Position numbers and translations under genes: made by a program. Of a stretch of DNA of 64,000 nucleotides, positions 1 through 64,000 are shown piece by piece. The stretch is from Flavobacteriales bacterium. Lineage in GTDB: Bacteria > Bacteroidota > Bacteroidia > Flavobacteriales_E > Vicingaceae. Under the pieces are notes generated by a model. It was not told the DNA's origin. It worked only from the letters and a program-made list of their open reading frames with translations, and did not search any database. The first letter of the stretch is position 1; every line of letters starts with the position of its first letter. The stretch spans positions 62,001 through 126,000 of the forward strand of contig PALM01000020.1 in the NCBI GenBank assembly GCA_002706365.1, in the 5' to 3' direction.

Positions 1-135
1 GATTATGAGATCATGAGGGGAGATGAGCTACTGATCACAGCAAGTACCACATTGTTCTTTATGGAGAAAGGAAGCAATAGATTGACTAGAATGCCACAGA
101 AGATGCACGATCAATTAAAACCTTTCTTCAGTTGA
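1..135 (+). CDS. Acyl-CoA thioesterase, YbgC/FadM-like (3' end only)
   Basis: The frame is open from the left edge and stops at TGA 133-135, leaving the last 44 residues. The piece STTLFFMEKGSNRLTRMP followed by a short helix resembles the last strand and tail of hotdog-fold 4-hydroxybenzoyl-CoA thioesterases (YbgC/FadM type), where a 'R-x-P' turn precedes the C-terminal helix. These enzymes hydrolyse acyl-CoA in the cytoplasm. The catalytic Asp region lies outside the window, so activity cannot be judged. Its last 25 bases overlap the end of the convergent glycosyltransferase gene. Confidence 0.6.
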   Translation, partial: DYEIMRGDELLITASTTLFFMEKGSNRLTRMPQKMHDQLKPFFS

Positions 136-1115
136 TCAAAGCGTTTTCTTCCTTTCAGGAAATGATCATAGACAATTGATCCTTGATAGATCCCATATAG
201 ATTGGCATGTTCTACTTTGCTTTTCTTCACCTTGAATCCATAGAAAGAAAAGTGAGCCTTAAGGATTGCAAAGGCATGGGTTAATCCATTATCGAGCATC
301 AGTTTCAAGAATGCGAGTCCGTCTAACAACAAACGATAAAGGATCTTAAGGCTGGAAAAACCAGAGTGATCATTCTTCTTTAAAGTGATCAGACTGTTTC
401 TGAAGTTTAGGAATGTTTTTCTGGGGTTGGTGTTATTAATAGTACCACCTCCTAAATGATATACCTCACTCTTGCCGCAGTAGTATACTTTATTACCTAG
501 ATTCTTTGCTCTCCAACAGAGGTCGATCTCTTCCATATGGGCAAAGTATCTTTCATCAAAGCCTTCCAACTGCCAGAATAGCTCAGAGCGAATGAACATG
601 CATGCTCCTGTTGCCCAAAACACCTCAGTGGTGTCGTTGTACTGACCCTTATCTTCTTCTAAGTCTTGGAAAATCCTGCCGCGACAGAAAGGATAGCCAA
701 GATAATCGATAAATCCACCAGCAGCTCCGGCATATTCGAATCTATTCTTTTCTCTATAAGAGAGGATCTTCGGTTGAGCAATAGAGATGCTAGGATCCGA
801 TTCCATAAGATCAATGATAGGACCGATCCAATTGGGACTTACCTCCACATCCGAATTCAGAAGGATGTAATAGTCTTCTTTGATGGATCTGAGGCCTTCA
901 TTATATCCACCTGCAAATCCGGTATTGGAGGAATTCTGAATGATCTTCACTGATGGGAATTCATTCTTCAGCACTTCTATAGAGTCGTCTGTGGAATCAT
1001 TGTCGATCACATAGACCACGGCCTCTTTAGAGTGTTCAATTACAGAAGGTAAATAGGTTCTTAAATGCTCTCTGCCATTCCAATTCAGAATAGCCACCGC
1101 TACAGTTCTCTCCAT
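111..1115 (-). CDS. Family 2 glycosyltransferase
   Basis: This 334-residue cytoplasmic or membrane-associated GT-A enzyme has the GT2 start VAVAILNWNGREHL, the nucleotide-binding VIDNDSTDDS and NTGFAGGYNEG motifs, and the metal-binding LLNSDVEV. A later W-x-TGACMFIR and FFAHMEEIDLCWR-like stretch is typical of rhamnosyl/WcaA-type GT2 proteins that add sugars to lipid-linked or surface glycans. ATG at 1113-1115 is preferred over the TTG just upstream. It lies 57 bases downstream of the GWxTD gene on the same strand and may be co-transcribed. The donor and acceptor sugars cannot be read from sequence. Confidence 0.9.
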   Translation of the reverse strand: MERTVAVAILNWNGREHLRTYLPSVIEHSKEAVVYVIDNDSTDDSIEVLKNEFPSVKIIQNSSNTGFAGGYNEGLRSIKEDYYILLNSDVEVSPNWIGPIIDLMESDPSISIAQPKILSYREKNRFEYAGAAGGFIDYLGYPFCRGRIFQDLEEDKGQYNDTTEVFWATGACMFIRSELFWQLEGFDERYFAHMEEIDLCWRAKNLGNKVYYCGKSEVYHLGGGTINNTNPRKTFLNFRNSLITLKKNDHSGFSSLKILYRLLLDGLAFLKLMLDNGLTHAFAILKAHFSFYGFKVKKSKVEHANLYGIYQGSIVYDHFLKGRKRFDQLKKGFN

Positions 1116-1172
1116 CAATTTTGCTTATCGTGAAAGGCAAACGGCAAAACTAAGGATTCAATTGCATTGAAA

Positions 1173-2633
1173 TTAACGCGGATTATCCCAGAGGTCTCTT
1201 GCTTCTTCCTGAATAATTGCTCCTTCAGGCGTTTCTGCTGCATTATTGAGGTTAGGATTACCTCTACTAATGAGTTTGAATTCCCAGTTTGGATTCTTGA
1301 TCTCACCTGGAACATTGGAGTGGAGGACTTCATAACCGAGCATTTCCATTGAAGGACTATAGAAAACGAATTTTCTATTAGTTTGTCCGTTCAGATTATA
1401 GTATTGCCATACACTATAAGGATAGGTATCGCGCTGATAGGGTACATTTTGCATTGAACTAGGCGGACCGTATTGCAGGTAAACCCTTCCTCTTTCTGTC
1501 TGATAGCCTTGAATGTTGCCATAACCGAATAGCTCATTCACTTTTTCTACTTCTTGTTTGTACTCAAACCAAGCTTCATCTGGTTTATTGATATCTCTTT
1601 CCTTCCAGAAGTTCAAGAAGTATTGCTGCATGAGCTTAATGTCGCCGTAGTTTACTTGATTCTTGGCGTACTGCAATTCAGAAGCGGATGAGATAGGAGC
1701 GAGGCATTTAATGTAATCGGTTAGCTGCGCTTGATTGTTCAATGAATCCACAAAGGTATTCTCAGTGCGCACAGCAGAATAATCTTTTAGATTAGGATTG
1801 GAGCGATGAAAACGAATGGATTGGGAGGCAATTTCTTCATTCTCGCGATTCTTTAGAGTGATCAGCAGATCGTATTTTCCCGTTGGCAGATCCTTTAGAT
1901 TGAATGATTGGATCACAGGGATAACCGGCGCAGCGGTCATACGTTTATATGTTTTAAGACTGGCGATCACCTGATTATCTTCCGTACTCACCACGCTGCA
2001 TTCCATGAGGAATAGACTTCCTTTTCCCAAGCTTTTGGCTGAGTTGTAGACTTCAATGTAATAGAACATCGATTCATCATTCATTCCATAGAAATGAGTG
2101 AAACTAGGTACGATGTCGTAGCCGTTCTTTTCAAATAACGAGCTACCTTCAGCCGCAATCACATTATTCGCAAGAAGTATCTCAGAAACAGATAGTGAGC
2201 CTTTTTTAAAGCTGTTCATTCTGAGCTTCTCGCTACTTTCAACTGTTTGTCCGCTCACCAAATCCCTAGCAATTAAGGTATAGGTATATTCAGCTTCAGG
2301 ATCATTAGGGAAGAACACTCGCTTTAGATCCACCAAATCCAATCTGGCATCTTCCGGACCGTATTTTGGGGAATTGAGTTGGAATTTTTCGAAGGAAACC
2401 ACTTCTTCACCTTTCTCTATAAGGTAGGTGATCTCAACCTGTGCTTGTTTTAGTGAATCTTCTGTGAATTGATAGTAGAGCGATTTACCATTAATAGAAA
2501 GGTAGAATTCCACATAAGGTTGATTCTTATCAGCAAGATAAAAAGTAGTGTAATCTAAAATTAGATTAATATTCGCCTTTAAGCCTGATATACAGACTGT
2601 AAGCACAAATAGCAGCGAGAGAAGTCGTTTCAT
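1173..2633 (-). CDS. GWxTD domain-containing secreted protein
   Basis: The protein is 486 residues when started at the ATG of MKRLLSLLFVLTVCISGLKA, a clear signal peptide; an upstream in-frame ATG at 2660 would place nine residues ahead of it and is rejected. The N-terminal two thirds are beta-rich without recognisable motifs. The C-terminal part (about residues 340-480) has the GWxTD-family pattern: FWKERD-x-NKPDEAW, then ERGRVYLQYGPPS and a WxYYNLNGQTNRKFVF block. GWxTD proteins are common in Bacteroidota and related phyla; their function is unknown. The gene reads away from the divergent tRNA-Ser gene. Confidence 0.85.
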   Translation of the reverse strand: MKRLLSLLFVLTVCISGLKANINLILDYTTFYLADKNQPYVEFYLSINGKSLYYQFTEDSLKQAQVEITYLIEKGEEVVSFEKFQLNSPKYGPEDARLDLVDLKRVFFPNDPEAEYTYTLIARDLVSGQTVESSEKLRMNSFKKGSLSVSEILLANNVIAAEGSSLFEKNGYDIVPSFTHFYGMNDESMFYYIEVYNSAKSLGKGSLFLMECSVVSTEDNQVIASLKTYKRMTAAPVIPVIQSFNLKDLPTGKYDLLITLKNRENEEIASQSIRFHRSNPNLKDYSAVRTENTFVDSLNNQAQLTDYIKCLAPISSASELQYAKNQVNYGDIKLMQQYFLNFWKERDINKPDEAWFEYKQEVEKVNELFGYGNIQGYQTERGRVYLQYGPPSSMQNVPYQRDTYPYSVWQYYNLNGQTNRKFVFYSPSMEMLGYEVLHSNVPGEIKNPNWEFKLISRGNPNLNNAAETPEGAIIQEEARDLWDNPR

Positions 2634-2712
2634 ATCCTCTAAATTACACAGGGAAGACACGAAAAATTAATATTTCGCTTCAAAAAATGTCGATTCTTTT
2701 TAAGGTCTTTAT

Positions 2713-2720
2713 TACTTTTG
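2713..2720 (+). promoter_or_regulatory. -7 box of the tRNA-Ser promoter
   Basis: TACTTTTG matches the Bacteroidota -7 consensus TAnnTTTG exactly and ends four bases before the mature tRNA 5' end, so transcription would begin almost at the tRNA. No clear TTTG -33 element is seen. Confidence 0.6.
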
Positions 2721-2724
2721 CCGC

Positions 2725-2809
2725 GGAGAAATGGCAGAGCGGTTGAATGCACCGGTCTTGAAAACCGGCATACCGAGAGGTATCGGGGGTTCGAATCCCT
2801 CTTTCTCCG
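2725..2809 (+). tRNA. tRNA-Ser (anticodon UGA)
   Basis: An 85-base cloverleaf: the acceptor stem GGAGAAA pairs with TTTCTCC (2802-2808) and G2809 is the discriminator, as expected for serine. The anticodon arm is CCGGTCTTGAAAACCGG with loop CTTGAAA and anticodon TGA. A long variable arm (about ATACCGAGAGGTAT) identifies class II tRNA-Ser. The T arm is GGGGGTTCGAATCCCTC-like. The 3' CCA is not encoded (GCA follows). A -7 box lies upstream and a strong terminator downstream, so it is a single-gene unit. Confidence 0.97.
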
Positions 2810-2814
2810 CAAAG

Positions 2815-2846
2815 AAATCCCAGCTAGCGATAGCTGGGATTTTTTA
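2815..2846 (+). terminator. Rho-independent terminator of tRNA-Ser
   Basis: A 12-bp perfect stem (2815-2826 with 2831-2842) capped by a GCGA tetraloop is followed by a T run. It begins five bases after the tRNA discriminator. Confidence 0.9.
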
Positions 2847-3453
2847 TTTCTAGCGATTGAAGCTTGCTTCAAAGAGCGTAGAAATGAAAAAGACCAAAGC
2901 TGCGTAGCAGCTTGCTGGGATTTATTTGCAAGGTTCCCTTCTGGGATGGCCCGAGCAAAGCGAGGGCAATCCTTTTAAAATCGGAAATCGGAAATCAGAA
3001 ATCAGAAATTTTGAAGCGCTCTGTTGCTTTTTGTTGATTGGTTCCCTCTTCGGGATGGCCCGAGCAAAGCGAGGGCAATCCTTTTAAAATCGGAAATCGG
3101 AAATCAGAAATCGGAAATCAGAAATCGGAAATTTTGTGGCGCTCTGTTGCTTTTTGTTGATTGGTTCCCTCTTCTGGGATGGCCCGAGCAAAGCGAGGGC
3201 AATCCTTTTAAAATCGGAAATCGGAAATCGGAAATCAGAAATCGGAAATCAGAAATTTTGAAGCGCTCTGTTGCTTTTTGTTGATTGGTTCCCTTAATAG
3301 CCGAAGACCGATAGCCGATTGCCGAGAATGATAGAATCGAGTGAAGGGAGAAAGTATCAATTGTTGAATCACTATTAATACAACCTTAAATATCTTAAAC
3401 CCGTCTAAGACTTGTAAAGGCATAATGACCTATCTTTTTGCTAAATTTAACCT
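2847..3453. other. Gene-free spacer
   Basis: About 600 bases between the tRNA terminator and the T9SS gene. It holds the triplicated cassette and, after 3300, AT-rich sequence with no credible gene. TATCTTTTTG and TAAATTTA near 3426-3446 are weak -7-like matches upstream of the next gene. Confidence 0.7.
2932..3297. repeat. Three-copy cassette repeat with internal heptamer arrays
   Basis: Near-identical units start with GGTTCCCTCTTCGGGATGG at 2932, 3040 and 3163, and a fourth, truncated start lies at 3287. Unit lengths are 108, 123 and 124 bases. Each unit holds an imperfect inverted repeat (GCCCGAGCAAAGCGAGGGC), then tandem copies of AATCRGA (4, 6 and 6 copies), then a conserved AATTTTGAAGCGCTCTGTTG-like tail. 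Length differences between units come mainly from heptamer number. Frames open through it are a by-product of the periodicity. Confidence 0.9.
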
Positions 3454-4101
3454 ATGAAGCCAGCACTTAAGCTATTAATTGCATTCTTGCTCCTCTTATC
3501 TTCTTCAAGCTTAAATGCGCAGTATTATGCTGAAAATCATTCTTATCAAATCAATGGTAACAACCTTCACCTCTATTTAGAATCTCAGTTTCCATTCGGT
3601 ACTGGGATATGTGATTTTTTCGATACGTGCTCTGTAGAGCTTTTGAATGATACCATATTCGCCAATGTGATTTATGATATTAGTGGGATCCATTTTGACC
3701 AATATTGCACAGATTACGATACTATTGAATTTAGCATAAGTGATGGCTTTTACACACTTGTGATCAATAATATCACCATAGATTATGATAGTGCTTATAA
3801 TTTGGATACTGTTCTTCAAACTACAGTTACATTTCAAAATTTGGCAGTTTCTCTACAAAGTTTATCCATCAATGATCAGCTATCAATCTATCCAAACCCA
3901 GCAAAAGAGTTCTTCGATATTCGTGCGACAAATGAAGTTCGTATTAAATACATCGAACTTTTCGATATTAGAGGCAATAGCGTAAAAACATTTGATCGAA
4001 AAACTAGAAGGATCGATATACATGATATCGGTTCAGGTACCTACATTTTAAAGATTTCTATTGATGATCGCTTTATCACTAAAATGATAGTGGTAGAATA
4101 A
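3454..4101 (+). CDS. Small secreted protein with T9SS type-A sorting domain
   Basis: This 215-residue protein starts with a classical signal peptide (MKPALKLLIAFLLLLSSSSLNAQ). A central region of about 110 residues is rich in Asp, Tyr and Cys (IC-DFFDTCSVE, DQYCTDYDTI) and matches no family I recognise. The C-terminal 75 residues form a T9SS sorting domain: LSIYPNPAKEFF, IELFDIRGNSV, and IGSGTYILKIS before a basic end. It is therefore probably exported across the outer membrane by type IX secretion and anchored or released. The four cysteines could form disulfides. Confidence 0.85.
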   Translation: MKPALKLLIAFLLLLSSSSLNAQYYAENHSYQINGNNLHLYLESQFPFGTGICDFFDTCSVELLNDTIFANVIYDISGIHFDQYCTDYDTIEFSISDGFYTLVINNITIDYDSAYNLDTVLQTTVTFQNLAVSLQSLSINDQLSIYPNPAKEFFDIRATNEVRIKYIELFDIRGNSVKTFDRKTRRIDIHDIGSGTYILKISIDDRFITKMIVVE

Positions 4102-4256
4102 GGTAATGGGTTCGGATGTTTTGGAATCCTTTTAATTAGTATCAAGCAATGCAATCCTGCCTGGAATCAGGCAATCGAGCGATAAGATCAATTTTGATAT
4201 TGTCTTCATTCCAATTACAGCTTTTCCTATCTTTATACAATAAGCCCTATTACCCA

Positions 4257-4646
4257 ATGAAACTCTTACTATCAATCCTTCTCTTCTCATCAGCATCTTT
4301 TCTATTCGCGCAAGAAGAAGCAGTAAAGTCCTCTGAACTAATTCTCGGTGAGTGGCAGCTCGACAGTATTTCTGCTAATGAGAAAACATTTAAGCCGAAA
4401 GAAGCAGTCTATCTGATACGCATTAACCGCTCTTCGATCAAATACAATACTTCTAGAAACGAATGCACTGTAAAAGTGGATATCGCAGAAGATTCCATTT
4501 CATACCGAGGAGCTCCTAATTGCACTCGCGTTGCAGAGAATTCCTTTGGTCAAATGCTAAGGTATTTTGGAGCCTATGAGATTGTTGATTCTTCTGATCT
4601 GATCATTAGGAATGAGTATGGAGTTTCATATCTGAGAAGGAAATGA
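4257..4646 (+). CDS. Secreted lipocalin-like hypothetical protein
   Basis: The chosen ATG gives 129 residues beginning MKLLLSILLFSSASFLFAQ, a signal peptide; an upstream in-frame ATG at 4149 would bury it. The mature part opens ELILGEWQLDSISANEKTF, the 'G-x-W-x-x-x-x-I' opening of lipocalin-like proteins of Bacteroidota, and is predominantly beta. Two cysteines (NECTVKV, PNCTRVA) may pair. No function is assigned. TATCTTTA about 25 bases upstream is one mismatch from the -7 consensus. A heptamer-repeat tract follows directly after the stop. Confidence 0.65.
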   Translation: MKLLLSILLFSSASFLFAQEEAVKSSELILGEWQLDSISANEKTFKPKEAVYLIRINRSSIKYNTSRNECTVKVDIAEDSISYRGAPNCTRVAENSFGQMLRYFGAYEIVDSSDLIIRNEYGVSYLRRK

Positions 4647-4651
4647 GGAAG

Positions 4652-4712
4652 AAAATCTGAAATCAGTCCTTCGGCTGCGCTCAGGAACCAAGATCAGAAA
4701 TCAGAAATAAAA
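4652..4712. repeat. Heptamer (AATCRGA) composite repeat
   Basis: AATCTGAAATCAG, then a GTCCTTCGGCTGCGCTCAGGAACC-type core (4666-4689), then GATCAGAAATCAGAAATA. The same arrangement recurs at 5980-6035 with only a few changes in the core. Confidence 0.75.
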
Positions 4713-4739
4713 CAACTACTAGCCTTAAAGCCAATTCAA

Positions 4740-5417
4740 ATGAAAAATTACCTATCCCTAGCTATTCTCAGCCTTGCCATAATTTCCTGCACTACTCCTT
4801 CTAAAAAGAAAGATACTTCTGAAGTGAGAGTAAAGAAGGAAGAGAAGCATACTGAAGCGGATCAAAGTCGTTATGTTCCCATTAAAGGCCAGGATGCAAT
4901 CTTGCAAACTGCCTTGATGGCTGCGCCAAAAGAGAGCAGAGATAGCTGTAAAGTACTCGGCTACGATGAAAATGGAGATGTAATCTTACTTAGAAAAGGA
5001 AGTAATCAATTTATCGTCTTAGCTGACGATCCTAAAAAAGCAGGCTTCAGCGCTGCTTGTTACCACATTAGCCTAGAGCCATTCATGGCTAGAGGTCGCG
5101 CTCTTAAAGCCGAAGGAAAAGGCAGAGAAGAGATATTTAATATCAGAGGAGAAGAGATTAAATCCGGTAAACTGAAGATGGGTAATCCCGGATCTACCTT
5201 GCACATCTATTATGGATCTGATGAAGAATTCGATCCTGAGACAGGCGAGGTGAAAGGTGCGAAGTATAGATATGTGGTCTACCTTCCTTATGCAACTTCC
5301 GAGACCACCGGTTTGCCTATTCAGCCTGTATTCCCCAACCACCCTTGGATAATGGATCCGGGGACACATAGGGCGCATATTATGATTACGCCGAAGGCGA
5401 ATGAGATTAAGGATTAA
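4740..5417 (+). CDS. Hypothetical lipoprotein
   Basis: 225 residues with a lipobox at LAIISC (Cys 17) after a hydrophobic leader, then a Lys/Glu-rich linker of about 30 residues. The globular part contains ILQTALMAAPKESRDSCKVLG, FIVLADDPKKAGFSAACYH, and ends HPWIMDPGTHRAHIMITP, a strikingly conserved-looking block with several His residues. I do not recognise the family by name. It is probably an envelope lipoprotein. The stop is followed within about 12 bases by a CTAG-type heptamer repeat. Confidence 0.75.
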   Translation: MKNYLSLAILSLAIISCTTPSKKKDTSEVRVKKEEKHTEADQSRYVPIKGQDAILQTALMAAPKESRDSCKVLGYDENGDVILLRKGSNQFIVLADDPKKAGFSAACYHISLEPFMARGRALKAEGKGREEIFNIRGEEIKSGKLKMGNPGSTLHIYYGSDEEFDPETGEVKGAKYRYVVYLPYATSETTGLPIQPVFPNHPWIMDPGTHRAHIMITPKANEIKD

Positions 5418-5428
5418 GGAAGTGCTTA

Positions 5429-5493
5429 AGAGCCTAGAGCCTAGAGCCTAGAACCTAGAGTCTAGATAAATATGAAATATGAAAAGTGAAATT
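5429..5493. repeat. Heptamer arrays RRYCTAG and AAATATG
   Basis: Five copies of AGCCTAG / AACCTAG / AGTCTAG (5429-5465) run straight into AAATATG AAATATG AAAAGTG, a different 7-base unit. Confidence 0.8.
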
Positions 5494-5521
5494 GATTTAT
5501 ATCGGCCTGCCGGCCTCGGTC

Positions 5522-5537
5522 CCTGCCTGCAGGCAGG
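5522..5537. repeat. Perfect 16-bp palindrome
   Basis: CCTGCCTGCAGGCAGG reads the same on both strands and lies in a GC-rich patch bounded by CGGCCTCGG and TTCGGCCTC. Related CCTGCC/GGCAGG sequences occur near 9052 and 9215. Confidence 0.7.
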
Positions 5538-5622
5538 CAGGTTCGGCCTCGACCTATTGAATTCATTTGTTGAAGAGCTTTTAATTAGCTTTAATTGAGC
5601 TAATTAGACTAAAATATCAATA

Positions 5623-6045
5623 ATGAAACCAACCCCCGAACATAATGAAAAGATCGCCAAACTCACTTTTGCTGGAGTTTATCCGCATTATGTGACAAAG
5701 GTTGAAAAGAAAGGCCGGACAAAAGAGGAGCTGCATCAAGTGATCGAATGGCTTACCGGCTTTGATGAGAATAAACTGAATGAACTGATTGAGGAGAAAG
5801 CCACATTCAAAACATTCTTTGAAAAAGCTGATCTAAATCCCAATGCACATTTGATTACAGGTGTGATCTGTGGATATAGGATTGAAGAGATCGACAATGA
5901 ACTTACGCGACAAGCCAGATATCTCGATAAATTAGTGGATGAATTGGCTAAGGGGAGAAAGATGGAGAAAATCTTGAGAAAATCAGAAATCAGTCCTTCG
6001 GCAAGCTCAGGAACCAAGATCGGAAATCAGAAATTCACACTTTGA
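5623..6045 (+). CDS. DUF2200 family protein
   Basis: The first ~119 residues match the DUF2200 (COG4898) family: FAGVYPHYVTKVEKKGRTKE, EVIEWLTGFDE-like, FFEKADLNPNAHLITGVICG and a C-terminal helix ARYLDKLVDELAKG. The family is small, cytoplasmic and of unknown function, with a YdhG/DUF1801-like look. The last ~21 residues (KSEISPSASSGTKIGNQKFT) are encoded by the dispersed heptamer composite repeat at 5980-6035 and are very probably not part of the ancestral protein. A native stop seems to have been overrun. Confidence 0.85.
   Translation: MKPTPEHNEKIAKLTFAGVYPHYVTKVEKKGRTKEELHQVIEWLTGFDENKLNELIEEKATFKTFFEKADLNPNAHLITGVICGYRIEEIDNELTRQARYLDKLVDELAKGRKMEKILRKSEISPSASSGTKIGNQKFTL
5980..6035. 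repeat. Heptamer composite repeat forming a gene's 3' end
   Basis: AAATCAGAAATCAG, a CCTTCGGCAAGCTCAGGAACC core and GATCGGAAATCAGAAATTC. It is the same composite as at 4652-4712, here read in frame as the tail of the DUF2200 protein. Confidence 0.8.
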
Positions 6046-6067
6046 TTATTCTAACAAAGAACAAACT

Positions 6068-6778
6068 ATGAAACCTACCATACTCTCTTTTTTCCTGCTT
6101 TTAATTGCAGGCACAAGTTTAATCGCACAAACAACATTAAAAGTCGAGGAGTATGACCTTGGGGAGCGGGACCTTGTGTTTCACGCCTTTGGTATGAACA
6201 ATAAGTATGTTGCCGGTTCTATTGAAGAGTCTGGAGAATTCAAGCTCGATTTCTCCACTTTCAATATTGAGGAAATGCAAGATGCTGAAGTGTATTTGAT
6301 GGATTTGAAGTCGGCATTTAGCATCTATTGCGATAATGAAGATGAAGATCAAGATGAAGAAAAGGCGAATGAAGAAGGACTAGACGGAATGATCAGTGGT
6401 TTGGGCCATCTTTACATTTATAATGAAGAGCGTTGGATGGGCTTGCTGATTGGAGCTTCTAGTCAGGAGATTTTTGATCATATCAACGACGAAGGATACA
6501 ATGATGCAGTAAAAGGAAGCTATATCGAATGGTACTACGCATCTAAGGATATGAAGTATTCAGGCAGATGTGTGGAGAAGCAATTGATGTACGATAACTC
6601 CGAGGTGGAAGTGGTTACATCTTATGAACTTGATCTGAAAAAAGGCATTAACATCATTCTTGTAGAATTTTTAGAGGTGGTGGAAGTACAAGATGCTGCA
6701 AATATGGCTTCTGAAGTGAGGATTAGTTCATTTAAAGATTATCCTGGTCGGATCCTTTGGTATTTGAAGAAGTTTTAA
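6068..6778 (+). CDS. Secreted hypothetical protein
   Basis: 236 residues with signal peptide MKPTILSFFLLLIAGTSLIAQ. An acidic stretch (CDNEDEDQDEEKANEEG, about residues 92-110) interrupts an otherwise mixed alpha/beta sequence with many aromatic residues (YIEWYYASKDMKYSG, GRILWYLKKF). No family is recognised. The acidic loop could bind calcium, but nothing proves this. It begins 22 bases after the DUF2200 stop and could be co-transcribed with it. Confidence 0.7.
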   Translation: MKPTILSFFLLLIAGTSLIAQTTLKVEEYDLGERDLVFHAFGMNNKYVAGSIEESGEFKLDFSTFNIEEMQDAEVYLMDLKSAFSIYCDNEDEDQDEEKANEEGLDGMISGLGHLYIYNEERWMGLLIGASSQEIFDHINDEGYNDAVKGSYIEWYYASKDMKYSGRCVEKQLMYDNSEVEVVTSYELDLKKGINIILVEFLEVVEVQDAANMASEVRISSFKDYPGRILWYLKKF

Positions 6779-6898
6779 AATTAGAGCCTGGAGCATAAAA
6801 CCTAGACGCTTTATCTAGAATATCTCAAAAGCATGATAATCGTCATATTAGCTCAGCTAAAGCTGTCCTAACTTCACAGTATAATTTAAAATCAATAC

Positions 6899-7318
6899 AT
6901 GGGACAACTAATAGAAATCAATCAAGGAGAAATAAAAGTAAAATTTGATTCGCCAACGGCCGGAAAGCTAACTTTCAAAGAATTGGGAATAAATGACGAT
7001 CAATTAATTCTTGAAGGTGGATTCTTGCGACTAACATTTGATCTCGACGGAATAGGGGAGCATCAATATTTTGCAGTTCCTACTGTAGAGATCAGTTATA
7101 CCGAGAAGTGTGCAGAAACACATTGGCAGTGCGACTTCAACGGAGTAACTATTCTTGATAAGGTTGATCATCACGGACATTCAACTGTATTACTTCTCGA
7201 TAGAAAGAAGCTGGCTGAACTAGAGCATCATCATGAAAACACATTGGTGATCCACGCTGAATTTCCTGAGAAGGTTCAATTACTAGCCGCAGATTCATTC
7301 ATCAATCTATTCAAGTAG
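6899..7318 (+). CDS. Conserved hypothetical cytoplasmic protein
   Basis: 139 residues, no signal peptide or membrane segment. The sequence is beta-rich (LIEINQGEIKVKFDSPTAGK, FLRLTFDLDGIGEHQYFAVP) and His-rich in its second half (DKVDHHGHS, ELEHHHENT). Two Cys lie at CAETHWQCDF. The spacing C-x6-C with the nearby His clusters could form a metal site, but this is inference only. It sits 69 bases upstream of dgkA. Confidence 0.65.
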   Translation: MGQLIEINQGEIKVKFDSPTAGKLTFKELGINDDQLILEGGFLRLTFDLDGIGEHQYFAVPTVEISYTEKCAETHWQCDFNGVTILDKVDHHGHSTVLLLDRKKLAELEHHHENTLVIHAEFPEKVQLLAADSFINLFK

Positions 7319-7387
7319 AATAAAATAATTTTCTGCTTTGACAGTTCTGTACCTTAGCTTGAACTTCATGAGTTAAAGCCATATTGA

Positions 7388-7759
7388 ATGTCGAAGCAGA
7401 ATTTTTCAGTTAAACAACGCATAAAAAGTTTCAATTTCGCTTTTCAAGGGTTGAGAACCCTCTTAGCAGAAGAGCACAACTCAAGGATTCATCTCCTTGC
7501 CACAATGATCGTGCTCATTGCAGGCTTTTATTTTGATATCGGTCAGGCTGAATGGCTGGTACTTATCATCACCATAGCTATAGTTTTTATCTGCGAGATC
7601 TTGAATACAGCAATGGAGAACATCGCCGACTTCATTTCTCCAGATATTCATCCGTCAATAAAGAAGATAAAGGATCTTGCTGCTGCTGCAGTGTTGATTA
7701 GTGCGATTATGTCTGTAGTTGTTGGTTTGATCATCTTTCTTCCTAAACTTGGGTTTTGA
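7388..7759 (+). CDS. dgkA: Diacylglycerol kinase / undecaprenol kinase
   Basis: The 123-residue length is normal for the DgkA family. It has an amphipathic N-terminal helix (RIKSFNFAFQGLRTLLAEEHN), the catalytic helix containing CEILNTAMENIADFISP (the E-x-x-N-T-x-x-E signature with catalytic Glu and metal-binding Glu), and three transmembrane helices. In Gram-negative bacteria it phosphorylates diacylglycerol from envelope glycan synthesis; in many lineages the homologue acts on undecaprenol. The start is ATG 7388 directly after TATTGA. Confidence 0.95.
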   Translation: MSKQNFSVKQRIKSFNFAFQGLRTLLAEEHNSRIHLLATMIVLIAGFYFDIGQAEWLVLIITIAIVFICEILNTAMENIADFISPDIHPSIKKIKDLAAAAVLISAIMSVVVGLIIFLPKLGF

Positions 7760-7987
7760 ACGGGTCTTTAAGTTGAGAGCTGGGACTTGGCTGTACCACA
7801 GTGTCTCACAGAGTTAGCTCAGAGTAACTCAGCGAGAACTCCGATAAACTTTGTGGTATAGCTAGATAAGGTGTTATTTCCCGCAGATTGCACAGATTTT
7901 ATTCGCAGATTCTCGCAGATAGAATTCTTAAAAAGACATACGCATCAAGCTTACAACTTCAAACCTCAGAATAAGTAGTTTTAATAC
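7760..7987. other. Intergenic spacer with degenerate short repeats
   Basis: It holds CACAGAG-TTAGCTC-AGAGTAA-CTCAGCG phrases and CGCAGATT...CGCAGAT phrases (7878-7922) of a kind that recurs at 9218-9240 and 52420-52585. No coding frame or RNA gene is seen. Confidence 0.5.
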
Positions 7988-8950
7988 ATGAATCGACCAC
8001 TTTTCCTCATAATCATTCTTTTCTTCATTGCCTGCCAACCTTCTATTGAAAAGGAAGCTGAAGTGAATGAAACAAAAGAGCCACACCTAATCATCCTCGG
8101 AACTCTCCAAGATGCCGGTATGCCTCATATTGGATGTAAGAAGGACTGTTGTGTACCTTATTTTGAAAGTGGTGAACAGGCTGGGAGGGTTGTGTCACTT
8201 GGACTAGTCGACCCAAAATCTCAAAAGACTTGGCTATTTGAAGCCACACCGGATATAAGCCGACAGCTAGAAGCATTAGAGGACGAATATGAATCGTCTT
8301 CGTCCTCGTCATCGTCTTCATTGTCAGGTGTTTTCCTCAGCCACGCCCATATTGGTCATTATGCCGGACTGATGTACTTCGGAAGAGAAGCAATGGGTGC
8401 CGATTCGGTTCCAGTTTTTGCCATGCCAAGAATGCACGAATTTCTAACTCAGAATGGTCCTTGGAGTCAATTGGTGGATCTAGGAAACATTGCTTTGATG
8501 AAGATTGAGGAAAAGGAATTGATCATGCTTAGCAATGAGCTTTCGGTGGAAACTTTTAGAGTGCCACATAGAGATGAGTTTTCAGAAACTGTAGGATTCA
8601 AGATCAGCGGTCCGAATAAGAAGGCGCTTTTTATTCCAGATATCGACAAATGGGAGAAGTGGGAGATGGATATAGTGGAAGAGATCAAAAAAGTGGATTA
8701 TGCTTTCTTGGATGCGACATTCTATAGTGCCGACGAGCTGCCAAACAGAGACCTTTCAGAAATTCCACATCCTACGGTAGAGGAGAGCATGAAGCTCTTT
8801 GATGGTTTGAGTGATGCGGATAAAGCAAAGGTGTACTTTATTCATTTCAATCATTCGAATCCTTTGGTGAATCCTGAAAGTGAGGAGGCTAAATTAGTTG
8901 TTGAGAAGGGGTTTCGTTTGGCTAAAGAAGGTATGCTTGTCGAATTATAG
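7988..8950 (+). CDS. PqqB-like metallo-beta-lactamase-fold lipoprotein
   Basis: 320 residues with lipobox FFIAC (Cys 16). The MBL fold is recognisable from LIILGTLQDAGMPHIGC, the metal motif LSHAHIGHYAG (H-x-H-x-x-H with Gly where Asp is usual), VPHRDEFSETVGF, LFIPDIDKWE and FIHFNHSNPL. Overall it resembles the PqqB branch. No other pqq gene is nearby, so a role in cofactor synthesis is not supported; a surface or periplasmic hydrolase is more likely. Residues ~102-110 are nine consecutive serines encoded by mixed TCN codons, an insertion between fold elements. Confidence 0.85.
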   Translation: MNRPLFLIIILFFIACQPSIEKEAEVNETKEPHLIILGTLQDAGMPHIGCKKDCCVPYFESGEQAGRVVSLGLVDPKSQKTWLFEATPDISRQLEALEDEYESSSSSSSSSLSGVFLSHAHIGHYAGLMYFGREAMGADSVPVFAMPRMHEFLTQNGPWSQLVDLGNIALMKIEEKELIMLSNELSVETFRVPHRDEFSETVGFKISGPNKKALFIPDIDKWEKWEMDIVEEIKKVDYAFLDATFYSADELPNRDLSEIPHPTVEESMKLFDGLSDADKAKVYFIHFNHSNPLVNPESEEAKLVVEKGFRLAKEGMLVEL

Positions 8951-9406
8951 TTTGTTTTTAACCACAGCGGCATTCCAGCGTTATAATCCCAGTCTCCGAT
9001 CTATGGTCGTCGGTCTCTTCTATATTGTTACACTAGGGTTCTCCAAGGCTTCCTGCCTTCGGCAGGCAGGCGCAAAGGTTCACTAAGAGAGAACATCAAA
9101 TCATCGTGAACCTTAGCGAGTGCGAAGCACCTTAGCGATCCTTTGTGACACAAAAAAAAGATAAATTTCTCCCGCCATGCCTACGTGTGCCTATGGCCTT
9201 ACTTTGGCAGGCAGGCAGATTTCGCTGATTTACACAGATTCCTCCTTACTCCTTACTCTTTCATCCTTCGAAGCTCAACGAGCGTAGAAGGACTTGCTCC
9301 ATACTCCAAGCTTCGAACCCCAAATTTCATATTTCACATTTCATATTTCATAACTTCCATTTCCTCCGCCCTTCAAGTAGTCTGAACGCGCATATATTTA
9401 CTTATC
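8951..9406. other. 456-base spacer of short repeats, no gene seen
   Basis: Contains CCTGCCTTCGGCAGG (9052-9066, a 6-bp hairpin with a 3-base loop), GGCAGGCAGGCAG (9215-9227), phrases of the CGCAAAGGTTCACTAAGAG type, CGCTGATTTACACAGATT, and a heptamer array at 9321-9358. Open frames here are low-complexity. Confidence 0.6.
9321..9358. repeat. Heptamer array (AATTTCA / TATTTCA)
   Basis: AATTTCA TATTTCA CATTTCA TATTTCA TAACTTC: five 7-base units. The unit is close to the reverse complement of the AAATATG array at 5467-5493. Confidence 0.75.
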
Positions 9407-10621
9407 GTGAGCAAGAAGACAGTACTCTTTATAAGCTATGATGGTCTTAGCGACCCTCTAGGTCAGTCGCAGATCATTCCCTATTTGGCAGGATTGGCTG
9501 ATGAATTTGAGATCAGCATTGTGAGCTGTGAGAAGCCAGACCGATTGAAGAAGGAGAAGGAAAGCATTGAAGCCAAGCTCAAAACAGCCGGAATCTCTTG
9601 GCGCTACACTATGTATCGCAAGAAGCCTACTTTCTTTTCCACTAGACTAAATCTGATGGGCTTGAAAGCTAAAGCCAGAGTGTGGAATCGGCATAAGATG
9701 TTCAACATCATTCACTGTCGCTCTATACTCGCCTATATGGTTGGTTCTAAAATGAAATCGCCTAACAATAAGGTGATCTTCGACTTCCGTGGATTTTGGG
9801 CAGAGGAGAGGGTAGATGGCGGACTATGGGAGAAGACCAATATCATATACTATCAGATCTACCACTATTTCAGAAAGGCGCAAGAGAAAGCTTACAAAAA
9901 AGCAGATGCAATTGTAAGTCTAACTAAATCAGCCAAAGCTGAAATTGTAAAGTCTCACGATATTCCAAAAGAGAAGATTACAGTAGTTCCCTGCTCAGCT
10001 GATCAATCTCATTTCCTCCCTAGAGCAGAGCTGGTAAGGTCTACAATTGAGCTGAGGATGGATTTGAACATTGAGCCTAGCGATATGGTGATCGGTTATG
10101 TGGGTTCATTAGGCACTCGCTATATGCTCAATGAAATGCTCGACTGCTTTAAAGTTATTCTCCAAAGCCACCCTCAATCTATCTTTTTGATCGTTACCGT
10201 ATCTCCCCTGGATGAGTTGAAGCAATTGCTCCATGAAAAGGATATAGAGTCAAAGGTGATTGTCACTACCTCTACTTATAAGTCGGTGCCGCGCTATATG
10301 TCGCTCATGGATATAGCCCTCTACTTCATTAAATCGGGTAATTCAGGTGTGGCGGTTTCACCAACCAAACAAGCGGAATTCCTTTCTATGGGAATACCAA
10401 TCATTACCAATTCCGGTATTGGTGATTCTAAAGAGATCATAGAAGGCAATAAGGTTGGGATGGTGATCGATGAGTTTTCAGATTCAGCTTATGCAAACAT
10501 TGCTTCAAACATCGAGCGATTAAGGTCGATTCCTTCTGAAGAAATAGTTAAAATTGCCAGAAATAAGCTTAGTTTAAAGTCGGGAGTGAAAAGCTATCGC
10601 TCTCTTTATCAATCATTGTGA
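9407..10621 (+). CDS. Family 4 glycosyltransferase (GT-B)
   Basis: 404 residues starting at GTG 9407 (SKKTVLFISYDGLSDPLGQS). The N-terminal domain carries IIHCRSILAYMVG and the F-D-F-R-G-F-W motif. The C-terminal donor-binding domain has VIGYVGSLGTRYMLNEML and SPTKQAEFLSMGIPIITNSG, where a Glu stands in the E-x7-E region. It is a cytoplasmic retaining glycosyltransferase of surface-glycan synthesis. It overlaps the following methyltransferase by four bases (GTGA), so the two are translationally coupled. TATATTTA ending about nine bases before the start is one mismatch from the -7 consensus. Confidence 0.92.
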   Translation: MSKKTVLFISYDGLSDPLGQSQIIPYLAGLADEFEISIVSCEKPDRLKKEKESIEAKLKTAGISWRYTMYRKKPTFFSTRLNLMGLKAKARVWNRHKMFNIIHCRSILAYMVGSKMKSPNNKVIFDFRGFWAEERVDGGLWEKTNIIYYQIYHYFRKAQEKAYKKADAIVSLTKSAKAEIVKSHDIPKEKITVVPCSADQSHFLPRAELVRSTIELRMDLNIEPSDMVIGYVGSLGTRYMLNEMLDCFKVILQSHPQSIFLIVTVSPLDELKQLLHEKDIESKVIVTTSTYKSVPRYMSLMDIALYFIKSGNSGVAVSPTKQAEFLSMGIPIITNSGIGDSKEIIEGNKVGMVIDEFSDSAYANIASNIERLRSIPSEEIVKIARNKLSLKSGVKSYRSLYQSL

Positions 10622-11517
10622 TCCCTTATTCCACTGCCGCTGATTCTGTTCTAATAACTCCCACTGGAGAGATCGCCGTCTTCAATTCCTCTGAAGATGA
10701 TAATCTGGATGAGTCTACTGTGAAGTCTTTTGGGGAAGAATGGTCTAAGTTTTCCTCTTTTAGCGATAAAGAAATTGAATCCATAGGTGATGAATACTTT
10801 GATGTGGTTCCTGATGAAGCTTATGGAAAGGATAAAGTAGCCCTTGATATGGGCTGTGGTAGTGGACGTTGGAGCCTTTATGCAGCAAAGCATTTCAACT
10901 TCATAGAGGCAATAGATCCATCAGATGCGGTCTTCGTTGCTGAACGACAAACAGCTGGAAAGAACATTAGAGTCACTAAAGCGGGGGTGGATCAGATCCC
11001 CTTTGCAGATGACAGCTTTGATTTTGTGTTTTCCCTCGGTGTTTTACACCATACTCCAGATGCTGAAGATGCTTTGATCAGCTTGACAAAGAAGCTAAAG
11101 CATAATGGATACCTCTTGCTGTATCTCTACTATTCTTTAGATAATAGAGGGTTTTTCTACAAAATGATCTTTGGCTTAGTGAATTTGCTTCGCATATTTA
11201 TAAGCAGTTTGCCTTCTCTCTTGAAGCGATTTATGTGCGATCTCATCGCTGTAGTAGTTTATCTGCCAATGATCTTCATATCAGCTGTATTAGTCAAGCT
11301 GGGCGCCCTGAAGTTGAGTCGCTCCATACCATTGAATTATTATCTTGGCAAAAGCTGGAATGTGATTCGAAACGATGCGCTTGATCGCTTTGGTACTCCT
11401 TTAGAGAATCGATTCAGCAAGATAGAGATCGAAGAAATGTTACTTAGCTGCGGTTATCATAACATCCAATTCTCACCAAATATGCCTTATTGGCATGTAG
11501 TGGCCCAAAAATCCTAA
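10618..11517 (+). CDS. Class I SAM-dependent methyltransferase
   Basis: 299 residues from a GTG start overlapping the previous stop. The SAM-binding motif I is ALDMGCGSGRWSLYAAKHF, motif II is EAIDPSD, and FDFVFSLGVLHHTPDAE is the motif IV/V region. About residues 180-230 form two hydrophobic segments (IFGLVNLLRIFISSLPSLL; LIAVVVYLPMIFISAVLVK), suggesting membrane association, unusual for a plain sugar methyltransferase. The N-terminal 60 residues resemble the leader of methyltransferases that act on bactoprenol-linked sugars. Its position between two GT4 genes suggests glycan modification. Confidence 0.9.
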   Translation: MIPYSTAADSVLITPTGEIAVFNSSEDDNLDESTVKSFGEEWSKFSSFSDKEIESIGDEYFDVVPDEAYGKDKVALDMGCGSGRWSLYAAKHFNFIEAIDPSDAVFVAERQTAGKNIRVTKAGVDQIPFADDSFDFVFSLGVLHHTPDAEDALISLTKKLKHNGYLLLYLYYSLDNRGFFYKMIFGLVNLLRIFISSLPSLLKRFMCDLIAVVVYLPMIFISAVLVKLGALKLSRSIPLNYYLGKSWNVIRNDALDRFGTPLENRFSKIEIEEMLLSCGYHNIQFSPNMPYWHVVAQKS

Positions 11518-11518
11518 A

Positions 11519-12610
11519 ATGCGGAAGAAGGTTCTGATCATAGCACATCATCGTTTGGATCGTTCTCCCGGTCAGCGATTTCGCTTTGAGCAGTATCTCA
11601 GCTATTTGGAGCAGAATGGATTTGAATTCACCATCTCAAATATTGTGGATGAGCAAGATGATGGAGTGCTTTATGCCAAAGGAAAACTCATTCGCAAGTT
11701 CTTTCTGGCACTTAAAGCCTGGTGGATCAGATATAAGGATGTAAGAAGAGCCAACGACTTCGATATCATATTCATCTTTCGCGAGGCATTCTTTACTGGA
11801 AGCGATCGCTTTGAGAAGGCTTTCTCTAAAAGTAAGGCCAAAGTGATCTTTGATTTCGACGATGCTATTTGGCTTCCCAATGTATCGCTACATAATCGCA
11901 AATTGAAGCGACTAAAGAATCCTGGAAAGACAGAGAAGCTGATCGCTTATGCGGATATGGTCTTCGCTGGTAATAACTATCTAGCCAGCTACGCAAGACA
12001 ATTCAATCAACAGGTAAAAGTCATTCCCACAACTATTGATCTGAATTATCACACTGCAAAAGGCAAAGTCGAGGTAGAAGGAGGAAAAGTAGTTATCGGG
12101 TGGACGGGTTCACAAACAACTTTGCAGTATCTAGACCTCCTTTCTCCTGTTCTGAAGCGCTTACAGGCTGAATTCGCCGATAAGATCGAAATTAAAGTAA
12201 TCTGCGATCACGCTTGGGAAGTCGATGCTTTGGAAGTAGAGAATGTCAAATGGGAAAAGGAGCAAGAAATCTATCAACTCCACACATTTGATATTGGCAT
12301 TATGCCGCTAACAGATGATGATTGGAGCAGGGGAAAGTGTGCTTTCAAAGCTTTGCAGTATATGGCAATTGGTATTCCAGCAGTGATCTCGGCTGTTGGG
12401 GTTAATAAAGAGATCATTCAAGAAGGCCAAAATGGCTTTACAGCAGATACAGAGGAAGAGTGGTATCAAAGCCTGAAGAGCTTGATCCTAGACGCTCAAC
12501 TGAGAGAAAGAATTGGCCTGGAGGCCAGAGAATATGTGAGATCCAACTATTCAGTAGAAACTTATAAAAAAAGATATTTGAACTACTTTGAAGAAGTATT
12601 GACATTATGA
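11519..12610 (+). CDS. Family 4-type glycosyltransferase
   Basis: 363 residues, ATG one base after the methyltransferase stop. The N-terminus KKVLIIAHHRLDRSPGQRFR and FDFDDAIWLPNVS are typical of GT4 proteins from polysaccharide clusters. The C-terminal domain contains KVVIGWTGSQTTLQYLDLL and IGIMPLTDDDWSRGKCAFKA with LQYMAIGIPAVIS, the donor-binding E/K region. It forms a three-gene cluster with the preceding GT4 and methyltransferase. Confidence 0.9.
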   Translation: MRKKVLIIAHHRLDRSPGQRFRFEQYLSYLEQNGFEFTISNIVDEQDDGVLYAKGKLIRKFFLALKAWWIRYKDVRRANDFDIIFIFREAFFTGSDRFEKAFSKSKAKVIFDFDDAIWLPNVSLHNRKLKRLKNPGKTEKLIAYADMVFAGNNYLASYARQFNQQVKVIPTTIDLNYHTAKGKVEVEGGKVVIGWTGSQTTLQYLDLLSPVLKRLQAEFADKIEIKVICDHAWEVDALEVENVKWEKEQEIYQLHTFDIGIMPLTDDDWSRGKCAFKALQYMAIGIPAVISAVGVNKEIIQEGQNGFTADTEEEWYQSLKSLILDAQLRERIGLEAREYVRSNYSVETYKKRYLNYFEEVLTL

Positions 12611-12637
12611 GCAAATTTGTAGCTCCAATTTATAACT

Positions 12638-13714
12638 ATGAAGAAACTAGCTTTAGATAAAGTACACAGAGAGATGGGTGGCCGTATGGTGCCATTTGCA
12701 GGATATGAAATGCCTTTGCAATATAGCGGCTTAACGGATGAGCATATTGCCGTAAGGGAAAGTGTGGGGATGTTTGATGTATCTCATATGGGAGAATTCA
12801 TTCTCAGAGGTGAGAAAGCCCTCGATCTTATCCAAAAGATCAGTTCAAATGACGCTTCTAAACTGGAAGTCGGTAAGGTGCAGTACTCATGCATGCCCAA
12901 TGGTAAAGGCGGTATTGTGGATGATCTCTTGATCTATTGTCTATCGCCAAATACCTATATGTTGGTTGTGAACGCTTCCAATATTGATAAGGATTGGGCT
13001 TGGATCTCTTCTCACAATGAGTTTGGAGTTGAGATGGAAGATATTTCAGACCGTACTTGTTTGCTCGCAGTTCAAGGTCCAAAAGCTGCTGAATCTCTCA
13101 AATCTCTCACTGATATTGATGTAGAGGGAATGAAGTATTACACTTTCGAGAAGGGAACTTTTGCAGGTGTTGATAATGTATTAGTATCTGCAACCGGATA
13201 CACCGGCTCTGGTGGTTTTGAATTGTATTTCGATAATGAGCATGCAGAGAAGATCTGGAAAGCGGTGATGAAAGCCGGAGAAGCGAATATGATCAAGGCT
13301 GCAGGCTTGGGAGCTAGAGATACGCTACGTCTTGAAAAGGGCTTTTGTTTGTATGGAAACGACATAGACGACACCACTTCACCAATTGAAGCCGGTTTAG
13401 GTTGGATCACGAAATTCACAAAGGACTTCGTAGATTCTGATCTTTTGAAGAAACAGAAAGAAGAGGGGGTAAGTCGTAAACTGGTTGCCTTTAGAATGAT
13501 CGATAGAGGTATTCCTCGTAAAGACTATCCTATTTTGGATGCAGAAGGCAATGAAATTGGAAATGTGACCTCAGGAACCAGTTCTCCTTCATTAAAAGAA
13601 GGCATAGGCATGGGTTATGTGAAAGTTGATCTAGCAAAGATCGATCAGGAGATCTATATTGGAATTCGCAATAAATCACTCAAAGCACAAATTGCGAAAA
13701 TGCCATTGGTGTAG
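12638..13714 (+). CDS. gcvT: Aminomethyltransferase, glycine cleavage T protein
   Basis: 358 residues, full length. It transfers the methylene from the aminomethyl-lipoyl H protein to tetrahydrofolate, releasing ammonia. Diagnostic blocks include [28 protein letters not shown], the catalytic/folate region [21 protein letters not shown], and [21 protein letters not shown]. The C-terminal barrel has [21 protein letters not shown]. It sits 27 bases after the GT4 gene, directly abuts comB, and is not with gcvP/gcvH here. Confidence 0.97.
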
Positions 13715-14452
13715 ATGGAGACATTCGAAGAATCTCATCAGAGAAGGCTGGAAGTCTGTATTACTCCAGCCCTCTTTCCCGTTTATTACCAGTCTAAGGA
13801 TTGTGTAGTTGTTGTTATTGATATATTTCGCGCTACATCTGCTATTTGTACTGCTTTTGAGCATGGAGTAAGCTCTATTATCCCAGTTTCTACAGTTTCA
13901 GAAGCAAGGGCTTATCAAGCTAAAGGATATATTGCTGCTGCCGAGCGCAATGGTGAGATCGTCGATGGCTTTGATATAGGAAACTCTCCTTTCCATTATA
14001 TGGATCCTCAGATCAAAGGAAAGGATGTTGTACTTACTACAACGAATGGTACTAAGGCAATTGAGCGAGCTAAAGCAGCTGATCATATCATAGTGGGCTC
14101 ATTTCTGAACCTATCAGCTATTGCCGATTATCTCGATAAGCAAAACAAGAATGTGATCTTGCTTTGCGCAGGATGGAAGGATCGATTCAATCTGGAGGAT
14201 ACACTTTTTGCCGGTGCTGTGGTGGATAAGTTGAAGGATCATCCGATTTTTACCGGTCTGGCCGATTCTTCTCTTGCTGCTTTGAATCTCTATCAGCAAG
14301 CCAAACCAGATATCAATGGATTCCTCGCCAATTCATCTCATAGAAGAAGATTGGCGCGCTTGGATCTGGAGAAGGATATTGAATATTGTTTGCAATTAGA
14401 TATTAGCAAGAAAGTGCCTACCTTTAGAGGGAACGCATTAATTGCTGATTAA
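13715..14452 (+). CDS. comB: 2-phosphosulfolactate phosphatase family protein
   Basis: 245 residues matching ComB: VVVIDIFRATSAICTAFEHG, IAAAERNGEIVDGFDIGNSP, VVLTTTNGTKAIERAK, ILLCAGWKDRFNLEDTLFAG. The enzyme dephosphorylates 2-phosphosulfolactate to sulfolactate (Mg-dependent, cytoplasmic). ComB is known from methanogen coenzyme M synthesis, but homologues are widespread in bacteria lacking coenzyme M, where the substrate is uncertain. Its ATG follows the gcvT stop immediately and its stop overlaps the next start by one base, so the three genes are tightly coupled. Confidence 0.92.
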   Translation: METFEESHQRRLEVCITPALFPVYYQSKDCVVVVIDIFRATSAICTAFEHGVSSIIPVSTVSEARAYQAKGYIAAAERNGEIVDGFDIGNSPFHYMDPQIKGKDVVLTTTNGTKAIERAKAADHIIVGSFLNLSAIADYLDKQNKNVILLCAGWKDRFNLEDTLFAGAVVDKLKDHPIFTGLADSSLAALNLYQQAKPDINGFLANSSHRRRLARLDLEKDIEYCLQLDISKKVPTFRGNALIAD

Positions 14453-15423
14453 TGATCAAAGCCGGAATCCGGCTGATTTCCCTGACACTGCTTGCTTTTT
14501 CTTGCCTCTCATGGGGCTTTTACGGACATAAGAAGATCAATCGCTATGCGGTATTCTCTTTGCCTCCGGAGATGATCGGTTTCTACAAACGACATATTGA
14601 GTACCTAACTCAGCATGCGGTGGATCCCGATAAACGCAGGTATGTGTCGGAAAATGAAGCCGTAAAACACTACATCGATATAGACCACTTTGAAAAAGTT
14701 GGTGAAGATCCATTTGAAGTGGTTCCAAAGCGCTGGAAGGCTGCTGTAGAGAAGTTCGGTGAAGATAGCCTGAAGAGCTTCGGAATACTTCCCTGGAATA
14801 TCGTATGGACCCATCGTCGACTTAAAGAAGCATTCCTAGCTAAGGATATTCCTTCGATCTTACAGATGTCGGCCGAATTGGGTCATTATGTTGGCGATGC
14901 ACATGTGCCTTTGCATACCACCGAGAATTACAATGGTCAACTAACAGGACAAAGAGGTATTCACGGACTCTGGGAATCGCGTATTCCCGAATTGGAAGGA
15001 GAGGATTATGATCTCTTGAGCAATAAGGCAGAATACCTCTCCAATTTGCTTGAAATGAGTTGGCAGATCGTCTATGAAAGTCATCAATTACTGGATTCTG
15101 TCTTGTACTTGGAAAGATCTTGCACAGAAGAAATTGGTGAGGATAGAAAGTATAGCTTATCGCAAAGGGGAAATAGTCTAAGCAGGCAGTACTCCAGTGA
15201 TTTTGCCTTGTATTATTCGAAGAAAATGAACAAGATGGTGGAAGAGCGTATGCGCCTGGCTATTCATCGACTAGCTTCTTTCTGGTTTACTGCTTGGGTG
15301 GAGGCCGGTCAGCCGGATCTGGATGATTTGGTCTTAGGAAAAGAACAGGATTTAGAGAACGACAGTCTGGAAAATGCTTATCAGCAAGCAATTGAGATCA
15401 AAGGAAGAGAGCATGAGGACTAA
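14452..15423 (+). CDS. Zinc-dependent phospholipase C / S1-P1-nuclease-fold protein
   Basis: 323 residues with a hydrophobic leader (ISLTLLAFSCLSWGFYGH); the first mature residues W-G-F-x-G-H match the metal-coordinating N-terminal Trp of this fold. Further zinc ligands appear in HYIDIDHFE, IVWTHRRL, SAELGHYVGDAHVPLHTTEN and GIHGLWESRIPE. It is likely exported and hydrolyses phospholipids or phosphodiesters. A Cys in SCLSWG could be lipidated instead. The start ATG overlaps the comB TAA. Confidence 0.85.
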   Translation: MIKAGIRLISLTLLAFSCLSWGFYGHKKINRYAVFSLPPEMIGFYKRHIEYLTQHAVDPDKRRYVSENEAVKHYIDIDHFEKVGEDPFEVVPKRWKAAVEKFGEDSLKSFGILPWNIVWTHRRLKEAFLAKDIPSILQMSAELGHYVGDAHVPLHTTENYNGQLTGQRGIHGLWESRIPELEGEDYDLLSNKAEYLSNLLEMSWQIVYESHQLLDSVLYLERSCTEEIGEDRKYSLSQRGNSLSRQYSSDFALYYSKKMNKMVEERMRLAIHRLASFWFTAWVEAGQPDLDDLVLGKEQDLENDSLENAYQQAIEIKGREHED

Positions 15424-15425
15424 GT

Positions 15426-16703
15426 TTAGTCCTGCAATTCCATTTTGTTGCCGGATATGATACCGTATACCTTTCCTTTTAGATTGCGATTAAAGAAAGG
15501 AGAGTTCTGTGATTTTGAAAGCACATCTTCTTTCTCGAAGATGAAGCCTTCATTGGGATTGAATAAGGTAAGGTTAGCTGTTTCTCCTTCTGCGATCTTC
15601 GGCTGATCGATTTCGAGAATCCTCGCTGGTCCATCGGTAAATAATGAGATCACATCAGCCAAATCTACTTTGCCTTCCAATGCGGTAATGGCCGCAGGAA
15701 CAGCCGTTTGAAGGTTGATTACTCCAAAGCTAGATAAGTCGAATTCCTTTTTCTTAGAGTCGATATCTTCTGGGAGGTGATTAGATGATAAAGCATCCAC
15801 TTTACCTTGCTTCACCGCTTTGATCAACTCTTTGATCTCATCTTTTGATCTTAGTGGAGGAAGTGTTTTGAAACGCGTATCGTAGGAGCTTAGTTCTTCA
15901 TCGCTCAACAGCAGCTGATATGAGGCCATGTCGCAGCTCACAGCTGCTCCGGCTTTCTTGGCTGTAGAGATCATATCAATACTCTTGGCTGAACTCAGTG
16001 TGCTAAAGTGCAGCTTTCCTCCGCAATATTCTTGCAGATAGAGGTCTCTTTTTACCATTAACTCTTCGGCCAGTTTTGGAATTCCTTTTAATCCCAATAA
16101 AGTGCTTTGCTCACCTTCGTTAACCACACCATTCGGGGAGATATCAGTCTGGTAGGGAAAGTTCATTACCAGAGCATCCATGCTCTTGGAATAGAGCAGA
16201 GCATTCTTTAGAAGATTAGGATTCTTAATGGAATTCCTATCGTCTGTAAAGGCCACAGCACCTGCTTGTTTCAGATCGTAGAATTCACTCAGCTCATCTC
16301 CTTGGGCTTTTTTCGACAAACTAGCGTAGGGGAGAAGCTCTACTGCGCTTTCGCTGGATTGCTTAATGATGTATTGGATCTGATCTTTTGCATCTCTAAC
16401 AGGTTCTGTGAGTGGAGATACACATACTTTGGTAAAACCTCCAGCTGCTGCGGCTTTTAGTCCGCTTTGAATGTCTTCTTTATGCTCATATCCTGGGTCT
16501 TGAAGGTTGGCTTGCAGATCGATCCAGCCCTTGCTCACGCAAAGACCTTTCTCTTCGATGACTTTCAATCCAGTCTCAGCTTTGATCGACTTCCCAATCT
16601 TTTCGATCTTTCCTCCTTTGATCAAAATATCGACTATCTTCCCATTTTGCGGGTTTGTTGCATCTACAATTTTGACCGATTTCAATAATACCTTCATTGC
16701 CAT
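15426..16703 (-). CDS. pyrC: Dihydroorotase-like protein, metal ligands missing
   Basis: 425 residues with the amidohydrolase layout of class I dihydroorotases: KVLLKSVKIVDATNPQNGK, GWIDLQANLQDPGYEHKED, AGGFTKVCVSPLTEPV, YCGGKLHFSTLSSAKSI, and a C-terminal GPARILEIDQPKIAEGE. The usual D-x-H-x-H-x-R metal site reads DLQANLQ, and the catalytic Asp region (D-H-A-P-H) reads SSNHLPED. Active zinc chemistry is therefore doubtful. Such pseudo-dihydroorotases are known to support aspartate carbamoyltransferase assembly. The ATG overlaps the preceding gene's stop by one base; a second ATG lies two codons in. Confidence 0.9.
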   Translation of the reverse strand: MAMKVLLKSVKIVDATNPQNGKIVDILIKGGKIEKIGKSIKAETGLKVIEEKGLCVSKGWIDLQANLQDPGYEHKEDIQSGLKAAAAGGFTKVCVSPLTEPVRDAKDQIQYIIKQSSESAVELLPYASLSKKAQGDELSEFYDLKQAGAVAFTDDRNSIKNPNLLKNALLYSKSMDALVMNFPYQTDISPNGVVNEGEQSTLLGLKGIPKLAEELMVKRDLYLQEYCGGKLHFSTLSSAKSIDMISTAKKAGAAVSCDMASYQLLLSDEELSSYDTRFKTLPPLRSKDEIKELIKAVKQGKVDALSSNHLPEDIDSKKKEFDLSSFGVINLQTAVPAAITALEGKVDLADVISLFTDGPARILEIDQPKIAEGETANLTLFNPNEGFIFEKEDVLSKSQNSPFFNRNLKGKVYGIISGNKMELQD

Positions 16704-18730
16704 TATTTGATTAATCTGAGGAGCGCAATTTCAATTCCCATGAATATCAATGCGAAGATGATAAAATATTTCCAGAGTGAATTCCCCTTGCGCTCGCTTT
16801 GAATTGCCTGTATCAAACTCTCGTTTTCCTCATCATAAAGATCGAATGATCCAGCCGCCTCAGCGCCCAGTTCTTCAAAATCTTCAGATTGCATCAATTG
16901 ATAATCAGATTCCTTCCTACTGTAGTTTAAGCTGATCATGCCGATCATTTCACCGTCTCTCTGCAATTCATAATGTCCGGCTTCCAAAAGGCTCTCATCC
17001 AACTCTATTGATAATTGTCCTTCTCTATACTCTTGAGGTGGAATAAGATCCAATCCTTTCCCTATTAAGTGTATAGGACTTTCCTTTGCTTCTAGATCCT
17101 TCAATGTCAACTGATCCTCACCCAAGGTATAATAGAGTGGCTGTCTTTCCTGAGCGTAGAGGGCAATATTATACATGGTAGGCACGAATAGTGCATGCCG
17201 ACTGAAGCTTGTAGCACTGTCGTTCAATGGAGCAGAGAAGAAGTAGAATGCTCCATTATTCAGCTTTAGCTTACTCAAGAAAGGCAGGTCTCCTTTCAAC
17301 CATATAAGGTCCTCTCGCATACTTCTAACTCCCTGACTTACTAGCCAGTATGATTTGACTAAAGGCAAGTCGAGGTTTTCCGGTATGGTTTCAAAAACAC
17401 CTTGATAGAGATCCGCATTGCGATTCAATCTATCCACACGCATTTTATCATCTCTCTGTAGATCGAAGAGAATTCCCGCATTCAGCTCTGACAAGAGCTT
17501 ATTTACTTCAACCGCTGCTTGAGGATCATTCGGCGGTATGAAGATGATATTTCCTTTATTCTCCAAATACTTTTGAATGGCCGCAAGATTACCGCTGCTG
17601 TATTCTGTGAGTTCATCTAGAATAAGAAGTGATGAACGCTCTACTTCGCTATAATTGATCTGATCCTTTGCTGTGGAGCTATAATTGAACAAAGAATCCT
17701 GAGAGAAGAGTATATTCAGACCTCTATTGGGCTTCTCTTCATAGATATGTGTGACTTTGATCTGATTCTTCAGCTTGTAATTGAAGAAAAGGGTATCGTC
17801 AAAGGTGATCGGATAATCCTTGATCAATAGGAAACCACTTTGATATTCTTCAACTCCCGATTGAAAGCTTAGGGTAGCTTCTAAGCTATCTTCTTTTCCA
17901 AACTCAAGAGAAAGTGGAGCTTTTAAACTTCCATCCACCATTAGTTTCATAGGAATCTTCTCCTTATCAGAAGGACCATGTCGAACTAGCTTTGCTTTTA
18001 AGTTTTCAGCCTGTAAAGGAAGGTGGAAAGGACGCTCAAAGTCCAATTTGTTCAAGCTTATATTCTGGTTATTTGCAGCATCTAAGCTCACAAGCTTCAC
18101 CTGCTGGAGCATACTATCCGTCGCACTAATATCAAATAAGCTTTTCTGGAAGTCGGAGATCAAATAGATCAGTTGTTCTTGGAATTCATCAGACTCAGAC
18201 TCCTTAAAGCGATTAAGCACTTCTGAAAGTGGACGACTAAGCGGTGAGATCTCAATATTCTGAAGCTTTTGAATTGCAGCTTCGCGATTTAACCACCTAT
18301 CCGGATTATTTTCAAAGCTGTTATCCATGATCTGGAAACGATCAGAGAGATCATATGCCTTGATGATGTTAAGCGCTTGTTGTTTTGCTTTATCGAATAA
18401 CATTCCTTGCTTAGCAGATGCCTGCATAGAGAATGAGTTATCCAAATAGATCTGAACTCCACTTTTTCCTTCTTGAACAATATCTCCTTTTTCCTTCCAA
18501 TAGGGCTGGGCGAAGGCAAAGACCAAACAGCTGATCATCAAGATCCTACTGATCAATACAAGAAGCTTTTTGAGCTTAGAGCTCGATTGGCTGCGTTGCT
18601 TTACTTCGCTAAGGAAGCGAACATCCGAAAAATAGAGAGTCTTGTATCGCTTGAAGTTGAAGAGATGAATAATTATCGGAAGAGCCAGAAAGAAGAGGGC
18701 ATAAAGGAATTCCGGATAGATAAATTTCAT
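16703..18730 (-). CDS. BatA-type membrane protein with VWA-like domain
   Basis: 675 residues. The N-terminal BatA domain (FIYPEFLYALFFLALPIIIHLFNF) carries two membrane helices (to about residue 80). A von Willebrand A-like region with D-x-S-x-S metal site (YLDNSFSMQA) follows, with LIYLISDFQKS. A long beta-rich extracytoplasmic region and a last membrane helix (YFIIFALIFMGIEIALLRL) end the protein. Bat proteins are inner-membrane proteins linked with aerotolerance and stress. The neighbouring dihydroorotase overlaps by one base, so they form an operon. Confidence 0.85.
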   Translation of the reverse strand: MKFIYPEFLYALFFLALPIIIHLFNFKRYKTLYFSDVRFLSEVKQRSQSSSKLKKLLVLISRILMISCLVFAFAQPYWKEKGDIVQEGKSGVQIYLDNSFSMQASAKQGMLFDKAKQQALNIIKAYDLSDRFQIMDNSFENNPDRWLNREAAIQKLQNIEISPLSRPLSEVLNRFKESESDEFQEQLIYLISDFQKSLFDISATDSMLQQVKLVSLDAANNQNISLNKLDFERPFHLPLQAENLKAKLVRHGPSDKEKIPMKLMVDGSLKAPLSLEFGKEDSLEATLSFQSGVEEYQSGFLLIKDYPITFDDTLFFNYKLKNQIKVTHIYEEKPNRGLNILFSQDSLFNYSSTAKDQINYSEVERSSLLILDELTEYSSGNLAAIQKYLENKGNIIFIPPNDPQAAVEVNKLLSELNAGILFDLQRDDKMRVDRLNRNADLYQGVFETIPENLDLPLVKSYWLVSQGVRSMREDLIWLKGDLPFLSKLKLNNGAFYFFSAPLNDSATSFSRHALFVPTMYNIALYAQERQPLYYTLGEDQLTLKDLEAKESPIHLIGKGLDLIPPQEYREGQLSIELDESLLEAGHYELQRDGEMIGMISLNYSRKESDYQLMQSEDFEELGAEAAGSFDLYDEENESLIQAIQSERKGNSLWKYFIIFALIFMGIEIALLRLIK

Positions 18731-18834
18731 CAGTGGCCAAATTACGGATAATGAAAAAAAAATAATCAGCTATATGGAAGCAATGACAAAATTTATATCT
18801 TAGACACAATTCTTAACCTTTTAAACTATTAAAT

Positions 18835-19380
18835 ATGAAAAAGTTAATTGCTTATTCACTTGCTTTCTGCTTTCTTATTACTCAAACCTCTTGTTTTGGT
18901 TCATTCGAACTAGTCAAGAAGATCTATGATTTCAATGATTCAGCTAGCGACAACAACTTTGTAAAGACATTACTATTCTATCTGATGGTAATTATTCCGG
19001 TTTATGGGATTTCTGCTTTCCTTGATGTAATAATCTTTAACCTAATTGAATTCTGGAGTGGATCCAATCCATTGGCAATGGCTGAAGGAGAGGTAGAGCA
19101 AGAAGTAATTACTGTAAATGGTCAGGATTATCTTGTTACTGCTACTAAGAACCAATTCAAGTTTGAGAAATTGAATGGCGAAGAAGCTGTTGAAATTGGA
19201 ATTTTGAAGTACAAAGAAGAATCTAAAACATGGGCATATGCTAAGAATGGTGAAGAAACCAATCTAGCAACAGTGAATGAGGATTTCAGTGTAACTTATT
19301 ACACAAACCAAGGTGATTATAATGTAGATAGAGAAACTCTTGTAGGTTCTTCATCTAATTTAGCACTTGCTTCAAAATAA
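18835..19380 (+). CDS. DUF3332 family lipoprotein
   Basis: 181 residues with lipobox QTSC (Cys 20) and then a short segment plus a hydrophobic helix LLFYLMVIIPVYGISAFLDV, with FNLIEFWSGSNPLAM typical of DUF3332. The C-terminal half is a beta domain (VITVNGQDYLVTATKNQFKF). It is an envelope protein of unknown function. TATCTTAG about 35 bases upstream resembles a -7 element with one mismatch. The next gene, lpoB, starts 86 bases downstream after a strong inverted repeat. Confidence 0.8.
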   Translation: MKKLIAYSLAFCFLITQTSCFGSFELVKKIYDFNDSASDNNFVKTLLFYLMVIIPVYGISAFLDVIIFNLIEFWSGSNPLAMAEGEVEQEVITVNGQDYLVTATKNQFKFEKLNGEEAVEIGILKYKEESKTWAYAKNGEETNLATVNEDFSVTYYTNQGDYNVDRETLVGSSSNLALASK

Positions 19381-19400
19381 TTTGAAACAATTATGGATTA

Positions 19401-19472
19401 TTTCATGAGGTAGTGTTTCTTTGGCATAGAAATTGAAAATGCCACACAAATTTTAAACACTACCTCATGAAA
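19401..19472 (+). promoter_or_regulatory. 18-bp perfect inverted repeat enclosing the lpoB start codon
   Basis: Bases 19401-19418 (TTTCATGAGGTAGTGTTT) are the exact reverse complement of 19455-19472. The 36-base loop contains a second 6-bp hairpin (TGGCAT 19422-19427 with ATGCCA 19439-19444). The right arm includes the lpoB ATG (19467-19469). No T run follows on either strand, so it is not a simple terminator. In the mRNA the start codon would be double-stranded. Confidence 0.85.
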
Positions 19473-20054
19473 AATCTTAAAGCCCTCCTTTTCATTGCCC
19501 TTCTGGCAACTCCTTTCTTTTCTTGTAACAATACCAAACAAGTCACTCGTGTTGAAGAAGATGCGGTGATCGATCTCAGCGGACGTTGGAACGATACTGA
19601 TTCTAGACTGGTTGCTGAAGAAATGGTTAGCGATATGCTAATGCGTCCTTGGTTAGAAGAATTTGAAAAAGGAACAGGTCGTCGTCCTGTTGTGATCGTT
19701 GGCTTAGTTCGCAACAAAAGCCACGAGCATATTGCAACTGACACCTATATCAAAGACATAGAAAAAGCAATCCTCAACTCCGGAAAAGTGCGTCTAGTTC
19801 AAGCCGGTGATGCAAGAGAGGAATTGCGTAAAGAAAGAGCCGATCAAAATGAGTTTGCTTCAGCTGCTACTGCCGCAAAATGGGGTAAAGAGCTTGGAGC
19901 TGATTTTATGCTACAAGGACTTGTAAACTCTATCGTAGACTCAAACAGCAAGCAAAAAGTCGTGTATTATCAAACGGATCTCGAATTGGTTAACCTTGAG
20001 ACCAACGAAAAGGTTTGGATTGGCGATAAGAAGATCAAGAAAGTAGTAGAGTAA
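19467..20054 (+). CDS. lpoB: LpoB-like penicillin-binding protein activator
   Basis: 195 residues with lipobox PFFSC (Cys 18). The globular part matches LpoB: DLSGRWNDTDSRLVAEEMV, RRPVVIVGLVRNKSHEHI, FASAATAAKWGKELGADFML, VYYQTDLELVNLETNEKVWIG. LpoB is an outer-membrane lipoprotein that stimulates class A penicillin-binding protein PBP1b in enterobacteria; the partner here is unknown. A COG3014 lipoprotein gene follows after 12 bases, an association seen with lpoB-like genes elsewhere. Its start codon lies in a strong inverted repeat. Confidence 0.88.
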   Translation: MKNLKALLFIALLATPFFSCNNTKQVTRVEEDAVIDLSGRWNDTDSRLVAEEMVSDMLMRPWLEEFEKGTGRRPVVIVGLVRNKSHEHIATDTYIKDIEKAILNSGKVRLVQAGDAREELRKERADQNEFASAATAAKWGKELGADFMLQGLVNSIVDSNSKQKVVYYQTDLELVNLETNEKVWIGDKKIKKVVE

Positions 20055-20066
20055 TCCACTATAGAG

Positions 20067-21467
20067 ATGATTAGGATGAAGAATATCGTCGGATACTTCT
20101 GTATCTCGACGATGTTCCTATTATTTTCTTGCGCAACATACTACCAGCAAAGAATTTCTTTCCAGAGAGATTTTTCTTCGGGTAATATAGAAGGAGCTCA
20201 GAACTTCTTAATGCATCATAAGAAGGCTACGAAGAAGAAAGACCGCTTGCTTTATTTCCTGGATAGAGGCGTGGTGGAGCAAATGCTCGGCAATTACGAT
20301 TCCAGCAATTATTACTTTGAGAAAGCCTATATCTACAATCAGGATTTCAAAAGGAATTTAGCCACTGATCTTGCAATGATGGTTTCTAACCCTATGGTTA
20401 GACCATATAAGAGTGAAGATTATGAGGTGGTGATGGTACATTATTATAAGGCCATAAACTACCTAATGCTGAACAAGCCAGATGAGGCCTTGATCGAGGT
20501 AAGAAGGATCAATATTCGATTGAATGAGCAAAGCGATATATACGAAGGAAAACGATATCGCTATAAAGAAGATGCCTTTGCTCATTTATTAATGGGCATC
20601 ATCTACGAATCCAAGTACGATATCAATAATGCCTTCATTGCCTATAGGAATGCATATGAAACCTATAAAGAGGTCTATCCAGCCTTTGGAGTTCAGGCAC
20701 CTGATCAATTGAAGAAGGATCTTTTGCGCACAGCTAGCCAATTGGGATTTAATTCTGAGCTGGAATTCTATGAAAAGGAATTCGGTATGAAAGCTGAAAA
20801 GCCAATGGACTCAACGGGCACTGTGGTATTCTTTTGGTTGAATGGCTTAAGTCCGGTAAAAGGTGAGATCAGCTTGAATTTGACAACCACAGGTGGTGAT
20901 GGTGGTGCTTTTGTATTCACAGATCAGAATGAAGGTGTATCTGTGCCGATTGTTTTTTCAAACCCAGATGAGTCTTCTCAGATCTCCGATCTCAAATTCG
21001 TAAGGGTAGCAATCCCCAAGTTCGACCGAAGAGATCCACTATTCCATTCGGCAATGATCCAAAGCCCGAATGGCAGCCACCAATTAGAAACTGCTGAAAA
21101 CATAAGTGAAATTGCAATTGCGAACCTTGAAGATAGATTACTAAAGGAATTTGCGCTGACATTGGGTCGTATTGCCTTGAAGCAAGCTGCTGAAGCTGCT
21201 GCTAGGGAGCAAGATGAGAATTTAGGTGCTGCGGTCTCTTTTGTGAATGCGCTTACTGAAAAAGCAGATACTAGAAACTGGCAAACTTTACCGTATAGCA
21301 TTTCTTACCAAAGGATTCCCTTAAAAGCCGGAGAGAATGAATTGACCTTCGAAGCTCAGGGAGTCAATTCTATAGTCGATACCGCAACTTTTGAATACTC
21401 TTTAAGAGAAGGAGAAACTGTTTTTCAAACCTATCATTCTCTTGCCAGCACAGGGCTAAATTATTGA
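20067..21467 (+). CDS. COG3014-type TPR lipoprotein
   Basis: 466 residues; lipobox FLLFSC with Cys 22 (Cys 19 if the second ATG, MKNIVG, is used). TPR-like helical pairs cover about residues 60-240 (LYFLDRGVVEQMLGNYDSSN; HYYKAINYLMLNKPDEALIE; FAHLLMGIIYESKYDINNAF). A beta-rich C-terminal region follows (VVFFWLNGLSPVKGEISLNL). The COG3014 family is uncharacterised but recurs beside lpoB, suggesting a partner in peptidoglycan-synthase regulation. It is probably anchored in the outer membrane. Confidence 0.85.
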   Translation: MIRMKNIVGYFCISTMFLLFSCATYYQQRISFQRDFSSGNIEGAQNFLMHHKKATKKKDRLLYFLDRGVVEQMLGNYDSSNYYFEKAYIYNQDFKRNLATDLAMMVSNPMVRPYKSEDYEVVMVHYYKAINYLMLNKPDEALIEVRRINIRLNEQSDIYEGKRYRYKEDAFAHLLMGIIYESKYDINNAFIAYRNAYETYKEVYPAFGVQAPDQLKKDLLRTASQLGFNSELEFYEKEFGMKAEKPMDSTGTVVFFWLNGLSPVKGEISLNLTTTGGDGGAFVFTDQNEGVSVPIVFSNPDESSQISDLKFVRVAIPKFDRRDPLFHSAMIQSPNGSHQLETAENISEIAIANLEDRLLKEFALTLGRIALKQAAEAAAREQDENLGAAVSFVNALTEKADTRNWQTLPYSISYQRIPLKAGENELTFEAQGVNSIVDTATFEYSLREGETVFQTYHSLASTGLNY

Positions 21468-21515
21468 TAATCAAACATAATCCTGCGAAGATTGTCTATA
21501 TTGTAAACCATCCCA

Positions 21516-21935
21516 ATGGAAAATCAATTAGATACAACCAATCGCTTAGCGAAATTTATAACAGTTGGCCTTATATCAGGAGTTATTGCAGCTGGAGTTA
21601 ATATCTGCTATATGATGCTCTATGAATCAATGACAGGCTATAGCATTGAACGCTATATCAACTTTCTAAATGTCTCAATTGCCTCTATAGTTCCCGGTGC
21701 ATTGTCGGGTCTATTGCTCTTTGCTACTTTAAAGGGCTCTTCATCTAAAGGGATAAATATCTTTTTGATCGTGCTTATTTCTCTGGCTATCCTTAGTTTC
21801 TTAGGTCCTTTAAACAACGAATTACCCGATGGGGCATCAATGCCAGGAGAGTTTGCCGGACTAACAATTCCGATGCATATTTTTGCACCAATGATATATG
21901 CTGTGATGTTGATTAGATCGGTAAGAAGAGATTGA
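21516..21935 (+). CDS. Four-helix integral membrane protein
   Basis: 139 residues with four predicted membrane helices (FITVGLISGVIAAGVNICYM; VSIASIVPGALSGLLLFATL; IFLIVLISLAILSFLGPL; AGLTIPMHIFAPMIYAVMLI). The layout resembles DUF6069-type inner-membrane proteins. No catalytic motif is seen. The next gene starts directly at its stop. Confidence 0.7.
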   Translation: MENQLDTTNRLAKFITVGLISGVIAAGVNICYMMLYESMTGYSIERYINFLNVSIASIVPGALSGLLLFATLKGSSSKGINIFLIVLISLAILSFLGPLNNELPDGASMPGEFAGLTIPMHIFAPMIYAVMLIRSVRRD

Positions 21936-22424
21936 TTGTTGAATACAAAGTACCCACCACAACTTAAACCAATATTGATTTTTGACGGCGACTGTGGCTT
22001 TTGTCGCTATTGGCTAGTGAAGTGGAAGAAGTTAAGTCGAGAGCATTACGATTATCAGCCTTATCAGTCGGTTTATGAGCAATTTGGCGACATTCCCCTA
22101 GTAAATTTTCAGAAAGCCGTTCACTTGATCTTCCCGGATGGAAGAGTGCTTTCAGGCGCGGCCGTTGCCTATTATCCTTATTTCCAATTTGGTTCTGCTA
22201 AATTCCTATACAAATGGTACTGCAACTTTGGCTTATTCAAAAAGCTCAGTGATAGCGCCTATCAGATCGTAGCTAAACATAGAAATGCCTTCTTTAAACT
22301 GAGCAAGTTGCTCTTTGGAAAGGATCCCTACAAGAATGGTTTGATGACCTTCGTTTGGAGATTTTTAGTCCTGATCTCGATTAGTCTAGCAGTTTTCTAC
22401 TTAACCAATACCTTGCTGCAGTAA
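21936..22424 (+). CDS. DCC1-like thiol-disulfide oxidoreductase (DUF393)
   Basis: 162 residues from a TTG start immediately after the previous stop (a second TTG follows). The family signature LIFDGDCGFCRYWL gives the D-x-D-G-x-C-x-x-C redox motif; QYQPYQS-type and AVHLIFPDGRVLSGAAVAYY blocks follow. A C-terminal helix (FLVLISISLAVFYLTNTLL) suggests membrane anchoring. DCC proteins have a thioredoxin-like fold; the substrate is unknown. Confidence 0.88.
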   Translation: MLNTKYPPQLKPILIFDGDCGFCRYWLVKWKKLSREHYDYQPYQSVYEQFGDIPLVNFQKAVHLIFPDGRVLSGAAVAYYPYFQFGSAKFLYKWYCNFGLFKKLSDSAYQIVAKHRNAFFKLSKLLFGKDPYKNGLMTFVWRFLVLISISLAVFYLTNTLLQ

Positions 22425-22522
22425 CTCCTTTGGCAAAGCCCGAAAGTTTGTTCAGATCTGCATTCCAATAGGAGGGTAGCAGCTTTAAGATACCAAATGC
22501 CAGTCTATACAAGAATTTCAAA

Positions 22523-23059
22523 TCAATAGATAATCGTGATGGTGCCTTCTGTAATGAGCGGTCCAGTCATATTCTCATCGAATTTAGCACTTTTTGCCGC
22601 TGTTGCCGCTTTTGCATATAAATATGCACTTGTTGTGGTAGATCCAGGGGCGCCCGGTTCTGCAGAGCGAATGTTGCCATAGCGGTCTACAGTGATCTTA
22701 ACAACTACAACTCCTTTGTCTTCTGTTCCCAAGGAAACTCTTGGTTTTTCAACAATAGTGCGACCTTTTACTTTGTACTTCACAGTAAAGCCGTCAGCTT
22801 GAATTGTTTTTTCTTGAGCATCGTCGGTTAACTTGCCATCGTAGGGGATATATTCTTTGAAAAAAACAGATGCTACACTCTTCATATCAACCTTTCTTTC
22901 TTTTCCATCTTTATACACTGTCCACACATCATTTTCAAGACCAATTACCACGCATTCTATTTTTTCTCCAGATTGAAGAACGATAGTGTGTTGTGCATTT
23001 AGATTGGAAAGAATTGAAAATGCGCCAATTAAGAAGGCCAGGCTGATTGCTTTGTACAT
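22523..23059 (-). CDS. Exported protein with TonB C-terminal-like domain
   Basis: 178 residues with signal peptide (MYKAISLAFLIGAFSILSNLNAQ). Residues ~25-70 form a small beta domain (IVLQSGEKIECVVIGLENDV). The C-terminal half (GVVVVKITVDRYGNIRSAEP; AKAATAAKSAKFDEN; TEGTITIIY) has the pattern of the TonB C-terminal domain. There is no Pro-rich linker or membrane anchor, so this is not a canonical energy transducer; it may be a periplasmic adaptor. Confidence 0.75.
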   Translation of the reverse strand: MYKAISLAFLIGAFSILSNLNAQHTIVLQSGEKIECVVIGLENDVWTVYKDGKERKVDMKSVASVFFKEYIPYDGKLTDDAQEKTIQADGFTVKYKVKGRTIVEKPRVSLGTEDKGVVVVKITVDRYGNIRSAEPGAPGSTTTSAYLYAKAATAAKSAKFDENMTGPLITEGTITIIY

Positions 23060-23196
23060 AGGATATAATTTTAAGTAAAGGTAGAACGTTAGTAAGGCCG
23101 AACTATTACTCCCGAAGGAGAATATTAACAGTTGATTATTGAATTCTCATTAACAATTATTGTCAGTCAAGCGCCCTCAATACCTCTGATTAATCA

Positions 23197-23204
23197 TAAT
23201 TTTG
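23197..23204 (+). promoter_or_regulatory. -7 box of the bamD operon
   Basis: TAATTTTG matches TAnnTTTG and ends four bases before the bamD ATG (23209), which implies a leaderless transcript. No TTTG is evident at the -33 position. Confidence 0.5.
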
Positions 23205-23208
23205 TCCG

Positions 23209-24036
23209 ATGCTAAAAAATGCACGACTCCTTTTCTTTATTGGTAGTTTAATACTACTATTCTCATGCAGCGAGTACAATCGTGTTTTAAAGAGTCCGAA
23301 TCCGGAACTGAAGTATGCCAAGTCTATCGAGTACTACGAAGATGAGGAATACGCCAAGACACTTCCACTATTGGAAGAATTGATCCCTTTATATAAAGGA
23401 ACCGAGAAAGGGAAGAAGATCTATTACTATTACTGCTACACCAACTATTATCTGAACTATATGATTGCGGCCGCTTTTCATTTTAAGCGTTTCGCAAATA
23501 CATATCCACACAGTGAAGAAGCTGAAGATGCATTGTTCATGAGTGCATTTTGTAATTATCTTGAGTCTCCAGTTCCTACATTAGATCAAGAACCAACTTA
23601 TAAGGCTCTAGAAGAACTGCAGATCTTCGCAAACACTTATCCGAATAGTCCATTGATCGATTCTGCCAACAATTTGGTGGATGAGCTGAGATTAAAGATT
23701 GAAACCAAAGATTATCTGAATGCCTATCAGTATTATAAGATCAGAAGGTATAAGGCGGCTATTCAAGCATTGGAGAACTTTCAAGAGAAGTACCCAATAT
23801 CAAACTTTGCTGAAGAAGTTAAGTTATTGGTACTCAAAGCATCTTATTATTTGGCAGTAAATAGTATAGAGGAAAAGAAAGCAGAGCGCTTTGAAGATGG
23901 AATCAGCGCTTATTTCGATTTTATTGATAATTTTGCAGACGGCAAGAATGTAAATGAAGCCGAAACATACTACGCTCGTTTGATACGCGAACGAGAAGAA
24001 TACTTAAAAGAAAAAAGGGGAAGTGATGAACTATAA
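23209..24036 (+). CDS. bamD: Outer-membrane assembly lipoprotein BamD
   Basis: 275 residues with lipobox ILLFSC (Cys 20). TPR-like repeats (YAKSIEYYEDEEYAKTLPLL; KRFANTYPHSEEAEDALFM; QIFANTYPNSPLIDSANN; ALENFQEKYPISNFAEEVKL) match BamD/YfiO, the BAM-complex lipoprotein that docks on BamA and recruits outer-membrane protein precursors. It heads the operon bamD-rpoZ-coaBC-DUF4835-recN. The last 11 bases overlap rpoZ. Confidence 0.93.
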   Translation: MLKNARLLFFIGSLILLFSCSEYNRVLKSPNPELKYAKSIEYYEDEEYAKTLPLLEELIPLYKGTEKGKKIYYYYCYTNYYLNYMIAAAFHFKRFANTYPHSEEAEDALFMSAFCNYLESPVPTLDQEPTYKALEELQIFANTYPNSPLIDSANNLVDELRLKIETKDYLNAYQYYKIRRYKAAIQALENFQEKYPISNFAEEVKLLVLKASYYLAVNSIEEKKAERFEDGISAYFDFIDNFADGKNVNEAETYYARLIREREEYLKEKRGSDEL

Positions 24037-24355
24037 AGATACCGATGCAGCTGAAACTACAATTACCAGAGATCTGGCTAAATTGGGTGAGCAAACCAAC
24101 AATATTTACGAAGCTATCGTAATTGTTTCCAAGCGAGCTAATCAGATCGGTGTGAAAATGAAAGAAGAGCTCAACGCTAAGTTGGCTGAGTTTGCTACTA
24201 CCACAGATAATTTGGACGAGGTATTTGAAAATCGCGAGCAAATCGAGATTTCTAAATTCTACGAAAGCCTACCTAAGCCAAATGCTTTAGCAATGAACGA
24301 ATTGCTGAAAGGCGAAACCTACTTTCGCAAGCCTGAGCTAGAAGAGGAAGCATAA
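24026..24355 (+). CDS. rpoZ: RNA polymerase omega subunit, Bacteroidota type
   Basis: 109 residues from ATG 24026 (a GTG codon precedes it). The core NIYEAIVIVSKRANQIGVKM corresponds to the omega motif (Y-x-A-x-x-x-x-x-x-R-A), followed by an extended Glu-rich C-terminus (EELNAKLAEF, ISKFYESLPKPNALAMNELL) characteristic of Bacteroidota. Omega assists folding of the beta-prime subunit. It overlaps bamD and lies seven bases before coaBC. Confidence 0.88.
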   Translation: MNYKDTDAAETTITRDLAKLGEQTNNIYEAIVIVSKRANQIGVKMKEELNAKLAEFATTTDNLDEVFENREQIEISKFYESLPKPNALAMNELLKGETYFRKPELEEEA

Positions 24356-24362
24356 TCCAAAG

Positions 24363-25556
24363 ATGTTAAAGGGCAAACGAGTTCTTTTAGGGGTTTCTGC
24401 TGGAATCGCCGCCTACAAGAGCCCATTGATTGTCCGCCAGTTGATCAAAGCTGGTGCGGAGGTGCAGGTCATTCTTACACCTGATGCCAGTAGCTTTGTT
24501 ACTCCACTTACACTTTCCACACTTTCTAAGCGCCCTGTCTTTCATCAGTATTTCGACAAAGACAGCGGAGAATGGAACAATCATGTTGAATTTGCCAAAT
24601 GGGCAGATATCTTTCTGATTGCCCCGGCAACTGCCAATACCATAGCTAAAATGGCTCAGGGTATTTGCGATAATCTACTCTTGGCCACTTACTATTCCAT
24701 TCCAGACCCATCTAAAGTATACTTTGCTCCTGCAATGGATCTTGACATGTTCAAACATCCACAGATTCAGGAGAATATTGATAAACTCAAGGGTTTTGGC
24801 AATCAACTTATCGATGCAGAAGAGGGTGAATTAGCAAGTGGATTGCATGGCAAAGGGAGAATGGCCGAGGTTGAGCATATCATTGCAGCTTTAGATGATG
24901 GTTCTAAAAGTAAATGGAAAGGGAAGAAGGTTCTCGTCACTGCCGGGCCGACTTACGAAGAGATCGATCCGGTTAGATTCATTGGGAATTACAGCAGTGG
25001 AAAGATGGGCTATGCCATCGCTCAAGCGCTAATTAATGTTGGGGCTGATGTAATTCTGATTTCCGGTCCTACCAATTTGGATGCGCCATCTGGAACAAAA
25101 CTGATTTCGGTGAGGTCGGCCAATGAAATGATGGAAGCAGTGACCTCCAATCAAAGAAAAATGGATGCTTTTATCATGTCGGCAGCTGTTTCGGATTATC
25201 GACCTAAAAGCCGAGCTGATCAAAAGATCAAGAAAGATGGCAGTGGAATGGAGATCAAGCTAGATCAAAATCCAGATATCCTCAAAACGGTGGGAGAGAG
25301 CAAAAAGAAGGATCAACTATTAGTTGGTTTTGCACTAGAGACAGAGAATGCAGAGGAAAATGCCAAGAAGAAACTGAAGAATAAGAATGCCGATTTCATT
25401 ATCCTGAATTCACTGGAAGAAAAGGGGACAGGCTTTGGCCATGATACCAATAAAGTGAGTATTATTGGTAAAGACAATAAAGCATGGCAGTCTGAGTTTA
25501 AAAGCAAGTCAGATCTGGCAGTAGATATCATCCAATATTTAGAAAAGAGCTTATAG
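24363..25556 (+). CDS. coaBC: CoaBC, phosphopantothenoylcysteine synthetase/decarboxylase
   Basis: 397 residues. The N-terminal flavoprotein decarboxylase CoaC (to ~180) has LLGVSAGIAAYKS, NHVEFAKWADIFLIAPATAN, and FAPAMDLDMF, where the classical P-x-M-N-x-x-M-W reads PAMDLDMF. CoaB (from ~190) has VLVTAGPTYEEIDPVRFIGN with NYSSGKMGYAIAQ, DAFIMSAAVSDYRP and the Lys-rich loop KIKKDG. Together they turn 4'-phosphopantothenate and cysteine into 4'-phosphopantetheine for coenzyme A. Confidence 0.96.
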   Translation: MLKGKRVLLGVSAGIAAYKSPLIVRQLIKAGAEVQVILTPDASSFVTPLTLSTLSKRPVFHQYFDKDSGEWNNHVEFAKWADIFLIAPATANTIAKMAQGICDNLLLATYYSIPDPSKVYFAPAMDLDMFKHPQIQENIDKLKGFGNQLIDAEEGELASGLHGKGRMAEVEHIIAALDDGSKSKWKGKKVLVTAGPTYEEIDPVRFIGNYSSGKMGYAIAQALINVGADVILISGPTNLDAPSGTKLISVRSANEMMEAVTSNQRKMDAFIMSAAVSDYRPKSRADQKIKKDGSGMEIKLDQNPDILKTVGESKKKDQLLVGFALETENAEENAKKKLKNKNADFIILNSLEEKGTGFGHDTNKVSIIGKDNKAWQSEFKSKSDLAVDIIQYLEKSL

Positions 25557-26452
25557 TGCGTATTCTTTCCATTTTCTTTCTCCTCTTATCAGTCTCAATT
25601 AGTCATGCACAAGAATTAAGTTGCGTAGTCAATGTAAATGCCAGACAGGTTGAAGGTAGCGAGCGTACCATGTTTACAAAAATGGAGAAGGCGCTTTATG
25701 ATCTAATTAATGGACGGAAATGGACAAAAGACGAATTCAAAGCCGATGAGCGGATTGAATGTTCTATCCTCATCAATCTTGAGGAGCGACTTTCTGCCAA
25801 TGAGTATTCGGGAAATATTCAAATCCAGGCTTCTCGTCCAATCTTCAATACGACTTATAAGAGTCCGATCGTCAATATTCGAGATGAAGACCTCACTTTT
25901 AAATACAATCAATTTGAGCCCCTTCAATACACTGAAGGCACCTATTCTGGAGAGCTCACTCAAGTGATTGCCTTTTATATCTACATAATATTGGGTTTTG
26001 ATTACGATAGTTTTTCTCCTGAAGGAGGAACCATTTATTTCCAAGAAGCCCAAAGAATCGTAACCAATGCTCAGAACTCGAGCTATCCCGGCTGGCAAGC
26101 TTTTCAATCGCAGAGAAATCGCTATTGGTTAGTAGATAATTACTTAAGTGCTAGGTTCAAGCCAATGCGCCAGATGTTCTATACCTATCATCGTAGAGGA
26201 TTCGATTTGATGTCGGAAGATGTAATGAGAGCCAGAAACACCATTAGCCAAAGCTTGAAAGCATTGAGACCTATTCACTCAGTTGCTCCAGCTTCCTACA
26301 ATATGCAGGTTCTTTTCAATGCAAAAATGCAGGAATTAGTAGAGCTGTATTCTCAGGCAACACCTCAGGAAAAGGAGGAGATCATTGAACTTTTGATCAC
26401 CATAGATGCGGGTAATGCAAATAATTACGAGAAGATCAGAAAAAGCAAGTAA
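25556..26452 (+). CDS. DUF4835 family exported protein
   Basis: 298 residues from a GTG start overlapping the coaBC TAG. A signal peptide (ILSIFFLLLSVSISHAQ) is followed by the DUF4835 pattern: LSCVVNVNARQVEGSERTMF, INGRKWTKDEFKADERIECS, FEPLQYTEGTYSGELTQVIA, LGFDYDSFSPEGG. The family is restricted to Bacteroidota and commonly lies between coaBC and recN. Function is unknown; its position hints at an envelope role. Confidence 0.88.
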   Translation: MRILSIFFLLLSVSISHAQELSCVVNVNARQVEGSERTMFTKMEKALYDLINGRKWTKDEFKADERIECSILINLEERLSANEYSGNIQIQASRPIFNTTYKSPIVNIRDEDLTFKYNQFEPLQYTEGTYSGELTQVIAFYIYIILGFDYDSFSPEGGTIYFQEAQRIVTNAQNSSYPGWQAFQSQRNRYWLVDNYLSARFKPMRQMFYTYHRRGFDLMSEDVMRARNTISQSLKALRPIHSVAPASYNMQVLFNAKMQELVELYSQATPQEKEEIIELLITIDAGNANNYEKIRKSK

Positions 26453-26492
26453 AGCACTTTCCCAGCTCAGTATTTCGCTTTAAATTTATCTT

Positions 26493-28148
26493 ATGCTTTC
26501 TCAGCTCTACATCCGAAATTTTGTGCTCATCGATGAGATCGAAGTCGACTTCCATAAAGGGATGAGTGTGATTACGGGTGAGACCGGAGCTGGTAAGTCG
26601 ATTCTATTTGGTGCCCTTTCTTTACTAAAAGGCAAAAGGGCTGATCTGAACGAGATCAAGGATCCCAATCAAAAATGCGTTGTGGAAGCGAGGATTCATG
26701 TGGCTAAATATAAACTTAGAAAGCATTTTGAAGCTGAAGATCTCGACTACCAAGATGAAGCCATATTTAGAAGAGAAGTGAATCCTACAAATGGAAAGAG
26801 TCGTGCATTCATCAATGATACTCCCGTTAGACTCGATCAAATGCAACGTTTGGGAGATTTGCTCTTCGACATACACTCTCAGCATCAAAGCCTTGATCTG
26901 AACGACGGAAATTATCGTTTGCAAATCGTCGATGAGATCGCCGACCTAAAATTCCCTCTGTCTGAATATCAAACGATCTATCGCAGTTTCAAACAAACTG
27001 AAAAGGAGCTGAACGAGCTGATGGAACTGTCGAGAAACTCCCGTCAGGAAGAGGATTATCTGCAATTCCAATTTGAAGAATTGGAAAAATTGGCCCTTAA
27101 AGAAGAGGAAGAGGAAGAACTTGAAAAAGAGCACAGCCTTTTGGCAAATGGCGATCAGATGATGACAGCCATCAATCATTTTATTGGATTATTGGATTCA
27201 GATGAACGCTCTGTGATCTCCGATCTGAAAGCTGCTGATCATAGTTTAGATGAATTGGCCGGATATTCTGAAACATTCAAAGACTTAAAGGAAAGATTTG
27301 TCTCAGCTCAAATAGAGATATCCGACATCTTTCAAGAAGTGGATCAATTCAAAGACAATTTTGAGTTTGATGCAAACCGCTTACAGTTTATAGATGATCG
27401 TTTAAGTGATATACATCGACTCAAGCAAAAGCACGGACTTCAAAGTGGTGAAGAACTCATAAAGCTGACAAAAGAATTGGAGGATAAACTCTCTGAAGCC
27501 GGCAATTATGAAGAGCGTATCAATCGCTTGCAAACCGAGCTAGAGCAGAAAAAGCAAGAACTAATGACTCATGCTGAAGGACTGTCAAAAGCGAGAATGT
27601 CCTCTTTTGATCAGCTTTCAGATACGATTGTTTCCACTTTGAAAAAGTTGGGAATTCCCGAAGCGAATTTCAAACTGAGCAGGGAAGAAGTAGAGGCCGG
27701 AATGAATGGAATCGACAAGATCGACTTCCTTTTTTCTGCCAATCGCGGAAAAGCACCACAGCCTGTAAAACAAGTGGCCTCTGGCGGAGAGCTTTCCCGC
27801 TTGATGCTCGCAATCAAAAGAGAGTTGGCCGGAAAGAAACAAATGCCTGCACTATTCTTCGACGAGATTGGTACAGGGGTTTCAGGTGAAGTGGCCGATC
27901 AATTGGGAAAGATCCTAAGAGAAATGTCGGAAAACCATCAAATCTTAGCCATTACACATCTTCCTCAATTGGCTGCAAAAGGAAATCATCACTTCTTTGT
28001 CTATAAGGAGCTAGAAGAAGGACAAAGTAAGACATCAATCAAACACCTAAATGAAAATGAAAGGGTAGAAGAGCTTGCAAAAATGCTAAGTGGAGAGAAG
28101 GTTTCAGATGCTGCAATAGATAATGCACGAAATTTACTCGCCCACTAA
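26493..28148 (+). CDS. recN: DNA repair protein RecN
   Basis: 551 residues, full length for this SMC-like ATPase in double-strand-break repair. Walker A is GETGAGKS (residues 29-36). The long coiled coil spans about 155-380. The ABC signature is VASGGELSRLMLAIK, Walker B ALFFDEIGTGVSGEVA and the switch His region ILAITHLPQLAAKGNHHF. It is the last gene of the bamD operon, 40 bases after the DUF4835 gene. Confidence 0.96.
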   Translation: MLSQLYIRNFVLIDEIEVDFHKGMSVITGETGAGKSILFGALSLLKGKRADLNEIKDPNQKCVVEARIHVAKYKLRKHFEAEDLDYQDEAIFRREVNPTNGKSRAFINDTPVRLDQMQRLGDLLFDIHSQHQSLDLNDGNYRLQIVDEIADLKFPLSEYQTIYRSFKQTEKELNELMELSRNSRQEEDYLQFQFEELEKLALKEEEEEELEKEHSLLANGDQMMTAINHFIGLLDSDERSVISDLKAADHSLDELAGYSETFKDLKERFVSAQIEISDIFQEVDQFKDNFEFDANRLQFIDDRLSDIHRLKQKHGLQSGEELIKLTKELEDKLSEAGNYEERINRLQTELEQKKQELMTHAEGLSKARMSSFDQLSDTIVSTLKKLGIPEANFKLSREEVEAGMNGIDKIDFLFSANRGKAPQPVKQVASGGELSRLMLAIKRELAGKKQMPALFFDEIGTGVSGEVADQLGKILREMSENHQILAITHLPQLAAKGNHHFFVYKELEEGQSKTSIKHLNENERVEELAKMLSGEKVSDAAIDNARNLLAH

Positions 28149-28159
28149 AGGCTAAATTC

Positions 28160-28167
28160 TATCTTTG
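28160..28167 (+). promoter_or_regulatory. -7 box of the fabI promoter
   Basis: TATCTTTG matches TAnnTTTG 12 bases after the recN stop and 24 bases before the fabI ATG. An alternative TTG start at 28165 would lie inside this box, supporting ATG 28192. Confidence 0.6.
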
Positions 28168-28191
28168 TCGATTATTACCCAAAAAACAACT

Positions 28192-29001
28192 ATGTCAAAT
28201 AATCTTCTCAAAGGAAAAAAAGGAATCATATTCGGAGCATTGAATGAGCAATCTATTGCTTGGAAAGTTGCAGAAAAAGCTCATGAACAAGGTGCGGAAT
28301 TCGTATTGACCAATGCGCCTATCGCAATGCGTATGGGTGAAATCCAAAAATTGGCCGAAAGCTGTAACGCAGAAATCATTCCTGCTGATGCTACTTCAAC
28401 TGAGGATCTTGAAGCGCTAATTCAAGGAGCAATGGATAAGCTAGGCGTAAAGCTCGACTTTATCCTTCACTCTATTGGTATGTCGCCAAATGTGAGAAAA
28501 GGAAAGGCCTACGACGATACCAATTACGATTGGTTCCATAAAACACTTGATGTTTCTGCTTTGTCGCTACACAAAACATTGCAGACCGCTAAAAAGATGG
28601 ATGCCATTAATGAATGGGGTTCAGTAATTGCACTGACATACATCGCAGCTCAGCGAATCTTCCCGGACTATAACGATATGGCTGATGCTAAATCGCTATT
28701 GGAGTCGATTACAAGAAGTTTCGGATATCACTATGGTGAAGCAAAGAAAGTACGTGTGAATACCATTTCTCAATCTCCAACGCCTACAACTGCAGGTAGT
28801 GGAGTAGGTGGATTTGATGCTTTCATCAATTACGCTGAAGATATGAGTCCGCTTGGCAACGCCAATGCTGAAGACTGTGCAAACTATTGTATCGCCATGT
28901 TCAGTGATCTTACACGCTATGTAACCATGCAGAATCTCTTCCACGATGGAGGATTCTCAATGACAGGTGTATCGAAAAAGGTAATGGATAGATTTTTATA
29001 G
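28192..29001 (+). CDS. fabI: Enoyl-ACP reductase (NADH) FabI
   Basis: 269 residues from ATG 28192 (MSNNLLKGKKGIIFGALNEQ). The SDR-type nucleotide site is FGALNEQSIAW, as in FabI (G-x5-S-I-A). The catalytic Tyr/Lys set is LTYIAAQRIFPDYNDMADAK, i.e. Y-x6-Y/M...K, followed by LESITRSFGYHYG. It reduces trans-2-enoyl-ACP in the last step of the fatty-acid elongation cycle. It has its own promoter after recN. Confidence 0.96.
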   Translation: MSNNLLKGKKGIIFGALNEQSIAWKVAEKAHEQGAEFVLTNAPIAMRMGEIQKLAESCNAEIIPADATSTEDLEALIQGAMDKLGVKLDFILHSIGMSPNVRKGKAYDDTNYDWFHKTLDVSALSLHKTLQTAKKMDAINEWGSVIALTYIAAQRIFPDYNDMADAKSLLESITRSFGYHYGEAKKVRVNTISQSPTPTTAGSGVGGFDAFINYAEDMSPLGNANAEDCANYCIAMFSDLTRYVTMQNLFHDGGFSMTGVSKKVMDRFL

Positions 29002-29002
29002 T

Positions 29003-29033
29003 GAGCCTAGAATCTAGAACCTAGAACCTAGAC
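29003..29033. repeat. Heptamer array RRYCTAG
   Basis: AGCCTAG AATCTAG AACCTAG AACCTAG, starting directly after the fabI stop codon. Confidence 0.85.
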
Positions 29034-29159
29034 AAGGTAAACCCTCTAAGAATAAAATTTGAGTCCACATAGGAGGCACATTCCCAGTCTTCGCAAAACT
29101 CAGGTTTTCAACTCAATAAGAGGAATTCAGATATTGAACATTTTCATAAGAATAAGAAC

Positions 29160-29188
29160 CAAGTCTAGATTCTAGACTCTCAAGTCTA
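29160..29188. repeat. Heptamer array (AGTCTAG type)
   Basis: AGTCTAG ATTCTAG ACTCTCA AGTCTAA lies directly before the convergent terminator. Confidence 0.75.
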
Positions 29189-29223
29189 AAAAAAAGCCCG
29201 ACTATTCAGTCGGGCTTTTTTTT
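29188..29223. terminator. Bidirectional terminator between fabI and clpC
   Basis: The stem GCCCGACT (29196-29203) / AGTCGGGC (29208-29215) has an ATTC loop, with eight A before and eight T after. It serves fabI on the plus strand and clpC on the minus strand; its T run touches the clpC stop codon. Confidence 0.93.
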
Positions 29224-31831
29224 ACTCCTTATCCTCAGATTCCTCACTCTCTTCCGGGAGTTCTTTGGTATCCGATTTGCCTTCAACGGCTTTCTTCTTT
29301 TTGACTATATCGATCTTGATATTCTCTTTTTTCTTATCCAGTTTAATGCTGATCATATCACCTTCATCCAACTTGGATTGAATGATCTCTTCAGCTAATG
29401 GATCTTCGATATACTTCTGAATTGCACGATTTAGCGGTCTAGCACCATAATCGGCATCAAAGCCTTTCTCTGCAATGAATTCCTTAGCAGGATCGCTGAT
29501 CTCTACAGTGAATCCCATCTCTGTAGTTCTAGCATATAATCCTTCTAGTTCAATATCGATGATTTTCTTAATGTCATCTTGGCTAAGACTGTTGAATACC
29601 ATGATATCGTCGATACGGTTCAAAAATTCAGGCGCAAAGGCTTTCTTCAAAGCTGATTGGATAATGCCTTTGGTGTTATCGCTGGCACTTTCTTTTCTCG
29701 CTTGAGTTGAGAACCCAACACCTTGTCCGAAATCCTTGAGCTGACGAGCACCAATATTAGAGGTCATGATGATAATGGTATTCTTAAAGCTGATCTTTCT
29801 TCCAAGACTGTCGGTCACTTGCCCATCATCTAGGATCTGCAATAACAAGTTGAATACATCCGGATGTGCTTTCTCGATCTCGTCGAGCAGGATCACAGAG
29901 TAGGGGTGACGTCTAACTTTCTCGGTTAGCTGTCCGCCTTCTTCATAACCAATGTATCCCGGAGGTGCACCGATCAATCTGCTCACGGCGAATTTCTCCA
30001 TGTATTCACTCATATCGATACGGATCAAGGCATCGTCGTTATCGAATAGATGTCTTGCCAATACTTTAGCCAACTGAGTTTTACCAACTCCTGTTGGTCC
30101 TAGAAAGATGAATGAACCAATAGGTTTATTTGGATCTTTAAGTCCAGCGCGGTTACGTTGAATAGCTTTAACCACTTTCTTGATTGGCTCATCTTGTCCG
30201 ATCACCTTATCGTGGATGTCATCGTACATTTTCACCAACTTCTTGCCTTCTTTCTGAGCTACACGTTGCACCGGAATACCCGTCATCATTGAAACCACTT
30301 CAGCTACATTATCTTCGCTAACTGTTTCGCGGTGATTCTTGGTCTCTTCTTCCCAAGCCAGCTTGGCAGCTTCCAATTGCTCGCTTAGCTGTCTTTCAGT
30401 ATCTCTGAGCTTAGCAGCTTCCTCATATTTCTGTGAGCGTACTACCTTATTCTTTTGAGATTTCACATCCTCGATCTTCTCTTCGATATCAATGATGTTC
30501 TGAGGTACCTTGATGTTTGTGATGTGCACTCTAGATCCCGCCTCATCCAAAGCATCTATAGCTTTATCCGGAAGGTGACGATCACTCATATAGCGATTTG
30601 TTAGATGCACACAAGCCTCAATAGCCTCATCTGTGTAATTCACATTGTGGTGAGCCTCATATCTATCCTTTATATTGTTAAGGATTTGGATTGTTTCCTC
30701 CACAGTAGTAGGTTCAACCAATACTTTCTGGAATCTACGCTCTAAAGCGCCATCTTTTTCAATGTGCTGACGGTGTTCGTCGAGAGTAGTAGCACCAATA
30801 CATTGAATTTCACCTCTTGCAAGTGCAGGTTTGAACATATTTGATGCATCCAGAGAGCCAGAAGCTCCACCTGCACCAATGATCGTGTGAATTTCATCTA
30901 TAAAGAGGATGATGTCTGGAGATTTCTCCAATTCATTCATCACTGCTTTCATTCTTTCTTCGAACTGACCGCGGTATTTGGTACCGGCAACTAATGAAGC
31001 AAGGTCAAGGGTAACAATTCGCTTATCGAAAAGCACTCTAGATACCTTCTTTTGTACGATTCGCAGTGCTAAACCTTCTGCAATGGCCGATTTACCAACG
31101 CCTGGCTCTCCAATAAGGATAGGGTTGTTCTTCTTTCTTCTACTCAAGATCTGAGAAACACGCTCTATTTCCTTTTCTCTACCAACTATGGGGTCAAGTT
31201 TATCTTCTTCAGCTAAAGCCGTTAGATCACGCCCAAAATTATCGAGAACAGGTGTCTTTGATTTGTTATCAGCCTGTTTACCTGAAGAACCGCGACTTCC
31301 ACCGCCGCTTCCGCTTCCTCCCATATAAGAAGATGCATCATCGTCATCATCGTTTGTTGGATTGCCAGGTAATTCACTTTTGGTTCTTGGTTTATTGGAT
31401 AGGATGCTCTCTAATTCTTCTTTTACAGAATCGTAGAAAATGTCCTGATCTTCCAAGGCCTGTGTGGCGATGTTGTTTGAGTCCTTAAGGATAGAGAGCA
31501 ATAGGTGCTCTGTTCCAATTAGACTTTGATTGAATAGCTTAGCTTCAAGGTATGTGATCTTTAGTACTCTTTCGGCTTGCTTTACCAATGGTATGTTAGA
31601 AAGTTGGTTTAAGCTATTGTTGCCCGATTTAGTTGCACTCTCGATCTTTCTTCTCAACTCGTTCAAATCTGCGCCAAGTGAATTCAGGATCTGAATCCCA
31701 ACTCCTTGCCCTTCTCTAATCATTCCGAGGAGAAGATGTTCTATACCGATGTAATCATGCCCCAATCGAAGTGCTTCTTCACGACTGTAGGTAATTACAT
31801 CTTTTACTCTTTGTGAAAAATTCGATTCCAT
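29222..31831 (-). CDS. clpC: ClpC, AAA+ unfoldase of the Clp protease
   Basis: 869 residues. Two Clp_N repeats lie in residues 1-145. A Gly/Ser and Asp-rich linker (about 155-185) follows, then D1 with Walker [13 protein letters not shown] and D1 sensor GRKIS-type blocks. A UVR domain ([17 protein letters not shown], about 430) marks ClpC. D2 has Walker [14 protein letters not shown]. The C-terminus is charged ([20 protein letters not shown]). It unfolds substrates for ClpP. A GAGGAGA sequence lies close before the ATG, an unusually good Shine-Dalgarno match for this phylum. Confidence 0.96.
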
Positions 31832-32092
31832 AAAATATCTCCTCTTTATATTATAACGTCTTGAATGGGCAATTGGTTGTTTCCAAAGTATGAAAAATGA
31901 GCAAATAATTACCCTTAATCAAAATTATTTTATCAACCTATGTCAAAAGTCAAACCAAAGCTCTCTTATCAACAAAATTTTGTGGAAAATTAGACCATTT
32001 TTGGCAGCTGGAAGCCTTTATTTATAGGTACTTTCGAAAGGTGTACGGAGTGGCAGTCCGCCGCTCTTTTTTATATTAACTAATCTGTAATT
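31832..32092. other. Divergent clpC/gyrA promoter region
   Basis: On the minus strand TAATTTTG (plus 31920-31927) is an exact -7 match upstream of clpC. On the plus strand TACTTTCG (32029-32036) differs from the consensus by one base and lies 56 bases before gyrA; TTTG at 32000-32003 is upstream but at an atypical distance. No small gene is seen. Confidence 0.45.
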
Positions 32093-34654
32093 ATGGCAGA
32101 CGGAGAGAAGATCGTAAAAATAAATATCGAGGAGGAGATGAAGTCGGCCTACATTGATTATTCAATGTCGGTGATTGTAAGTCGCGCCCTTCCTGATGTG
32201 AGAGATGGTTTAAAACCTGTTCATCGAAGAATCTTGTTTGGAATGCAGGATCTAGGAATCCTTTCCAATAGACCTTATAAGAAATCAGCCCGTATAGTCG
32301 GTGAGGTTCTCGGTAAGTACCACCCTCATGGTGATACTGCAGTGTACGACACAATGGTGCGTATGGCGCAACCGTGGTCGTTGAGATATATGTTGATCGA
32401 CGGACAGGGTAACTTCGGTTCTGTCGATGGTGATAGTCCGGCTGCAATGCGTTATACAGAGGCTCGCTTGCGCAAGCTATCTGAAGAGATGTTGGCCGAT
32501 ATCGATAAAGAAACGGTCGATTTTCGTCTGAACTTCGATGATTCTCTTGAAGAGCCAACGGTATTGCCAACTAGGATCCCTCAATTGCTCGTGAATGGAG
32601 CTTCGGGTATTGCTGTGGGTATGGCCACGAATATGGCACCACATAACCTTTCAGAAGTAGTTGATGGTACAATTGCCTATATAGATAATAAGGATATTGA
32701 AGTAGAAGGTTTAATGGAGCATGTTAAAGCTCCGGATTTTCCTACAGGAGGTATTATATACGGTTATGAAGGTGTAAAGGAAGCCTTCACTACTGGTAAG
32801 GGTAGAGTGGTAATGCGCGCCAAAGCAGAAATAGAAACTACTGCTTCTGGTAAAGAGCGCATCATCGTTACAGAGATTCCATACCTTGTTAATAAGGCCG
32901 ATTTAATTAAGAAGACTGCAGATCTGGTTAATGATAAGAAGATCGAAGGTATCTCCGATATCAATGATGAATCGGATCGTAATGGTATGCGAATCGTATA
33001 CGACCTAAAGCGAGATGCAATTACGAATGTCGTAATGAATAATCTGTTTAAGTATACTGCTTTACAGACCTCATTTTCAGTTAATAACATTGCGTTAGTA
33101 AAAGGTCGTCCTCAGATGTTGAATCTGAAGGATATGATCAGACATTTCGTGGATTTCCGTCATGAAGTTGTTGTTCGCAGAACAGAATATGAATTAAAGA
33201 AAGCCAAAGAGAAGGCGCATGTTTTGGAAGGCTTGATCATAGCCATCGACAATCTAGATGAAGTGATTGAGCTGATTCGTGCTAGTCGTACTCCGGAAGA
33301 TGCGAGAGCAGGCTTAATGGAGCGCTTTAGTCTTACGGAAATCCAAGCAAGGGCTATTCTCGACTTGAGATTGCAGAAACTTACTGGTCTTGAGAGAGAT
33401 AAGCTGAAAGAAGAGCATGCAGAATTGATGAAATTGATCGAGCGCTTGGAGAGTATTCTTGCGGATGAGAGCTTGAGAATGGAGATCATCAAGGAAGAAT
33501 TACTTGAAGTGAAAGAGAAATACGGCGATGAGCGTAGATCTACAATAGAATACTCTGCAGAAGACTTCAGTATAGAAGATATGATTCCAGATGAAGAAGT
33601 GGTAGTCACCATTTCTCACCTTGGATATATTAAAAGGACTCAATTGTCGGAATACCGTCGACAAGGCAGAGGAGGAACAGGATCTAGAGGTAGTTCCACA
33701 AGAGATGAAGACTTCCTGGATCAATTGTTTGTAGCTACTACACACAATTACCTATTGATCTTTACAGAAAAAGGTAAGTGTTTTTGGATGAGAGTCTTTG
33801 AAGTGCCTGAAGGAACCAAAACATCTAAAGGTAGAGCAATTCAGAACTTGATCGCCATTGAACCAGATGATAATGTGAAGGCATATATCTGCGTGAAGGA
33901 CCTTACAGATCAGGAGTACATCGACAATAACTTCATTGTGATGTGTACGAAGAAAGGAACCATCAAGAAAACCAGTCTTGAAGCCTATTCTAGACCTAGA
34001 TCCAACGGTATTAACGCAATTACCATCCGCGAAGGCGACCAATTATTGGAAGCTAAGCTGACCAATGGTACAGATGAGATCATGCTGGCAGTTCGCAGTG
34101 GTAGAGCAATCCGCTTCAACGAAAGTAAGGTGAGAGCTATGGGGAGAAATGCGGCAGGTGTTCGCGGTATTACCCTAGCTACTGAGAAAGATGAAGTGGT
34201 TGGAATGATCACCGTAAGAGAAGCTGAAGAAGAGACTGTTTTGGTTGTATCTGAGAAAGGATATGGAAAACGTTCCTTCCTCAATGATCCTGAAGATGGA
34301 AGCGAAAACTACAGAGTGACAAACCGCGGTGGTAAAGGGGTGAAGACCTTGAATGTGACCGAAAAGACCGGTGAATTGATCGCCATTAAGAATGTAACTG
34401 ATGAAAATGATTTGATGATCATTAATCGTTCAGGTGTGATTATTCGAATTGCAGTTGCAGAATTAAGGGTGATGGGTAGAGCCACTCAAGGAGTTAGACT
34501 GATCAATCTGAAGAAAAATGATTCCATTGCAGCAGTGGCGAAAGTCAGTGTTGACGAGGAAGAGGAGGAAAATCAGGATATAGAGAATAGCACCGAAGAA
34601 GGAGGTCAGACCGAAGATGGCAAAGAGTTTGATAATCCAGAAGCGGAAAACTAA
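32093..34654 (+). CDS. gyrA: DNA gyrase subunit A
   Basis: 853 residues. The winged-helix breakage-reunion domain has the catalytic Tyr 121 in [11 protein letters not shown]. The quinolone region reads [19 protein letters not shown] with Thr at the Escherichia coli Ser83 equivalent. A coiled-coil tower follows to ~500. The C-terminal beta-pinwheel starts with the GyrA box region [12 protein letters not shown] (about residue 525), which separates it from ParC. An acidic tail ([19 protein letters not shown]) closes the protein. It cleaves and passes DNA to introduce negative supercoils. Confidence 0.97.
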
Positions 34655-34673
34655 TTTTGTTCAAAATACAAAG

Positions 34674-35936
34674 ATGAAAAAGACTAGAATCATTTCGCTA
34701 TTTGCCTTAGTGCTTAGCGTATCATTTTTACAGGCTCAGAAAGCCAAGGTTGTAAGTGCTTACAACTATAACAAGGCCTTTGAAAGAGATAGAGACTGCG
34801 ATGACCTTAAAAAGGGAATTGAATCGATAGAATCTGCAACAAAGGATGAGAAAACCAAAGACTGGGCGAAAACCTGGTTTTATGGAGGTAATATCTACTT
34901 TAATGCAATGGTTGACACCTTAGGCTGCAAAGAGAATATTGATAATGTAGTTGATAATGTTTACAAATATTATCTCACTTGCTTAAAGTATAATATTGAA
35001 AACGCAGAGGCTAAGTCATTAGATATCGAGAAAGAAGAAGACTTAGTAAAGCTTAAAGATTTGGTTTTTGACAAAGAAACTGATTTCGATGATCAAAGCT
35101 ATACTAGTTCTATTCTCAATCAACGTTTTCTATACCTTCCTAAATACTTTTCAGATATTATAGTTAAGGCATTTGATTCTCAAGATTATGCAACAGCTAA
35201 AGAATATGCTAAAAAATCAATTGTTGTAAACATGTTTATGAAACGTGTTGATTCTATTGGTATGTATAATGCTGCATTAGCATCTGAAAGATTAGAACAA
35301 TATGATGAGGCTATTGAATATTGTAATGACTTGATAGCTGTTGGTTTTGGCGGTGCGGAGCTATTTCTCTACAAAGCTTCAATATATGACAGACAAGGAG
35401 ATACCGTGAATAAAGTAAAAACGATTAGAGAAGGTAGAGAAGCATATCCAAATAATTCAAAATTGATTACTGCTGAATTGGAATATCTAATTCAAACTGG
35501 TCAAACAGATAAGGCATTGGAGAATTTTGCAATTGCAATAGAGGCTGAACCGACAAATGCATCTTTATATTTCTTTAGAGGAAAGATCTATGATGACATT
35601 GGTAAAATTGAAGTAGCAGCTAAAGACTATACAAAGGCACTTGAACTCGATCCTGAATTTTATGAAGCAGCCTTTAACCTTGGTGCAATGTACTTTAACA
35701 AGGGAGCTGAGTGGAATAGTAAGGCGAGTGCCATTCCTTATAGTCAAAAGACTAAATACAAAGAAGCTACTGAGACAGCAAATGGTTTCTTTAGAAAAGC
35801 AATTCCTGCTTTAGAACAAGCTCATGCCATTAATCCAGAAGACAAAGAAACGATGGCAACTTTGGTTAAAATCTATGCAATGCTTGGACTAAATGATAAA
35901 TATGAAGCTATGAAAGCCAAGCTTCAAGGAAACTAA
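34674..35936 (+). CDS. Exported tetratricopeptide-repeat protein
   Basis: 420 residues from ATG 34674 (MKKTRIISLFALVLSVSFLQAQ, a signal peptide); an in-frame start inside gyrA is rejected. TPR motifs lie in the C-terminal half: AALASERLEQYDEAIEYCND, ASLYFFRGKIYDDIGKIEVA, YEAAFNLGAMYFNKGAEWNS. Likely a periplasmic or outer-membrane-associated scaffold. It starts 19 bases after gyrA and probably shares its transcript. Its codon choice is visibly more AT-rich than gyrA. Confidence 0.85.
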   Translation: MKKTRIISLFALVLSVSFLQAQKAKVVSAYNYNKAFERDRDCDDLKKGIESIESATKDEKTKDWAKTWFYGGNIYFNAMVDTLGCKENIDNVVDNVYKYYLTCLKYNIENAEAKSLDIEKEEDLVKLKDLVFDKETDFDDQSYTSSILNQRFLYLPKYFSDIIVKAFDSQDYATAKEYAKKSIVVNMFMKRVDSIGMYNAALASERLEQYDEAIEYCNDLIAVGFGGAELFLYKASIYDRQGDTVNKVKTIREGREAYPNNSKLITAELEYLIQTGQTDKALENFAIAIEAEPTNASLYFFRGKIYDDIGKIEVAAKDYTKALELDPEFYEAAFNLGAMYFNKGAEWNSKASAIPYSQKTKYKEATETANGFFRKAIPALEQAHAINPEDKETMATLVKIYAMLGLNDKYEAMKAKLQGN

Positions 35937-35958
35937 ATCTACCTTAAAGATCAACAAG

Positions 35959-35989
35959 ACCCCTATTGAACTCAATAGGGGTTTTTTTA
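35959..35989 (+). terminator. Terminator of the gyrA-TPR unit
   Basis: The stem ACCCCTATTG (35959-35968) / CAATAGGGGT (35973-35982) with an AACT loop is followed by seven T, 22 bases after the TPR stop. Confidence 0.92.
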
Positions 35990-36035
35990 TGCCAATTTTT
36001 ATATAATCAATTTGTCATGAGTGTTGTATGGAAAA

Positions 36036-36066
36036 TTTGGCTGGTGTTAAATATTTTTTAACTTTG
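36036..36066 (+). promoter_or_regulatory. Promoter of the candidate ncRNA (-33 TTTG, -7 TAACTTTG)
   Basis: TTTG at 36036-36039 and TAACTTTG at 36059-36066 are separated by 19 bases, an exact match to the Bacteroidota housekeeping promoter. No open reading frame follows. Confidence 0.75.
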
Positions 36067-36071
36067 ATATC

Positions 36072-36195
36072 CATCACGAATAGTTTGCATGGGGTGGATA
36101 ATTCTTACTGAGAAAGACGCTTTCACCATAATAAAGTTTTGATTAATAATTGACCATGCAAACGGTAAGCCCTGACAGTCAGTCGGGGCTTATTC
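36072..36195 (+). ncRNA. Candidate structured small RNA, 6S-like
   Basis: Downstream of the strong promoter, 36083-36092 (GTTTGCATGG) pairs perfectly with 36154-36163 (CCATGCAAAC). The enclosed region has unpaired arms (~19 and ~29 bases) and a small apical hairpin GAAAG-ACG-CTTTC (36112-36124). A 10-bp hairpin (36167-36191) with AAGCCC/GGGCTT base follows at once and then an AT-rich stretch, likely ending transcription. Closing stem, large bubble and apical hairpin recall 6S RNA, which mimics open promoter DNA. The region has no coding potential. The family assignment is inference. Confidence 0.5.
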
Positions 36196-36288
36196 GTTTA
36201 TTTTCAAAACTATCTGGTAGAGCTATTGGTTTCCTAAGTGATAAACTTATATTGTAAACTCGTTTAATTAAGATAAATAAACCCAGAT

Positions 36289-37131
36289 ATGGAGCAATAC
36301 AACGAACCATCAGTCGACATTGGTAAATACAGACCATTCATTTTTATTGGTATTGGATTAGTGATCTTGATCATTATTCTTTCAAACTCATTTAAGATCC
36401 TTCAACCAACAGAAAGGGGAGTGGTGTTTAGGAAATATACCTCAGGTCTAGATGTAGAAAACGTAAAGGGAGAGGGACTGAATGTGATCGCTCCTTGGAA
36501 TGACTTTATTGTATACAATGTTGAGGAGCAGCAAATTGAGGAAACAATGGATGTGTTGTCTAAGGATGGACTTTCGATCAATATCGATGTTTCTTTGCGT
36601 TTTAGACCAAATCCATCTGAAATTGGATTGCTACATCGCAAATTCAACAAGAGTCATGTACAAAACCTAATCCGTCCGGAATTAAGATCTGCGGTGAGAA
36701 AAGTGATTGGACAGTACACCCCGGAAGAGCTTTATGCCTCTAAGCGACAAGAGATCGAGACACGGATTGAACAAAACACAATGGAGATCTTGGCTGATAA
36801 CTATATAGAGCAAAAGGCATTGCTTTTTAGATCCATAAAGCTTCCCGCTACAATTAAGGAGTCTATCGAGACTAAGCTAGCAGCTGAACAAGAGGCTCAG
36901 AAGTATGACTACTTAATTCAAAAGGAGACGAAAGAAGCCGAACGAAGAAGAATTGATGCCGAAGGTAAGGCTGCAGCGAACCGCATTCTTAGTGCCTCTA
37001 TCACCGATAAGATCCTAAAAGAAAAGGGGATTTCTGCTACTGAAGCATTAGCAAAGTCGAGCAACTCAAAGATCATTGTGATCGGTGGAGGTGGAGACGG
37101 ACTCCCAGTTATCCTAAATACGGAGAAATAA
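36289..37131 (+). CDS. SPFH/prohibitin-family membrane protein
   Basis: 280 residues. An N-terminal membrane helix (PFIFIGIGLVILIIILSNSF) is followed by the SPFH/band-7 domain (VVFRKYTSGLDVENVKGEGL, LSKDGLSINIDVSLRF, RSAVRKVIGQYTPEELYASK) and a coiled-coil region rich in Ala/Glu/Lys (AEQEAQKYDYLIQKETKEAE, DAEGKAAANRILS). It is a bacterial prohibitin-like scaffold in the inner membrane, often linked to FtsH-type quality control. The next gene starts three bases after its stop. Confidence 0.9.
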   Translation: MEQYNEPSVDIGKYRPFIFIGIGLVILIIILSNSFKILQPTERGVVFRKYTSGLDVENVKGEGLNVIAPWNDFIVYNVEEQQIEETMDVLSKDGLSINIDVSLRFRPNPSEIGLLHRKFNKSHVQNLIRPELRSAVRKVIGQYTPEELYASKRQEIETRIEQNTMEILADNYIEQKALLFRSIKLPATIKESIETKLAAEQEAQKYDYLIQKETKEAERRRIDAEGKAAANRILSASITDKILKEKGISATEALAKSSNSKIIVIGGGGDGLPVILNTEK

Positions 37132-37134
37132 ACT

Positions 37135-37560
37135 ATGTCGGCTAAAGAAAAAACTGTTGAATACGAAGGGGATGGGGTTACCGTTTTGTGGAAGCCCCAC
37201 CTCTGTATTCATTCAGAATACTGTGTTAATGGTTTGCCTGAGGTATTCAAGCCTAAAGAAAGAAGGTGGATCCAGACAGAGCATGCTTCTGCAGAAGCGA
37301 TAATTAAACAAGTGAAACAATGCCCATCCGGGGCATTGGGCTATAAAACAGAAGGTATGTCAGAAAGTAATCAGAACAAGGGCTCAACTCAGCTTACGGT
37401 ATTGGAAAATGGTCCATTAATGTGTGAAGGACCAATTACCATCAAAAAGCCCGATGGCAGCACGGAAGAAAAAGCAAAGGCAGCTTTCTGTCGCTGCGGT
37501 GCTTCCTCTAACAAGCCATTTTGCGATGGCTCACATTCCAAGATCGATTTTAAGGGATAG
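37135..37560 (+). CDS. Fused Fer4_19 and CDGSH iron-sulfur protein
   Basis: 141 residues with two domains. Residues 1-70 are a divergent 4Fe-4S mono-cluster domain (TVLWKPHLCIHSEYCVNGLP, VKQCPSGAL; three Cys visible). Residues ~85-141 are a CDGSH [2Fe-2S] domain with C-R-C-G-x6-F-C-D-G-S-H (FCRCGASSNKPFCDGSH). CDGSH proteins bind a redox-active, pH-labile [2Fe-2S] cluster through three Cys and one His. The role is probably electron transfer or cluster delivery. It is coupled to the SPFH gene. Confidence 0.9.
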   Translation: MSAKEKTVEYEGDGVTVLWKPHLCIHSEYCVNGLPEVFKPKERRWIQTEHASAEAIIKQVKQCPSGALGYKTEGMSESNQNKGSTQLTVLENGPLMCEGPITIKKPDGSTEEKAKAAFCRCGASSNKPFCDGSHSKIDFKG

Positions 37561-37567
37561 GTTCTGA

Positions 37568-38113
37568 CTAATAGGTCAGTATTGGAACAATAACTTCTGT
37601 GTCGTCCCATTTCATCACCATATTCACATGGTAAATGAACTCAATAGTGAATTGCTCAACCACTTCTTTGGTGGGGACTGAAGGCACATTCACTCTTAGT
37701 ACATCGTACATAGGATCCCTGCTTGCCTTTTCATCCCAATTAACACCCCAATCATACATTTTGGAGTTAAGAATGATGGTCCACTGAGTTTCTTGAGGAA
37801 TAGTCCACAGCGTATATTTTCCGGCTTTCAACTTTACTCCCTCAATTGTGATGTCTTTATTGGTCATAAAGGTGGTAGGCTCATTCGCTCCAGTTCTCCA
37901 CACTTCTCCATAAGGCACTAACTCTCCAAAGATCTTTCTTCCTTTTTTGTATGGGCGACAGTAGTTTACTGAGAGAGTAATGTCTTCTCCTTCATACACA
38001 ACTGTAGCTTCCGGACTAGCTTTCTTTGTCTGATAGATCATGAATTGAAATCCCAAGAATCCCAAAATTCCCAATCCGAATACGATGATCAATGTCCACT
38101 TAAGTGCTTTCAT
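37568..38113 (-). CDS. DUF2911 family membrane-anchored protein
   Basis: 181 residues with an N-terminal helix (WTLIIVFGLGILGFLGFQFM). The DUF2911 core is VNYCRPYKKGRKIFGELVPY, GEVWRTGANEPTTF, KAGKYTLWTIP and YDWGVNWDEKASRDPM. The family is common in Bacteroidota, extracytoplasmic and uncharacterised. The gene is convergent with the CDGSH gene, stop to stop within seven bases. Confidence 0.88.
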   Translation of the reverse strand: MKALKWTLIIVFGLGILGFLGFQFMIYQTKKASPEATVVYEGEDITLSVNYCRPYKKGRKIFGELVPYGEVWRTGANEPTTFMTNKDITIEGVKLKAGKYTLWTIPQETQWTIILNSKMYDWGVNWDEKASRDPMYDVLRVNVPSVPTKEVVEQFTIEFIYHVNMVMKWDDTEVIVPILTY

Positions 38114-38143
38114 AGGCTTTGAAAATAATCAACCAAAAATAAC

Positions 38144-38173
38144 AAAAAAGGCCCCGATTAAATCGGAGCCTTT
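38144..38173 (-). terminator. Terminator downstream of clpB
   Basis: On the minus strand AAAGGC-T-CCGAT pairs with ATCGG-G-GCCTTT, followed by a six-T run. It lies eight bases after the clpB stop and before DUF2911. Confidence 0.85.
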
Positions 38174-38180
38174 GAATGAA

Positions 38181-40808
38181 TTATTGACCGTTCACTGCTT
38201 TATCTATCTCTGCCTCTAATGGCTTTCTGAAGACGATCTCATCTTCAAAAACATCCATTACGATCACATCTCCACTACTTACTTTATTGCTTAAGAGATC
38301 CTTTGAAAGCTGGTTCAGCACTCTTTTCTGGATCAATCGCTTGATCGGACGGGCACCGAATTGTGGATCATAGCCTTCTTCAGCCAGATAGTTTACCACT
38401 TCATCGGTAAAGCTGATCTCGATCTCATTCTTAGCTGCTAGCTTTTTAACCCACTGCAGTTGTAGACCAACGATCTCTTTCACATTCGCCTTACTCAATG
38501 GCGTAAACATGATGGTTTCATCAATCCTGTTCAAGAATTCCGGACGAATGGTCTTTCTCAATAAGCCCATGACTTCTTTTTTAGTAGAAGCCATCACTGA
38601 ATCTAGGTTCTTAGAATCCAGATCGTCGAAGTTCTCCTGGATGATCTGAGAACCCAGGTTCGAGGTCATAATGATAATGGTGTTCTTAAAGTTCACCACT
38701 CGACCTTTATTATCAGTTAACCTACCGTCATCCAACACTTGCAAGAGAATGTTGAACACATCCGGATGCGCTTTTTCGATCTCATCCAAGAGTATCACAG
38801 AGTAGGGCTTTCTTCTAACCGCTTCAGTTAGTTGTCCGCCTTCATCATATCCCACATAGCCCGGAGGTGCCCCCAATAATCTTGAAACCGCATGTCGCTC
38901 TTGATATTCACTCATATCAATACGTGTCATGGCATTCTCATCATTGAAGAGGTAGTCGCTCAAGGATTTAGCGAGCTCTGTTTTACCAACTCCTGTTGTA
39001 CCCAAGAATATGAATGAGCCAATAGGCTTCTTCTCGTCTTGCATACCAGCACGACTTCTGCGAATGGCATCAGAAACAGCCTCAATAGCCTCATCTTGTC
39101 CAACTACGCGTTTGTGTAATTCATCTTCAAGGTATAAGAGTTTTTCTCTTTCCGACTGCAGCATTTTACTGATCGGAATACCTGTCCATCTGCTCACCAC
39201 ATCGGCGATCTCTTCAGAATCTACTTCCTCTTTAATAAGGGTGGATTTCTCCTTGATCTCTGCCAATTGTCCCTTGAGATTTTCAAGCTGAGTTTCCTCT
39301 TCCTTGATTCGTCCGTAGCGTATTTCCGCAACTTTCTCGTACTGACCGGCTCTTTCGGCTTGTTCAGCTTCATGTTTTAGCTGATCTATATTCTCTTTGG
39401 CTTTCTGTATCCCATCTACGATCTCCCTTTCGGCTTGCCATTTAGCATTCAGATCTTGGCGCTTCTCATTCAGATTTGCAATGTCTTGATTCAATTGCTT
39501 GAGTTTCGCCTGATCTTTCTCTCGCTTAATCGCTTCACGCTCGATTTCTAGCTGCATTACCTTACGATCCAATTCATCAAGTTCTTCAGGTTTGGAGTTG
39601 ATTTCCATTCGCAGTTTAGAGGCAGCTTCATCGATCAAGTCGATGGCTTTATCCGGAAGAAAACGATCAGTAATGTATCGCTGAGAAAGCTCAACAGCAG
39701 AAATGATCGCCTCATCCTTGATCTGCACCTTATGGTGTGTTTCGTATTTCTCTTTGATCCCTCTTAGGATGGAAATAGCGTCCTCAGTATTAGGCTCATC
39801 GATCATTACTTTTTGGAAACGACGTTCCAGGGCTTTGTCCTTTTCGAAGTACTTTTGATACTCGTTCAAGGTGGTTGCACCAATAGCTCTTAGCTCACCT
39901 CTTGCGAGGGCAGGCTTGAGTATGTTGGCTGCATCCATGGCGCCTTCGCCACCTCCGGCACCAACCAGAGTGTGGATTTCATCAATGAAAAGGACTATGT
40001 CGCCTTCAGCTCCAACTACTTCTTTCACTACCGACTTCAAACGCTCTTCGAATTCACCTTTGTATTTAGCACCGGCAACCAAAGCTCCCATATCTAAAGA
40101 GTAGATCTGTTTGCTTTTTAGGTTCTCAGGTACATCACCAGCGATGATTCTATGCGCCAGACCTTCTGCGATTGCCGTTTTACCTACACCGGGTTCACCA
40201 ATAAGGATAGGGTTGTTCTTGGTTCTACGAGATAGGATCTGAAGCACCCTTCTGATCTCCTCATCGCGACCAATAACAGGATCCAATTTATTCTCATTGG
40301 CAAGCTGGTTAAGGTTCTTGGCGTATTTATTCAAGGCATTATAGGTGTCTTCAGCAGTTTGAGAAGTCACTTTTTCGCCTTTTCTAAGTTCCTTGATAGC
40401 TACGATCAATTCCTTTTCATTAATTCCGTTGTCTTTCAGCAATTGAGAAACTGAATCAGAGCCTTTTAGGATTCCCAATAAGAGGTGTTCAATAGATACA
40501 TATTCATCTCCGAACTCCTTTAGGTAATTGTTTGCTTTGTTTAAGCTCTCATTGGCTTTTTGAGAGAGGTAAAGGTCTCCACCGCTAACTTTAGGGTAGG
40601 AGTCTACAATCCTGTCCAAAGCCTGAGTGAGCATAGATAGATTCACGCCCAGCTTCTTCATGATGAAGGGAGTGACGTTCTCATCCACCTGCATGATGCC
40701 CTTGAGCAGGTGGCCATTCTCAATGGCTTGATGCTCTTTAGACATCGCCAGTTGCTGTGCTTGTTGCACTGCTTCCTGGGACTTGATGGTATAATTCTTA
40801 AAATTCAT
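38181..40808 (-). CDS. clpB: ClpB, protein disaggregase
   Basis: 875 residues, full length. Clp_N domain to ~150; D1 with Walker [13 protein letters not shown]; the long coiled-coil middle domain (about 400-525; [40 protein letters not shown]-like), which distinguishes ClpB from ClpC; D2 with [13 protein letters not shown] and [20 protein letters not shown]. With DnaK it solubilises aggregated proteins after heat stress. No ClpP-binding loop is expected. Confidence 0.97.
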
Positions 40809-40997
40809 TCTATATGTTTTGATGCTTGATTTCTAAATTCTCAGAGCATAAATCAAATAGTCGTCCAATTGAAAAAGTGGCTGTTTTTCGGAAAATATGT
40901 CAGCAAAAGCAACCTATTTAATAGATTATACGTCAATTTGGCACTTAATTGCGTGAGTTTTATTATTTTTAAATCTACCAATCATAAACGACAAGCT

Positions 40998-42707
40998 ATG
41001 AAAAAAGTCTACTATTATCTTATCGCATTACTTCTTCTTTTTACTTCCTCTTTATTTTACAATCCTGTTCATTCTCAATCTTTAGACTGGGCCGCACGTT
41101 TCAGTCGAGACGTAAATGGGACCATTAACGATTATGCAATTCTACCCGACGGAAGTGTGATTGTTCTTATGTTTTATGATGGTAGAGTAAAATTTGAAGG
41201 GGTGAATGGAAGAATCACTTTAGGTCCAAATTGCAATTATTGTAATTCAGCATTTATTGCCAGAATAAATAATCAAGGCAAAGCTATTTGGTATAAGAAC
41301 TGGCCAAATAGCAGCCCTGCAGCATTGAAGCTTGAACAAATTGAATTGGATCATAATATGGATATCATTATTGCCGGTGGCTATCAAGGTTCTTATGATC
41401 TTGATCCTAGTGCAGGTGTTAGTATGACACCGAATGGTGTAGGTCTGTTACTAATGAAACTTGACACAAATGGAACATTCATAAATGCAAGCACTCTAGC
41501 TGCCGCTGGGGGTACATTTTTATATCAATTTTCTGCTGAGCATCTTGTTAGAGTTGGGAATGATTTCTTTATGGCTGGCGAATTCACTACATCTTTGGAC
41601 TTAGATCCCGGCCCTGCAATCAATAGTGTTTCAGAGTCAAATCCAGATGAAAATCTATACCTAGTTCGCTATGATAGTAACCTTAATTTTCTTAATAAGA
41701 ACCAGCTTGCTTTTAATAGCTCAGACGAATTTAGAATTAAAGCCCAAACTGATGGTGTAGGCAATGTATATCTAGTTCATTCTGGAAATGGAAATAGAAA
41801 TCCCAATTCTGGGGATGTATTGAAGAGGTTTAATTCAGCTTTACAAAACGATTCCAATATAAATCTAGATGGGATTTATATTAATGATTTTACTTTTGGT
41901 ACTCCTGCGGAATTAACATTTGCGGGTTATTGTTTAGCCAATTCAGATTTCGCAATTAGATCAGGTTCACATCCCTCCACAGCTGAAGGATATTGTTTAG
42001 CCTCTTATAATAGGAATGGACAGATGAATTGGAATAAAGTGTTTCCCAATGTTGGAAACAATCCTTTGGTAAGGTTAGAAAGTGTCACCACTGACGGTCA
42101 GGGAAATACCATTTTTGGAGGAGAATTCACTTTTGATCTTTACCTAGATAGTAACAGCACTAACCCTACTAATACTCGTAATACAAATAGAGATGGATTT
42201 TTTGCAAGTTTTGACTCAAATGGCGATTTCAATTGGAGTTATTCACACACTGCTACTGTGATGAATAGTCATGCCACTACTATGGAACTTAGAGCAGAAA
42301 ATGGAAAATTATACCTTCATGGACGTGTTCTTCGAAATGCCATGAATTTCAATCCTTTTGGCAATCAATTAAGCATTCCCAATAGTTTTACCTCATTGGT
42401 GATTCAAGGACAGTATGATCCTTTCATGCAGAAGATTGATCTTGGTTTGATCACTTCATTAGATAATCGATCACAGTCTGAGATGACAGTTGATGTATAC
42501 CCTAATCCAGCAGTGGATGAGCTGTATATTTCAAATGTTTCAAAGCTTCAGAGGGTCAATCTCTATACTTTAAGTGGACAAAGGATCATTGATATTCAAA
42601 AACCTACAAAGCGAATAGACCTTTCTACTTTAAGTGAAGGGATCTATCTGATGGAAATGATTGGATTCGATGGAGAAAGAAGTATGCAAAAGATTGTGAA
42701 GCAGTGA
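40998..42707 (+). CDS. Secreted beta-propeller-like protein with T9SS sorting domain
   Basis: 569 residues from ATG 40998 with signal peptide (VYYYLIALLLLFTSSLFYN); an upstream in-frame ATG adds 43 unlikely residues. Residues ~30-480 contain repeats around D-x-D-P-x-x-G-V (GSYDLDPSAGVSMTPNG, SLDLDPGPAINSVS, GEFTFDLYLDSNSTNP) of the SBBP/beta-propeller kind. The end is a T9SS type-A domain (VDVYPNPAVDELYISNV, LYTLSGQRIIDIQ, LSEGIYLMEM). Its stop is seven bases from the convergent peptidase gene. Confidence 0.85.
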   Translation: MKKVYYYLIALLLLFTSSLFYNPVHSQSLDWAARFSRDVNGTINDYAILPDGSVIVLMFYDGRVKFEGVNGRITLGPNCNYCNSAFIARINNQGKAIWYKNWPNSSPAALKLEQIELDHNMDIIIAGGYQGSYDLDPSAGVSMTPNGVGLLLMKLDTNGTFINASTLAAAGGTFLYQFSAEHLVRVGNDFFMAGEFTTSLDLDPGPAINSVSESNPDENLYLVRYDSNLNFLNKNQLAFNSSDEFRIKAQTDGVGNVYLVHSGNGNRNPNSGDVLKRFNSALQNDSNINLDGIYINDFTFGTPAELTFAGYCLANSDFAIRSGSHPSTAEGYCLASYNRNGQMNWNKVFPNVGNNPLVRLESVTTDGQGNTIFGGEFTFDLYLDSNSTNPTNTRNTNRDGFFASFDSNGDFNWSYSHTATVMNSHATTMELRAENGKLYLHGRVLRNAMNFNPFGNQLSIPNSFTSLVIQGQYDPFMQKIDLGLITSLDNRSQSEMTVDVYPNPAVDELYISNVSKLQRVNLYTLSGQRIIDIQKPTKRIDLSTLSEGIYLMEMIGFDGERSMQKIVKQ

Positions 42708-42714
42708 GTCTGTG

Positions 42715-44616
42715 CTATTGCTTAATGATAGGATAGGAGATCATTCCCTCTTTATCCTCAATTTGTATGTAATACATGCCCTTGGAGAGATCTTGAAAGT
42801 CAAGTCGATCCTCTTTCTTGTACCATTGATCGATTAGCCTGGAATTCGCATCATATAAATTGATCAAAGCTCCATTTTGAACCCCTTCTAGAGTCAAAGT
42901 ATTCTGGAAGGGGTTTGGATATACCTTGACCTGCACTTCACTTCTCTTTTTGAGCTGATCAAGGCTAGTTATTACATCATGTTGCGCCAATACCCAGCCG
43001 TCGGGATCGAAGCTGATGCTATCGATAGCCCGACTAATATTCAGACTAAACTGTTGATTAGAAAAAGTGGGGTTCAGCACAATTGTCGAATCCCAATTGC
43101 CGGAATGCAGCTGATAAGGTAGGGGGATATTGAAAAAATAGACAGATGGATGGGAGGGCAGCTGTTCGATATTCATTCTGAGTTCACCATCCGACTGTGA
43201 CCAAGTGCTAGTGTAGATCGGGAAGCCTTTGCCGTAGAACCAATCTTTGAAAAACTCATTCAAATTCTTTCCCGATGCCGATTCTAAATGAGATTTAAGA
43301 TCAGCTGTAGAGGCAAAGCCGTATTCAAAAGCAGGATCATTCGCATAGTTCTTAATGCCCGCAAAGAAAGCAGAATCACCACATACCCAGCGCAGCATAT
43401 GCAAGAACATGGCACCTTTTTGATAAACCACTTGATTGAATAAGGAACTCACATCGCTGGTATCGGTTCTAAATAGGGCCTCATCCGGGAATTGCAGACT
43501 AGCCTGTTCCCAATAATTGCGCACATTGGGCCAGTAGAAGGAGTCGTGAACCACATTGAATTCATAGGTGAGTCCGGTAAAATAGGTGGCAAAACCTTCA
43601 TTCAGCCAGAGATCTTGCCAGGATGAACAAGTTACCTTATCTCCAAACCATTGATGCACCAATTCATGAGCGATCAGCTCACCGCCATAGCCCGTCATAA
43701 AGCTCATGGTTTGATGCTCCATTCCACCACCTCTGGTAAAGGAAGCGTGTCCGTATTTCTCATTGATGAAGGGGTACTCACCGAAGAGTGAATCGTAGAG
43801 CTGAAGCCAGGGACCTATGGGGTTGTTCGACTGGCTTAAAGTCTCATTGGGGAAAAGGAAATGCTCCATCAGCAGGCTATCACTTCCCAATTGATAGTAT
43901 TCTTCAAAGAATTGATAATTCCCTACTGCAACCGCAATTAGGTAAGTGGTAATAGGGTATTTGGTTTTGTAGGTGTAACGATGGTCGGTACCCAGAGTGT
44001 CGATCGACTTTCGGAGTCCGTTAGTGGCCACTTTATAGGCCAGGGGAGTGGTGACGGCAATTTCCACCGAATCCGCTTTGTCGTAGAGATCATCTTTACA
44101 GGGCCACCAGTCGGACGCACCATAAGGCTGGGAGAGTGTCCAGATCATTTCACCACCACCGGGAATGGTATCTTGGGCGAAGGTGCCTAAACCACCGGAT
44201 ATAGGAGCTCCTTGATAGAAAACCCTGATAGAATCCATGCTTAAAGCATAAATAGGCTGGGGGAGGTCGATTGTTATGGTTCTATTCAGATGGCTGTAAT
44301 TCAAAGATGAACCATCATAGATCACTGAATCTACCTGCATGGAGTCGGAGAGAAGGAGTTTGATTTGGTTTAGGCTATCAGCTTCCACTTCAAAGAACAC
44401 ATCCACCGAACCGCTGATATAGCTGATGTTTGGGTCCAATTGAACATCCAAACGATATGACTTTACGTCATAGCCAGTTATTTGAGGCAGAGATTTAAGT
44501 CGCTGGAGTTGGTTGTATTTGGTGCTTTCGGATTCAGAGATTTTACAGGAGTGAAATTCTTGGGCTGTTGTTTTTAATGAGAATAAGCTGGTTAGGATTA
44601 AAATCAGAGTAACCAA
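42715..44616 (-). CDS. Secreted M1-family aminopeptidase with T9SS sorting domain
   Basis: A zinc peptidase of about 630 residues. It has the exopeptidase motif GGGMEHQTM (GAMEN equivalent), HELVHQWFGDKV (H-E-x-x-H) and LNEGFATYFTG (third zinc ligand Glu). The C-terminus is a T9SS domain (VKVYPNPFQNTLTLEG, GMYYIQI). No ATG lies close before the signal-like segment VTLILILTSLFSLKTTAQ; the frame is open back to 44886, but that extension is built of heptamer repeats. TTG at 44614-44616 is therefore my preferred start, with low certainty. Confidence 0.82.
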   Translation of the reverse strand: MVTLILILTSLFSLKTTAQEFHSCKISESESTKYNQLQRLKSLPQITGYDVKSYRLDVQLDPNISYISGSVDVFFEVEADSLNQIKLLLSDSMQVDSVIYDGSSLNYSHLNRTITIDLPQPIYALSMDSIRVFYQGAPISGGLGTFAQDTIPGGGEMIWTLSQPYGASDWWPCKDDLYDKADSVEIAVTTPLAYKVATNGLRKSIDTLGTDHRYTYKTKYPITTYLIAVAVGNYQFFEEYYQLGSDSLLMEHFLFPNETLSQSNNPIGPWLQLYDSLFGEYPFINEKYGHASFTRGGGMEHQTMSFMTGYGGELIAHELVHQWFGDKVTCSSWQDLWLNEGFATYFTGLTYEFNVVHDSFYWPNVRNYWEQASLQFPDEALFRTDTSDVSSLFNQVVYQKGAMFLHMLRWVCGDSAFFAGIKNYANDPAFEYGFASTADLKSHLESASGKNLNEFFKDWFYGKGFPIYTSTWSQSDGELRMNIEQLPSHPSVYFFNIPLPYQLHSGNWDSTIVLNPTFSNQQFSLNISRAIDSISFDPDGWVLAQHDVITSLDQLKKRSEVQVKVYPNPFQNTLTLEGVQNGALINLYDANSRLIDQWYKKEDRLDFQDLSKGMYYIQIEDKEGMISYPIIKQ

Positions 44617-44639
44617 AGTGTACTTTGGAGATAGAATTT

Positions 44640-44790
44640 CACTTGAGATCGAGGATCGGAGATCGGAGATCGAGAATTCTTGACTAGGATACCTTTTTAA
44701 AGTTGAAAGTAGAAAGTCTGACCTCAAGCTTCCAGCTTCCAGCTTCCTTTTTGAAGTTTGAAGTTTAAAGTTTGAAAATTTCTTTCTCCA
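44640..44790. repeat. Cluster of four different heptamer arrays
   Basis: GAGATCG AGGATCG GAGATCG GAGATCG (44645-44672), AAGTTGA AAGTAGA AAGTCTG (44700-44720), AGCTTCC x3 (44727-44748) and GAAGTTT GAAGTTT AAAGTTT (44752-44773). All have 7-base period but unrelated sequences. Confidence 0.85.
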
Positions 44791-44812
44791 AGCTCTGAAC
44801 ACCAAACTCGAA

Positions 44813-47800
44813 TCAATTAACCACCACCTTCTGATTGATTCCCATCCCCGGAACCCGCAATATATAAACCCCTTTATCTGCTTCAATTTGAATGTTTTCT
44901 GTTGACCATTTAAAGTTACTATTTTTCAGCACTTTGCCGCTTAGGTCAATGATCTCATATCGCTCTCCGATTAGCTCTTCAGGTACTTCAATGGTGAATT
45001 GGCCGTTATTGGGATTAGGGTAGACAGAGAGAGAGTGAGTGTGAGGTTGAAGCTTTGATATTGATGTGATTGTAGGGTCAAAAACATGAATATCATCAAT
45101 CAATCCTGTAGAGTAAGATTGATTTTCAAGAACAATTCTAATATTCTTCCCGGCATAATTATCCAAGGATACAGTCTTTTTCAAATAAGGTGCTAAAAAA
45201 GAAGTTTGTCTTTGCGTATGTGGAATTGAATCAACTAAAATGCGATTAGTGGAAGTTAAACTTAGATCAATGACATAGATGTAAAATTTTGCATTTTGAG
45301 GTAGAGCACCAAGTTGAAAGTAAAATTCTAAATCAATGTTTTGATGTCCACTCAAATCAATGCAAGGAGTAGTAGTGCTAAATCGGCCTTTAAGGAATCC
45401 GCTTCCACTGTATGGTTTGTATAAATTCCCACAATAATTTGTGTCATTTACGTAAAACCTACCGCCTCCAAAGTCCCAATTGTACTTAAACAGATCAGAC
45501 CATAATTCACACCTATATTGATCTCTATAATAATATAGGGGATCATCAAAATTTTCAAAGAATGGGAGTACGCTAGAGCTTTTTCCTATATAGTAGCTTG
45601 CAGTGTCGTCTTTTGAATTGATATCATTGATAAGAATAGAGGTAGTAATTCGATAATTTCCTCCTTGTGGAATGTATAGCTTATTTGAAAATTCATGAAT
45701 GTATTCCGAACTAATTATTAAAGTAGTGTCAATGGTGAATATAGTATCTGTATTGTATTCAATAGGGGATTGATAGATTAAGGTGTTTTGACTGCCATAG
45801 ACCTCATACCTTAATGGTAAAGAGTTAGGGAGAATAACAGTATCAAGATAATTATAAATTGACATGCTAATAGGGATTGAATCCGCACATTCCCAGGGTG
45901 AATTAGTATATTTTATGGGAAATGCATCATGCACTTCATTAGCTATATTCTCGTCCAAGGAGTTGGGGTAAATGCGAATGAGATCTATTCCGGTATTACT
46001 TTGAGTTCCCCTATTCTCAGCTCTGAATCTAATTCTAATGTTTTGATTTTTAAACGCCATCAATGACTCTGATGCTGTTGAGTAAACCTGATAAGTGCTA
46101 GAGTGGGTAATTCCAGAAATTGTATCTATACATTGCCAACTACCATTATATATATCTATGTAAAGTGGCCCCATTGAAGAAGCATTTGAAGCATATCTTT
46201 GATAGGCATATTTTAAGGTCGGATCAGGTAAAGAAGAATCGATGTAAATACAAGGGGATACTAAATTAGCCTCGAATCCATTAGCGCCAAAAGTTCCTGT
46301 AGTCATTTGAAAACTTCTAATATTATAATCACTAACTGGACCTGCTGCTATTGGAGCACTTCTTCCTCCTGTCAGCTCCCATTTGAATGCAGGATTGGAA
46401 ATGAAATTACCAGAATAGTTAATCCACTTCGGATAGGTAATTGGAGTTAATCCTTTTAATTCTTCGTCAAAATCCTCTATAAAAGGGACTGAATAGTTTT
46501 GATTCTGGGGATTTGTTAGAATGGTATCAGAAAAGATCGTGTCATCAGCCGTAAGAACTGAACTATTTACCGAGCAAATCAATCTAAAATGATTGCTTTG
46601 ATTCTGCGAGAAGTCAAAGGAAATGTTTGATGTCAATTCAACTGTTTCATTTGTATTCACATACCTAATAATGGTATCCCTTAGGTTCACATTATTATTA
46701 AATAGGTAGTCACAATAGATCGTATCTAATGTCTGATATCCTATGTTTTGAAGTTCAAATCGAATTTTAGAAAGGTTGTTAGTTTGGCAGTAGAAAGTAT
46801 CTGAATTATTTTCTGCCACAGGACTTATTATTCTTGATATTGAAATATCTAAAGAATCTTGTTCAATAAGCTGGAAATCATCTATTGCAACTCCTTCATA
46901 ATTTAAGTTTAGATCAGATCGAAATACAAATCGAAAACTAATATCACTGGCTTGATTGATACTATCGATTAAAGTGGTCATTCTAATCCAATTTCCATTT
47001 GTATTTCCTGACCAAAATGGTAATTGACTTGAATGCCAGTTTTGACCTATAAAATTTGGATGTGGCCCTAATGGAGTATAAGAATTACCACCGTCGGTAG
47101 TGTATTCTATACTGATCTTATCTACGTTATTTTCTAAACGGTAATTCAGCTTAAAAGAGAGTATCAGAGGGTTAGCCACATTAGTCAGATCAAAACATGG
47201 TGATTCCAAATAAGAAATTTCGTTGGAATTATGATTCCCGCTTAAATTGGTCACAAAGGCATTTTGTCCGCTTGCTGCAGTACTAATGAGATTACCACTG
47301 GGAACTCCTCTTTGCCAGCTGCTGTTTTGACCATGGATCTGCCACAACTGATTAGGAGTTTCAAAATCATCAGTAAAAGGCAGGTTTTGATAAGCGCTAC
47401 GATATAGTTGAATACGGTTAGTATCGTTCGAACGGTCAACATCATTCGTCAGATCTGTATAGGCGATAATGTTATTTGTTCCTGCAGATGTATTTAGGGC
47501 TGTGCTGAATACATAGCCCATAGAGGAGTTTGGGTTAAGTGTAGTTGTAACCGTTTCAGTGATTGGAGTAGAGCCGTTTACTGAATAGCTCACATTAAAA
47601 TTAGATAGACTATTTCCACCATTGTTTCTGATGGAAACAGCCAAATTATTTGCAGTACTATTCGTACAACCATCTCGCAGACTATCAATGGATACAAGCT
47701 CTAATTCATTTATAAGAGGTTCATAGATCTCTACATTATCTATTCCCAGATACCAAGCCCAATCATTTCCATCATGATATCTAAAGCGAACCTGACATTG

Positions 47801-48319
47801 AGTGTTTTTATAGGCAGAGATATCAATAAAAGCGTGCGGTAATCCTTGTCGACAAGGAGGAAGAACCCAACTGCCACAATCATCGGTACCTCTTGAAAGT
47901 ACTCTTTGCCATTGAACACCATCAAAGACATCCACTGTGAAGCTGTCGGATACGGCATTGACAACCTCTCTGAAATTGTAATCAAACTCTAAAAAGCTAA
48001 GGGTGTCACCGGAGTTGTCAAAAACAGGAGTGATCAGCTCGGCAGTATTGTTAGTTGAAGTACTTCCAAGGGCATCATCATCAAAATAGACTAATGCAGT
48101 TCCATCAATATTGTTATTGCCGGCATCATTGGTAGAAGCATCCGAACCAAAGGAGAAGGATTGAGTACCACTGATGGCGTTGTTTGTCCATGCAGGGGGC
48201 AATAATGAGTCATTGAAGTTTGCCTGGACGCGATAATTCTGTGCAGTGGAAAGTTGAATTAATAAAAGCAGAGAAAGGGCAAGAAGGCCATTCTTTAAGA
48301 GGGTCGACAATTTAATCAT
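44813..48319 (-). CDS. Large T9SS-secreted adhesin-like protein
   Basis: 1168 residues with signal peptide (LLKNGLLALSLLLLIQLSTAQ). Several MAM/jelly-roll-like modules alternate with CARDB-like modules: FDYNFREVVNAVSDSF with CQVRFRYHDGNDWAWYLGID; LVSIDSLRDGCTNSTANNLA; a second ISFRFVFRSDLNLNYEGVAI; and further modules to ~1080. The T9SS type-A tail is SLSVYPNPNNGQFTIEV plus GVYILRV. Likely surface-exposed. It is a paralogue of the frameshifted gene upstream (48312-51723) and overlaps its stop by eight bases, so they form one unit. Confidence 0.85.
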   Translation of the reverse strand: MIKLSTLLKNGLLALSLLLLIQLSTAQNYRVQANFNDSLLPPAWTNNAISGTQSFSFGSDASTNDAGNNNIDGTALVYFDDDALGSTSTNNTAELITPVFDNSGDTLSFLEFDYNFREVVNAVSDSFTVDVFDGVQWQRVLSRGTDDCGSWVLPPCRQGLPHAFIDISAYKNTQCQVRFRYHDGNDWAWYLGIDNVEIYEPLINELELVSIDSLRDGCTNSTANNLAVSIRNNGGNSLSNFNVSYSVNGSTPITETVTTTLNPNSSMGYVFSTALNTSAGTNNIIAYTDLTNDVDRSNDTNRIQLYRSAYQNLPFTDDFETPNQLWQIHGQNSSWQRGVPSGNLISTAASGQNAFVTNLSGNHNSNEISYLESPCFDLTNVANPLILSFKLNYRLENNVDKISIEYTTDGGNSYTPLGPHPNFIGQNWHSSQLPFWSGNTNGNWIRMTTLIDSINQASDISFRFVFRSDLNLNYEGVAIDDFQLIEQDSLDISISRIISPVAENNSDTFYCQTNNLSKIRFELQNIGYQTLDTIYCDYLFNNNVNLRDTIIRYVNTNETVELTSNISFDFSQNQSNHFRLICSVNSSVLTADDTIFSDTILTNPQNQNYSVPFIEDFDEELKGLTPITYPKWINYSGNFISNPAFKWELTGGRSAPIAAGPVSDYNIRSFQMTTGTFGANGFEANLVSPCIYIDSSLPDPTLKYAYQRYASNASSMGPLYIDIYNGSWQCIDTISGITHSSTYQVYSTASESLMAFKNQNIRIRFRAENRGTQSNTGIDLIRIYPNSLDENIANEVHDAFPIKYTNSPWECADSIPISMSIYNYLDTVILPNSLPLRYEVYGSQNTLIYQSPIEYNTDTIFTIDTTLIISSEYIHEFSNKLYIPQGGNYRITTSILINDINSKDDTASYYIGKSSSVLPFFENFDDPLYYYRDQYRCELWSDLFKYNWDFGGGRFYVNDTNYCGNLYKPYSGSGFLKGRFSTTTPCIDLSGHQNIDLEFYFQLGALPQNAKFYIYVIDLSLTSTNRILVDSIPHTQRQTSFLAPYLKKTVSLDNYAGKNIRIVLENQSYSTGLIDDIHVFDPTITSISKLQPHTHSLSVYPNPNNGQFTIEVPEELIGERYEIIDLSGKVLKNSNFKWSTENIQIEADKGVYILRVPGMGINQKVVVN

Positions 48320-49709
48320 AGAGGAGTAGCTTCTTGCTTAAATTAGAATTTGGTAATCTCAAAAGGTACAGACCCTTTGATAAGTCTAAGTTAAGCATCA
48401 TTCGATTGCGCAGCAACTTACTATGATATAGTATTTTACCCTGCAGATCCACAATTTCAAATCTTTCTCCAATCAACTCTTCCGGCACTTCAATAGTAAA
48501 TTGACCGTTGTTTAGATTCGGGTAGACAGAGAGAGAGTGATTGTGAGTGTGAGATTCTTCAATACCTACGGCAAGTGGGTCGAAGATCTTGAAGGCATCG
48601 ATGGCAGTATGACTAAATATGCCGCTACCTAAGGCCAATGATGAGTCAAGATAAAACCTGAATTGAGTGTTTGAACTCAAGTAAGGACTGATATCTATGG
48701 ATGAAAGCTGCCAGTTGGCGGTTTGTTGGGTATAATTGGTATCAACACGATCAATTAATATCCACTGTCCATTGTGTTCTACTTCAAGTTTTAAAATTCC
48801 CATTCGCTGTCCGTAAATCAAATATCGATGGTGCCAATACTCAACCTTTGCTTGATTGTATGCACTTAAGTCGAAACAAGGAGTATATAAATAATCAGCC
48901 GTAGTATCAGTGTGCGATATAAAAAACATTATTCCTGAACTATCTTTTGGATTCAATGGACCTGTGTCGGGAGCGCCTGTCATACCACTACTCCCGGAAT
49001 AAGTGCAAGATGAAGTGTCTGTTACTCGCCAAGAAGAAAAGCCAGTTGAATCTGAATTCCATCCACTAGTCGTTCTGTAATTATATTCATTTGGATTAAG
49101 ATTGTCACACTCTGTAAATAGGCCCTCAAAACTTTCGAAATAAGGAAGCTGATCGTGGCGATTGATGATTTCTTGGGAAATGGAATCCTCATAAATCATA
49201 CCGTTGAGCGAAAGTATAGCCTTGATCTTTATTTCTTGTTTGCCTATAAGTGACATATTTGGACGATGACTGAACACATATGTGGTATCTGAGTCGAGGG
49301 AATCTAGTCCCATTGGGAAGTGTTCGGTGGCAACCCTCACTCCATTGTGATAGAGCTCAAAACTTAGACTATCTCTATCGATTTGGTTTGCCGTGTACTT
49401 ACTCATATCGAAGCTTACTTCAGCCAAAGAACCAGATCTGCAATTGCTACTTTCTAACTTCAAATTAGAGATTATCAGTGGAGTAGTGTTAGTTTCTATT
49501 AATCTAACATTATCAAGAAAGGCCATGCTAGATGCTGAATTCCCCTCTATAGTTCGAAAGCGGATCTTGATATTTTGATCAGTAAAGTTTTTAAGGTCTA
49601 CAATTCTACTTTTCCAAATTGGACAATTCCTATAGGATGAGGAATCTTCTATTTTTTCTACATCCATTATCCATGAGTAACCATCATAAATATCAACCGA
49701 AAGACCCAT
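48312..49709 (-). CDS. C-terminal part of a frameshifted T9SS adhesin-like protein
   Basis: The 465-residue segment starts at an internal Met (MGLSVDIYDGYSW) and lacks a signal peptide. Reading further upstream in the same frame gives NSELTSPCLNLYNTKDVSLY, a clean continuation of the module, back to the A8 run at 49806-49813. The segment holds two MAM-like modules (NIKIRFRTIEGNSASS; AKVEYWHHRYLIYGQRMGIL) and a T9SS tail (SLSVYPNLNNGQFTIEV). The tail is nearly identical to that of the downstream paralogue (NNGQFTIEVPEELIGER). See the frameshift feature. Confidence 0.8.
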   Translation of the reverse strand: MGLSVDIYDGYSWIMDVEKIEDSSSYRNCPIWKSRIVDLKNFTDQNIKIRFRTIEGNSASSMAFLDNVRLIETNTTPLIISNLKLESSNCRSGSLAEVSFDMSKYTANQIDRDSLSFELYHNGVRVATEHFPMGLDSLDSDTTYVFSHRPNMSLIGKQEIKIKAILSLNGMIYEDSISQEIINRHDQLPYFESFEGLFTECDNLNPNEYNYRTTSGWNSDSTGFSSWRVTDTSSCTYSGSSGMTGAPDTGPLNPKDSSGIMFFISHTDTTADYLYTPCFDLSAYNQAKVEYWHHRYLIYGQRMGILKLEVEHNGQWILIDRVDTNYTQQTANWQLSSIDISPYLSSNTQFRFYLDSSLALGSGIFSHTAIDAFKIFDPLAVGIEESHTHNHSLSVYPNLNNGQFTIEVPEELIGERFEIVDLQGKILYHSKLLRNRMMLNLDLSKGLYLLRLPNSNLSKKLLLYD

Positions 49710-49797
49710 TTGTCCTACTATATCATAATGGAAGTAAAGGCTTACATCCTTGGTGTTGTAAAGATTTAGACAAGGACTTGTAAGCTCTGAATTTCGA

Positions 49798-51723
49798 TCA
49801 CATCGAAAAAAAATTGGTTGAATTATTACCAGTGCAGAAATAGCTTGGTCTCAATTCCCAAGAGTTAGATGATCGATTCCAGCCATTAATCAGATTTGCA
49901 TATAAGGGGAAAGCGTCAAAATCTTCTATAAAGGGTAAAGGGTTGTTCGTTGAACTTAGGTTCTGAATGAACTTATATGTGGTGTCATTAAGTGAAATAG
50001 AATCTCCATGGGTATTGATCCAGGCTCGAATTTGAATACTGCTTGATGTGATAAAGTTAAATTTCTTATCAAAACGGAATAAGCGTTTGATTCCAGCTCC
50101 TAAAGTGTCTTTTAATGAGTCTGTCAGTATTGTGCCACCATTCACTTGGTAATAGATCTTGGCTGAAGAAATAGGAGTATCATCTAGATTTTCAAGCTCT
50201 AGAAATACATAGGAACTATCTAAGCTACAACTCTGATTGATCGAAGGATATACAATCTCATTTAGCGACAAATCTTTGCTATCAATTGCACTTATAATTA
50301 GATTGTCAATAGCTACTCCTTCGAATTCACTTGAGAAGTCCGACTTCAATACGAAGCGAAACTGAATAAAAGAACTTTGTGGCAATCCTCTTATTGCTGT
50401 CGACACCTTTTGAAAGTTAGAGTCTAGATTGATTCCAGTGAAAACTTGGTTTGTCTTCTGGTTATACCAATTAGAAGTTCCAATAAGGCTGTCAGCTTCT
50501 AATTTTAGCCAATTATTGCCATTGTCGATAGAGTATTCCAGCCATAACTGATCAAAATTGTTTTCTAAGCGATATAAAAGATCAAAACTGATGCGAATGT
50601 CAGTTGTGCTCGATCCCAGAGAAATACAAGGAGAGTTGATGTATGAAAGCTCATTAGAATTGTAAGTTCCATTTAGATTAGTGCATAAAGACTTTGAACC
50701 ACCAAATGCTGTATCTAAAAAAGTTCCATTAGGCTTACCAATCTCCCAGCTTGGGTTATTTCCACTGATCTTCCACTTATTTGGATTGCTTTCAAAGTCT
50801 TCAAGCAAGGGCAAGGCTTGTGGGGTAGATTTATAATATGAGATCTGTAAAGTATCATTTGATCGATCCTGATCCAGGGTTAAATCAGTGAAAATATTTA
50901 GGCTATTCGTTGTGGGATTGAAGTTAAGAGGAGTAGGGAAGGTGATCCATGCTGAATCTCCAGGATTTAGAACAGATGAGAATGTGGTACTTACCACATT
51001 CGAATTATTCAGTTTATAAGCAATAGAGAAGTTTGATTGGGCAAGGCCTCCTGTATTAGATATTAATACCCTTAAGCTGTCATTTAAGCTACATGAATTT
51101 GAGAGTGAATGTATGCCAATTACGCTTAGATCATTATTGGGTATAGAGAATACGCTTACATTGTCAATTCCCACATACCATGCCCAATCGTTTCCATCTG
51201 TGTAGCGAAAACGTATTTGACAGTTAGTATTCTTAAAAGCACTAATATTAATACTTGCATGGGGAAAGCCGGCATTGCAAAGAATACTGCCCCATCGTCC
51301 ACAATCATCTGAAGCAATGATAAGCACATTTTGCCATTGAGAACCATCGAAGACATCAATTAAGAAGCTATCTGAAACTCCATTGAATGCTCTGAAGTTA
51401 TAGTCGAACTCCAATAGTATGATAGAGTCATTGCTATTGTTGAATACAGGACTTAAAAGCTCCACTGTATTATTTGTATTGCTTGCTCCCAAGGCGTCAT
51501 CATCAAAGAAGGCTAGGGAAGTACCATCAATATTGTTATTTCCAGGGTCCGTGGTTGAAGCATCTATACTAAAAGACCAATTGGTATTTCCTGAAATGAT
51601 TTTGCTTGTCCAGGCAGTAGGCAAAGAAGAGGTATTAAAGTCTTCATCCACATAGACCGTCTGAGATCTCGATTGAAAAATGAAAAAGAGGCTGAGTAGT
51701 AAAGTTGAGAGAAAGTAGCGCAT
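49798..51723 (-). CDS. N-terminal part of a frameshifted T9SS adhesin-like protein
   Basis: 641 residues with signal peptide (YFLSTLLLSLFFIFQSRSQ). The first module (FDYNFRAFNGVSDSFLIDVF; CQIRFRYTDGNDWAWYVGID) parallels the 44813-48319 paralogue position by position, as do the following CARDB-like and MAM-like modules. It ends abruptly at NNSTNFFSM in mid-module, without a sorting domain. Restoring one base in the A8 run joins it to the next segment, for a 1136-residue protein, close to the paralogue's 1168. Confidence 0.82.
   Translation of the reverse strand: MRYFLSTLLLSLFFIFQSRSQTVYVDEDFNTSSLPTAWTSKIISGNTNWSFSIDASTTDPGNNNIDGTSLAFFDDDALGASNTNNTVELLSPVFNNSNDSIILLEFDYNFRAFNGVSDSFLIDVFDGSQWQNVLIIASDDCGRWGSILCNAGFPHASINISAFKNTNCQIRFRYTDGNDWAWYVGIDNVSVFSIPNNDLSVIGIHSLSNSCSLNDSLRVLISNTGGLAQSNFSIAYKLNNSNVVSTTFSSVLNPGDSAWITFPTPLNFNPTTNSLNIFTDLTLDQDRSNDTLQISYYKSTPQALPLLEDFESNPNKWKISGNNPSWEIGKPNGTFLDTAFGGSKSLCTNLNGTYNSNELSYINSPCISLGSSTTDIRISFDLLYRLENNFDQLWLEYSIDNGNNWLKLEADSLIGTSNWYNQKTNQVFTGINLDSNFQKVSTAIRGLPQSSFIQFRFVLKSDFSSEFEGVAIDNLIISAIDSKDLSLNEIVYPSINQSCSLDSSYVFLELENLDDTPISSAKIYYQVNGGTILTDSLKDTLGAGIKRLFRFDKKFNFITSSSIQIRAWINTHGDSISLNDTTYKFIQNLSSTNNPLPFIEDFDAFPLYANLINGWNRSSNSWELRPSYFCTGNNSTNFFSM
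49806..49813 (-). other. Frameshift in an A8 homopolymer (T8 on the coding strand)
   Basis: With eight T the frame stops at TGA just downstream (49798-49800). With seven T it reads N-F-F-R-C-D-R-N-S-E-L-T-S-P-C and stays open to 48312. The total length 3412 becomes 3411, divisible by three. Causes could be sequencing error, a decaying gene or slippage-based phase variation. Confidence 0.85.
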
Positions 51724-51850
51724 CGGTGTTAGTAATTATACTATGGACGATATTCCAATAAATTGGTTGCCTTACTTAAAATAATCAAGTCCGAACTCTT
51801 CTTTTGAGTCTACTTTAGAATTAAAGTTTTAATATCTTCGAAAACAAAAA

Positions 51851-52312
51851 ATGGAATTGATAAACGAAGAACCAAACTATAACTATGGTGGATTTTGGAT
51901 CCGCTTTGTCGCTTACCTTATAGATAGCATTGTTCTATATTTCGCCTTTGCCATATTGACCTTTGCATTTACAGGTGATCTTTTCTATCAATCCAAGATC
52001 GATCCTACGGCCTTTGGAAAGGATTATTGGCTACTTACTTCTTCGAATTTCATTCTATCACTCCTTTATTTTGTAGGGATGGAGAGTTCTCGCTTCCAAG
52101 CTACTCTTGGCAAGCAGGTAATGGGACTAAAAGTGATCAATTCTGAAGGGGGAAGGCTATCCCAAGCCAATGCCCTTGGTAGATATTTGGGCAAGATCGT
52201 TTCAGCACTGATCCTTTTGATCGGTTATATCATGGCGGGATTTGATGCCAAGAAACAGGCCTTGCATGATAAGATTGCTGGGACTTATGTTATTCAAGAA
52301 TCTAGAACCTAG
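51851..52312 (+). CDS. RDD family membrane protein
   Basis: 153 residues with the RDD motif GFWIRFVAYLIDSIVL (R-x-x-x-x-x-x-D in the first helix), a second helix around LLTSSNFILSLLYFVGM and the conserved LGKQVMGLKVINSEGG with ALGRYLGKIVSALILLIGYI and KKQALHDKIAGTYVI. Proteins of this family occur in the inner membrane; some act as ion exchangers. The last residues (QESRT) are encoded by a CTAG heptamer array, which supplies the stop codon. A -7-like TATCTTCG lies 10 bases before the start. Confidence 0.9.
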   Translation: MELINEEPNYNYGGFWIRFVAYLIDSIVLYFAFAILTFAFTGDLFYQSKIDPTAFGKDYWLLTSSNFILSLLYFVGMESSRFQATLGKQVMGLKVINSEGGRLSQANALGRYLGKIVSALILLIGYIMAGFDAKKQALHDKIAGTYVIQESRT

Positions 52313-52338
52313 AGTCTAGAATCTAGACTCTCAAGTCT
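52297..52338. repeat. Heptamer array RRYCTAG over the RDD gene end
   Basis: AATCTAG AACCTAG AGTCTAG AATCTAG ACTCTCA AGTCTGT; the TAG of the second unit is the RDD stop codon. Confidence 0.85.
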
Positions 52339-52599
52339 GTGCTATGAATTGATAACTTTCTTTCCTCAGGCTTAATTACCTTGAATTATGATTGCGTGTT
52401 TCACATTTATGATGTTTCCCGCTGATCGCGAAGATAATAACCTTCATGAAGAAAATAAAGGTGGCTGATTTCGCGGATTTGCTTATTGTAAAATGATTGC
52501 AATTGATAGCAGAATGAGATCTGCGTAATCAATCACATCTAATACTAGTTGATTAGGTAGTTATCAGCGATATCTGCGGGAAAAGAATGAAGTAAATTA
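52339..52599. other. Spacer between RDD and mntD, no gene seen
   Basis: AT-rich, with scattered CGCTGAT / CGCGGATT / ATCTGCGGG phrases like those at 7878 and 9218, probably decayed repeats. Confidence 0.5.
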
Positions 52600-52633
52600 A
52601 TCTAGACTCTAGATTCTCATGTCTAGGTTCTCA
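52600..52633. repeat. Heptamer array at the 3' end of mntD
   Basis: AATCTAG ACTCTAG ATTCTCA TGTCTAG GTTCTCA. On the minus strand it encodes the last residues (ENLDMRI) and the stop of mntD. Confidence 0.8.
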
Positions 52634-53490
52634 ACCACCACTTTTCTTTCTCTACGCTTTCTAACAGCTGTTATTCCCCAAACAATCACAAACAACACTC
52701 CCGCAACCGTTGCCATAGCACCCGCGATGGAGCCATTGATCAAAACGGCTAGATAGTAGCCAAAGATTGAAGATAGCACAGCAAAGAGAGCTGTGAGCCA
52801 GAGCATCTGTTTTAGTTTGGTTGTGAGGAGGTAAGCTGTGGCCGGAGGGACGATCAAAAAGGCGACCACCAGAATGGCACCAACCGATTCGAATGAGATC
52901 ACTGTAGTCAGAGAAACCGAACTCATCAATAAATAGTGCCAAAATGCCACATTGATGCCCAATGCCGATGCATATTCCTCATTGAATGTAGTGAGGAAGA
53001 GTCCTTTGTATCCGCGTATGATGATCAATAATACCACAATCAACATCGCAGCTGATATCCAGAGTGTTCTTGGACCTATATTGAAATCGCCAATAAACCA
53101 AAGATCAAGCGGTACATAAGCAATCTCTCCGTAAAGCACACAGTCTTGATCAAGATCCACTTGTCCTGCAAATAAGGAGATCATAATAATTCCAATGGCA
53201 AATAACCAGGTAAATGTGATCCCAATTGAAGCGTCGATTTGAAGCTTGGCCTTTTTATAGAACAGCTCTATCAATAGGGTAGTGAGCACCCCTAAAGCTG
53301 CAGCTCCAATCAACATTGGTATGGTGCCTCGGGACCCTGAAAAGAGATAAGCAAGTACAATTCCCGGCAATACTGCATGTGATATGGCATCGCCAACCAT
53401 AGCCATCTTCCTCAATACTAGGAAGCTACCTAGTAAACCGCAGCTAATGGCGATAACACTACCGACTAATATGATCCAAAGTGCTTCCAT
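52609..53490 (-). CDS. mntD: Manganese/zinc ABC transporter permease MntD-type
   Basis: 293 residues of the ABC-3 permease family with about eight helices: ALWIILVGSVIAISCGLLGS, LRKMAMVGDAISHAVLPGIV (the conserved cytoplasmic G-D-A-x-S-H-x-x-L-P-G loop that contacts the ATPase), FESVGAILVVAFLIVPPATA. The length is close to that of Bacillus subtilis MntD. Together with MntC it forms the inner-membrane channel. The C-terminal ENLDMRI comes from a heptamer repeat. The start overlaps the mntC stop by one base. Confidence 0.9.
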   Translation of the reverse strand: MEALWIILVGSVIAISCGLLGSFLVLRKMAMVGDAISHAVLPGIVLAYLFSGSRGTIPMLIGAAALGVLTTLLIELFYKKAKLQIDASIGITFTWLFAIGIIMISLFAGQVDLDQDCVLYGEIAYVPLDLWFIGDFNIGPRTLWISAAMLIVVLLIIIRGYKGLFLTTFNEEYASALGINVAFWHYLLMSSVSLTTVISFESVGAILVVAFLIVPPATAYLLTTKLKQMLWLTALFAVLSSIFGYYLAVLINGSIAGAMATVAGVLFVIVWGITAVRKRRERKVVVENLDMRI

Positions 53491-54788
53491 TATTCTTGCG
53501 TTGGATAAGGTATTTTACTTGAGTGTGGATCTTCGGTCGGACGGTCGAGTTCGGCTGCCAATTGCGCTTCGATCTCCGGCGTAATAATGTGTTCAATGGC
53601 TTCCGCATCATTGTGTACATGATCCGGCTCTAACTTTAAGCGTTGGTTTAAGTAAAGCTCCCAAAGTCGGTGTAAACGAACTATTCGACTAGCTTCTTTA
53701 AATCCGTTTTTGGTAATGAACCAATCGCTACCGATCTTCCTGAGCAGGTTTCTTTTCTTCAATTTATGAAGCCCTCTATTCAAGTCGTAGGTTTTGAATC
53801 TTTCACTCTCTAGCAGTGTATCGTAACTTCTTGCTTCTTCAAAGTCGCCTTTCTCTTCACCTAGATGGTAAAAGAGTTTTAGGATGTTCTCGGTGAGGAT
53901 CTTGTCTTTGTTTTGCCAATAGACCTTGTATTTAGAGAATACCCCTCGTTTCGGCGCAAACCAGATCGATCCAATAGTCAATACTGAAAGCGCCATTACC
54001 ACCCATGGACCAGTAGGCATAGATGGAGCAATATAACTTACATAAGAGCCCAAAAAGCCAGAGATTGCTCCAAATGCTGAGGAAATGAGGATCATTATAC
54101 CCAAACGATCCGACCAGAACCGAGCTCCCGAGGCAGGCGTAATAAGCAAGGCCGCCATTAATACTACTCCTACGGCTTGTATGCCTACAGCGACAGCCAA
54201 AATGGTTATGGTGGAGAGCAAGAACTCCAGGAATTTAACCGGCAAGCCAATTACTTTGGCATAATCCGGATTGAAGCTAATGAGCTTGAATTCTTTGTAG
54301 AGCAATAGCACAACAATAACTAAGAAGATGCCTATGCCACTGAAGATCATGATATCATCCTTGGTAAGGGATGCCGCTTTTCCAAATAAAAATTTATCCA
54401 ATCCTGCTTGAGCGGCATTGCCCGAGTGTTGGATGGTAGTGAGAAGTAGAATTCCCAAACCAAAGAAGACAGAAAGTACAATACCAATAGCTGCATCACT
54501 CTTTAGTTTGGTGGTCCGACTGATCCCATCGATCATCAAGAGCGAGATCCAGCCGGAAATAATGGCTCCGATGATCAACCAGAGCGGATCCTTTTCACCA
54601 CTGATCATGAAGGACAAGCACACCCCGGGTAGAATGGAGTGGGCGATGGCATCACCTACCAAAGCTCGCTTCCTCAGGAATGAGAAGGAACCCACCATAG
54701 CAGCTGTAGCGCCCAATATCATGGTGCCAAGGACCACGAACTGTACATTCGGGTCTGAGAAACTGAGGAATTTTAGGGTGTCGTTCAT
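53490..54788 (-). CDS. mntC: Metal ABC permease fused to a DtxR-like domain (MntC/YtgCR type)
   Basis: 432 residues. Residues ~1-275 are an ABC-3 permease (LRKRALVGDAIAHSILPGVC loop, VGIQAVGVVLMAALLITPAS). From ~290 a DtxR/MntR-like winged helix and dimerisation segment follows (LTENILKLFYHLGEEKGDFE; RGLHKLKKRNLLRKIG; SRIVRLHRLWELYLNQRLKL; DAEAIEHIITPEIEAQLA). The latter mirrors MntR's RKHRLWEYFL and AEQLEHIQSAEL, keeping the His and the E-x-x-E/I-E-H ligands. Chlamydia YtgCR shows the same architecture. It could sense metal at the transporter. Confidence 0.9.
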   Translation of the reverse strand: MNDTLKFLSFSDPNVQFVVLGTMILGATAAMVGSFSFLRKRALVGDAIAHSILPGVCLSFMISGEKDPLWLIIGAIISGWISLLMIDGISRTTKLKSDAAIGIVLSVFFGLGILLLTTIQHSGNAAQAGLDKFLFGKAASLTKDDIMIFSGIGIFLVIVVLLLYKEFKLISFNPDYAKVIGLPVKFLEFLLSTITILAVAVGIQAVGVVLMAALLITPASGARFWSDRLGIMILISSAFGAISGFLGSYVSYIAPSMPTGPWVVMALSVLTIGSIWFAPKRGVFSKYKVYWQNKDKILTENILKLFYHLGEEKGDFEEARSYDTLLESERFKTYDLNRGLHKLKKRNLLRKIGSDWFITKNGFKEASRIVRLHRLWELYLNQRLKLEPDHVHNDAEAIEHIITPEIEAQLAAELDRPTEDPHSSKIPYPTQE

Positions 54789-54793
54789 TATTT

Positions 54794-54829
54794 TGAGAAC
54801 CTAGATTCTAGAACCTAGAGCCTAGACAG
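54794..54829. repeat. Heptamer array between mntB and mntC
   Basis: AACCTAG ATTCTAG AACCTAG AGCCTAG in the 102-base gap within the mnt operon, just upstream of the mntC start. Confidence 0.85.
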
Positions 54830-54890
54830 GGTGATTAATTTATTAAATCAAAACTTTAGTTCACTTTAGAGCATTTTAGCGCACTTCCAA

Positions 54891-55667
54891 CTATCGTTCA
54901 CGTATCGGGAAATCTCGTTCTCTCACCAATTCTCCAACCTTACTCAAGACATCCAACTTACCACCATAGGCTTCTTGAAGAAGGTCTTCTTTGAATATTT
55001 CTTCTTTCGGACCGGCAGCTACCATGCGGGTGTTGAGCAGTACGATCCAGTCGAAATAATCTTTTGCAGTTTGTAGATCGTGATGCACAACAATTACTGT
55101 CTTTCCTTCAGCTTTCATTTCCGAGAAAAGCTTGAGGATGGCTTCTTCTGTAGCAGCATCAACACCCACAAAAGGTTCATCCATTATATAAAGATCCGCT
55201 CCTTGAGCCAGTGATCTCGCAATAAATACCCTTTGTTGTTGTCCGCCCGAAAGCTGATTGATCTGGCGGTCGCTATACTCCAGCATATTCACTTTCTCAA
55301 GTGCTTCAGCAGCAATGTCACGGTCGGCCCGACGAATACCTTTGAATAGGTTGCTCGCTCTGTAGCGTCCCATTAAAACCACATCCATGACAGAAGCGGG
55401 GAAATCCCAATCCACTGATTCTCTTTGAGGTACATAGGATATCCTTTCGCGCACATCATCCAGATCCTTATCGAAGATCTTCACATATCCGCTGCTTGTT
55501 TTTACCAAACCCATAATGGCTTTGAGCAAAGTGGTCTTACCGGAGCCATTCGGACCGATAATCCCAATGATCTGACCGGCGGGTAATTCGAAATCGATAT
55601 TCCAAAGTACCGGTCTGCGGTTATAGCTAACCGTGAGGTTATGCGTTTCTAATGCAATTTCTTTCAT
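54891..55667 (-). CDS. mntB: Metal ABC transporter ATP-binding protein MntB-type
   Basis: 258 residues with Walker A GPNGSGKTTLLKAIMG, Q-loop YVPQRESVDWDFPASV, signature LSGGQQQRVFIARSLAQ, Walker B LYIMDEPFVGVDAAT and switch His VIVVHHDL. The Q-loop context with VDWDFP is typical for Mn/Zn transporters. It powers import through MntC/MntD. The ATG overlaps the mntA stop by four bases. Confidence 0.94.
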   Translation of the reverse strand: MKEIALETHNLTVSYNRRPVLWNIDFELPAGQIIGIIGPNGSGKTTLLKAIMGLVKTSSGYVKIFDKDLDDVRERISYVPQRESVDWDFPASVMDVVLMGRYRASNLFKGIRRADRDIAAEALEKVNMLEYSDRQINQLSGGQQQRVFIARSLAQGADLYIMDEPFVGVDAATEEAILKLFSEMKAEGKTVIVVHHDLQTAKDYFDWIVLLNTRMVAAGPKEEIFKEDLLQEAYGGKLDVLSKVGELVRERDFPIRER

Positions 55668-56581
55668 TTCAATGCCTCCACTATAGTATTCACATTATAT
55701 CGAACCATGCCAATGTATTTGCCTTCAGCACTCTTAGCCTCGCCCATGGCATCGCTGAAAAGCGTACCGCCAATGTGCACTTGATGTCCTTTTTCTTTGC
55801 ATCCTTGTACCACTGCATTCAATGATCGATCAGAAACCGAACTTTCTACAAAGACCGCCTTGATGTTGCGATCTGAGATGTAGTTTACTAGATCACTCAC
55901 ATCTTTTAATCCATATTCAGAAAGAGTAGAGATGCCTTGCAAGCCTTTCACTTCAACATCATAAGCTCTTCCAAAATAACCGAAGGCATCATGTGCAGTA
56001 ATAAGTACTCGCTGACTGTCGGCAACTTTGGCCATCTCTTTAGTAACCCATTGATGCAGAGCTTTCAACGAATCTGAATAGGCATAGCTTTGCGATCTTA
56101 TCATTTCTTTGTCTACACCTTCTAATTTAGATAAGGTCTTTCCGAGGTAATTACACACTTCTTCCCAGAGCGACACATCAAACCAGAGGTGAGGGTCGTA
56201 AGCGCCTTGAAAGTCGGTGCTGTTGATCAATTTCTCTTTAGGAATGCCGTCTGCAGCGACAATGATCTGCTTTCTATTTTCCAGCTTTTCAAATACTTCG
56301 CCCATCTTTCCTTCTAGGTGCAGACCGTTGTATATGATCACATCTGCATTGGTCAGCAGCTTTAGATCACCTTGGGTAGCCTTATAGAGGTGAGGGTCTA
56401 CCCCGGGTCCCATTAAATAAGTCACCTCTGCTTGGTCTCCTACTATTTCTTTTACTGCATCACCCAACATTCCTGTGGTGCAGACGATCTTCAATCTACC
56501 ATCAGTATTTGAGTCCGATTCAGAAGGGGAGGCGCATGCGATGAAAAGCAAGGCAGTTATATGAATCAAAAGCTTTCTCAT
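55664..56581 (-). CDS. mntA: Metal-binding lipoprotein of the ABC transporter (MntA/TroA type)
   Basis: 305 residues with lipobox LLFIAC (Cys 16). Cluster A-1 substrate-binding fold: LKIVCTTGMLGDAVKEIVGD, MGPGVDPHLYKAT (ligand His), AYDPHLWFDVSLW (His), LITAHDAFGYFGRAYDVEVK (His), VFVESSVSDRSL (near the Asp ligand). Three His plus Asp is the Zn/Mn-binding TroA/ZnuA pattern. There is no long His-rich loop, so Mn or Zn cannot be decided. It overlaps mntR by four bases. Confidence 0.93.
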   Translation of the reverse strand: MRKLLIHITALLFIACASPSESDSNTDGRLKIVCTTGMLGDAVKEIVGDQAEVTYLMGPGVDPHLYKATQGDLKLLTNADVIIYNGLHLEGKMGEVFEKLENRKQIIVAADGIPKEKLINSTDFQGAYDPHLWFDVSLWEEVCNYLGKTLSKLEGVDKEMIRSQSYAYSDSLKALHQWVTKEMAKVADSQRVLITAHDAFGYFGRAYDVEVKGLQGISTLSEYGLKDVSDLVNYISDRNIKAVFVESSVSDRSLNAVVQGCKEKGHQVHIGGTLFSDAMGEAKSAEGKYIGMVRYNVNTIVEALK

Positions 56582-57240
56582 CGATTCTTGATTTTGATAT
56601 AGAGGTTCTCAGCCACATCTCTAGAGAGGGATATGGTACGCGAATCAATCTCTACTTCCAAGGATCCATCGTATTCATTTCTTTTCAGGCATTCACATTC
56701 GTCGCCAAGTTTTAGCGATAAGGATTTTAAATAGTTAAAAAAGGCCGTGCTATGGTCTTTAACTCCAAGGATTCTAGCTTTATCACCCACCTTTAAGTCG
56801 TTTAAAGTCGCTTCAAGTGCAGGAGGAAAGTGACCATCTCTATCGGGGATAGGATCTCCATGAGGATCCCTTCTAGGGTTTCCGAGAAAACGATCCAATC
56901 GATCGGTTAATTCGGCCGACTGTATGTGTTCCAATTGTTCTGCCAACTCATGCACTTCCGACCAATTGAATTTTAGCTTTTCATATAGGAAGTACTCCCA
57001 CAAGCGGTGCTTGCGAAGCACTGTGATTGCGACTTTTCGACCGGCCGCAGTAAGTTCAACAGCCTGGTACTTCTCGTACTTGACCAGATCCTTTGCACTT
57101 AATTTTTTAAGCATGGCTGTAACAGAAGAAGCCTTGGTTTCTAGCTTCTCTGCGATAGCATTGGTGCTTGATTTTGAATGTTCATCCTGCTCCAATACAA
57201 AAATGGCTTTCAGATAATTCTCTTCGCTTAGTGAGGGCAT
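56578..57240 (-). CDS. mntR: DtxR/MntR-family metal-dependent repressor
   Basis: 220 residues. N-terminal winged helix (SLSEENYLKAIFVLEQDEHS; KLETKASSVTAMLKKLSAKD), then the dimerisation and metal domain (RKVAITVLRKHRLWEYFLYE; HELAEQLEHIQSAELTDRLD; NPRRDPHGDPIPDRDG), then a FeoA/SH3-like C-terminus (LNDLKVGDKARILGVKD). With metal bound it represses uptake genes. It leads the mnt operon, divergent from the receptor gene; the intergenic palindrome is its probable operator, so it likely autoregulates. Confidence 0.93.
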   Translation of the reverse strand: MPSLSEENYLKAIFVLEQDEHSKSSTNAIAEKLETKASSVTAMLKKLSAKDLVKYEKYQAVELTAAGRKVAITVLRKHRLWEYFLYEKLKFNWSEVHELAEQLEHIQSAELTDRLDRFLGNPRRDPHGDPIPDRDGHFPPALEATLNDLKVGDKARILGVKDHSTAFFNYLKSLSLKLGDECECLKRNEYDGSLEVEIDSRTISLSRDVAENLYIKIKNR

Positions 57241-57254
57241 TTTGTTGTAAATAT

Positions 57255-57262
57255 TTTAGACA
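57255..57262. promoter_or_regulatory. Half-operator TTTAGACA
   Basis: This is an exact copy of one arm of the palindrome, 32 bases away (about three helical turns), overlapping the mntR -7 box (57261-57268). Confidence 0.5.
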
Positions 57263-57268
57263 AAATTA
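57261..57268 (-). promoter_or_regulatory. -7 box of the mntR operon
   Basis: On the minus strand this reads TAATTTTG (TAnnTTTG), 20 bases before the mntR start codon. Confidence 0.55.
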
Positions 57269-57286
57269 ATTATAACTAAATACATT

Positions 57287-57302
57287 TTTAGACATGTCTA
57301 AA
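57287..57302. promoter_or_regulatory. Palindromic MntR/DtxR-type operator
   Basis: TTTAGACATGTCTAAA is a perfect 16-bp palindrome, of the TTAGG-n-CCTAA style bound by DtxR-family repressors. It lies at the -33 position of both divergent promoters, so binding could block mntR and the receptor gene together. Confidence 0.75.
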
Positions 57303-57306
57303 TTAT

Positions 57307-57314
57307 TATTTTTG
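57307..57314 (+). promoter_or_regulatory. -7 box of the TonB-dependent receptor gene
   Basis: TATTTTTG matches TAnnTTTG and lies four bases after the palindrome and 25 bases before the start codon. Confidence 0.6.
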
Positions 57315-57339
57315 CAAATAAAATAATTCCTCGATCTAA

Positions 57340-59730
57340 ATGGCGAAAGCTTTTCATATATACTGCTTTACTGCATTCTTGCTTTTTTTCTTAGCTTCAG
57401 TAGAATCTCATGCTCAAAGCACCAGGATTTATGGGAAGGTGACTTCAGAGGGTAAAGCTGTGCCCTTCGCAAATGTGTATTTGAAGGGAACAGAAAGAGG
57501 TGCCTCTGCCAATGCCGAAGGGGAGTATGAGATCAAGGATCTGGAATCCGGCACTTACACCTTACATATAAGTGCGATTGGTTACATGGCTATAAATGAA
57601 GAACTAAGCTTAGAGGAAGGGCAGTCGGTACGAAAAGACTTCATGCTGAAAGAAGATGTTTTAAACCTCTCCCAAGTAGTGATCACCGGCTCTCGAAATC
57701 AAGTAGAGCGCTATAATTCACCGGTGATCGTCAATGCGATCAGCTCAAAAACCTTCGAAGCTACGCAGTCGATCAGTCTTTCTGATGGGCTAAACTTCTC
57801 TCCCGGACTTAGAGTGGAGAATAATTGTCAGAACTGCGGCTTTACTCAATTGAGAATGAATGGTCTGGATGGTGCATATTCCCAAGTATTGATCAATTCT
57901 CGACCGGTCTTTTCGGCCTTAGCTGGGGTATACGGTTTAGAAATGCTGCCTTCCAATATGGTAGATCGGATCGAGGTAGTAAGGGGTGGAGGATCCGTGA
58001 TGTATGGCGGCAACGCTATAGCAGGAACGATAAACATCATTACTAAGGATCCGGTAGAGAATACTTTCGAAGTGGGAGTTAACCAATCATTGATCAATGG
58101 AGAGGCTTCTGATAGAACCGTAAATTTTAACGGGGCTTTGGTCTCAGAAGATTTGAGAAAGGGGATATCCTTCTTTGGTTTTAATCGCAACCGAGATCAT
58201 TGGGATGCTAATGGCGATGGATTTTCAGAGATCGTGAGCTTAAAGAACAACACTTTTGGCTTCGATGCCTTCTATGAATTGAATGATCGCGACAAAATAA
58301 AACTCGGTGCTTATTATATCAATGAATTTAGAAGAGGAGGTAATAAATTCGATCTCTTTCCACATCAAACTGATATAACTGAGCAACTGGAACATGATAT
58401 CATCAATACGAACCTCTCTTTTGATCACTTCAGCAAAAACAGTAAGCATAAGTTTTCGCTCTATGGTTCTCTTCAGCATGTAGATAGATCTAGTTATTAC
58501 GGCGGAGGAGGCAGGGTGATCTCACCGGGCGATAGTCTTACTGAAGCAGATGTCCTGGCTATCAATGCGTACGGCAAGTCGGAAGACCTTTCTACCGTTA
58601 GTGGTATACAATACAATTACTTTATCAATCCATTGGTCACCATTACCTTTGGATCTGAATACATCTACAATGATGTGATCGACCGAATGCCGGGCTATGG
58701 TAGACTGATCGATCAGCAAGTAGGTACGTGGGGCACTTTTTCCGAAATAGAGATCAAAACCTCAGAAAAGCTGACCTTCTTGCTAGGAGGACGTTTTGAT
58801 CAACTGAATATAAAAGGTAAATACGACCTCCAAGAAGAGAACTTTGAGAATGAGGAAAAGATCAATGTGTTTGTACCTCGTTTGTCGGCCATGTACAAAA
58901 TCAAAGAAAACTTAAAACTTAGGGCTTCATTCTCTCAAGGTTATCGCGGACCCCAAGCGTTTGATGAGGATATGCATATAGAAACAGTAGGAGGAGCAGC
59001 CAGATTCATTAGGCTTGGTCCCGACCTTGAAGTGGAAAGATCCAATAGTGCAGTTGCTTCCTTGAACTACGATCAATTCGTAGGTAAATATCAGATGAAC
59101 TTTGTGATCGAAGGCTTCTATACTCAGCTTAACAAGCCTTTCATCTTCAGCGATCAACAAGAATTAGCAAGTGGAGTGGCAGTGCTCACAAAGAGAAATG
59201 GCGATGGCGCTACAGTGTCGGGAATCAATCTTGAAGCAAATATTGCCTTGGGAAGTAAATTGGTCTTACAGTCTGGAGCTACCTTTCAAAATGCACTATT
59301 CAATGAGGCCGAAGAATTATGGGCTCCTGAAGTTCCTTCTGAAGGGATTCCTATTACCACCACAGAACGCTTGTTGAGAACACCGAATGCATATGGCTAC
59401 TTTTCTCTGGTGTACACAGCTAGCAAGCTACTTTCATTCTCTTATTCAGGGGTGTTAACAGGACCAATGGACGTTCCCCATGTAATCGATGTAGAAACTG
59501 AACGCACCATAATTGAGACTACTCCAAGTTTCTTTGAACACAACCTTAAGCTGTCTTATAGCATTTCTCTTGATGAGCACTACCGCCTAGAATTGTTCGG
59601 AGGAGTCCAAAACCTCACCAACTCTTATCAAAACGACTTTGATAAAGGAGTAAATCGGGATGCCGGATATATTTATGGTCCAATACGTCCCAGAACATTA
59701 TTTATGGGGCTGAAGTTTGGTCTTGATTGA
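57340..59730 (+). CDS. TonB-dependent outer-membrane receptor, probable metal uptake
   Basis: 796 residues with signal peptide. A CarboxypepD_reg-like domain (RIYGKVTSEGKAVPFANVYL, ANAEGEYEIKDLESGTYTLH) covers ~27-110. The plug (QVVITGSRNQVERYNSPVIV; VDRIEVVRGGGSVMYGGNAI; GTINIITKD) and beta-barrel follow, with an end GPIRPRTLFMGLKFGLD. The plug has NNCQNCGFTQLRMNG with a C-x-x-C. It imports a ligand at the cost of TonB energy. Divergence from mntR with a shared operator suggests manganese or zinc (or a chelate). Confidence 0.93.
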   Translation: MAKAFHIYCFTAFLLFFLASVESHAQSTRIYGKVTSEGKAVPFANVYLKGTERGASANAEGEYEIKDLESGTYTLHISAIGYMAINEELSLEEGQSVRKDFMLKEDVLNLSQVVITGSRNQVERYNSPVIVNAISSKTFEATQSISLSDGLNFSPGLRVENNCQNCGFTQLRMNGLDGAYSQVLINSRPVFSALAGVYGLEMLPSNMVDRIEVVRGGGSVMYGGNAIAGTINIITKDPVENTFEVGVNQSLINGEASDRTVNFNGALVSEDLRKGISFFGFNRNRDHWDANGDGFSEIVSLKNNTFGFDAFYELNDRDKIKLGAYYINEFRRGGNKFDLFPHQTDITEQLEHDIINTNLSFDHFSKNSKHKFSLYGSLQHVDRSSYYGGGGRVISPGDSLTEADVLAINAYGKSEDLSTVSGIQYNYFINPLVTITFGSEYIYNDVIDRMPGYGRLIDQQVGTWGTFSEIEIKTSEKLTFLLGGRFDQLNIKGKYDLQEENFENEEKINVFVPRLSAMYKIKENLKLRASFSQGYRGPQAFDEDMHIETVGGAARFIRLGPDLEVERSNSAVASLNYDQFVGKYQMNFVIEGFYTQLNKPFIFSDQQELASGVAVLTKRNGDGATVSGINLEANIALGSKLVLQSGATFQNALFNEAEELWAPEVPSEGIPITTTERLLRTPNAYGYFSLVYTASKLLSFSYSGVLTGPMDVPHVIDVETERTIIETTPSFFEHNLKLSYSISLDEHYRLELFGGVQNLTNSYQNDFDKGVNRDAGYIYGPIRPRTLFMGLKFGLD

Positions 59731-60117
59731 TCATGCGATGATCTTCTAGCTCGATCTGAATTTAAGTAGGGAAGAGAGTCTTCAAAATGTCAGGAATATA
59801 ATCCAGTAGATTCTGATAAAGCCGAAACAAAGCAGTCGCTCAATCTGACAAAAAACCAAAGAAAGATTCCCTTCCTTATTTCCATTGATCCCATAGTTAA
59901 ATTTACATATGTAATCACTTTACAAATGTCAACAATAGATAATCAGAGACTATATCGATAGAATGTTTACAAAAGTAAATAGATGTGTCACAAAATAAGC
60001 TGTAAATTAGTTTGCGACACTTAATAAACTATAAAAGAGTATGTTAAGTGTATTTATATAAAGTAATATCTAGTTAATTTGTTTAATACTTACCTCAAAT
60101 TCTATTCATATTACAAT

Positions 60118-60175
60118 TGTAAACAAAGTGTAGTGTAAATATTGTTTACATTTGTGTATTATGTTTGTGTTTACA
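60118..60175 (+). promoter_or_regulatory. Octamer array TGTAAACA / TGTTTACA / TGTTTACA at 25-bp steps
   Basis: Copies start at 60118 (reverse), 60143 and 60168 (forward), each exactly 25 bases apart. A -7 box lies between the last two. The arrangement suggests cooperative binding by a repressor, perhaps the XRE protein itself. Confidence 0.6.
60160..60167 (+). promoter_or_regulatory. -7 box of the XRE regulator gene
   Basis: TATGTTTG fits TAnnTTTG, immediately followed by the third TGTTTACA site and 25 bases before the ATG. Confidence 0.55.
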
Positions 60176-60192
60176 AGAATAAATAGTAAAAA

Positions 60193-60585
60193 ATGGACTT
60201 AGAGGAGCGTTTTAGATACATCATGAAGCTGAATCAATTATCTGCTTCAGCCTTTGCGGATGAGATTGGAGTACAGCGATCTTCTATCTCACATATTTTA
60301 TCTGGAAGGAATAAACCTAGTTTAGAATTCATTCAAAAGGTCCTAAAGAGATTTCCTAAAGTAGATGCGAATTGGTTGATCAACGGAACTACCTCTGTAG
60401 ATAAATCGGAAATCGGAAATCAGAAATCAGAAATCGAGGAAACTTCTCCGAGCCCATATATTGAGTCTGAGAACGAAAATAGTAGCACAGTAGTAGAAGA
60501 GTCTTCAATTCAAACTAATAAAGGCAAGATCAAGAAGATCGTGGTCTTTTATGATGATCAGACCTTTGAGGAGTTCAATCCTTAG
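60193..60585 (+). CDS. XRE-family transcriptional regulator with repeat insertion
   Basis: 130 residues. HTH_XRE at 1-65 (RFRYIMKLNQLSASAFADEI, GVQRSSISHILSGRNKPSLE, VDANWLINGTT). Residues ~70-82 (DKSEIGNQKSEIEE region) are encoded by five AATCRGA heptamers at 60402-60437, in frame. The remaining tail is acidic and low-complexity (YIESENENSSTVVEESS) and ends in a short beta stretch (KIKKIVVFYDDQTFEEF). Probably a DNA-binding repressor that regulates itself. The fold of the tail is unknown. Confidence 0.88.
   Translation: MDLEERFRYIMKLNQLSASAFADEIGVQRSSISHILSGRNKPSLEFIQKVLKRFPKVDANWLINGTTSVDKSEIGNQKSEIEETSPSPYIESENENSSTVVEESSIQTNKGKIKKIVVFYDDQTFEEFNP
60402..60437 (+). repeat. In-frame heptamer array inside the XRE gene
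   Basis: AATCGGA AATCGGA AATCAGA AATCAGA AATCGAG, the same units as in the 2977-3259 cassettes. Read in frame they yield the heptapeptide K-S-E-I-G-N-Q. Confidence 0.9.
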
Positions 60586-60625
60586 TTAATTCCCTTTTAG
60601 ATTGCTGCAAAATGGCATTTAGCCT

Positions 60626-60633
60626 TAATTTTG
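60626..60633 (+). promoter_or_regulatory. -7 box of pyrD
   Basis: TAATTTTG; TTG at 60602-60604 lies 21 bases upstream. The ATG is six bases downstream, so the transcript is probably leaderless. Confidence 0.6.
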
Positions 60634-60639
60634 CGCTCC

Positions 60640-61674
60640 ATGTACAAAGCCTTTATTCGCCCAATTCTATTTCTCCTTCCTGCTGAAAAAGCCCATCATT
60701 TCACCTTTTCAATCTTTGGTGGCTTGATGAAGATTCCCGGGCTGAGTAGCATCGTAAAAGCCAATTTTAGAAATAGGCATAAATCATTGGAAAGAGAGTT
60801 GTGGGGTATTACGTTCCCTAACCCCGTTGGGCTAGCAGCTGGTTTTGATAAGGATGCTAAGCTTTATCGCGAGCTATCTGCTTTGGGATTTGGTTTTATT
60901 GAGATTGGGACAATCACACCTAAAGGACAGCCGGGAAATCCGCAACCGCGTTTGTTTCGACTTCCAAAAGATAAAGCTTTGGTCAACCGAATGGGTTTCA
61001 ATAATGAGGGTGTTGAGGCTGCTATTGAGCGATTGAAGAAGAAGCCTAAAGGATTAATTGTAGGAGGGAACATCGGTAAGAACAAAGTGACTCCTAATGA
61101 GAATGCAACAGATGATTATTTGATCAGCTTTAGAGCGCTGCACAAGTATGTAGATTACTTTGTGGTGAATGTAAGTTCGCCAAATACTCCCAACTTAAGA
61201 GAATTACAAGATAAAGAGCCCTTAAAGCGCCTATTGGTGACCTTACAAGCAGAGAATAAGACTTTTGATGCTCCTAAGCCCATCTTGCTTAAGATCGCTC
61301 CAGATCTAACGGATGGACAGCTAAACGACATTATCGACCTGATCCAGGAAATAAACTTGGATGGATTGATTGCCACCAACACGACTATCGATCGATCCGG
61401 ACTTCAAACTCCTGATTCGGAAGTGGAAGCTATTGGAGCAGGGGGATTGTCGGGCATGCCATTAGAGAAAAGGGCAACAGAGGTGATCAAATATATATCC
61501 GATAGATCCAATAAGGCGTTCCCAATTATTGCTGTTGGAGGAATCTTTAGCGCTGAAGATGCTTTAGCTAAACTAGAAGCTGGTGCTGATCTGGTGCAGC
61601 TTTATACGGGATTCATTTACGAAGGTCCTACACTGATCAAGCGTATCAACAAAGCGCTGATCAAAGGTACTTGA
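60640..61674 (+). CDS. pyrD: Dihydroorotate dehydrogenase (quinone), class 2
   Basis: 344 residues from ATG 60640 (a TTG nine bases upstream lies inside the -7 box). The N-terminal amphipathic segment ([20 protein letters not shown]) inserts into the inner membrane. FMN-barrel motifs: [52 protein letters not shown], catalytic Ser in [46 protein letters not shown] and [20 protein letters not shown]. It oxidises dihydroorotate to orotate with quinone. It ends stop-to-stop against the next gene. Confidence 0.97.
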
Positions 61675-63369
61675 TTAGCTTCCATTTTTAAGAAAATCCG
61701 GTTCCAAATGGGCTTTAGCGCCTGCTTTTATGTTTTCAACCAGATAGTTGATGATTGACTTATGTCGTATTCTCTCAACTGAATATACAGCAGTTTCATA
61801 TTTCGGAGTCTCAGGCCCATAATTATTTGGAATTACTTCTCGAATAATAAAGGATAAGAACTTCCTTTTTCTAGATACATGATGGCCTTTTTCTCTCTTT
61901 ACTTTCATTTCGTCCATTCCTCTTAATAAGTCGAAATGCTTCATATTTGAGTACTGTAGATCCATCTTTGTATTGCTGCTGTAGTCATTAGCCTCCATTC
62001 GCATCTCAAGCCAATCCAATTTGCCATCCTTAAACTCTATAAATGCAGATTCTTTTGTGAGTGGGTTTAATGCTTCTAAGGGAATATGCTCAACTCTTGT
62101 TTGTAGTTGAAAGCGGTCATTGGTGTCGGCTAAGAAGAAATGCGCCTGAAGATCTAGTCTACCTTTGTCCATGAAATAAGCTTCAGCCACTAATTTTAAT
62201 GTGTCGTCATCTATAAGGTCTTGAAATCGATTGCTCAAATTCTCGATCTCAATGTCTAAATAATCGATCTCTGCATGTATCGGTCTTTTGGCATTGATCT
62301 CCCATTCGTAATAGTTAAGCTGAGTATCAGTAATGGTGAGCTTAGGTATGCTAAGATCGATCTCTAATGCTTTTAGTACGGTACCGATCAATGGTATTGT
62401 CGTCTTGTTTTCACTTAATCGTTTATCACGATAGATCTCAATATTTGCCTTATTTATAGATATTTCAGAAGTTTTGATGCTTTTGTTCCTTTGAAAGGAT
62501 CTGAGATCGAACTTTCGTACAATTAACTCATCGATTTCGCATTTATACCAATCCACTTCTTGAATCTTATCGAGCATAAAAGTGAATTTGTCTTCTCTTG
62601 GTACCAATCGAATGTCTTTAAAGGTCAAGTGATCTTCATCTGTCTCTTTGGTAAAGCTTCCTATAGAGAGGCTATAATCTTCATTTGCCTCCCAATGCAT
62701 ATTCTTTAAATTGAAATATGAAGAGTCGTAATTAAAGACTATGGAGGAGTTTAAAGTCTGAGGATCTGTGCTGATTCCATAGATCTTAAAGCTTGAATTT
62801 TCACTGCGCATTAAGCGCAACGAATCATTCTTTAACACCTTGTAGTATTGCGTGTTGGCCTTATTGATATCTATTTCAGAAATCTGAATAGTCTTGAACT
62901 TGCCATTTACTAAATCAGAGAACAATCTTTTTTGATTGCCAATCCTAGACACGATAAGATCACCTTCTGAAATGCTTGAATCGGCTTTATAGAAAAAAAC
63001 CTTCGGTGAATTAAAACTAACCTTACCTATATCAATATGATTGCTAAAGACAATATTTATTAGATTGAGATCTTGGATCCTTATCTCATCTAGCTCTATA
63101 TAATAGATTGAGCTTTTGGCTTGATTGATCTTTTTCAAGCTATCCAAATAGTCAATCTTTGGTATGATTTTAATATCCTTCAGCACAAGCTCTCTGCTAA
63201 AGAGGCTCAATTCAAAGTCTCCCAGATCGTAATGATAAACCTCATTATCCTGTTTTAAAGCTAGTTTGTGTAGACGATTAGCCACTATGTCTTCAATCAA
63301 TCCCTTTCCAAACCAAGCGATCAAAAACACTATGATAATACTCAGTGCAATCTTGTACTTTTTATGCAT
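61675..63369 (-). CDS. AsmA/DUF748-like membrane-anchored protein
   Basis: 564 residues. N-terminal membrane helix (IALSIIIVFLIAWFGKGLIE) and a long beta-rich periplasmic region with repeated phrases such as VYHYDLGDFELSLFSRELVL, LDEIRIQDLNLINIVFSN, ISEIDINKANTQYYKV and SEISINKANIEIYRDKRLSE. This architecture resembles AsmA-like/DUF748 proteins that bridge the envelope and may move lipids. The C-terminal part is Lys/Arg-rich (KVKREKGHHVSRKRKFLSF). Family placement is tentative. Confidence 0.65.
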   Translation of the reverse strand: MHKKYKIALSIIIVFLIAWFGKGLIEDIVANRLHKLALKQDNEVYHYDLGDFELSLFSRELVLKDIKIIPKIDYLDSLKKINQAKSSIYYIELDEIRIQDLNLINIVFSNHIDIGKVSFNSPKVFFYKADSSISEGDLIVSRIGNQKRLFSDLVNGKFKTIQISEIDINKANTQYYKVLKNDSLRLMRSENSSFKIYGISTDPQTLNSSIVFNYDSSYFNLKNMHWEANEDYSLSIGSFTKETDEDHLTFKDIRLVPREDKFTFMLDKIQEVDWYKCEIDELIVRKFDLRSFQRNKSIKTSEISINKANIEIYRDKRLSENKTTIPLIGTVLKALEIDLSIPKLTITDTQLNYYEWEINAKRPIHAEIDYLDIEIENLSNRFQDLIDDDTLKLVAEAYFMDKGRLDLQAHFFLADTNDRFQLQTRVEHIPLEALNPLTKESAFIEFKDGKLDWLEMRMEANDYSSNTKMDLQYSNMKHFDLLRGMDEMKVKREKGHHVSRKRKFLSFIIREVIPNNYGPETPKYETAVYSVERIRHKSIINYLVENIKAGAKAHLEPDFLKNGS

Positions 63370-63431
63370 AAGCTAAAATTACTCACTAATCTTCAAGTGA
63401 TATCAATTGCATTATTTGGTAAAATTGTATC

Positions 63432-64000
63432 ATGCTAAAGATCGTTGAATGTCCAAGAGATGCTATGCAAGGCATAGATGTATTCATTCCTACGGAAAAG
63501 AAGGTAGATTATCTGAATCAATTGTTGAAAGTGGGCTTTGATACTTTGGATTTTGGGTCATTCGTTTCTCCTAAAGCAATTCCGCAATTGGCAGACACCA
63601 AAGAGGTGCTTCCTCAGTTGGATTTAGGGTCAAGCAAGACAAAATTATTAGCCATAGTAGCTAATTACAGAGGGGCAGAGGATGCTGCCTCTTTTGAGGA
63701 GATCAATTACTTGGGCTATCCCTTCTCAATTTCAGAGACATTTCAGCAGAGGAACACCAATGCTAGCATCGAGCAATCCATAAGCAGGGTAGAAGAGATC
63801 CAAACACTTTGTATGAAAAGCAAGAAGCAGCTTGTGATCTATTTGTCGATGGGCTTTGGTAATCCATATGGCGACCCATATCATGAAGATATACTGGCGA
63901 AATGGATAGAAAGATTGTCCGAGCTCGATATAAAGATATTCGCACCAAGTGATACTATTGGTGTGGCAAAGCCTGAATTGATCAATAGTATATATACCAC
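63432..64000 (+). CDS. Hydroxymethylglutaryl-CoA lyase (5' part)
   Basis: The first 189 residues, open to the window edge. MLKIVECPRDAMQGIDVFIP carries the R-D metal/catalytic pair; GFDTLDFGSFVSPKAIPQLA, TFQQRNTNASIEQSI and SMGFGNPYGDPYHEDIL, FAPSDTIGVA follow the HMGL-like TIM barrel. It cleaves 3-hydroxy-3-methylglutaryl-CoA to acetyl-CoA and acetoacetate, the last step of leucine degradation. TAAAATTG just before the ATG differs from the -7 consensus by one base. Confidence 0.92.
   Translation, partial: MLKIVECPRDAMQGIDVFIPTEKKVDYLNQLLKVGFDTLDFGSFVSPKAIPQLADTKEVLPQLDLGSSKTKLLAIVANYRGAEDAASFEEINYLGYPFSISETFQQRNTNASIEQSISRVEEIQTLCMKSKKQLVIYLSMGFGNPYGDPYHEDILAKWIERLSELDIKIFAPSDTIGVAKPELINSIYT

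Follow-up and report, generated by a model that had tools for sequence, protein, structure and literature searches.

The locus lies on the plus strand of the window (the whole 64,000-nt stretch of Flavobacteriales DNA that was analyzed), between a TPR-repeat gene (34617 to 35936), which itself follows gyrA, and an SPFH/Band 7 gene assigned by Pfam (36289 to 37131). A terminator evident in the sequence at 35959 to 35988 separates the TPR gene from what follows. A promoter of the Bacteroidota −33/−7 type then spans 36036 to 36066, with TTTG at 36036 to 36039, a 19-nt spacer, and TAACTTTG at 36059 to 36066. Downstream of it, the fold z-score and homologues in three other genomes (G001, G040, and, twice, G015) point to a small RNA transcript of ~125 nt, predicted to extend from 36072 to 36197. 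The first-pass annotation had placed a TTTG-N19-TAACTTTG promoter with no gene behind it between the gyrA-TPR terminator and an SPFH gene, and this description was accurate: the promoter is exact in the sequence and common to all five homologous copies, the RNA is followed by no other gene before the SPFH start (36289), and the flanking terminator and gene are as described. By itself, the promoter motif is not rare (a pattern count gave 3 in the window versus 1.3 expected from shuffles). The same placement, in the form TTTG-N18..21-TANN(T/A)TTG, was found upstream of all five copies, with spacers of 18 to 21 nt and a single mismatch in one copy.

Searching the genus and family at the DNA level identified copies in JAUIGQ010000017 (Bacteroidia bacterium Co_bin.160, taken as G001) and DIAJ01000016 (Flavobacteriales bacterium UBA5081, taken as G040). 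The G001 copy is 85% identical to the window RNA over 141 nt. Using a covariance model built from the window, G001, and G040 copies (R1), we found two tandem copies in G015 (CAJXMH010000005, uncultured Flavobacteriales, identical in sequence), giving a total of five copies in four genomes. The tandem pair occupies C5:64764-65028 (L054, 1501 to 1765); its members have diverged from one another, and each has a promoter and a terminator. An A/U-rich strand is kept in copy B of this pair and lost in copy A.

The distribution of the RNA is narrow (4 of 46 family genomes, representing 3 of 16 genera). When 84,980 genomes were scanned for the pattern, only the known relatives emerged, together with unrelated matches lacking the structure; R2, run against 395 genomes of the class, returned only G000, G040, and G015, adding no new member. 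No copies were found in viral contigs. At 30 TPR loci, the downstream stretches that we inspected contained no RNA outside the four genomes; three of these loci end at contig ends. In other family genomes, weaker matches to R1 (L055 to L062) proved on inspection to have no promoter, stem, or terminator and were set aside as chance. An R2 match near a 6S-Flavo locus (L046:517-599) was also attributed to chance, as it lies away from the 6S gene in sequence that reads as protein coding; another such match (L044:1144-1240) falls outside the 6S gene as well.

The TPR gene is the syntenic upstream neighbor in all four genomes. The RNA lies directly 3′ of it in the window, G040, and G015, and in G001 there is one intervening gene, which from our own reading of the sequence we take to be SnoaL-like. 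The gene after the RNA is the SPFH gene in the window and G001, an uncharacterized gene in G040, and another gene in G015, presumably FAD-dependent oxidoreductase-like by our own reading of its sequence. Because the SPFH gene neighbors the RNA only in the window and G001, we do not consider it a cis-regulated target.

Folding of the whole RNA gave −42.5 kcal/mol (z-score, −4.5 to −5.3), a stability that not one of 200 shuffles matched. The terminator supplies much of this stability, the z-score without it being −2.6. At the 5′ end is a leader motif, CCATCAC (36071 to 36077), which is present in four of the five aligned copies and unpaired in most folds. The closing stem, P1, is a perfect 10-bp inverted repeat of GTTTGCATGG (36083 to 36092) and CCATGCAAAC (36154 to 36163). 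It encloses a conserved 38-nt core, GAGAAAGACGCTTTCACCATAATAAAGTTTTGATTAAT (36110 to 36147), in which 35 to 37 of the 38 positions are identical among the window, G001, and G040 copies; the 3′ part of the core is mostly unpaired, as judged by unpaired probabilities, and is the proposed pairing (seed) strand. Every copy contains GAGAA(A)GNCGNTTT..CATA. A possible internal hairpin, P3 (GAAAG-ACG-CTTTC, 36112 to 36124), appears in the RNAalifold consensus and is conserved in sequence, with zero two-sided changes in the pair counts, so that its pairing is only weakly tested. A terminator hairpin of 11 to 12 bp follows at 36165 to 36193; the U-run after it is weak in the window (TTATTCGTTTATTTT) and clear in the other copies. 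The perfect 10-bp closing stem and the separate terminator hairpin are thus as the first-pass annotation had drawn them. The bubble and apical hairpin that it placed between them are predicted in the window, but interior folds within the closing stem disagree among the homologues, and the 3′ bubble is all but absent from copy A of G015. The RNA contains three CCAT tetranucleotides, one each in the leader (36071 to 36077), the core (36124 to 36129), and the 3′ strand of P1 (36154 to 36157), and all three are able to pair with the ATGG of the 5′ strand of P1; a co-transcriptional folding switch between these sites is possible.

Covariation was assessed by counting paired changes in two alignments, A6 (model fitted, to the stem) and A7 (full transcript, not fitted to the stem), which were used instead of a MAFFT alignment that misaligned the apical part of G040. 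In A6, compensatory changes were seen in four of nine aligned pairs of the closing stem and none were one-sided, a positive outcome for the check on stem covariation in relatives that had been proposed at the outset. Pairing was possible in 97.8% of closing-stem cells, and when the partner strand was slid by one to three columns the number of two-sided changes fell to 0. A7 agreed with A6, showing two-sided changes in 5 of 11 closing-stem pairs. In the terminator, 4 of 10 pairs showed such changes, and for stem and terminator together A7 gave nine two-sided pairs, a count reached by 0 of 500 shuffles; slid versions gave 0 to 1. Drawn from five related sequences, the covariation is modest in depth but consistent.

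Since there are five copies with a promoter, a compensated stem, and a terminator, and since the upstream TPR gene is constant while the following gene differs, we conclude that the locus is almost certainly a genuine, narrowly distributed small RNA gene, transcribed as a unit of its own. As judged from sequence and conservation, it has the promoter and terminator of a trans-encoded sRNA. The earlier reading of the locus therefore survives as far as a stand-alone structured RNA is concerned, on the strength of the covariation, but not in its assignment to 6S, the models for which were unmatched. Rfam searches at gathering and at permissive thresholds gave no credible match; a hit to BSnc120 (22.6 bits versus a gathering score of 114) is a chance match to the terminator. 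The RNA is new and is covered by no Rfam family. A coding function for a small peptide (MGWIILTEKDAFTIIKF) was rejected, the tiny open reading frame being frameshifted in G001 and G040. Few Bacteroidota small RNAs are known outside Bacteroides and Flavobacterium. Within Flavobacterium, Rfp18 (PMC9723704) is likewise an independent structured sRNA conserved at roughly the genus level; it differs in having tested effects on protease mRNAs. With the covariation, the five-copy alignment, and the fixed neighbor gene, any transcriptome from these bacteria can now be screened for the RNA.

As to function, we regard a lineage-specific, trans-acting base-pairing sRNA as the most likely reading, with about an even chance of being correct; we infer this mechanism from the pattern of conservation and from precedent. 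In this model, a 3′ strand that is A/U-rich and for the most part unpaired (AUAAUAAAGUUUUGAUUAAU) would be exposed by the closing stem; annealed to the initiation regions of certain mRNAs, it would impede their translation, much as GibS does. Its complement, ATTAATCAAAACTTTATT-ATG-GTG-AAA, resembles a Bacteroidota translation start, and mRNA start regions complementary to AAGUUUUGAUUA would be the expected partners. The core is nearly identical among the window, G001, and G040 despite TPR proteins that are 58% (G001) and 52% (G040) identical to that of the window, and the stem bases vary with compensation. We count this in favor of pairing, as it suggests pairing-type selection on the core. 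A conserved, accessible segment of the kind expected of a base-pairing sRNA is present in four of the five copies; copy A of G015 does not have the seed strand at all, which counts against base pairing.

There are precedents in Rfp18 of Flavobacterium (PMC9723704) and in GibS of Bacteroides, whose seed, a long AU-rich stretch that is single stranded, is directed at start regions having no Shine-Dalgarno sequence (PMC7366714). GibS is a lineage-restricted, ~145-nt intergenic sRNA of the Bacteroidota with its own promoter and terminator and a conserved AU-rich single-stranded segment, and in these respects the two RNAs are alike (PMC7366714). In GibS, however, the seed lies in an open 5′ end and the targets are proven, whereas here the conserved strand lies on the 3′ side inside the closing stem and the targets are candidates only. 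The likeness is an analogy of features, and we claim no homology.

Outside the gene itself, the four genomes contain 27 occurrences of the 11-nt seed complement TAATCAAAACT, versus 13 for the reversed control. Among the matches inspected, only two, each in G001, immediately precede the start codon of a plausible gene; none of the 11-nt matches in the window's own genome was so placed. The two candidate targets, which also stood out as core-like matches outside the gene just before start codons in G001 (L003/L132 and L128), are a secreted-protein gene (L132, C181:6486-6496) and a DNA adenine methylase-like gene (L128, C128:43426-43436). In each, TAATCAAAACT lies 7 nt before the ATG, and the predicted duplexes with the RNA core have energies of −15.6 (L132) and −14.8 (L128) kcal/mol. 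A core-like match at the start of a secreted-protein gene in G014 (L055) was rejected as chance; G014 has no homologue of the RNA. In a duplex scan across 52 start regions in the window, the seed did not outperform its shuffled versions (14 of 40 were as good), and searching by seed complement and duplex energy gave no conserved target.

The loss of the seed strand from copy A bears on a second reading, which we consider somewhat doubtful, namely, that the sRNA binds a protein (an RNA-binding regulator or chaperone) or acts as a sponge for another RNA. The element responsible would be the GAGAAAGNCGNUUUC hairpin with the adjacent CACCAU, and what all five copies share is indeed GAGAA(A)GNCGNUUU..CAUA, not the longer A/U-rich strand. 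On the other hand, the GAGAAAGNCGNUUUC hairpin shows no two-sided changes, its formation is a prediction only, and no candidate protein or partner was identified.

The first-pass annotation had taken the layout of the RNA to be that of 6S RNA and had proposed a search with the Rfam 6S, 6S-Flavo, and Flavo-1 covariance models. None of the three (RF00013, RF01685, and Flavo-1) matched the region, even at an E value of ≤10; the gathering scores are 46.4 bits for RF00013 and 85 bits for RF01685. RF00013 was absent from all 46 family genomes and was found in five control genomes, including those of E. coli and B. subtilis. RF01685 was absent from the window's genome and the 46 family genomes and was positive in 11 of 295 class genomes, all in other families. 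Known 6S RNA is a rod of ~200 nt in which two helical arms flank a central bubble, with a −10-like element in the 3′ strand of the bubble and the start site of the product RNA in the 5′ strand (PMC8876501). The window RNA recalls 6S in broad terms, having an open region and an apical hairpin above a closing stem, and this stem, formed from the 5′ and 3′ ends, covaries (two-sided changes in four of nine pairs), but it is shorter and narrowly distributed, and we found no conserved rod, two-strand central bubble, or long apical arm; the folds of the five copies disagree, and the apical hairpin is ~5 bp. With 6S-Flavo it has in common its occurrence in the Bacteroidota, a stand-alone gene, and a closing stem followed by a terminator; 6S-Flavo is longer and has a conserved sequence of its own. 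Given the negative models, the restriction to 4 of 46 genomes, the loss of the bubble in one copy, and the absence of a conserved rod in the interior, the 6S identity is not supported, and a layout of closing stem, bubble, and terminator is insufficient to call an RNA 6S.

Covariance models of this kind could miss a true 6S that has diverged, and a third reading, which we think unlikely, is that the locus encodes a minimal, highly diverged 6S-type RNA that would sequester the primary-sigma RNA polymerase, its stem mimicking downstream duplex DNA and its 3′ strand mimicking the nontemplate −7 region. The consensus fold, which combines a closing stem with an asymmetric interior and a short apical hairpin, is compatible with this, and in vitro 6S-1 RNA remains functional when truncated to two short arms (PMC8876501). 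Moreover, the 3′ strand, where known 6S RNAs carry their −10-like region (PMC8876501), contains AAGTTTTG, five of the six bases of TANNTTTG; however, 30 to 46% of shuffles do as well. Also against a 6S-type RNA are the ~125-nt length, terminator included, versus ~200 nt for 6S; the 5′ strand, which holds the product-RNA start site in 6S and is variable and partly paired here; the lack of a large bubble in copy A of G015; and a distribution unlike that of a housekeeping 6S. Neither 6S model finds a 6S-type RNA in the 46 family genomes. That gap favors a 6S-type reading, and the RNA might conceivably be a stripped-down RNA polymerase decoy of ~90 nt (without the terminator), consisting of the closing stem, the A/U-rich 3′ strand with its −7-like sequence, and a tiny apical hairpin, in a clade without detectable 6S or 6S-Flavo; we give this specific form little credence.

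Least probable is a cis-acting leader or 3′ element of the neighboring SPFH or TPR gene. The RNA does lie between these genes, and the TPR gene in G015 has no terminator of its own before the first copy, but every copy has its own promoter and terminator, the downstream gene is different in G040 and G015 and a gene intervenes in G001, and TPR or SPFH genes occur without the RNA in other family members.

Elsewhere around the RNA gene, a second consensus promoter, TTTG-N20-TAATTTTG (34628 to 34659), lies at the end of gyrA, just 5′ of where the TPR gene probably begins, at ~34674 (MKKTRIISLF...). Because this promoter precedes the likely start, the open reading frame start listed at 34617 is probably too early. 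Downstream, a gene for a Fer4_19 and CDGSH iron-sulfur protein (37135 to 37560) lies between the SPFH gene and a DUF2911-like gene in the window and is missing between the same neighbors in G001.
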